The notes below the pieces were generated by a model, which was not told where the DNA came from, did not search any database, and worked only from the letters and a program-made list of their open reading frames with translations. A program made the translations under genes and the position numbers. A stretch of DNA of 33,506 nt from Erythrobacter sp. (lineage in GTDB: Bacteria > Pseudomonadota > Alphaproteobacteria > Sphingomonadales > Sphingomonadaceae): assembly GCA_030731635.1 (NCBI GenBank), contig JANQTR010000227.1:1-33506 (forward strand). The letters run 5' to 3'. Positions 1-33,506 of this stretch are shown piece after piece (within the stretch, counting starts at the first letter, position 1; each line of letters begins with the position of its first letter).

Positions 1-2
1 GG

Positions 3-1181
3 ATGACATCGGCCCGCGCCCGGCTGCTCGCGGCGACGTTGCTGACAGCGGCAGCGCACCCGGCGAGTGCCGCAACGTCGGCAGCCACGAGTATGTGGAG
101 CGGTTTTTCCGCGGCGTGGGATGGCGGCGTCACAATCGCCTTGTTCGTTCCGCCGATCGTTCTCATCAGCTTTTCCGCTGCAAGTGTGCTGGCCAAACGG
201 CATCACTCGGCCAAGCCTGGCGCGATGCGCGGCGCGGGGCTGCGACACAAAGCGCTCCGTGATGCACGGCAAAGCGTGATCCATCACCGGCGCGATCCTC
301 CGAAAAATTCCGGCGATACCGCCAGCGAGGAAGCGGCAGAAATCGTGCATGTTACCAACCCGCTCCTTGGCATGTTGCGGCAAATGGGAGACAGCCTTGG
401 TGCAATCGCCGGGCTGATCGGCACAGCATCGGGCACGCTGGCAGCGATATCGCGAGGGAGCCCGCCCGGTGGGCACGGCGTGCAAGCTTGGCGCAGAGAC
501 GCTCTGAGCCAAGCGTCGTCCGTTGATCTCAGCGCTAGCGATGACCCCAGCATCGCAGCCGCGATCCGCAGCGAATCCGCCTTCGTGCTGGGCGCTGCGC
601 AGTCGCTCGAAGCAAGCATTGGGGATGCCGCCGACGCGATCAACGAACTTGCCGAGATGTTATCCAGTGCGGCGGCTTCTGCATTATCAGCATCAGACTT
701 GTCGGCCCGCGCCGCAGACGTGCTACAGGTAGCTGCGGTAAGCCTCACGCGGCTTGATGACACGGCGCTGCGGATAGCCGAAATCGCCGCGTTCATTGAA
801 ATGGTCGCCTCGCAGACCCAGCAGGCGACCGCGATCACCTTCGCTTCTGTCGCCAATATCATTGGCGGCGCGGTCCAGGCGCAGCAATCCATCGACGAGG
901 CAAGCAGCCTGATTGCCAAGCTTCACGATACCATGTGGGCGGTACCGGAGAATTTCGGAAGTCCCGCACAAGAAACCAGAAACATGAGCACCCCGGTGGT
1001 CGGCGCCAGGGCCGTGACCGATCATCTGGCCCAGTCGCTCAGCGTTATGCAGCAGCGGTCCAATACCACGACCGACAGCGCGGCCACCCCCCGCCAACAG
1101 GCCCGCCTGCCGGTCGTGCAGGACGACCGCAGCGTTGACGATGTGATCCCGGTGGACAGGCTGCCGTGCAAGCTAGGGTGA
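3..1181 (+). CDS. Membrane-anchored coiled-coil protein, possibly a degenerate methyl-accepting chemotaxis-like protein; 5' end may lie outside the window
   Basis: 392-aa ORF with one hydrophobic segment (VTIALFVPPIVLISFSAASVLA) and long Ala/Ser/Asp-rich helical repeats with an IAEIAAFIEMVASQTQQAT segment resembling MCP signalling helices; canonical hairpin-tip motif absent. Confidence 0.5.
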   Translation: MTSARARLLAATLLTAAAHPASAATSAATSMWSGFSAAWDGGVTIALFVPPIVLISFSAASVLAKRHHSAKPGAMRGAGLRHKALRDARQSVIHHRRDPPKNSGDTASEEAAEIVHVTNPLLGMLRQMGDSLGAIAGLIGTASGTLAAISRGSPPGGHGVQAWRRDALSQASSVDLSASDDPSIAAAIRSESAFVLGAAQSLEASIGDAADAINELAEMLSSAAASALSASDLSARAADVLQVAAVSLTRLDDTALRIAEIAAFIEMVASQTQQATAITFASVANIIGGAVQAQQSIDEASSLIAKLHDTMWAVPENFGSPAQETRNMSTPVVGARAVTDHLAQSLSVMQQRSNTTTDSAATPRQQARLPVVQDDRSVDDVIPVDRLPCKLG

Positions 1182-1258
1182 AGCGACGCACTCGCTAGAA
1201 TGCGTTTGAGATAACTGCGCCCCATCGAGGGGAAAATCTCAATCTTCTCAGAGGCCGG

Positions 1259-1349
1259 TGGCGGAGACGGAGGGATTCGAACCCTCGGTACCCTGATAGA
1301 GTACGGTTCCTTAGCAGGGAACTGGTTTCAGCCACTCACCCACGTCTCC
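1259..1349 (-). tRNA. tRNA-Ser(GCU), 3' CCA encoded
   Basis: Reverse complement GGAGACGTGGGTGAGTGGCTGAAACCAGTTCCCTGCTAAGGAACCGTACTCTATCAGGGTACCGAGGGTTCGAATCCCTCCGTCTCCGCCA; acceptor stem GGAGACG/CGTCTCC, anticodon loop CTGCTAA, long variable arm, TTCGAAT T-loop. Confidence 0.95.
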
Positions 1350-1635
1350 GGGCAACAGCGTTGGCTGCGAGTGCGGCGCTATAGTCACCATGTGTGCCAG
1401 CGGCAAGGTGGCTTGCAAGAAAAACCGCATTAAGCAGCCAGATCGGCAGAACGGGCGAAAAAATGACCCTGCACAGAACCGATGATTCGGCCCGCATTCA
1501 GGCAAGCCGCTTTAGCCCGGATCGTCTCGTCGCGAATCTGATTCGGCTCGGCGACAAGCGATTGCAGCATGGCACGCGAAGCCGTTTGCTGCACCACGCA
1601 TCAATCCGGGCTGACTTGGCCCGGCGAAAGGCTGC

Positions 1636-2460
1636 ATGATGATTGTGATGACCCCGCGCCCCGCCGATCTTCGCCGCTGGTTTTCAGGCCTTGCCTTGGC
1701 TGCCGTGGCAGCACTGATGCTGGGCGGGATATCGGTCGCACCGCTTGCCGCGCAGGACCTTGAAAGCTTTGACCCTGATCAGGCTTATGACGGGCCAAAT
1801 AGCGGCGCCGCGGGCGGGGTCGACGCTGATCTGGCCACTCCTGCTGCGCCAGAAGCATCTGCGACCAATCCGGGTTTCGATAGCGAATTTGGCGATCTGG
1901 CTAACCCTGCCGCCGTTGATGCACAACCTGTTCAAACCGGCCCCGCTACCACCGCGCCGACTGCCGCCAGCACCACTACCACCTACGGCGAAGACGACCT
2001 GATTGGCGCGGCCGAAGGCGTTTTCGGCAAGGGCGCAGAAGGGCTCGCCAAGCTGATTGAGGATATGCTCAAGAAGCAGGGCGAACCCAATGGCTATATT
2101 GTGGGGCGCGAAGCAGGCGGGGCCTTTATCGTCGGTGCGCGTTATGGTTCGGGCACGCTGCACCACAAGATCGAAGGCGAACATAAGGTCTACTGGACCG
2201 GCCCTTCGATCGGATTTGATGCCGGAGCCAACGCGGCCAACACGTTTGTGCTGGTCTATAACCTTTACGACACCGACGATCTCTACAAACGCTTTCCGGC
2301 GGGAGAGGGGCAGGCCTATTTCGTCGGTGGGCTCAACGCGAGCTATCTGCGGCGCGGTGATATTGTGCTGATCCCGATCCGGGTCGGTGCGGGCCTGCGA
2401 CTGGGGATCAATGCGGGATACATGAAGTTCTCCAAGGAGCAGCGCTGGCTGCCTTTTTGA
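1636..2460 (+). CDS. DUF1134 (EipA-like) envelope protein
   Basis: Signal peptide, low-complexity Ala/Pro/Thr linker, then GREAGGAFIVGARYGSGTLHHK...GPSIGFDAGANAANTFVLVYNLYD...YFVGGLNASYLRRGDIVLIPIRVGAGLRLGINAGYMKFS typical of DUF1134. Confidence 0.85.
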   Translation: MMIVMTPRPADLRRWFSGLALAAVAALMLGGISVAPLAAQDLESFDPDQAYDGPNSGAAGGVDADLATPAAPEASATNPGFDSEFGDLANPAAVDAQPVQTGPATTAPTAASTTTTYGEDDLIGAAEGVFGKGAEGLAKLIEDMLKKQGEPNGYIVGREAGGAFIVGARYGSGTLHHKIEGEHKVYWTGPSIGFDAGANAANTFVLVYNLYDTDDLYKRFPAGEGQAYFVGGLNASYLRRGDIVLIPIRVGAGLRLGINAGYMKFSKEQRWLPF

Positions 2461-2515
2461 TCAAATCAGTGCAATGCCGGTTGCGATGCGCGCGGCGGCG
2501 CGCCATGGCCAAGCC

Positions 2516-3694
2516 ATGATGCTTGAACGACTCAGCCCACAAGCGCCTGATGCGCTGCTCGCCCTGATCCGTCTCCACGCGGCTGACCCGCGGGAAGACA
2601 AAATTGACCTTGGCGTTGGCGTCTACCGCACCGAAGACGGCGCAACCCCGGTGTTCGCCGCAATCAAGGCGGCGGAACAGCATCTGGTCGATACGCAGGA
2701 CTCAAAGTCCTATCTTGGGCCAGAGGGCGACACCGGCTTCGTCAACGCCTTGATGCCCTATATCTTCGGCGCTGACCCGACCATGGGTGGCCGCATTGCG
2801 GGGATGCAGACCCCAGGTGGCACCGGAGCAGTGCGGTTGGCGCTGGCATTGGCGCAAAAGGCTGGGGTGAAACGCGTGCACATGGGCGTGCCGAGCTGGC
2901 CCAACCATGCACAGATCCTCGCCGATCTCGGCATGGAGCTTGCCCCCTTTGATCACGCCAACACCAATGGCAGCGCGAACCTTGATGCGGTGCTCGCCGC
3001 GGTCAATGGCGCAGGCGCAGATGAGGCGGTGCTGCTCCATGCGTGCTGTCACAACCCGACCGGAATCGATTACACCGGCGACCAGTGGGCGGCGATTGCC
3101 GATGCCTTTGCGGCCAGTGGCACCTTTCCGATCATCGACAGCGCCTATCAGGGGCTTGGCTATGGGATGGAAGAAGACGCGGCAGGAATGCGCGCCGTGC
3201 TCGCAAAGGTGCCCGAAGCCTTTATCGCCTATAGTTGCGACAAGAATTTCGGCCAATATCGCGACCGGGTGGGTGCGTTCTATATTCTCAGCGACGATCA
3301 CGCCGCGCTGGACACCGCCTTTTCCAATGCCAATGCGCTGGCCCGTGCGTGCTGGTCAATGCCGCCCGATCATGGCGGCGCGGCGGTGCGGATCATCCTG
3401 CGCGATCCCGACATGACCAAGGCGTGGCTGGCCGAGCTTGACGATATGCGCGCGCGGATGCGGCAGGTGCGCGACGCACTGGCCAAGGCGGGCAGTGCAG
3501 GGCGGATTGACCTCACCCCGCTGGGCACGCAGCACGGGCTGTTCGCGATGCTGCCGGTGACCAAGGACGAGGTCACGCGCTTGCGCGAAGAACACGGAAT
3601 CTACATGGCCGGATCGGGCCGCATCAATATCGCCGGTCTGACGATGGGCAACCTGCCCAAATTCATCGCCGCGCTGGCGGCAGTCGCAGGCTAG
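2516..3694 (+). CDS. Aromatic/aspartate amino acid aminotransferase (class I, AspC/TyrB-like)
   Basis: KIDLGVGVYRTEDGATPVF, HACCHNPTGIDYT, DSAYQGLGYGMEEDA, SCDKNFGQYRDRVGAFY (PLP Lys), SGRINIAGL; ORF open from 2474, start uncertain. Confidence 0.92.
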   Translation: MMLERLSPQAPDALLALIRLHAADPREDKIDLGVGVYRTEDGATPVFAAIKAAEQHLVDTQDSKSYLGPEGDTGFVNALMPYIFGADPTMGGRIAGMQTPGGTGAVRLALALAQKAGVKRVHMGVPSWPNHAQILADLGMELAPFDHANTNGSANLDAVLAAVNGAGADEAVLLHACCHNPTGIDYTGDQWAAIADAFAASGTFPIIDSAYQGLGYGMEEDAAGMRAVLAKVPEAFIAYSCDKNFGQYRDRVGAFYILSDDHAALDTAFSNANALARACWSMPPDHGGAAVRIILRDPDMTKAWLAELDDMRARMRQVRDALAKAGSAGRIDLTPLGTQHGLFAMLPVTKDEVTRLREEHGIYMAGSGRINIAGLTMGNLPKFIAALAAVAG

Positions 3695-3704
3695 GGGCCC
3701 GCCT

Positions 3705-4262
3705 TTGCTCGATCGGCAGCCGGTGCTGGAAGGGGAGCGGCTGATGCTGAGGCCCTTGCACAGGGATGATTGGAACGCGCTGTTAGCAGTTGCCTCCGAT
3801 CCGCTGATCTGGGAGCAACACCCCGCGCATGATCGCTGGCAAGAGCCGGTATTCCGGGCCTTCTTCGATGATGCGCTGGCGCAGGGCGGGGGGCTGGTGG
3901 CGATCGACAAGGCCAAAGGACAGAGCGCCGACGCGATAATCGGCTCCTCACGCTTTCAGGGGCTGGAGGAAGCCGGTGGCGGCTCGGTTGAGATCGGCTG
4001 GACGTTTCTGGCCCGCGCCTGCTGGGGCGGCCACTTCAACCACGAAATGAAGCGCCTGATGCTCGCCCATGCGCTTGCCAGCGTGGCCGAATGCCGTTTT
4101 CTGGTGGGAGAAAACAACAACCGCTCGCGCCGCGCGCTGGAAAACATCGGCGCAAAGCTGACCGACCGATGCGAGGAGCGGATCATGGCAGGCGGTGCGG
4201 TAATCCCGCACGTCACCTATGTCATCCGGCGCGAGGATTTCACTGCAGGGTTGCCAAGCTGA
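3705..4262 (+). CDS. GNAT family N-acetyltransferase (RimJ/RimL type)
   Basis: LEGERLMLRPLHRDDWNALLAVASDPLIWEQHP...EIGWTFLARACWGGHFNHEMKRLMLAHA...NNRSRRALENIGAKL. Confidence 0.88.
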   Translation: MLDRQPVLEGERLMLRPLHRDDWNALLAVASDPLIWEQHPAHDRWQEPVFRAFFDDALAQGGGLVAIDKAKGQSADAIIGSSRFQGLEEAGGGSVEIGWTFLARACWGGHFNHEMKRLMLAHALASVAECRFLVGENNNRSRRALENIGAKLTDRCEERIMAGGAVIPHVTYVIRREDFTAGLPS

Positions 4263-4729
4263 CAGAAGGGACACTTCGTCCGCTTAGAAGTGGGCGGACA
4301 GGGGATGTGGGCTGAATTTGCGGTCCTAAACCGTGCAATAACGTTCGCGAGCCAGAGGACATCGACGATGGCAAAGAGCCGTCGTCCCAATCCCTTCGCG
4401 CCACAGCTTAGGAAAATCGGGAATGACCGCTTTCGGACAGATGCTAGGTGTGTGTGACGGTTCGGAAAGTGGTTGGAAAGGCGAACTGGGGTTTCGACCA
4501 AATGATTGGAGGTTGCGGTCATCGGGCCGGAGTGTGCTCTTTTGAAACCCCTGCACCCTGATTCCCCGTGTGCGCCATGACACCTCTGGAGCCTGAAAAC
4601 AGGTCAAGCCCTCCGCGTGCACCGTGTGCGGGGTCGGCCTTCCAGGCTTCGAACTTGTGTCTCCCCCCGCCATTGGGCGTGCAGGGACATTTCGCAAACT
4701 GCCCGAATGGAAAGTGCCAGTCGAGCAAT

Positions 4730-4743
4730 TGACACCGGTGTCG
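4730..4743. promoter_or_regulatory. Putative LacI-family operator, copy 1 (TGACACCGGTGTCG)
   Basis: 12-bp perfect palindrome GACACCGGTGTC 77 bp upstream of the 4820 CDS; same motif at 7715 and 9922 around a LacI-family gene. Confidence 0.8.
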
Positions 4744-4819
4744 GAAACGTGAAAGGCCTGCGCTAGGGAATGGACGGCATCAGCAGGAAGCGTGCCGACA
4801 CAAGAGAGGCAGCAAGGGT

Positions 4820-6547
4820 ATGGCCTTCCGACATTGGGAAAAGCTAGCTAGGTTAGGTGTTGCGACGATCAGTGTCATTTCCGTCGCCTTGGTAAGCACT
4901 GCGCCCAGCGCTGCCTCAGAGGAACGTTTACCACGCCTGCTCGCAATCGAGAACGGCGCTCCGGACTTCAGCTATGCGGGTTATCGGTTCGGCTTGACGC
5001 CCTTGCCGACAGCACAAGGCACGATCATTGACGCGCGATTGCACGGCGTTGTTCCCGATGATGGGAAAGACGATGCAAAGGCCTTGCTTCACGCGATTGC
5101 CGCAGCTTCCCAGATCGACGGAAAGGTCACGGTGCAATTGCCCGCAGGCCGCATCCAGATTGGTGAGGTTATTCCTCTGGAGCGCAGCAATTTCGTTTTG
5201 CGGGGCACAGGCTCCGATGCTGGTGGAACGGAACTCTATTTTCCTCGCCCGCTCAAGATTGTCGACGATCCGGCGCGGCAGGAAGAGCTGCGCGGCTATC
5301 TGAAACATGAAAACAAGTTCGAGGTGATCCCGGACCAGAACATCAACTTCCTGTTTAGCGAGTATAGCTGGTCCGGGGGGTTTCTGTTGGTCGGCCCGAA
5401 AAAGGGCCGGCCGGTGTCTTATGATCCCGCGCGCGACCGCCGTACACCGGTTCTGGCCGATCCGGTTTCAGCGGCGCAATTCGCCCGGATGATCAAGGTC
5501 AAGGACGCCTCGTCACTCAAGGTTGGACAGGTGGTGCAGGTCCAGTGGTATTCAGTCGATGGCCCGGACAGCGCGATCCTGCGCTCAATGTATAGCGATC
5601 TTTCGGACTGGAATGAAAGCGAAGCGGGGACAGCTGCCCCGCTCAAGATCGGATCACATCACTGGACTTTTGCCAACCGGCCGGTCGTGGCGCAGCCGAC
5701 ACGGATCACCGCAATCAAGGGCAATGTCGTGACCATCGGCGATCCGCTGTTGCATGGTATCTCTACCGGTCAGCCAGCGGTGATTGCCGCCTGGGAGCAT
5801 CTTGAAGAGGTGGGGATTGAGGCGATGAAGCTGACATTCCCCGACAATCCGTGGTTCGGCCACCACCTCGAAGCGGGCTATAACGGGATCTATCTGACCG
5901 GCCTATTCGATGGCTGGGTGCGCGATGTCGAAATTCACAATGCCGACAGCGGTATCCTGACGGACAATGCTGGCTCGATCACCATCGACACGGTCCGCAC
6001 CACCGGCGAACACAAGGCCCATTACACAGTTCATGTCGGCGCGGTGCACAATGTGTTGGTGCGGGATCTGATAGCCGAGAACCCGGCGGTTCATCCCGTA
6101 AGCGTCAACACTCGCTCAACCCGTTCGGTGTTCCTGCGTGCTGACGTGCGCCAGGCTGCCATCATTGATCAGCATTCGGGATCCAACCATCAGAATCTGT
6201 TCGATCAGCTAACCTTGCATGTTGCGCCGTTCGCCACCGCCAATGGCTGGACTTACCGTCTGTGGGAGGGCGGTGGAGCACCCTATTGGAAGCCGGGGCA
6301 CGGGCTTTATAATACTCATTGGAACCTCAAGCTGGTGTTTCCCGACACCGTGCCAAACGACGCGGTTGTTGCCATCACCAGCGGGCTTGAAGGGCCGGGA
6401 GCACGGATCGTCGGGCTGCACGGCAATCGTCGGCTGGCAGCGGATTACCGGCCTGCACCTTACATCGAAATGCAGAACGAGGCGGTCAGCTCTGCCCCGT
6501 CGCTTTACGAATATCAGCTCGCACTGCGCCGGGTGCGGATGAGGTGA
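4820..6547 (+). CDS. Secreted right-handed beta-helix protein, Pectate_lyase_3-like; putative polysaccharide lyase
   Basis: N-terminal signal peptide (SVALVSTAPSAASEE), DARLHGVVPDDGKDDAKALLHAIAAA...VTVQLPAGRIQIGEVIPLERSNFVLRGTG typical of the Pectate_lyase_3 N-terminus, beta-helix-like repeats; located in a uronate catabolism locus. Confidence 0.75.
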   Translation: MAFRHWEKLARLGVATISVISVALVSTAPSAASEERLPRLLAIENGAPDFSYAGYRFGLTPLPTAQGTIIDARLHGVVPDDGKDDAKALLHAIAAASQIDGKVTVQLPAGRIQIGEVIPLERSNFVLRGTGSDAGGTELYFPRPLKIVDDPARQEELRGYLKHENKFEVIPDQNINFLFSEYSWSGGFLLVGPKKGRPVSYDPARDRRTPVLADPVSAAQFARMIKVKDASSLKVGQVVQVQWYSVDGPDSAILRSMYSDLSDWNESEAGTAAPLKIGSHHWTFANRPVVAQPTRITAIKGNVVTIGDPLLHGISTGQPAVIAAWEHLEEVGIEAMKLTFPDNPWFGHHLEAGYNGIYLTGLFDGWVRDVEIHNADSGILTDNAGSITIDTVRTTGEHKAHYTVHVGAVHNVLVRDLIAENPAVHPVSVNTRSTRSVFLRADVRQAAIIDQHSGSNHQNLFDQLTLHVAPFATANGWTYRLWEGGGAPYWKPGHGLYNTHWNLKLVFPDTVPNDAVVAITSGLEGPGARIVGLHGNRRLAADYRPAPYIEMQNEAVSSAPSLYEYQLALRRVRMR

Positions 6548-6572
6548 AGCTGTGCCTTCCGACCGTGCGGCC

Positions 6573-7619
6573 CTATGCAACAGGCGGCGGCGCGATTGAG
6601 GCACGCTCAACCAGTTCTGACGGCAAGTGAACGAAATCGCTCGAAAAGCGGCGGCTGGGCAGGAAATCACCAACCAGTTTTTCCGCAGCGAGAACACCCA
6701 TGTCGCGGATCGGCCAGCGGACCGTAGTGAGCGATGGCCAGACATGTGTGGCCGTGGGCGAATCGTCAAAGCCCACCAGCGACAGGTCGCGCGGGATCTG
6801 GAGGTTGCGCTCAAAGGCGGCGTGCATGACGCCTGCGGCCATTTCATCATTGCTGGCAAAGATCGCTGTTGGGCGCGGATCGAGGCTGAGTAGCAGGCGA
6901 CCGGCAGAGCGGCCGGACTCGAAACGGTAATCACCCTGAGCACTATAATCTGGCGGAACAGGCAGGCCAGCTGCCTCCATCGCTGCATGAAACCCAAGTT
7001 CGCGCTCAGCTGCCGAACGGAACCCCTGCGGTCCGCGGACAAAGCCGATCCGCCGATGCCCCATCGCAATCAGCAGGCGGCACGCTTCCGTGACCGCGAT
7101 CCTGTCGGTCGAGGTGACGCTATGGTCATCATCATCAAGCGCAGCCGAACCTACCCGGACAAACCGCACACCCATTGATCGGCACAGCGCGCCGATCTCG
7201 TCACGCTCTGAAATCGGAGGAAGGATGATGGCACCGATCGGGCGCTGCTGCTGAAGGAATGCGGCCACATCGTCGAGCATCGCGGGGGAGCGGCGGTCAA
7301 CCGGCCGCACCATCAGCGCCAGCTCGCTGTGCCGGATGGCGTCGAGAATGCCGCGCTCGAAATTCTGCACCGTTTGTGCATTGGGATTGTCGTGTAGCAA
7401 CACAATTGCAAAATTGCGCCCAAGTGCCAGCGCGCGTGCCTGCGGATTGGGGACATAGCCGAGAGCAAGGATAGCCTGCTCCACCCGTTCCCTTGTGGTG
7501 ACGCTGAGTCCCTGCGAACCGTTGATGACCCGGCTGACCGTCTTCTTGGAAACGCCCGCCTGTGACGCGACATCATTGATAGTAGGCTTGCGGTTGGGCT
7601 GATTTGAACCGGATGACAT
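6573..7619 (-). CDS. LacI family transcriptional regulator
   Basis: KPTINDVASQAGVSKKTVSRVINGSQGLSVTTRERVEQAILALGYVPNPQARALALGR HTH plus periplasmic-binding-like domain (FASNDEMAAGVMHAAFE, VGFDDSPTATHVWPSLTTVRWP). Confidence 0.95.
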   Translation of the reverse strand: MSSGSNQPNRKPTINDVASQAGVSKKTVSRVINGSQGLSVTTRERVEQAILALGYVPNPQARALALGRNFAIVLLHDNPNAQTVQNFERGILDAIRHSELALMVRPVDRRSPAMLDDVAAFLQQQRPIGAIILPPISERDEIGALCRSMGVRFVRVGSAALDDDDHSVTSTDRIAVTEACRLLIAMGHRRIGFVRGPQGFRSAAERELGFHAAMEAAGLPVPPDYSAQGDYRFESGRSAGRLLLSLDPRPTAIFASNDEMAAGVMHAAFERNLQIPRDLSLVGFDDSPTATHVWPSLTTVRWPIRDMGVLAAEKLVGDFLPSRRFSSDFVHLPSELVERASIAPPPVA

Positions 7620-7714
7620 GCTATGCCGTGTGTTCCTGATCCAGCGCTAACGTCAAGTGAAATGCACCCCTGCCGCGCCTGCCGCTACGGGCGACACACA
7701 TGTAAGATCATGGA

Positions 7715-7730
7715 TTGACACCGGTGTCAA
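7715..7730. promoter_or_regulatory. Putative LacI-family operator, copy 2 (TTGACACCGGTGTCAA)
   Basis: 16-bp perfect palindrome in the divergent intergenic region between the LacI gene and the FAH-family gene; contains a TTGACA -35-like hexamer. Confidence 0.85.
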
Positions 7731-7773
7731 CGTGCGTCATGTTGATATTCGCAGAGGGGAATTGGGTCAAGCC

Positions 7774-8571
7774 ATGAGCGACCACGGGAAAATTGCGCGG
7801 GCATTTGTCGACGCGCGGCGGGATGACACGTTGTTGCATGCCTATCCCGGGGCAATGCCTGCCTCCCTCGCTGACGCTTACCGTATTCAGGATCGGGCCA
7901 TCGCCAGCGACGGCCGGTCAATCGGCGGCTGGAAACTTGGCCGGATTCGGTCGCCCGAGGCGAGCCAGTTTGGCGCCGAACGCCTCGCAGGACCGATCTT
8001 CAGCAATTCGATTGTGATCCCTGAGAACAGCGATCCCGTGGCGGTCCAAGTTCTGAGCGGCTTTGCTGCAGTCGAAGCCGAAGTCCTGCTACGGGTGTCA
8101 TCGACGCCGCCAGCCAACCTTTCGACTGAGGACGCACCCAAATTCGTCGATGAGGTGCGACTGGGAATCGAAATCGCAAGCTCGCCCTTTTTAGGGATCA
8201 ACCAGAATGGGCCCGCGGTCACGGTGTCGGACTTCGGCAATAATTTTGGACTGGTGGTGGGCCCGCCGATCCCAGACGCAATGGCGCCAGGCGCGCTGGA
8301 CCAGCTCGCGGAGCTCACGATAGACAATGTCACGGTCGGCACTGGCCTTGTGGTGGATATGCTCGACGGACCGTTCGGTTCACTCGCCTTTCTCGCGCGC
8401 CTGCTAGCCGAACGCGGACGTAGGCTCGAGCCGGGGCAATGGATATCGAGCGGCGCGATCACTGGGGTGCATCCGGTCAGGCATGGGCAGCACGTGCGCG
8501 CCACTTTCGGAAGTGGCCTTGCCATCGAGTGCACCACTGTCCCGGCACTGCTGCCGGAGAGCGCGAAATGA
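7774..8571 (+). CDS. 2-keto-4-pentenoate hydratase / fumarylacetoacetate hydrolase superfamily protein
   Basis: LADAYRIQDRAIASDGRSIGGWKLGRI, AAVEAEVLLRVSS, RLGIEIASSPF, VTVSDFGNNFGLVVGPPIP: MhpD-like pattern. Start moved from 7657 to ATG 7774 because the operator lies inside the longer ORF. Confidence 0.85.
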   Translation: MSDHGKIARAFVDARRDDTLLHAYPGAMPASLADAYRIQDRAIASDGRSIGGWKLGRIRSPEASQFGAERLAGPIFSNSIVIPENSDPVAVQVLSGFAAVEAEVLLRVSSTPPANLSTEDAPKFVDEVRLGIEIASSPFLGINQNGPAVTVSDFGNNFGLVVGPPIPDAMAPGALDQLAELTIDNVTVGTGLVVDMLDGPFGSLAFLARLLAERGRRLEPGQWISSGAITGVHPVRHGQHVRATFGSGLAIECTTVPALLPESAK

Positions 8572-9872
8572 GTAGCGCACCGTTCAGCAAGGACAAATCC
8601 GGCGCGATCGGGGCAGGCGCAGCGCTTGGGCGCCACCGCTGGCTGGTGGTCGCGCTGCTGTTTCTGGCGACCACAGTCAACTACATCGACCGCACCATGC
8701 TAGGCTTGCTCAAGCCGGAGCTTTCGCTCGAGCTTGGCTGGAGCGAGGATGATTACGGCAACATCGTAACCGCCTTCCAGTTTGCTTACGCCTTCGGCTT
8801 TCTGTTCATGGGCTGGCTGATCGACAAGGTCGGCCCGCGAATCGGCTATGCCATTGCGATAGGGATCTGGACGGTTGGCCATGCGGCGCATGGATTTGCA
8901 TCTTCCATTGTGGCGTTCATGTCGGCCCGCGCTGTGCTTGGTGTGGGTGAAGCGGGGCATTTCCCCGCAGTCGTGCGCGCCAGCAGCGAATGGTTCCCCC
9001 AGAAAGAGCGCGCTTATGCGATCGGCTGGGTAAACTCGGCGACCACGATTGGTGTGATCCTGACCGCGCCGACATTGTGGTTGTGTATGGAAGTGATCGG
9101 CTGGGGATGGCGCGAGACTTTCATTTACACCGGAATGTTCGGCATTATGCTCGCGACAATTTGGTGGTGGGTCTATACCGCGCCGCGCCAAAGCCGCCGC
9201 GTGAACGCCGCAGAGCTTGAATGGATCGAGCATGATCCGCCCGAATCCGTGCAGCAGATCGGCTGGGGCGCGCTGGTCACAAAGCGCGAGGCATGGGCCT
9301 TTGCCGCAGCAAAGTTCCTGACCGATCCGGTCTGGTTCCTGATGCTGTTCTGGCTGCCGAGCTATTTCAGCGCCACTTACGGGATTGATCTCAAGGTTGT
9401 GCTGCTGCCGATGATTGGGATGTATCTCCTGTCGGATGTGGGGAGCATCGCGGGAGGATGGATGTCCTCACGGCTGATCCAGCGCGGCCACAGTGTCAAT
9501 TTCTCGCGCAAGGTCACGATGATGTGCGCCGGACTTTGCGTTGTGCCCTTGCTGTTCGTCTCAGGGCTGGAAAACATGTGGTTGGCGGTGCTCCTGATTG
9601 GTCTGGCGCTGGCAGGGCATCAGGCCTTTTCCACCAACCTGCTCGCCCTGCCGCCCGATATGTTCCCCAAGCGTGCGGTCGGCTCGGTGATAGGTCTTGG
9701 CGGGTTCATGGGCGGGATCGGCGGGATGATTATGGCTAAGTCGACCGGGATGGTGCTCGATGCCACTGGAGGGGATTATTCGGTCATCTTTGCCGTGTGC
9801 ACCACGGTCTATTTCGTCGCCGTTTTGGCGATCCATAGTCTGTCACCACGTCTCGCACGGGCAGAAATCTAG
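8568..9872 (+). CDS. MFS transporter, ExuT/ACS-family (hexuronate-type)
   Basis: RWLVVALLFLATTVNYIDRTMLGLLKPEL...WSEDDYGNIVTAFQFAYAFGFLFMGWLIDKVGPRIGY...GVGEAGHFPAVVRASSEWFPQKERAYAIGWVNSATTIG; ATGA overlap with upstream gene. Confidence 0.9.
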   Translation: MSSAPFSKDKSGAIGAGAALGRHRWLVVALLFLATTVNYIDRTMLGLLKPELSLELGWSEDDYGNIVTAFQFAYAFGFLFMGWLIDKVGPRIGYAIAIGIWTVGHAAHGFASSIVAFMSARAVLGVGEAGHFPAVVRASSEWFPQKERAYAIGWVNSATTIGVILTAPTLWLCMEVIGWGWRETFIYTGMFGIMLATIWWWVYTAPRQSRRVNAAELEWIEHDPPESVQQIGWGALVTKREAWAFAAAKFLTDPVWFLMLFWLPSYFSATYGIDLKVVLLPMIGMYLLSDVGSIAGGWMSSRLIQRGHSVNFSRKVTMMCAGLCVVPLLFVSGLENMWLAVLLIGLALAGHQAFSTNLLALPPDMFPKRAVGSVIGLGGFMGGIGGMIMAKSTGMVLDATGGDYSVIFAVCTTVYFVAVLAIHSLSPRLARAEI

Positions 9873-9921
9873 GTTTTGAATACCGAGAATTGAGCAACAA
9901 GCAAAGCGGCCGGCGCACGAA

Positions 9922-9935
9922 TGACACCGGTATCA
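9922..9935. promoter_or_regulatory. Putative LacI-family operator, copy 3 (TGACACCGGTATCA)
   Basis: Same motif with one palindrome-breaking change, 24 bp upstream of the probable TonB receptor start at 9959. Confidence 0.78.
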
Positions 9936-9958
9936 AAAAAATCAGGCAGGAGAGGCAA

Positions 9959-12595
9959 ATGCACAAGAAAATCTGGCTCATGAGTTCGGCGGCATGTCTG
10001 GCAGTTGTTTGCCAGGAGCCCGCTTATGCCCAAGCCCAGCCCGCTGAGGCGGACAACGCGGATCAGGGTGAAAGCAGCACGATCATCGTTTCGGGTATCA
10101 GGGACTCCCTACGCAAGGCTGCGCAGGTCAAGCGTGACGCCGATCAGGTGCTAGATGTCATCACTGCCGAAGACGTGGGCAAACTTCCTGACGACAACGT
10201 CGCCGAAGCGCTCCAGCGCGTCACCGGGGTGCAGATCACCCGCGTGTTTGGCGAAGGGCAGGCGGTCAATATTCGCGGCCTCAATCAGGTGCGGGTCGAA
10301 GTTGACGGACGCACGCTACTGGGCTTTTCGGCACGGGTCTCGCCGCCGGAAAACGATAACCTCGGCCGTTCTTCCGGTCTTGATGCCGTGCCCTCTTCGC
10401 TATTTGGCCGCCTTGAAGTGGCCAAATCATCCATTGCCAGTCAGGTCGAAGGCGGGCTCGGCGGCACGGTGAACCTCAAAACTCCAAAGCCATTCGATTT
10501 CAAGAAGCCAACCATCTCGGTCAGCGCGCGGGGCACCTATTCGGACGAATCCGAACAGTTCGAACCAGCCTTCCAGGGCCTTTTCACCACCACCTTCGGC
10601 GGCGATGACCAGTTCGGTGTCTTGCTCTCGGGCGAGTATCAGAAGCGCACCTCGCGGCTCCAATTGTTCGAACGGAACAATTTTCTCCAGCGCAATAACG
10701 GCGATCCGACCGCAACCAATCGGCTTGCGCCGCTGCAACTGCAATATGAAAACGTGCTGATCGACCGTTCGCGTATCGGCGTGAGCGGAGCGTTCCAGTG
10801 GAAAGCGTCAGACAATCTGACCCTGACGGCGGATGCTCTCTATTCGCGGGTGGATGCCGATCGCACCAATCAGGCAGTGACCTTCATCCTGCCAACCAAC
10901 CAGAACCTCAATTTCCGTAACCCGGTGTTCCAGGAGTTCGACGGTTTCCAGTACATCGTCTCCGCCCAGTCGACCGGACGCATCCGCACTCAGAGCCAGC
11001 GGCGCAAGGACCCGACCGATAACCTGCTGATCGGCTTCAATGCCAAATTCGACAGCAATGATGGTTTCACCGTTGAAGGCGACGCCTATTACAGCCGGGG
11101 TACGCTGCGGCAGGAAATCGAGGTCGTCGTACTCGACACGCCGTCAAACGTGATCGGGACTTTCGACTTCCGCAACGGCACGGTGCCCAGCCTCGTGCTT
11201 GAACGCCCGGCTGGCACGCCGTTCACTTTGACGGATCCCAGTGTTTACAACTTCCCAACCTCCGGCAACCTGACGCTGCGTGCCAACCAGCTGCCCGGCA
11301 ATCTTGAAGAATACGCCGCTCGGGTCGATTTCGGTTATGAAGTGAGCGATGGCATCAAGCTCACGGCAGGCTTGCGCTATGTCGATCTGAGTGCCGACCA
11401 GACCTCGTTCCGCAGCCGCGGGCTGGCCACGCGCGCCGAACTCGAGCCGTTCTTTGTCGCGGGCGATCCGAATTTCCTCGGCAGCATCGACGGTGATTTT
11501 CCGCGCGAATTTGCGACCTTCTTCCCCGATCGCGACTTTCTGCTGGACCGGGTGCTGACCAGCGAGCCGGGCGACGGGCCGAACGGATTCGCCCGCAACA
11601 ACCTGCGCGACTTCGTGCTGAACGAGAAGACCTATACCGGCTATGTCATGGGCAATGCCGAGTTCGACCTGCTCGGCCGGCCAGCCAAGTTCAATGCTGG
11701 CGTAAGGGTCAGTCATACGGAATTCCGTGCCAATACGCTGACACAGTTGCCGGGCAATGTGCTGGTGCCGACGATCGACACCAACAGCTTCACCAATGTG
11801 CTGCCCAGCGCCAACCTGGTCGTGAATGTCACGGATGATTTCCTGGTGCGTGTTGCCGCGTCGCAGACAATGCAGCGCGCGGGCCTTGCTGATCTTGCGC
11901 CGAGCACTTTCATCAACCCGACCAACCTCACGTCGGGCGGCGGGAACGCCCAACTGACGCCTCCGCTCTCGACCAACTTCGACATCTCGTTCGAATATTA
12001 CACCGGCGGATCAAACCTTATTTCGGCGGCGGTGTTCTACAAGGATGTCAAAGATGCGATCAGCACCGGCACGATCCAGGAAGACATTATCTTCGAAGGC
12101 GCGCCACTGACCGTTCAAACTTCGCGCCCCTTCAACATAGACAGTGCCAAGGTGAAGGGTTTCGAAGTCGGCATTACGCAGTTCCTCGACTTCCTGCCTT
12201 CGCCGTTCGACGGGCTGGGGGTGATCGCCAACTACACCTTTGCCGATAGCGAGGACAGCGCAGGCTTCCCGCTGGTGGCGACCTCGAAGCATAGCTACAA
12301 TCTCGTCGGGCTGTATGAGAAGGGCCCGCTTTCGGCCCGTGTCGCCTATAACTGGCGCGACGATGCAGTGTTCGAATTCACGCAAGGGCGACCCGACGTG
12401 ATTGCAGCCTTGTCGCAGCTTGATGCCCAGATCGGGATCGACCTGACCAAGCAGGTCACCCTGCAACTGCTGGGCCAGAATCTGCTGCCACGTCAATCGG
12501 CAACGGTCGAGATCAGCAACTTCAATCCGATCGCGCTTAACAGTTACGCTCTTTCCGAACGTCGCTTCTCAATCGGCGTACGGGCTAAGTTCTAG
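9959..12595 (+). CDS. TonB-dependent receptor (Caulobacter/Xanthomonas oligosaccharide type)
   Basis: Signal peptide, plug domain (DQVLDVITAEDVGKLPDDNVAEALQRVTGVQITRVFGEGQAVNIRGLNQVRVEVDGRTL), C-terminal beta-barrel ending in F; start ATG 9959 preceded by AGGAGAGG. Confidence 0.94.
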   Translation: MHKKIWLMSSAACLAVVCQEPAYAQAQPAEADNADQGESSTIIVSGIRDSLRKAAQVKRDADQVLDVITAEDVGKLPDDNVAEALQRVTGVQITRVFGEGQAVNIRGLNQVRVEVDGRTLLGFSARVSPPENDNLGRSSGLDAVPSSLFGRLEVAKSSIASQVEGGLGGTVNLKTPKPFDFKKPTISVSARGTYSDESEQFEPAFQGLFTTTFGGDDQFGVLLSGEYQKRTSRLQLFERNNFLQRNNGDPTATNRLAPLQLQYENVLIDRSRIGVSGAFQWKASDNLTLTADALYSRVDADRTNQAVTFILPTNQNLNFRNPVFQEFDGFQYIVSAQSTGRIRTQSQRRKDPTDNLLIGFNAKFDSNDGFTVEGDAYYSRGTLRQEIEVVVLDTPSNVIGTFDFRNGTVPSLVLERPAGTPFTLTDPSVYNFPTSGNLTLRANQLPGNLEEYAARVDFGYEVSDGIKLTAGLRYVDLSADQTSFRSRGLATRAELEPFFVAGDPNFLGSIDGDFPREFATFFPDRDFLLDRVLTSEPGDGPNGFARNNLRDFVLNEKTYTGYVMGNAEFDLLGRPAKFNAGVRVSHTEFRANTLTQLPGNVLVPTIDTNSFTNVLPSANLVVNVTDDFLVRVAASQTMQRAGLADLAPSTFINPTNLTSGGGNAQLTPPLSTNFDISFEYYTGGSNLISAAVFYKDVKDAISTGTIQEDIIFEGAPLTVQTSRPFNIDSAKVKGFEVGITQFLDFLPSPFDGLGVIANYTFADSEDSAGFPLVATSKHSYNLVGLYEKGPLSARVAYNWRDDAVFEFTQGRPDVIAALSQLDAQIGIDLTKQVTLQLLGQNLLPRQSATVEISNFNPIALNSYALSERRFSIGVRAKF

Positions 12596-12600
12596 CGCGA

Positions 12601-12663
12601 CAGGCGCCAGCGGGTCGGCGGGATGCTTCCTTCCGGCCCGCCGCCTTCGGGCTGGCGCACCTG
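12601..12663 (+). other. Long GC-rich inverted repeat / stem-loop between TonB receptor and isomerase genes
   Basis: CAGGCGCCAGC ... GCTGGCGCACCTG outer arms with inner CGGCGGG / CCCGCCG; no T-tract follows. Confidence 0.65.
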
Positions 12664-12714
12664 TAACAAAGACGACAAAAAGAACCGTGAAACTCCCATC
12701 GGAAAGCCCATCCC

Positions 12715-13347
12715 ATGAAGATTGCCCTGATTATCGAGAACAGCCAGGCAGCCAAGAATGCCACTATTCATCAGGCTCTGGCCTCGGTGGTCGAGCCGTT
12801 GGGGCATCAGGTGTTCAATTACGGGATGTACACGCCCGAAGATAAGGCCTCGCTGACCTATCCGATGAATGGCCTGCTGGCGGGCATCCTGCTCAATTCC
12901 GGAGCGGCGGATTTTGTCGTCACCGGCTGCGGCACTGGGATGGGATCGATGCTGGCCTGCAACGCCATGCCCGGCGTATTCTGCGGCCTGCTGATCGACC
13001 CCACCGATGCCTTTCTGTTCAACCAGATCAACGCCGGGAACTGCATTTCCATGCCCTATGCCAAGGGCTTCGGCTGGGCGGCAGAACTGAACCTTGCCGA
13101 TTGCTATCGCAAGCTGTTCGAAAACGAGCCGGGGCTGGGATACCCGCGCGAACGCGCCACCTTCATGGCGGCCAATCGCGGCGTGCTGGCCGATCTCAAG
13201 TCGGTGACCTGCCACGACATGCTGACCGTGCTTCGCAATGTCGATCAGGACTTGCTTCGGGCCGCGATTGCGAGCGAAAAATTTGCCGAATATTTCTATC
13301 CCAATTCGCAGGATGAGGAAATTTCAGGCCTGCTGCGCAGATTGTGA
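12715..13347 (+). CDS. RpiB/LacA/LacB-family sugar isomerase, DhuI-like (candidate 4-deoxy-L-threo-5-hexosulose-uronate ketol-isomerase)
   Basis: MKIALIIENSQAAKN...FNYGM...DFVVTGCGTGMGSMLACNAMPGVFCGL...DPTDAFLFNQINAGNCISMPYAKGFGWAAEL; CGTGxG RpiB-type motif, resembles streptococcal DhuI from memory; followed by kduD- and kdgK-like genes. Confidence 0.82.
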   Translation: MKIALIIENSQAAKNATIHQALASVVEPLGHQVFNYGMYTPEDKASLTYPMNGLLAGILLNSGAADFVVTGCGTGMGSMLACNAMPGVFCGLLIDPTDAFLFNQINAGNCISMPYAKGFGWAAELNLADCYRKLFENEPGLGYPRERATFMAANRGVLADLKSVTCHDMLTVLRNVDQDLLRAAIASEKFAEYFYPNSQDEEISGLLRRL

Positions 13348-13355
13348 GTGCGATA

Positions 13356-14111
13356 ATGGACAATCCATTCGACCTTTCTGGCAAGGTGGCCGTCGTGACC
13401 GGAGCCAATACCGGCATCGGACAGGGCATTGCCGTGGCACTGGCGCGCGCTGGGGCGGACATCGCGCTGGTAGCGCGCAGCGATGCCAGCGAAACCGCTG
13501 CGTTGATCGAGCAGGCCGGGCGACGGGTGGCCATCATCAAAGCGGATCTGGCGACGATCGAACCATGCGGGCGGATTGTCGATGAAACGATCCGCGAACT
13601 GGGCGGGCTGGATGTTCTGGTGAACAATGCCGGCATCATTCGCCGCAATGATGCGCTCGATTTCACTGAGGCGGATTGGGACGCGGTGCTCGATACCAAC
13701 CTCAAGGTTGCGTTTTTCCTCGCGCAAGCGGCGGCGCGGTACATGGTCAGCCATGGTGGGGGCGCGATCATTAACATCGCCTCGATGCTGACCTTTCAAG
13801 GCGGCATCCGCGTGGCGAGTTACACCGCATCCAAAAGCGGGATCGGCGGGCTGACCAAGTTGCTGGCCAACGAATGGGCCGCGAAAGGCATCAACGTCAA
13901 CGCCATTGCGCCGGGCTATATCGCCACCAATAATACCGCCGCATTGCAGGCCGATGTAGACCGCAATCGCCAGATCCTCGAACGCATTCCGGCGGGCCGT
14001 TGGGGGGAACCCAGCGATCTGGGCGGCGCGGCCGTCTTCCTCGCTTCGGACTCGGCGCGCTATGTGCAAGGCCACATCCTTGCCGTCGACGGGGGCTGGC
14101 TGGCACGCTGA
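13356..14111 (+). CDS. kduD: 2-dehydro-3-deoxy-D-gluconate 5-dehydrogenase-like SDR
   Basis: FDLSGKVAVVTGANTGIGQGIAVALARAGADI, NNAGIIRRNDALDF, NIASMLTFQGGIRVASYTASKSGIGGLTKLLANEWAAKGINVNAIAPGYIATNNTAAL: KduD signature. ATG 13356 preferred over upstream GTG 13344. Confidence 0.9.
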   Translation: MDNPFDLSGKVAVVTGANTGIGQGIAVALARAGADIALVARSDASETAALIEQAGRRVAIIKADLATIEPCGRIVDETIRELGGLDVLVNNAGIIRRNDALDFTEADWDAVLDTNLKVAFFLAQAAARYMVSHGGGAIINIASMLTFQGGIRVASYTASKSGIGGLTKLLANEWAAKGINVNAIAPGYIATNNTAALQADVDRNRQILERIPAGRWGEPSDLGGAAVFLASDSARYVQGHILAVDGGWLAR

Positions 14112-15125
14112 ATGACCGGGGTGGTTGCAAGTTTTGGGGAAGTGCTGCTGCGCTACAGCCCGCCAGCACCGCTGCTGCTGGCCCAGGCGCGGCAGTTGGA
14201 GATTTGCACCGGCGGTGCAGAGGCCAATGTCGCGGCCGCGCTGGCCCGCCTCAGCCATCGCAGCCGGATGCTGACGGTGCTACCCGAGAATGTCCTCGGC
14301 CAGCGAGCCAAGGCCGATCTGGCGGCGCATGGAGTGGATACAAGCCATGTCCTCCATCGGCAGGGGCGGATGGGGAGCTATTTCCTAGATGTCGCGAGCG
14401 GGCTGCGCACGGGCAAGGTCACCTATGATCGCCAACACAGCGCATTCGTGCAATCGGCCGCAGTGGACTGGCCGATTGCCGATTGGCTGGATGGCGTGTC
14501 CCACTTGCACCTTTCGGGGATAACCCTTGCTTTGAGCGAGGAGCTGGCCGACGCAACCCTCGCTTTAGCCATGGCAGCGAAAGCGATTGGTGCCACAATA
14601 TCCTTCGATGGCAACTTCCGTGCGGCTTTGTGGGAGAGCTCGCAGCGCGACCCGCGCGTGCCGATCTCCCGCATGTTTGCTGTCGCCGATATCATTTTTG
14701 CCAATCATAAGGATGCGGGGCTCGTGCTGAGCGAGGAATTCAGCGGGGAGGGACCGGCGCGCAGGCGCGAGGCTGCGCTTGCACTGCTTGATGCCTTTCC
14801 CGGCATCGCAGCCATCGCGTCAACCGCGAGGACTATCGAAGATGCGGCGACCCATCATATTTCGGCCCGCATCGATACGCCGCAAAGTGCTGAGGAAACC
14901 GATACGTGGCGAATAGCCGCAATTGTCGACCGGATCGGCACCGGGGACGCCTATGCGGCCGGAGTTTTGCATACCTGGCTTCATGATCCAAAAGACCTTG
15001 TCAGTGCGGCAAGAAACGGGCTGGGTCTCATGGCGCTGAAGCATGCAAGCTGGGGCGATGCCTCACTTGCGTCGGCAGATGATCTTGCGGCCGTGGTTAG
15101 CGGCGCAAAGGATGTTGCAAGGTAA
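14112..15125 (+). CDS. kdgK: PfkB-family sugar kinase, probable 2-keto-3-deoxygluconate kinase
   Basis: SFGEVLLRYSPP, TGGAEANVAAALARLSHRSRMLTVLPEN, FDGNFRAALW, RIGTGDAYAAGVLH; abuts the kduD-like gene. Confidence 0.87.
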   Translation: MTGVVASFGEVLLRYSPPAPLLLAQARQLEICTGGAEANVAAALARLSHRSRMLTVLPENVLGQRAKADLAAHGVDTSHVLHRQGRMGSYFLDVASGLRTGKVTYDRQHSAFVQSAAVDWPIADWLDGVSHLHLSGITLALSEELADATLALAMAAKAIGATISFDGNFRAALWESSQRDPRVPISRMFAVADIIFANHKDAGLVLSEEFSGEGPARRREAALALLDAFPGIAAIASTARTIEDAATHHISARIDTPQSAEETDTWRIAAIVDRIGTGDAYAAGVLHTWLHDPKDLVSAARNGLGLMALKHASWGDASLASADDLAAVVSGAKDVAR

Positions 15126-15320
15126 TGATTGCCGGTTCGCCCAGAACCAACATCAGCGCACAGGCTTTCGGCGCGGGTCACTTATGGACGAACGCCTGAA
15201 CGGCGATTTTCGGCAGTAGAATTACAGACACCCGCCGCCCGCTAAGCAGGGGCAACACTCTGCTATCCCCGGCGCGCACTTTGGCGTAGTCTTGCTCCAA
15301 GCATATGGCCTTGGGAGCCC

Positions 15321-15728
15321 ATCATCGAAAAACGCCTGATCTATCGTTCGCAGCCATTCGGCTTTGACAAGTCCATGCTGGCGGGCATTTTGTCAGCAGC
15401 GCGGCGCAACAATCCGCAGCAGGGCATCACTGGCGCACTGATCTGCCGGCACGATGTTTATCTCCAACTGATCGAAGGCCCGGCGGAGGCGATTGATTCG
15501 CTTTACGCCCGCATACTGTCCGATGATCGTCACACCAACGTTGATCTGTTGCTGACAGAAGACATGGGCGAACGAATGTTTCCGGCTTGGGCAATGCTCG
15601 ATGATGAAGCGCCATCGCTGTTCTGGTCAGCGCAGGATGTGGCCGCAGGCGCGCTTGAAAAAGCCAGCCCGGAAGAACTGCGTGCACCGTTTCTGCGGCT
15701 GAGCGCAGCCCATCCGGGTGCGGGTTAG
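15321..15728 (+). CDS. BLUF domain blue-light photoreceptor protein; start codon anomalous
   Basis: In-frame translation IIEKRLIYRSQPFGFDKSMLAGILSAARRNNPQQGITGALICRHDVYLQLIEGPAEAIDSLYARI...ERMFPAWAML; BLUF Tyr, Asn, Gln and W/M positions present. ORF track starts at internal ATG 15375; no ATG/GTG/TTG in frame from stop at 15243 to there. Confidence 0.78.
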   Translation: MIEKRLIYRSQPFGFDKSMLAGILSAARRNNPQQGITGALICRHDVYLQLIEGPAEAIDSLYARILSDDRHTNVDLLLTEDMGERMFPAWAMLDDEAPSLFWSAQDVAAGALEKASPEELRAPFLRLSAAHPGAG

Positions 15729-16348
15729 ACCGCAGTGACGAGGCTTTGCATCCGCTTGAGATAACGTGCCAGCACGTCGATTTCGAGGTTCACCTTGTCG
15801 TCCACCACCAACAGACCCAGCGTTGTCACGGCTGCTGTGTGCGGGATGATGTTGAGCAGGAAATCGCAAGTGCCATCCGCCCGGTCGCGCACATCGTTGA
15901 CGGTAAGCGACACGCCGTTGACGGTGATAGAGCCTTTTTCCGCGATATAAGGGGCCATTTCAGCCCGCGCGCGGATTGCGACCTGCCAACTGCCGCCTTC
16001 CTGCCGCACCAGCACCACCGTGCCGACCGAATCGACATGGCCGGTGACGATATGCCCGCCCATTTCGTCACCCAGCCTGAGCGAGGGCTCGAGGTTCAGC
16101 TTTTCGCCTGCCTGCCACATGCCGGGGACAGTGCGGCTGACGCTTTCGCCAGACAGATCGACATCAAACCAGGCATTGCCCGCGCTCCCGCCGCGCTCGA
16201 CCACCGTCAGGCATACGCCAGAACAGGCAATCGAGGCGCCAATATCGATCCGCGCCGGATCAAGCGGGGCCGTGATCCTAAGCCGCAAATCGCCGCGCTG
16301 TTCAGCCGTGGCGATGGTGCCGATGGCAGTGACGATACCGGTGAACAT
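15725..16348 (-). CDS. ribE: Riboflavin synthase alpha subunit
   Basis: MFTGIVTAIGTI...SGVCLTVVERG...MGGHIVTGHVDSVGTV...KGSITVNGVSLTVNDV...NIIPHTAAVTTLG, two lumazine-binding repeats. Confidence 0.97.
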   Translation of the reverse strand: MFTGIVTAIGTIATAEQRGDLRLRITAPLDPARIDIGASIACSGVCLTVVERGGSAGNAWFDVDLSGESVSRTVPGMWQAGEKLNLEPSLRLGDEMGGHIVTGHVDSVGTVVLVRQEGGSWQVAIRARAEMAPYIAEKGSITVNGVSLTVNDVRDRADGTCDFLLNIIPHTAAVTTLGLLVVDDKVNLEIDVLARYLKRMQSLVTAV

Positions 16349-16365
16349 GGTGCGCGGGTTCCTCT

Positions 16366-17316
16366 TTAATCTCGAATGCGCAGATAGGCGCTGAAGGTGT
16401 CGCTGCCAAGCTGACGATGTTCGCGGCTGCGCCAGCGGCCGTGCGCTTCGGCAAGGCTAGTGATGTCTAGCGCGCCAAGGCTGCGGCGGCCATCGCCGAT
16501 CAGGATCGGCGCGGTGTAAAGGTGCAATTCATCAACGAGATCAGCGCCGAGGAAGGCAGCAGCAGTGTCTGCCCCGCCTTCGACGTAGCAAGTGAGCACA
16601 TCATGAAGGCTCGCGATGTCCTGCGGCGCGGCGATGCCGGTAACGCCGATAGGGGCAGCCCCGCGGGTCAGCACCACCCGCTGCGGGGAGCGCGCCTCAA
16701 GCCCTGGCAGGCGCACGTCGAGGCGCGGTGCATCCGTCCGCCATGTCCCGCCGCCCACCAGAATAGCATCATGCTGCGCGCGCATGGCGTGAACATGCGC
16801 GCGGGCCGCCTCGCCCGTAATCCATTGGCTCGTGCCATCAGCCATCGCGATACAGCCATCCAGCGATGTCGCCAGTTTCAGCGTCACCCACGGACGTCCT
16901 GCGCGCTGCAGCATCAAAAATCCGGCGAGGCTGGCGGCAGAAGCAGGGTCACCCAGCAAGCGAACGGCAATTCCCGCCGCTTCAATGCGAGCAATGCCTT
17001 GTCCAGCAGTGCGCGGATCGGGGTCGTGCTGTCCGATCACCACCCGCGCGGGCTTTGCAGCGACAATCAGGTCGGTGCAGGCCGGGCCGCGCGGCGATTG
17101 GTGCGCGCAGGGCTCCAGCGTGACGTAAAGCGTTGCTTCGGCCAGGATCTCAGCGGTCAAACCCGCCAGCGCCGCCGCTTCGGCGTGGGGGCGCCCCCCG
17201 GCGGCGGTCCAGCCGCGTGCGATCACCCGCCCCCGGTGGACCACCAATGCGGCAACCCCGGGATTGGGACGGGACAGCGGGCGCGCACGCAAAGCCAGCT
17301 GCGCTGCGGCAGCCAT
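16366..17316 (-). CDS. ribD: Bifunctional diaminohydroxyphosphoribosylaminopyrimidine deaminase / 5-amino-6-(5-phosphoribosylamino)uracil reductase
   Basis: HAEAAAL, TLYVTLEPCAHQSPRGPACTDLI, VVIGQHDPDPRTAGQGIARIEAAGI, LKLATSLDGCIAMADGTSQWITG. Confidence 0.96.
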   Translation of the reverse strand: MAAAAQLALRARPLSRPNPGVAALVVHRGRVIARGWTAAGGRPHAEAAALAGLTAEILAEATLYVTLEPCAHQSPRGPACTDLIVAAKPARVVIGQHDPDPRTAGQGIARIEAAGIAVRLLGDPASAASLAGFLMLQRAGRPWVTLKLATSLDGCIAMADGTSQWITGEAARAHVHAMRAQHDAILVGGGTWRTDAPRLDVRLPGLEARSPQRVVLTRGAAPIGVTGIAAPQDIASLHDVLTCYVEGGADTAAAFLGADLVDELHLYTAPILIGDGRRSLGALDITSLAEAHGRWRSREHRQLGSDTFSAYLRIRD

Positions 17317-17348
17317 CCAGTCATGATCGGCAGGGATGGGGCCTGCAG

Positions 17349-17798
17349 CTATTGTTTGGCGCTTTCAGCCAGGCGCTGGGCCATTTCTTCGCGCTGCTTG
17401 GCCGCTGCGGCCTCTTCGGCAGCGCGTTCCGCATCGGCCTTGCGCTCGATGGCTTCGACATCCATCCCGGCGGCTGTTCCCAACGCCTTGTAAAGTTCGC
17501 GCTTGCGGGTCGCAGCGCGCTCATCTGCGGCGGCACGCAGGTCCTTGACCTCCTGATTGGTGCGGTTTTCAGCGACGATCTCGGCATCGCTGCGGGCCGG
17601 GTCGAGTGTGGTGATGTAGGTCACCTTGGGTCGTTCGGGCTCACCATAGACCGTGCTGCCAGACGCCCAATACAGCATGACAGCAACCGGCAGGATCGAC
17701 AGCCCAAGGATGGGCCAGCGATAGGGCTGCGGCCGCCGGATCACAGTCCAGAAATCAGCAAGGCCGGGGGCCGGATTGAAGCGGGAAGGGGTCTTCAT
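17349..17798 (-). CDS. Conserved hypothetical single-pass membrane protein with C-terminal coiled coil
   Basis: TM segment PILGLSILPVAVMLYWASG followed by Ala/Glu/Arg/Lys-rich helix. Confidence 0.65.
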   Translation of the reverse strand: MKTPSRFNPAPGLADFWTVIRRPQPYRWPILGLSILPVAVMLYWASGSTVYGEPERPKVTYITTLDPARSDAEIVAENRTNQEVKDLRAAADERAATRKRELYKALGTAAGMDVEAIERKADAERAAEEAAAAKQREEMAQRLAESAKQ

Positions 17799-17843
17799 GC
17801 CGGCAATATAGGGCGCGTCGAGCGCGAAGGCAAAGGCTTCGCT

Positions 17844-18566
17844 TTACCCGAACGCGGCATACAGACTGCGACCATTTTCTTTCAGCCAGCGATCCGCTGC
17901 GGCAATCTCGCCTTCGAAGATTTGCCCAAGCAGCGTGTGAAACGCCGGGCTGTGATCGAAATGCACCAGATGCGCGACCTCATGTGCCACGACCGATCGG
18001 CGGACGTGATCGGGGGCCTGAACCAGCCGCCAGTTGATGCGGATGCGGCTGCGGTCGGAACATGATCCCCAGCGGCGCTGCGCGCGGCTCAGTGCGACCG
18101 GCACAGGTTGGAGCCCGGCTGCCGCGCAATAATCGTGCATGTCGGCTTCGCAAAGGCGCAGGGCTTCGGCTTCCAGCCAGCGGCGCAGGCGGGTTTCAAG
18201 CCCGGTTTGCGGCCCGCCGATATGCAGCGCCTTGTCTCCCAGCTGCGGACGCCGCGACGCGGCCGGGTCCCACGCCAGCCGCAGCATCTGGCCGCGATAG
18301 CGCACCTCGCCCCCGGGAAGAAGCGCGACACGGATCGGCAGCTTGGCCAGCTGATCCGTCAGCCACTCGGCGCGGGTGTGGGCAAACGCAATCGCCTCGC
18401 GCCCTTCGGCCCAGGCTGGCAGAGTGACTCGCACCGCGCTGCCATCTGGCGCCAGCCGTAGCGTCAGCCGCCGCGCATTGCCGAGCCGTTTGAGCACAAT
18501 CGGCACACGTTTCCCGCCCAGCTCGATCTCCGGCTCCAGCGGCGGACGGCGCAGCCAATCGATCAT
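17844..18566 (-). CDS. YgjP-like metallopeptidase (DUF45/M48-type)
   Basis: RAQRRWGSCSDRSRIRINWRLVQAPDHVRRSVVAHEVAHLVHFDHSPAFHTLL with HExxH-like HEVAH. Confidence 0.92.
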   Translation of the reverse strand: MIDWLRRPPLEPEIELGGKRVPIVLKRLGNARRLTLRLAPDGSAVRVTLPAWAEGREAIAFAHTRAEWLTDQLAKLPIRVALLPGGEVRYRGQMLRLAWDPAASRRPQLGDKALHIGGPQTGLETRLRRWLEAEALRLCEADMHDYCAAAGLQPVPVALSRAQRRWGSCSDRSRIRINWRLVQAPDHVRRSVVAHEVAHLVHFDHSPAFHTLLGQIFEGEIAAADRWLKENGRSLYAAFG

Positions 18567-19045
18567 TCCGCGTCCTCTGCCACAGCGGCTTGGTAGTGCG
18601 CGCGCGGCGAGGGCCATTCGACGATGTGATGTTCAATTGGTCCGGCGTCGACCTCGCTGACGACGCGGCCGACCACCGATACGCCAGCTTGGCGAACCGC
18701 ATCAGGGTCACCGCTTATCAGATAATGCCAGCCGGGCAGCGGGCGACCATCGGCGCGCAGACGATAGGCGCAGGTCGATGGCAGCCAACTGACCTGTTCC
18801 ACAATCCGCAGCGTCAGCCGCAGGCAATCGGGCACGAACGCCTTGCGGTTGCGATAATCGCTGCATTTGGCGGTATTGGTATCGAGCAGGCGGCAGGCAA
18901 TGTTGGTATCGAGGATTGCGCCTGTATCTTCATCCTCGATCTTGTGCAGACAGCATCGCCCGCAGCCGTCGCACAGCGCCTCCCACTCGGGGCGCGTCAG
19001 CTCGCCCAAAGGCAGCTGCCAGAACCGCTCTCTCAGCTCACCCAT
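18563..19045 (-). CDS. YcgN family cysteine cluster protein (UPF0260)
   Basis: WEALCDGCGRCCLHKIEDEDTGAILDTNIACRLLDTNTAKCSDYRNRKAFVPDCLRLT. Confidence 0.93.
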   Translation of the reverse strand: MGELRERFWQLPLGELTRPEWEALCDGCGRCCLHKIEDEDTGAILDTNIACRLLDTNTAKCSDYRNRKAFVPDCLRLTLRIVEQVSWLPSTCAYRLRADGRPLPGWHYLISGDPDAVRQAGVSVVGRVVSEVDAGPIEHHIVEWPSPRAHYQAAVAEDAE

Positions 19046-19650
19046 TTGCGAAGTTCCGCCGCTACTGCCTCGCCGCCCTGATCGACCGGCAGCGTTGCCA
19101 GCGGTTCGCCGTCAGGACCGAACAGATAGACGATATTCGAATGATCAACGAGGTATCCGCCGCCTTCGACGGCTGCACCCTTTTGATAGAACACCTTGAA
19201 CGCCTTGGCAGCGGCGGCGATTTGTTCGGGCGTGCCGGTCAGGCCGATGATGTCGGGTGAGAAGGCGGCGGCAAATTCGCCCACCACCTTTGCCGTATCG
19301 CGTTCGGGATCGATCGTGATGAAAATCGGCTGGGTCTTCGCCGCCAGATCAGGGTTGCTGGCCTTGAGCACTTTCAGCCCTTGCGCCACACGCTGCATGT
19401 CGGTGGGGCAGACATCGGGGCAGAAGGCATAGCCGAAATAGACGATCCGGTACTTGCCGGAAAAATCACTCCAGCGCACTGTGCGCCCATCGCTGGCCGT
19501 CAGCGCAAAATCGCCGCCGATTGATGCGCCAGCCAGTGGTGGTTCGGGCGCCGGCGACGATGCACCGCATCCCGTCAGTGCGAGCGCGACTGCCATCGTC
19601 GGTGCCACCAGAAGGGCAAAGGTTGCAGAAGGGGTGTTGATGCGGTTCAT
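19033..19650 (-). CDS. SCO1/SenC/PrrC family protein (copper chaperone-like)
   Basis: GGDFALTASDGRTVRWSDFSGKYRIVYFGYAFCPDVCPTDMQRVA...FITIDPERDT with CxxxC. Confidence 0.93.
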   Translation of the reverse strand: MNRINTPSATFALLVAPTMAVALALTGCGASSPAPEPPLAGASIGGDFALTASDGRTVRWSDFSGKYRIVYFGYAFCPDVCPTDMQRVAQGLKVLKASNPDLAAKTQPIFITIDPERDTAKVVGEFAAAFSPDIIGLTGTPEQIAAAAKAFKVFYQKGAAVEGGGYLVDHSNIVYLFGPDGEPLATLPVDQGGEAVAAELRKWVS

Positions 19651-19744
19651 GCTCTGCTAACTGCTCGCTTGCGAAAGGCGCGAGGCTTGCCCCGCGCGGC
19701 GCCATATAGCAAATATGTGGCAGGAAATGCGAAAGGATCAAACC

Positions 19745-20386
19745 ATGGCGGTCGATGTTGTGCGCAAATTAGGTGCTCGTCGCCAGATTGCGAGGGCAAT
19801 CTTGCCGGTATTGGCGCTGGCGCTTGCCGTTCCCGCAGCGGCACAGTTCCAGTCCGAAGGCTATCAGTTCCTTGAGGCGGTCAAGGATCGCGATGGCGAC
19901 AAGGCCACCGACATGCTGAGCAAGCCGGGCACCCAACTGGTCAATACCCGCGATATTACCAGCGGTGACACCGGGCTGCATGTGGTGGTTGCGCGCAGCG
20001 ACGCCTTGTGGATCCGGTTTCTGCTGCAACGCGGGGCTGATCCCAATATCCGCAACAAAAAAGGTGTGAGCCCTCTGCAGCTCGCCACCGCGATGGGCTT
20101 CACCGAAGGGGTTGAGGCATTGGTAAAAGGCGGTGCCTTGATCAATGTCAGCGACCAGACCGGGGAAACCCCATTGATCGCCGCCGTCCACGCCCGCAAT
20201 GTGCAGATGGTGCGGCTGCTGCTCGAAAAGGGCGCAGACCCCGATCACAACGACAATTCGGGCCGTTCAGCACGCACTTATATGGAACTGCTTAACGGCA
20301 ACACCTTGCTGAAGCAGGAATTCGCCAACGCCGATGCAAAGCGGACCGAGGCGGGAACCAAGCGCGATTACGGGCCTTCCTTCTGA
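19745..20386 (+). CDS. Ankyrin repeat protein with signal peptide
   Basis: GDTGLHVVVARSDALWIRFLLQRGADPNIRNKKGVSPLQLATAMGF...TGETPLIAAVHARNVQMVRLLLEKGADPDHNDNSG. Confidence 0.9.
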   Translation: MAVDVVRKLGARRQIARAILPVLALALAVPAAAQFQSEGYQFLEAVKDRDGDKATDMLSKPGTQLVNTRDITSGDTGLHVVVARSDALWIRFLLQRGADPNIRNKKGVSPLQLATAMGFTEGVEALVKGGALINVSDQTGETPLIAAVHARNVQMVRLLLEKGADPDHNDNSGRSARTYMELLNGNTLLKQEFANADAKRTEAGTKRDYGPSF

Positions 20387-20387
20387 T

Positions 20388-21062
20388 ATGAACACGACTT
20401 CTCCCGATTTTGCCGACCTGACGCTGGATGAACTGCGCATCGCGCTGGCGCCGGATATTGCCGCTTCGGCGATTTTCGATGGCTGGAACGAAACCGCGCT
20501 GATTGCCGCTGCAGAAATGGCAGGCTGCGACGTTGATGTGGCAAAGCTGGCATTTCCGGGCAGCGCCGCGATGGACATGGTCGAAGCGTGGATTACCAGC
20601 GTTGATCAGGCGATGGAGGCCGAATGGCCCGCCGAACGCCTTGCCACGCTGAAAATCCGTGAACGTATTCGCACGCTGGTCGCATTCCGGCTGGATGCGG
20701 TGGCGCATATCGACGAAGCGGTGCGCCGTGCACTTGCGGTGATGGCGCAGCCACAGAACGCGCGCCGTTCGCTGCGCCTCGGCTGGCGTTCGGCCGATAT
20801 CATGTGGCGATTGGCAGGGGATACCGCGACCGATTACAATCACTACACCAAGCGCGCGATCCTAGCGGGCATTTACTCCGCAACGCTGGCGGTGTTCGTG
20901 AACGACGACAGCGATGGCAAGGCCGATACCCATGCCTTTCTCGAACGCCGGATTGATGGCGTGATGCGGTTCGAAAAGGTCAAGGCGCAGTTCCTCGGCA
21001 AAGACCGCGAGCTGCCGAGCGTGACGCGGTTTCTCGGGCGGCTGCGCTACCCTTCAAGGTAA
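20388..21062 (+). CDS. COQ9 family ubiquinone biosynthesis protein
   Basis: TLDELRIALAPDIAASAIFDGWNETALIAAAEMAGCD...WRSADIMWRLAGDTATDYNHYTKRAILAGIYSATLAVF. Confidence 0.92.
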   Translation: MNTTSPDFADLTLDELRIALAPDIAASAIFDGWNETALIAAAEMAGCDVDVAKLAFPGSAAMDMVEAWITSVDQAMEAEWPAERLATLKIRERIRTLVAFRLDAVAHIDEAVRRALAVMAQPQNARRSLRLGWRSADIMWRLAGDTATDYNHYTKRAILAGIYSATLAVFVNDDSDGKADTHAFLERRIDGVMRFEKVKAQFLGKDRELPSVTRFLGRLRYPSR

Positions 21063-21173
21063 GTCGGGGATAGGCCTTCGGGGCTTGTCGTCTCGCCAGT
21101 ATTGTTGTCCTATGACGCTCATCAGAGTCGCGCAGCCCTGCGCGCAAGCTTTTGATGCAGAAGGAACGTTTCG

Positions 21174-21704
21174 ATGGCGGGTTCGCTCAATAAGGTCATG
21201 CTGATCGGCAATTTGGGGGCCGATCCCGAAATTCGCAGTTTCCAGAACGGCGGCAAGGTCGCCAACCTGCGGATCGCTACGTCGGAATCATGGAAAGATA
21301 AGGCGACCGGCGAACGCAAGGAAAAGACCGAGTGGCACACGGTCGCGATCTTTTCCGAAGGGCTGGTCAGCGTTGTCGAACGCTACCTGAAAAAGGGCAG
21401 CAAGGTTTTCGTCGAAGGCAAGCTGCAAACCCGCAAATGGCAGGACCAGAACGGGCAGGATCGTTACAGCACCGAAATCGTAATTCAGGGCCTTGGCGGC
21501 ACGCTGACCATGCTTGACGGCGCCCAAGGCGGCGGCGGTGGCGGCATGGGTGGTGGCGGTAGTGGCCGCTCGGGCGGCGGTTATGGCGGCGGCGCATCAG
21601 GCGGCAGCAGCGGCGGTTGGGATCAGGGCGGGGGCAGTTCGTCGGGCGGCAGCGGCGGCGGCAGCGGCGGCTACGATGATTTGGACGATGACATTCCGTT
21701 CTGA
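21174..21704 (+). CDS. ssb: Single-stranded DNA-binding protein with Gly/Ser-rich linker and acidic DDDIPF tail
   Basis: [59 protein letters not shown]...DDDIPF. Confidence 0.98.
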
Positions 21705-21738
21705 TCGGAGGCAGCTTTCCCGGGCAGCGGGATATCGG

Positions 21739-21755
21739 CGCTCTGCCTCAGAGCG
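21739..21755. other. Short perfect hairpin downstream of ssb
   Basis: CGCTCTG-CCT-CAGAGCG inverted repeat; no adjacent T-tract. Confidence 0.4.
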
Positions 21756-21794
21756 GACCCACCGTCAGCGGTTCCAATGCTCTCATCTTTTTTA

Positions 21795-22325
21795 TCAGCG
21801 TTCTACGACCTTGTCTGACATCGGAGCGAGCTTTGCCAGCAGGCGGTTCTGCGCGCCAAATGGCACCCCTTCCTCGCGCATGGCTGCCTGCAGGTTTTCG
21901 ACCAGCGCGTTGAGATCGGCTTTGGTGGCCCCCAACCCCGCGTGGGATGTGCGCATATCGCGCCCGCTATATTCGCAGCCCGCGCCGAGCAGGTAGCAGA
22001 ACTGTTCATCCAGTGTGCGCTTCAGCCGCACCATGTCATGTGCCGCAAAAATACCGGCGATGCGCGGGTCAGCCTCGCTCAGCTCAACTGTGCGGATCGC
22101 GATCCGGCGAATCCCCTCACGCCCGCCGAAGTCGGCGACCAGTTGCGCACTGGTGTAGGGCGCCGCCCCGGAATTGGCGTTGTCCTGCGTATAGGGATCA
22201 ACGGGAAACTCCCCCGTTTCAGGATCGCGCACCTTTTCCTCGACCCCGAACTCGGCGTCCCAGTCAATTCCTTCGGCAGGGGCCTGTTGTAGGAGCATAA
22301 GCACAGCGGCGGCGGACATCAGCAT
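21795..22325 (-). CDS. Group I truncated hemoglobin-like protein with N-terminal signal peptide
   Basis: GGREGIRRIAIRTVELSEADPRIAGIFAAHDMVRLKRTLDEQFCYLLGAGCEYSGRDMRTSHAGLGATKADLNALVENLQAAMREEGVPFGAQNRLLAKLAPM: TrHbI pattern with proximal His in SHAGLG; hydrophobic N-terminus. Confidence 0.82.
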   Translation of the reverse strand: MLMSAAAVLMLLQQAPAEGIDWDAEFGVEEKVRDPETGEFPVDPYTQDNANSGAAPYTSAQLVADFGGREGIRRIAIRTVELSEADPRIAGIFAAHDMVRLKRTLDEQFCYLLGAGCEYSGRDMRTSHAGLGATKADLNALVENLQAAMREEGVPFGAQNRLLAKLAPMSDKVVER

Positions 22326-22346
22326 GGGAACACTCCTGCCTAAGAA

Positions 22347-23381
22347 TCAGAACGCGATCTGCGCGGACAGAAAGCCGCCGCGCTGATCGGAGAAGGTGGC
22401 GATCGAGCCAAGGTCGGCATAGGCAGCGCCCAACGTGACATGATCCGTGACCGCATAGGCAGCGAATAGATCCATCCAATCGTCTTCGCCAAGGCCGAGA
22501 TTGTCGGGCTTGCTGCGATATTCCGCCCCGATCACCGCGCGGCGCGACAATTGGTAGCCAAGCGAACCTTCGAATTGCACCCGGTAGCCCGCGCCCGCAG
22601 CGCTGCCAAAGCCAAGCAGGCCGAGCTGGTTTGCTTCGGTATAGCGTAGCGTCGCATTGACTAGCAGGCTGCGCGCCAGCAGCAGCTTCGTTGCGCTGAG
22701 GGTATAATCGGTGCCGCTGTCATCCGCCGCGCCGAGCGCGCGAACGATTCCGCCGTCGCGGTTGCGCTTGTGTTCGATCCCTACGGCAATCTGCGGCAGC
22801 CATGCCTCGCCATAGACAAGATCGCCTGCCACCCGCAGCTTGGCCCCATAGGTTTCTTGATTGAAGGTATAGCCTTGCCCCAATCCCAGCAATGCACCGG
22901 CATCACGGGTGTCGAAATCAGCGCGGGCAAAGGATAGTTCGAGCCGGTCGCCAAAGCCTATCGCGGCGCCGTAGCTGCGCCAGCCGAAATCGGGTAGTTC
23001 AATCGCGGTCACATGGCCCGAAACGCCGATCCCGCCGGGCGTCTGGCGTCCGGCGATCGTCGCCCAGCTCGCTATGCCGCCGCCCGATCCGCCTTCGACG
23101 GTGCTTATCCCGTTGGTGAGCAGCAATTTGCCACCTTCGAACGCGCGCAGCTTGCCGATCCGAATGCCGCTATCACCCACCGCGCTCGTCTGCCCGAGTG
23201 GTTGCAGCGCGCGGATCGTCGGTGCAGCAGCGATCGGCGCAGGAGCGGTAGTCACCGCAGCCGCCTCCTCTTCCAGCACCTTTGCATAGGCAATCTGCGG
23301 AGCGGCGGGGGCTTCAAGGGGGGCAGCAGTTCCGGCTGCAGCTTGGCACAGCACCAACATAGAGGGAGCAAGTAACACCAT
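22347..23381 (-). CDS. DUF3034-like outer-membrane beta-barrel protein
   Basis: GGKLLLTNGISTVEGGSGGGIASWATIAG...YGAAIGFGDRLELSFARADFDTRDAGALLGLGQGYTFNQETYGAKLRVAGDLVYGEAWLPQIAVGIEHKRNRDGGIVRALGAADDSGTDYTLSATKLLL, ends in aromatic F. Confidence 0.78.
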   Translation of the reverse strand: MVLLAPSMLVLCQAAAGTAAPLEAPAAPQIAYAKVLEEEAAAVTTAPAPIAAAPTIRALQPLGQTSAVGDSGIRIGKLRAFEGGKLLLTNGISTVEGGSGGGIASWATIAGRQTPGGIGVSGHVTAIELPDFGWRSYGAAIGFGDRLELSFARADFDTRDAGALLGLGQGYTFNQETYGAKLRVAGDLVYGEAWLPQIAVGIEHKRNRDGGIVRALGAADDSGTDYTLSATKLLLARSLLVNATLRYTEANQLGLLGFGSAAGAGYRVQFEGSLGYQLSRRAVIGAEYRSKPDNLGLGEDDWMDLFAAYAVTDHVTLGAAYADLGSIATFSDQRGGFLSAQIAF

Positions 23382-23472
23382 GCGACACAGCGTTAACGCC
23401 GGAACGTAAATTGCTCCTAAACCAAGAGGCGAGGGTTTTTTAAGATGTGCCGGTTAAGCGCCTTATTCAGTC

Positions 23473-24111
23473 ATGACCTTTCGTTGGCCTTCTCGATTCA
23501 AGTCTTCCGCTGTCGCTGCATGCTTTGGCGTGCTTGCGGGCACAGCGTTTGCCGTACAGGCAGCAGGCGAACCGAGCGTGCGGGTGCAGGTGGTTGACGT
23601 CAACGGCCTGCCGGTGCGCGACGCCGTGGTGGAACTGCACAGCGCGCGCGGCACCGCTGGTCCAATTCGCTTTCCCTGGAAAATGGGCATGGCGCAAAAA
23701 AGCCTGCAATTTACCCCCGGCACACTGGTGGTGGCACAGGGCAGCACGGTAGCCTTTCCCAATCTCGATCAAGTACGCCATTCGATCTACAGCTTTTCCA
23801 AGCCTGCGAAGTTCGAGATTGAATTGTATGGTCGCGATCAGACCCGCACTCAGACCTTCCCGATTACCGGCAGCGTCAAGCTGGGCTGCAACATCCATGA
23901 CCAGATGCGGGGCTATATCCGGGTCACCGACACGCCGTTTGCTGGCAAGACCGATGGCAATGGTTATGTCACGCTTGAAGGGATGCCTGCGGGCAACGCC
24001 ACCCTGACAGTGTGGCATCCGCAATTGCGCGCGCCGGGCAACGAATCGAAATCGGCTTTCAATGTGACTGGCCCAGCGCAGGGTCACAAAATCAAGGTCG
24101 CGCTTCGATGA
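23473..24111 (+). CDS. Secreted cupredoxin, amicyanin-like (often annotated methylamine utilisation protein)
   Basis: [22 protein letters not shown]...[19 protein letters not shown]: His plus Cys-X2-His-X2-Met type 1 copper ligand set; signal peptide. Confidence 0.85.
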
Positions 24112-26447
24112 GTGCGGGTTTCGCTCAGGCAAAGCCGTTCATGCAAAGGCTGGCCCGGATTGCCCAGCTACGGTTCGGATCACTGCGGCTGCGTATTGCC
24201 GTGCTCTATGCCTCGCTGTTTGCTGTGGTTCTTGCGGTGGTCGTAACGCTGGCGGGCAGCGGATTGACCCGCTTTGCTGAGGCTAGCGCCGCAGGTGATC
24301 TGGCTGCCAATGCCCGGGTGTTCGATGAAATTCTCGCAGCGCGTGCCCGGCAAATGGGTGATCAGGCGGGCGTGTTGGCGCATGATTTCGGCTTTCGCGA
24401 GGCTGTGGCAACCGGCGATGCGCCAACTATTGCCAGCGCGCTCGATAGTCTTGAAGCGCGGGTGAGCAGCGATGCCGCCTTCGTGCTGACGCTTGATGGC
24501 GAGGTGCTGGCGGCGGGCGATACCGGCATCCCCGCGCCCGAAGCGCTGTGGAGCCAGCTTGACGCTGGCGAGACGCGCGGGATTATCGCATCGGGCAATG
24601 GTCTGGCGCTTGCCGCTGCCGCGCCGATCGAGGCACCAGACCTGATCGGCTGGCTGGTAATTGCTCAGCCGCTTGACCGTGCCGAGCTTGACCGGCTGGT
24701 AGAACTCGCCCCGATTGCGCTGGAAGCGCAGGTCATCGAAGCCACCCAACAACCCCAATGGCTGCGGTCGGCTGAGACTGGTGCGGTGTTCGAACGCGCT
24801 GAGGCGGAGCGGATGCTTTATCATGTGTCCGATCTTGCGGTGTTGCAGGAAGGCATTGCGCCCCGGCTGGTGCTGCGTCACTCCCTAGACCAGTCGCTCG
24901 CCGCCTATGCCAGTCTCAAATGGCTGCTCGCCGCCTTGGCCGTAGGCGGGATCGTGCTGGTGCTGGCGCTAAGCTTGCGGGTGGCGCGCAGCGTGACCGA
25001 ACCCTTGCAGCAACTCGACGAGGCCACTCGGCTGATTGGAGAAGGCCGCGAGATTGCGCTCAGTATCGATACTGATGACGAGATCGGACGGCTCGCTGGC
25101 AGTTTTACCCAGATGGTCACCGCGATCGCGGAGCGTGAACGCCAGATCATCCATGTCGGCCTGCATGACGGTTTGACCGGTCTGCCCAACCGCAAATTGT
25201 TTACCGAACAGCTCGCTAATGCCCTCACCCGCCGCCGCGACGGCGAACAGGTGATGATCGCCTATGTCGACCTTGATGACTTCAAGATGGTCAACGACAC
25301 GCTCGGCCATCCGGCGGGTGACGCTCTTTTGCGCATGGTGTCCGATCATCTGCGCGAAGACCATCCCGATGCGCTGATTGCGCGGCTGGGCGGTGATGAA
25401 TTTGCCATTCTGATCGATGGAATTACCGAGGCTGACAGTCTGGGCGGACTAGCTGACGGATTGCAGCGCTGCTTTGAACGCCCGATTACGGTCAACGGCC
25501 AGAATGCCGCCTGCGGGGCCAGCATTGGGATCGCGATGGCCCCCGGTGACGGCACGGACGGCGTTGCCCTGATGAAGAATGCTGATCTGGCGCTTTACCG
25601 TGCCAAGCATGAGGGCAAGGCGACTTACCACTTCTTCGAGCCCTCTCTTGATGAAGCCGCGCGGCATCGCCGCCAGCTTGAAATCGATCTGCGCAGCGCG
25701 ATCCGCGATGGTGAGTTTGAACTCAATTTCCAGCCGCTTTATAGCTTGGTCGAGCGCCGCCTGACCGGATTCGAGGCGTTGATCCGGTGGAACCACCCGA
25801 CCCGCGGGCGGATCAACCCGCTGGAATTTATCGCGTTGGCCGAAGAAACCGGGCTGATTATTCCGATTGGCGAATGGGTAATCCGCGAAGCCTGCCACCA
25901 TGCCAGCACCTGGCCCGATGATGTCTCGGTCGCGGTCAATGTGTCGCCCAAGCAGTTCATGGCCGCAGGCCTGCCCAGCACAATTCTTCAGGCGCTGGCA
26001 GCAAGCAGCTTGGCGCCGCAGCGGCTCGAGCTTGAGATCACCGAGAGCATTTTCATTAGCGATGTCGATGTAACGCTCGCGACCTTGCATAGCCTGCGCA
26101 ATATCGGCGTGCGCATTGCGCTCGATGATTTTGGAACGGGCTATTCGTCGTTGAGCTATCTGCGCTCGTTCCCGTTTGACAAGGTCAAGATCGATCGCAG
26201 CTTCGTCAAGGATCTGGGCACCAGCAATAATGGCCACGCGATCATCCGGGCAATCACCACGCTTGCCGATGCACTGGGAATGGAGACGCTGGCCGAAGGG
26301 GTGGAGGATATCGCCCAGTTCGAAGTGCTCGAACGCGAAGGCTGCCGCCACATCCAAGGTTTCCTGTTTTCGCGCCCGGTGGATGCCGGCGCCGTGGCGG
26401 GCTTGCTGCGCGACGGTGCGGGTTACCAGCGCCAGCTGCGCGCTTGA
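24108..26447 (+). CDS. Bifunctional diguanylate cyclase/phosphodiesterase with periplasmic sensor, HAMP, GGDEF and EAL
   Basis: Two TM segments flanking ~200-aa sensor, [61 protein letters not shown] overlap with cupredoxin gene. Confidence 0.95.
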
Positions 26448-26485
26448 ACGGCACTCCGCCTACGCATTGGCTGGACCGCGCGCGC

Positions 26486-27028
26486 TCACTCCTTCTTTAG
26501 CGCTGCCAGCATCGCCGCCAGCGGTCCGTCCTGTTCACCCTCGGCCACAATCCCCGCAGCTTGGCGCGCCGCAGCGGCATTCGGCCCTTCGGCATAGGGA
26601 TCGATAGCAAGGCCCAGCGTCTGTGCCACAGCTTCACCCAGATCGAACATTTCACCGGTGAAGGCGATTTCGTCGCAATCATCGGCTTCAAGCTCGATTT
26701 CGCGTTCTTCGTCTTCCGTCATCGGGCGGCCGCTGTCTTCGACGAAGCGCAGGTCGACCGGTTCATCGATGATGACAGGAAAATCCTCGGTCGAGATAGC
26801 GCAAGGTTGCAAGATGTCCGCCCGCAACCGCCCGGTTGCGCGGATCGCGCGGGGTTTCTGATCGAGCGCAATTTCGGCCCTGAGCGAATGTACCGCGCCC
26901 AGCCCGAACCGTGCTGCCAGCGCTGCACGCTCTTTGTCGGTCGCTTCGATCACCACCGCGCCAGCCGGCAAGGGCCGCGCCTTGATCATGCGGGTCAATT
27001 CAGACGGGGGCAGCGGTGTCTCGCTCAC
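26486..27028 (-). CDS. YceD/DUF177 domain protein
   Basis: LRADILQPCAISTEDFPVIIDEPVDLRFVED...IELEADDCDEIAFTGEMFDLGEAVAQTLGLAIDPYAEGP. Confidence 0.9.
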   Translation of the reverse strand: MSETPLPPSELTRMIKARPLPAGAVVIEATDKERAALAARFGLGAVHSLRAEIALDQKPRAIRATGRLRADILQPCAISTEDFPVIIDEPVDLRFVEDSGRPMTEDEEREIELEADDCDEIAFTGEMFDLGEAVAQTLGLAIDPYAEGPNAAAARQAAGIVAEGEQDGPLAAMLAALKKE

Positions 27029-27552
27029 CAGATCGCACTCGCTTTGAGCATTTCTTCGTCGCTGAACCGGGCAAGCCGCTGTGAAAGCTTCATCAGGCGT
27101 TCGGCCACCATGGCCGCGCTGACGGCTTCGTTGGCCCCGTCGGTAAAGGTCACATTGCGGCCCACTGCGCCGGTCAGCTTTTCCATATCACCGGCATTGA
27201 GCGCGCTGCGATAGGCGCCCAGCCTGCCGCCCAGCACGCTCATCAGCTTGCCAACACGCTTGCCCACTACCACGTCATTCACCCCGAATTCGCGCAGTTG
27301 CCCGTCCATATCCTCGACAAACAATTCAGCAAGCAGGGCGCTTTCCGCGCGCAGATCCGACGCTTCGATCCGCACCATAACTGTGCTCAGGACAGCGGTG
27401 ATCAGGTCGAACCGCCCAGCCACCGTGTCGGCCACCGAACAATCGGCATAATAGGCCGGATCGCGGGCCAGTTCGATCACGCGGTGCCACAGCGGACGCA
27501 CGTTTTCGCGCGGGTCCGGGGCAGTGCCGAGCAGGCGGGAAAGGAAGGACAT
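27025..27552 (-). CDS. Ubiquinol-cytochrome c chaperone (CBP3 family)
   Basis: PLWHRVIELARDPAYYADCSVADTVAGRFDLITAVLSTVMVRIEAS...LFVEDMDGQLREFGVNDVVVGKRVGKLMSVLGGRLGAYRSAL. Confidence 0.9.
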   Translation of the reverse strand: MSFLSRLLGTAPDPRENVRPLWHRVIELARDPAYYADCSVADTVAGRFDLITAVLSTVMVRIEASDLRAESALLAELFVEDMDGQLREFGVNDVVVGKRVGKLMSVLGGRLGAYRSALNAGDMEKLTGAVGRNVTFTDGANEAVSAAMVAERLMKLSQRLARFSDEEMLKASAIW

Positions 27553-27779
27553 GTGTTCAGGTGCCTTTCGCGGGCGAGGGAATAGAAACAATCCGGGCGG
27601 CAGCGACCCGCCAATCATACGCAAACGCACAAAGCGCGGATGCGTTCAACCGCAGTTCAACCCGCGTGCGCCACCGCTGCGCCATATGGTGCGTTGCAAG
27701 CGCGCGACTAGCCCCTTAAAGCGTTTGCCCCAAGGGACAAAGTGCGCAGGCGCGCGCCGCAAGACGGGACAAACACGGT

Positions 27780-28283
27780 TTGACGCAGATGAACAAGGCA
27801 AGTCTGGAGAAATCAGGCGCTCGCAAGCTCAAGGCGGCAGTGCTGCTGGCTGGGATGGCGGCAATGCTGCCCGCCTGTGCTTCGATCCGCGATTCGCGCG
27901 GCTACATCGTCGATCCGCTTCTGACCGACGCGATCCAGCCCCGCATCGACAACCAGCAATCGGTTGAAAGCACGCTCGGGCGGCCGACCTTTACCAGCCA
28001 ATATGGCACGCCGACCTGGTATTATGTGGCTAGCATCACCGGCCAGCGCCCGTTCAATCGTCCGCGCATCAAAGAGCACAGCGTCTTGGCGGTGCAGTTC
28101 GACGAAGCAGGTCGGGTCGCCAAGGTTGAGCGTAGCGGCGTTGACCGCGTAGTGTTCCTCGATCCGAATGGCGACAAGACCCCGACGCTGGGCCGCGAAC
28201 GCGGCTTTCTTGAAGACCTGTTCGGCAATATCGGTCAGGTTGGCGGCGCAGGCCTGCCGGGCGGCGGCGCAGGCGGTCCATAG
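27780..28283 (+). CDS. bamE: Outer membrane protein assembly lipoprotein BamE (SmpA/OmlA)
   Basis: Lipobox-like MLPACAS, DPLLTDAIQPRIDNQQSVESTLGRPTFTSQYGTPTWYYVAS...VLAVQFDEAGRVAKVE. Confidence 0.9.
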   Translation: MTQMNKASLEKSGARKLKAAVLLAGMAAMLPACASIRDSRGYIVDPLLTDAIQPRIDNQQSVESTLGRPTFTSQYGTPTWYYVASITGQRPFNRPRIKEHSVLAVQFDEAGRVAKVERSGVDRVVFLDPNGDKTPTLGRERGFLEDLFGNIGQVGGAGLPGGGAGGP

Positions 28284-28339
28284 GCTTTTGCTGACCGCGA
28301 ACGCTTGATCCTGCGGCCATGCGCGCCATATTCGCTGGC

Positions 28340-28897
28340 ATGAACAGCGATCCGGCGAGCCACGGCCTTATCCAGTGGCACGGCACCACCATTATCGGCG
28401 TGCGGCGCGGCGGTACCACCGTCATTGCAGGCGACGGGCAGGTGTCGATGGGCAACACCGTGATGAAACCCAATGCGCGCAAAGTCCGCCGCATCGGCGA
28501 TGGCAGTGTGATGGTGGGCTTTGCCGGGGCGACGGCTGATGCCTTTACCCTGTTTGAGCGGCTGGAGAAAAAGCTCGAACAGCATTCCGGCCAGCTGATG
28601 CGCGCCGCGGTCGAACTCGCCAAGGACTGGCGCACCGACAAATACCTGCGCAATCTTGAAGCCTTGATGATCGTCGCTGACAAGGACACGCTGCTGGTGC
28701 TGACCGGTAATGGCGATGTGCTCGAACCGGTCGGAGAGATTGCGGCGATCGGATCGGGCGGCAATTTCGCGCTCGCCGCCGCCCGCGCGCTGGCCGATTA
28801 CGAAACCGATGCCGAGACGATTGCGCGCAAGGCCATGGCTGTTGCGGCAGAAATCTGCGTCTTCACCAATGGCAATCTGACGGTTGAGACCGTTTAA
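28340..28897 (+). CDS. hslV: ATP-dependent protease subunit HslV
   Basis: [44 protein letters not shown]...[20 protein letters not shown] track start 28319, internal ATG 28340 favoured. Confidence 0.97.
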
Positions 28898-28921
28898 CCC
28901 CTCCCGCCTTCCCGGAACAGC

Positions 28922-30223
28922 ATGACCGAAAACCTCACTCCCAAGGCGATTGTCGCCGCACTCGATGAACATATTATCGGCCAGGCCGATGCCAAGCGCG
29001 CGGTTGCTGTTGCGCTGCGCAATCGCTGGCGGCGACAGCGGCTCGGCGCGGATTTGCGCGACGAGGTGACGCCCAAGAACATCCTGATGATCGGCCCGAC
29101 GGGCTGCGGCAAGACCGAGATCAGCCGGCGGCTGGCGAAACTGGCCGAAGCTCCGTTCATCAAGGTTGAAGCGACCAAGTTCACCGAAGTCGGCTATGTC
29201 GGGCGCGATGTCGAACAGATCGCGCGTGATCTGGTTGAAGAGGCGATCCGGCTGGAAAAGGAACGCCGCCGCGAAGCGGTGCGCGAGGCCGCATCCGAGG
29301 CGGCGATGGACCGGCTGCTGGTGGCGCTGGTTGGCGATAATGCCTCCGAAGCGACCCGCGAAAGCTTCCGTCAGCGGATCGTCCAGAACGCTATGAATGA
29401 TGTCGAGGTCGAGATTGAGGTCAAAGACGGTCCGTCCGCGCCCTTCGATATGGGCAATATGGGCGGTCAGATCGGGATGATCGACCTCAGCGACATGATG
29501 GGCAAGGCGCTTGGCAAGAAGCCCACCCGCCGCCAGAAACTGCGCGTGCCCGATGCCTGGGACCGGCTGGTCGATGAAGAAGCCGACAAGCGGCTCGATC
29601 AGGATGATGTCGCGCGCGTTGCGTTGGCGAATGCTGAAACCAACGGGATCGTGTTCCTTGATGAAATCGACAAGATCGCGGTCAGCGATGTGCGTGGCGG
29701 CAGTGTGTCGCGCGAAGGCGTGCAGCGCGATCTGCTGCCCCTGATCGAAGGCACGACCGTAGCCACCAAGCATGGCCCGATGAAAACCGACCATGTGCTG
29801 TTCATCGCGAGCGGCGCGTTCCACGTGGCCAAGCCTTCTGACATGTTGCCCGAATTGCAGGGGCGCTTGCCTATCCGGGTCGAACTGCGCGCGCTGACCG
29901 AGGCGGATTTCGTCCGCATTCTCAGCGAAACGCGCGCCAATCTGGTGGCGCAGTACAAGGCGCTGCTGGGCACGGAAGATGTGACGCTCGACATTACCGA
30001 GGATGCCGTGGCCGAAATCGCCCATATCGCCGCGCAGGTTAACGCCAGCGTCGAAAACATCGGTGCGCGGCGGTTGCAGACGGTGATGGAGCGACTGCTG
30101 GAGGAAATCAGCTTTGAGGCTGAAGATTTGAAGGGTCAAACCGTCAAGGTCGACGCCGCCTATGTTAAGGAACGGCTGGCCGGGCTCGCAGGCAATACCG
30201 ACCTCAGCAAGTATATCCTGTAA
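28922..30223 (+). CDS. hslU: ATP-dependent protease ATPase subunit HslU
   Basis: [55 protein letters not shown]-terminal LSKYIL. Confidence 0.99.
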
Positions 30224-30597
30224 TGGTACGGCCCCCGGTCAGCGATCTTGCAGGGATGCTGGCGGGAATGGCCCCGGTGCTCAACGCCGATCCTTGGCAG
30301 TTCCTGGTGGTCGAGGGCGCGCTGCCCGATGATCCCTTTGCGCTGATCCGCGAGGACGAGGGCATCACCGCGATCATCGCCGGGGCAGGGGAGGGCGCCG
30401 CCTTCGCCCGGATCACCCTGATGGTGCATTCCGCGCTTGACGGGGTGGGGCTGACAGCTGCTGTGTCCGGCATCCTCGCCGAGTCGGGGATTGCGTGCAA
30501 TATCATCGCGGGGTTCCACCACGACCACCTGTTCGTGCCGTGGGAACGCCGCGACGAGGCGCTGGAACTGCTCCAACGCCTCGCACAGGCAGGCTGA
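30223..30597 (+). CDS. ACT domain-containing protein
   Basis: FALIREDEGITAIIA...FARITLMVHSALDGVGLTAAVSGILAESGIACNIIAGFHHDHLFVPWERRDEAL; TAATG overlap with hslU. Confidence 0.88.
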   Translation: MVRPPVSDLAGMLAGMAPVLNADPWQFLVVEGALPDDPFALIREDEGITAIIAGAGEGAAFARITLMVHSALDGVGLTAAVSGILAESGIACNIIAGFHHDHLFVPWERRDEALELLQRLAQAG

Positions 30598-32541
30598 CTA
30601 TTCCCCCAGCAGATATTTCTCCCAGAACATAAGCTGAGCAAGGAAGGCGTAGTCGGAATTGGCCTTCTTGCGGAAGCCGTGGCCTTCATCGGCGGCGACC
30701 AGATGCCATGCCTGGCCGCCATTGGCACGGATTGCCGCGACCATCTGATCGGCTTCGGATTTGGGCACGCGCGGATCGTTGGCACCGGTGATGACGAACA
30801 TCGGCTTTTCGATCTCACTCACGCGGGTCAGCGGGCTGATTTCCGTCAGCTTGGCGCGCTGCACCGGATCGCGCTCGTCGCCATATTCCACCCGGCGCAG
30901 ATCCTGCCGGTAGGGGTTGGTGTTTTCAAGAAAGCTGACGAAGTTGCTGATTGCCACGGTGCATTGTGTCGCCGTCAGCTTGTCCTTCAATTGCACGGCG
31001 GCGGCATAGCACATGTACCCGCCGTATGATCCGCCGGCCAGGCCGACGCGGGCCGCATCAACCGCTGGATCGGCGCGCACGGCGTCGATCAGCGCGGCCA
31101 TGTCTTTCACCGAATCCTCGCGCTTGAACGGGCCATTGTCCAAGCTGACGAAGGTTTTGCCATACCCGGTCGAGCCGCGCACATTGGGGTAGAATATCCC
31201 GATCCCGAGTTCGTTGAGGTGGTAATTGTTGCGGCCTTGAAAGCCGGCGGTGCTCTGCCCTTCGGGCCCGCCATGGACACTGACAATCATCGGGCGTTGG
31301 CCCGGAAATTTCGCTGGATCAGGCAGGTAAAGCAGGCCCGAGACCTCCAGCCCATCAAAGCTTTTGGTCGTCACGATGCGCGGTTCGACATTCACGCTGG
31401 CGTCTAGTCCGCCGGTTTCGCTCTGCGTCCAGCGGGTCAGCTGCATAGTTGCAGGGTCGAGCGACCAGACATCGGCGGCGCTTTTTGCCGAACTGAATGA
31501 GAAGCCAAGCTCACCCCAGGGGGCAAATTCCAGCCCGCCGATCTGGCCTGCGGGCAGGGCATCGACCTTGGTCACCTTGCCGCTTTTCACGTCCATGATC
31601 CGCAACCGGGCGGTGCCCGCTTCGTTCACGACATAGGCGATGGTATTGCCATCATCGGATAGAGCGAACCCGTCCACATCCCATGTTTCACGTGAAACAG
31701 GGCTAAAGGTACCCGAGACGGGGTCTAGACGGCCCAAGCGCTGGAAATCCGACCCCTGATCGCTGGTGACCCACAGCGTGCCATCGGGCGCGACTTCAAG
31801 CGAGCCATAGGCGATTTCGGCGGCTGGATCGCCAATCGGCGCCATCGCTTTGCTCGCAAGGTCGAGCCTGTAGAGATCAAGGTTCTGCACGGATTGGTAA
31901 TCGGCGACATAGGCGGTCTGCTTGTCGGGGGAAAAGCCCAGCAGCGCCCAACCGCCGCCCTGGCTTTCATGCACGATCCGGGTGGAAGCGGGATCGCGGG
32001 GGTTCATTACGTAAAGGTCCGAATCCACACCATTGCGGCGGGTTGAGCTGAACCCGATCAATTCCCCGTCGTTGCTCCACCCGCTCAATCGGTTCTGGCT
32101 CTTGCCGTCGGTCAGCAGAGTCAGGCGCCCATCTTTCAGAGCGTGGAGCTGGAAATATTCATCCCCACCGCGATCTTTGCCCACAAGGATGACGTCACCC
32201 TTGGTCGGGGCATAAGAACCGCGCACTGGCTCATCTTCGAAAGATATCTGCGTGCGCGCGCCCAGCGGCATTTCGACCCGGTGGAGCTGCGGCACATTGG
32301 CAAAGCGGGTGGAGATCAGCACCGCACGGGCATTCGGGTCCCACCCGGCAAAGCTTGCGCCGCGCGCTTCGAGATAGGGGCGGGCTCGCTCTGCCATTTC
32401 CAGCGGGATCGGCGGCATGGCTTCAGCCGTGAGCGCAGCGGGGGCGGGCACTGCGGGCGCATTGGTGGCAGGCGCGTCCTGCGCCGCAAGCGGAACGGCG
32501 ACGGTGGTTAGCAACAGGGCAATCAAGCGGACATGGCGCAT
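30598..32541 (-). CDS. S9 family peptidase (prolyl oligopeptidase / acylaminoacyl-peptidase type), secreted
   Basis: Signal peptide, beta-propeller-like repeats, VSVHGGPEGQS, GLAGGSYGGYM catalytic Ser motif, GANDPRVPKSEADQM, DEGHGF. Confidence 0.95.
   Translation of the reverse strand: MRHVRLIALLLTTVAVPLAAQDAPATNAPAVPAPAALTAEAMPPIPLEMAERARPYLEARGASFAGWDPNARAVLISTRFANVPQLHRVEMPLGARTQISFEDEPVRGSYAPTKGDVILVGKDRGGDEYFQLHALKDGRLTLLTDGKSQNRLSGWSNDGELIGFSSTRRNGVDSDLYVMNPRDPASTRIVHESQGGGWALLGFSPDKQTAYVADYQSVQNLDLYRLDLASKAMAPIGDPAAEIAYGSLEVAPDGTLWVTSDQGSDFQRLGRLDPVSGTFSPVSRETWDVDGFALSDDGNTIAYVVNEAGTARLRIMDVKSGKVTKVDALPAGQIGGLEFAPWGELGFSFSSAKSAADVWSLDPATMQLTRWTQSETGGLDASVNVEPRIVTTKSFDGLEVSGLLYLPDPAKFPGQRPMIVSVHGGPEGQSTAGFQGRNNYHLNELGIGIFYPNVRGSTGYGKTFVSLDNGPFKREDSVKDMAALIDAVRADPAVDAARVGLAGGSYGGYMCYAAAVQLKDKLTATQCTVAISNFVSFLENTNPYRQDLRRVEYGDERDPVQRAKLTEISPLTRVSEIEKPMFVITGANDPRVPKSEADQMVAAIRANGGQAWHLVAADEGHGFRKKANSDYAFLAQLMFWEKYLLGE
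31684..31699. promoter_or_regulatory. parS: parS centromere-like site, perfect consensus TGTTTCACGTGAAACA, inside the S9 peptidase CDS
   Basis: Exact 16-bp match to the canonical chromosomal parS palindrome. Confidence 0.92.
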
Positions 32542-32612
32542 CTAGGGTCACCTTTTCTGGTTGAAGATTGCCAGAAGGGTAACCGCATGGCCCAAGCCAA
32601 GCAATGGCGCAG

Positions 32613-33506
32613 CTACTCGGCTGCTTCGGCCTTTGAGCCGACGCCATCATCGCTTTGTTCGTTTGCCTGACGCGCCCACATATCGGCATACAGCCCGCCA
32701 TGGTTCAGCAAATCGGCGTGGCTGCCGGTTTCCACCATCTGCCCATGATCGAGCACCAAGATCCGGTCAGCATCCGCAATCGTCGACAAGCGGTGCGCAA
32801 TCGCGATCGTCGTGCGGCCCTTGGCGATGCGCCGCAGCGTGGCGAGGATTTCCTGCTCGGTACGGGTGTCCAAGGCGCTGGTGGCTTCATCAAGCAGCAG
32901 GATCGGCGGGTTCTTCACCAGCGTGCGCGCAATGGCGACGCGCTGTTTCTCACCGCCCGAAAGTTTCAACCCACGTTCGCCGACCATTGTTTCAAACTTC
33001 TCAGGCAAGCGATTGATAAGCGGGGTCAGCGCGGCATCGCGCGCGGCCTGTTCAATCTTGGCCTGATCCGCACCCTCGGCCCCATAAGCGATGTTGTAGG
33101 CAAGGTTTTCGTTGAACAGCACCGAATCCTGCGGAACGATGCCAATCGCGGCGCGCACGCTCGCCTGCATCACGCTTGCAATATCCTCACCACCAACCAG
33201 AATGCGGCCTTCTTGCGGATCATAGAACCGGAATAGCAGCCGCCCGATGGTGCTCTTGCCCGCGCCCGAAGGCCCAACGATGGCAAGGGTCGATCCAGCG
33301 GGCACTTCGAATGACAGGCCTTTGAGGATCGTGCGCCCCGGATCATAGCCGAAGGTGACATTGTCGAATGCCACGGTTGGCCTGCGCACAATCAATGCCG
33401 GCGCGCCGGGCACGTCCTTCACTTCGATGTCGGTATCGATCATGCGGAACATTTCGGCCATGTCGACCAGCCCCTGCCGGATTGTCCGGTAAACCCAGCC
33501 GAGCAT
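32613..33506 (-). CDS. ABC transporter ATP-binding/permease C-terminal part (ATM1/heavy-metal exporter type), truncated at window edge
   Basis: VTFGYDPGRTILKGLSFEVPAGSTLAIVGPSGAGKSTIGRLLFRFYDPQEGRILVGG, SGGEKQRVAIARTLVKNPPILLLDEATSALD. Confidence 0.93.
   Translation of the reverse strand: MLGWVYRTIRQGLVDMAEMFRMIDTDIEVKDVPGAPALIVRRPTVAFDNVTFGYDPGRTILKGLSFEVPAGSTLAIVGPSGAGKSTIGRLLFRFYDPQEGRILVGGEDIASVMQASVRAAIGIVPQDSVLFNENLAYNIAYGAEGADQAKIEQAARDAALTPLINRLPEKFETMVGERGLKLSGGEKQRVAIARTLVKNPPILLLDEATSALDTRTEQEILATLRRIAKGRTTIAIAHRLSTIADADRILVLDHGQMVETGSHADLLNHGGLYADMWARQANEQSDDGVGSKAEAAE

Follow-up and report, generated by a model that had tools for sequence, protein, structure and literature searches.

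Why should genes for an exported globin and an outer membrane barrel lie beside genes for a copper protein and an enzyme of c-di-GMP turnover? The question is raised by positions 21795 to 26447 of the window, a 33,506-nucleotide stretch of Erythrobacter sp. contig JANQTR010000227.1. A preliminary description had read these four genes as a candidate heme/copper redox-to-c-di-GMP system.

Layout and conservation of the four genes

An open reading frame check of the window reproduced the four genes and their spacings exactly; the gene order, the 21-bp and 91-bp gaps, and the ATGA overlap claimed for the locus are correct to the base. On the minus strand, the globin gene (21795 to 22325; 176 amino acids [aa]; PF01152 match), assigned to the exported group 1 truncated hemoglobins (trHb1), is separated by 21 bp from the gene for a 344-aa DUF3034 protein (22347 to 23381; PF11231 match). 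A putative divergent promoter region of 91 bp (23382 to 23472) lies between the DUF3034 gene and the plus-strand gene for a periplasmic type 1 copper protein of 212 aa (cupredoxin; 23473 to 24111). The ATG of the fourth gene (24108 to 26447, plus strand) overlaps the cupredoxin stop codon via ATGA, and its product is a 779-aa CHASE4-HAMP-GGDEF-EAL inner membrane protein (PF05228, PF00672, PF00990, and PF00563). The globin, barrel, and cupredoxin received no informative NCBIfam name. CtrA-like half sites (TTAA/GGTTAA) are abundant in the divergent region of related alphaproteobacterial loci, and none of 69 divergent promoter regions contains an FNR-type box (TTGA-N6-TCAA), which argues against FNR/DNR-type control of the divergent promoter.

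Linkage was evaluated in 135 distinct DUF3034 loci, with cupredoxin and EAL counts taken from the 119 that have adequate flanks. The exported globin adjoins DUF3034 in 133 of the 135 loci, so that the neighborhood is conserved with the globin included. A cupredoxin is also present in 98 of the 119 adequately flanked loci, and a cupredoxin together with an EAL protein is present in 86, bearing out the earlier statement that DUF3034, cupredoxin, and GGDEF/EAL genes occur together in other proteobacteria. The DUF3034-globin and cupredoxin-EAL pairs can occur apart, and approximately 20 loci have the former with no cupredoxin or EAL gene nearby. In the phylum sample, the globin adjoins DUF3034 in 39/39 DUF3034 genomes, and this cupredoxin is encoded somewhere in 38/39, even where it is unlinked to the locus. 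Among 399 genomes, which are not phylogenetically independent, co-occurrence with DUF3034 gave Fisher P values of ∼1e-52 for the globin and ∼1e-39 for the cupredoxin. Both divergent and codirectional layouts occur, no other flanking genes are conserved around the loci, and in congeners the corresponding site on the chromosome is empty. The adjacency and co-occurrence counts rule out a chance neighborhood, and we conclude that the four genes, globin included, recur as a conserved unit across Proteobacteria.

Our search of the open-access literature returned no description of the four-gene module and no paper joining its parts. A Sideroxydans paper discusses globins and GGDEF proteins separately. 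DUF3034 is mentioned in just two papers of that literature; one, on retrons, names it once, in a legend on DUF3037, probably by a slip.

Globin, cupredoxin, and barrel

The window globin matches Bac_globin (PF01152) above the Pfam cutoff (E value of 7e-7), and the best solved-structure matches of the globin profile are Mycobacterium tuberculosis HbN (trHbN) and group 1 truncated hemoglobins (E value of 1e-24). The proximal His F8 (His128 in the window; codon 21942 to 21944, minus strand) is kept in 133/133 globins. Profile match and invariant His together assign the protein to group 1, which rules out its identity as a hemophore. Two cysteines predicted to be disulfide partners (Cys110, 21996 to 21998, and Cys117, 21975 to 21977, both minus strand) are kept or lost together: both are present in 124 globins, neither is present in 9, and a single one is present in 0. 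A hydrophobic N terminus was found in all 122 globins scored and a lipobox in 25. Export, as claimed for the globin, therefore holds for the family; the signal peptide of the window copy is atypical in having neither Lys nor Arg in its n-region.

The distal residues of an HbN-type NO dioxygenase or O2-binding trHb1, Tyr-B10 and Gln-E11, each occur in 0/133 globins; the window protein has Val and Leu at these positions. Because the Tyr/Gln pair is absent throughout, O2 or NO-dioxygenase chemistry at the globin is unlikely. The protein shares its core and proximal His with HbN, its best solved-structure relative, but unlike HbN it is exported, carries two covarying Cys residues, lacks both distal residues, and has genetic ties to a barrel and to a sensor.

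The cupredoxin scored 18.7 bits against Pfam Copper-bind, below the cutoff of 21.2. Despite this score, the assignment is secure, because the copper ligands His103 (23779 to 23781), Cys139 (23887 to 23889), His142 (23896 to 23898), and Met145 (23905 to 23907; all plus strand) are invariant in 41/41 relatives, the profile search reaches solved cupredoxin domains, and the nearest fold to the AF2 model (pLDDT of 92.9) is that of amicyanin. The type 1 His-Cys-His-Met set and the fold agree with the earlier reading of an amicyanin-like cupredoxin. The C-x2-H-x2-M ligand spacing is identical to that of amicyanin; unlike amicyanin, the window protein has extra strands, and in the model the copper domain is embedded between these β-sandwich strands. 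In the genome it accompanies a c-di-GMP enzyme and a globin, whereas amicyanin accompanies methylamine dehydrogenase. Against the model for amicyanin proper (TIGR02657), it scored 13.2 bits, far from the cutoff of 110.2. No mau dehydrogenase genes are among the recurrent neighbors of the loci, which rules out a function in methylamine utilization. Public records label the family “methylamine utilization protein,” a mislabel. Elsewhere, the same cupredoxin family sits with a di-haem CCP/MauG gene and a hybrid sensor kinase.

The window DUF3034 protein matches PF11231 with an E value of 6e-88. Its AF2 model (pLDDT of 78.4) has 12 strands, with porins, FapF, OmpG, and NanC as nearest folds, and we predict, in keeping with the barrel first suggested, a 12-strand outer membrane β-barrel ending in a C-terminal Phe. 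A very conserved segment (residues ∼83 to 111) precedes strand 1. The barrel has no TonB-dependent receptor features, and its only sequence match in the PDB was a spurious one to a repeat protein.

The c-di-GMP protein and its covariation with the periplasmic proteins

The CHASE4 match of the fourth protein is weak, just above the Pfam cutoff (27.5 versus 26.2 bits); HAMP, GGDEF, and EAL were also matched. The order TM-CHASE4-TM-HAMP followed by GGDEF and EAL is the architecture of CHASE4 one-component c-di-GMP receptors. Two TM stretches (residues ∼28 to 48 and ∼269 to 291) flank a periplasmic domain of ∼220 aa (residues ∼49 to 268; 24252 to 24911, plus strand), just where a sensor had been claimed. 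This CHASE4/dCache-like domain carries the conserved motif D-F-G-F-R-x-A-V-A-x-x-D-x-x-T and has no match among solved structures by sequence.

The GGDEF domain (25164 to 25619, plus strand) has an intact GGDEF motif in the window and no I-site (HPDA), and it is decayed in about half of the relatives. All catalytic residues are present in the EAL phosphodiesterase domain (25686 to 26378, plus strand), and the catalytic and metal residues E, R, N, E, DD, K, and E are invariant in 109/109 partners. Judged by these residues, the conserved output is predicted to be EAL phosphodiesterase, i.e., c-di-GMP breakdown; the EAL part of the GGDEF-EAL output proposed earlier stood, while a balanced GGDEF-EAL pair did not. 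In two loci (L055 and L183), a HAMP-PAS histidine kinase replaces the EAL protein. In three others (L180, L185, and L186), the TM-sensor(-HAMP) protein lacks any output domain, so c-di-GMP control is not the whole function everywhere; Lysobacter-type loci with such output-less sensors keep the globin, barrel, and cupredoxin.

The globin, cupredoxin, and barrel covary with the sensor half of the protein, on the periplasmic side, far more than with its EAL domain. Partial distance correlation, which does not tell contact from shared inheritance, was 0.53 for cupredoxin and sensor versus 0.12 for cupredoxin and the EAL domain of the same polypeptide, and it was 0.36 for globin and sensor versus 0.09 for globin and EAL. 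The low EAL correlation may arise from domain exchange or saturation.

A candidate heme/copper sensory module

From sequence comparison, we consider it fairly probable that the four genes specify one envelope-spanning sensory module with c-di-GMP breakdown as its output, and the module is most likely a periplasmic heme/copper sensory complex that would set a c-di-GMP phosphodiesterase. The conserved unit, the invariant metal ligands, and the covariation with the sensor lend partial support to the system originally proposed, with c-di-GMP breakdown in place of a balanced GGDEF-EAL output. The swap of the EAL protein for a histidine kinase, the genomes that pair the cupredoxin with CCP/MauG and a kinase, and the published binding of heme, ferric iron, or copper by CHASE4 domains of P. 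aeruginosa c-di-GMP proteins (PMC13277305) also speak for the module. The output-less loci, the loci with DUF3034 and globin only, and the weak CHASE4 match speak against it. The barrel may admit the stimulus or position it in the outer membrane. The globin, which carries a lipid anchor in many species and whose distal pocket is nonpolar, would bind a small redox-active ligand such as NO or CO or react with it, or might simply follow the periplasmic redox state. The cupredoxin would hand this state, as electrons or as a copper-site change, to the periplasmic CHASE4 domain, and HAMP would then alter EAL phosphodiesterase activity and, through it, motility and attachment. The periplasmic part would be the invariant machine, and the cytoplasmic output could be swapped for a histidine kinase or lost.

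An enzyme-like chain for periplasmic electron transfer or detoxification could use the same parts: the globin heme would reduce or oxidize NO, peroxide, or another small molecule that enters through the barrel, the cupredoxin would serve as electron partner, and the CHASE4 protein would only monitor redox load. Heme and cupredoxin are classic periplasmic redox partners, and both the di-haem CCP/MauG neighborhood and the retention of the three proteins in output-less Lysobacter-type loci would suit such a chain. A periplasmic truncated hemoglobin of cable bacteria has also been proposed as an O2 reductase (PMC12093952). We nevertheless regard this chain as unlikely, given the missing O2-activating pair of HbN, the lack of FNR-type boxes in the 69 promoter regions, and the membrane signal protein that accompanies the set in most loci.

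Less probable still is a device for heme or copper acquisition or monitoring, in which heme or copper would be carried by the barrel together with the globin or cupredoxin and sensed directly by CHASE4. Among the CHASE4 GGDEF(-EAL) receptors of Pseudomonas aeruginosa, which include PA2072/IsmP, PA0847, PA14_37690, and PA14_53310, in vitro, PA14_53310 binds heme and PA14_37690 copper through this domain, and PA2072/IsmP responds to ferric iron (PMC13277305). These precedents and the porin-like barrel favor such a device, but the globin, with its ordinary trHb1 core and a proximal His kept throughout, does not have a hemophore fold, the 12-strand barrel is not of the TonB-dependent type, and no uptake genes recur among the neighbors. 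That the cluster is simply coinherited, its parts acting separately without a joint mechanism, is very improbable: the two pairs are separable, but co-occurrence persists when they are unlinked (38/39 genomes), gene layouts vary between divergent and codirectional, and rates covary specifically with the sensor half.

The P. aeruginosa receptors likewise join a periplasmic CHASE4 domain to GGDEF(-EAL) in a membrane protein and are reported to respond to heme, ferric iron, or copper. None of them has been described with a cupredoxin, a globin, or a DUF3034 barrel, and in the heme/copper sensory module it is GGDEF that decays and EAL that is the constant output. In Vibrio cholerae, the periplasmic solute-binding protein NspS acts on the GGDEF-EAL receptor MbaA in response to a polyamine, whereas the module has two metalloproteins and an outer membrane barrel. 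The covariation with the sensor half lends indirect support to a receptor controlled in this way. As in the NspS-MbaA pair (PMC5646818), a separate periplasmic protein encoded with the membrane c-di-GMP enzyme would report the signal. In globin-coupled or heme-PAS sensors of the DosC/DosP type, a heme protein controls c-di-GMP turnover. There, the heme is cytoplasmic and on the same polypeptide, whereas the globin of the module is separate and exported.

Few GGDEF/EAL proteins have a known input. Here, a conserved metalloprotein set is genetically wired to one of them, so that the stimulus can be narrowed to periplasmic heme/copper redox chemistry. We tentatively suggest a new class of signal input, in which the type 1 copper protein, the exported hemoglobin, and the outer membrane barrel would together make a redox relay that feeds electrons or a copper-site change to a CHASE4 receptor, with EAL phosphodiesterase or histidine kinase outputs plugged in. 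If this is true, the relay would be a periplasmic redox sensor made of respiratory-type electron carriers. The module offers a candidate role for DUF3034, as well as for an exported trHb1 clade without the HbN distal pocket and for the cupredoxin family now carried under a methylamine utilization name.

Layout, linkage, and genomic setting of the module

Contig 227 of a 2.17-Mb, 73%-complete genome makes up the window; its relatives are Sphingomonadales of the Erythrobacter/Porphyrobacter type. The module encodes a group 1 truncated hemoglobin (PF01152; 21795 to 22325, minus strand), a DUF3034 protein (PF11231; 22347 to 23381, minus), a cupredoxin (23473 to 24111, plus), and a CHASE4-HAMP-GGDEF-EAL protein (24108 to 26447, plus). 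Rechecking the sequence reproduced exactly the gene coordinates, 21-bp and 91-bp gaps, and ATGA overlap of the preliminary description. A SCO1/SenC copper chaperone gene (19033 to 19650) lies 2.1 kb from the module and does not recur near other copies.

DUF3034 is patchily distributed (24/151 genomes of the order, 39/399 of the phylum). Flanks collected from the DUF3034 genomes of both sets plus 80 named genomes were searched with iterated profiles and yielded 135 loci after duplicate removal. A same-strand globin adjoins DUF3034 in 133 of these (one of the two exceptions is a contig end), and of the 119 loci flanked by 3.5 kb or more on both sides, 98 carry the cupredoxin, 87 an EAL protein, and 86 both, as counted with a simple ORF caller in nonindependent genomes, the named set being biased towards the query. 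The co-occurrence of DUF3034, cupredoxin, and GGDEF/EAL genes noted in the preliminary description is borne out, globin included. Divergent transcription, as in the window, characterizes 63 of the 86 loci and co-directional transcription 23; several loci outside the alphaproteobacterial set have the order cupredoxin, GGDEF-EAL, DUF3034, globin. In the phylum sample, the exported globin clade occurs in all 39 DUF3034 genomes and in only two others, and the module-type cupredoxin in 38 of the 39, unlinked in five. Eight order genomes lacking a local cupredoxin encode one elsewhere; other genomes have none.

Neighbor-gene comparison across loci revealed no recurring further neighbors except common domain families. 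ECF sigma factor and anti-sigma-like genes lie near six DUF3034-globin pairs (comparison loci L064, L068, L074, L167, L176, and L188) and fasciclin-like genes near some (L062, L064, L176). Second cupredoxin-EAL pairs a few kilobases from the module (L143:4859-7833, L171:4754-7785) suggest duplicated or specialized receptors.

In the window, the module is flanked by ssb and yceD, which are directly adjacent in three congeners. Because this interval (21704 to 26486) is empty or filled with unrelated genes among congeners, the four genes must have been gained or lost as a unit. In L244 it holds a different GGDEF-type gene.

In the divergent regions of 69 alphaproteobacterial loci (23382 to 23472 in the window), TTAA was enriched 7.2-fold, GGTTAA 15-fold, AATT 1.9-fold, and TATA 1.5-fold over ORF-upstream controls; since these controls are crude and more GC-rich, the TTAA/GGTTAA enrichment is a lead only. 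No FNR-type box was found in these regions. The TTAA-rich half sites resemble CtrA sites, a lead that would fit motility control.

Predicted properties of the exported proteins

The globin profile matches M. tuberculosis HbN and other group 1 truncated hemoglobins. All 133 sequences have His at F8, none has Tyr at B10 (Val, Leu, Ile, or Met in 128), and none has Gln at E11. Because this distal pocket is nonpolar, HbN-like O2/NO dioxygenase chemistry is unlikely; NO, CO, or plain redox sensing may be compatible with it. Cys110 and Cys117 occur together in 124 sequences, are both missing from 9, and never occur singly, which suggests a disulfide and hence an oxidizing compartment. The N terminus is hydrophobic in all 122 sequences scored, with a lipobox in 25; the signal of the window globin lacks basic residues.

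The cupredoxin ligands (H103, C139, H142, M145) are invariant, and its model (pLDDT 93) is nearest to amicyanin. DUF3034 is predicted to have 12 strands, with likeness to porin, FapF, OmpG, and NanC. Its most conserved stretch (residues about 83 to 111, GKLLLT...EG..GGG...WA.I.G; gene at 22347 to 23381) precedes strand 1, is modeled with low confidence, and is possibly a plug or docking segment.

Exchangeable outputs of a putative sensory complex

Public annotation names the parts singly (EAL protein, carboxypeptidase-regulatory-like protein, DUF3034, group 1 truncated hemoglobin), labels the cupredoxin a methylamine utilization protein, and assigns no joint function; we found no account of the four-gene module in the open-access literature. 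Its nearest characterized kin are those P. aeruginosa CHASE4 receptors that bind heme, iron, or copper (PMC13277305).

No EAL catalytic residue varies among 109 partner proteins, whereas about half keep an intact GGDEF motif and the I-site is mostly lost; the constant output is therefore a predicted phosphodiesterase. Other outputs occur. A HAMP-PAS histidine kinase replaces the EAL protein in L055 and L183. In one Sphingomonadales genus, an ethylene-receptor-like (ETR1_N) membrane protein gene is divergent from DUF3034-globin at three loci (L057:7750-9045, L061:7341-9239, L069:7336-9216), the product being typed as a histidine kinase in the two scanned (L057, L061). Lysobacter-type loci carry, between the cupredoxin and DUF3034 genes, a gene for a TM-sensor-TM(-HAMP) protein ending without GGDEF, EAL, or kinase output (L180:8932-9858, L185:8080-9207, L186:8666-9754), which counts against a purely c-di-GMP role.

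Cupredoxins without DUF3034 keep two kinds of company. One is an EAL protein (GGDEF-EAL at most of these loci) and, 3' of the cupredoxin, an unnamed signal-peptided, porin-like protein with at most weak Porin_4 similarity (L220 to L222, L227, L229 to L232). This protein has a typical length of 410 residues, ranging from 403 to 417, and seems to stand in for the DUF3034-globin pair. The other is a di-heme CCP/MauG gene (L223:5681-6694; L234:7401-7739, short) that follows the cupredoxin together with a gene for a PAS hybrid histidine kinase; this heme-copper-sensor set parallels the module but lacks globin and DUF3034.

In between-locus distances, the cupredoxin covaries with the periplasmic sensor domain (partial r, 0.53) but not with the EAL domain that the sensor protein also carries (0.12), and the globin and barrel follow the same pattern. 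Together, the kinase swaps, alternative cupredoxin partners, and sensor-specific covariation argue for a sensory machine in the periplasm whose outputs can be exchanged. We lean slightly towards a heme/copper sensory complex that would set EAL activity, with electron flow, ligand, and contacts as putative elements.
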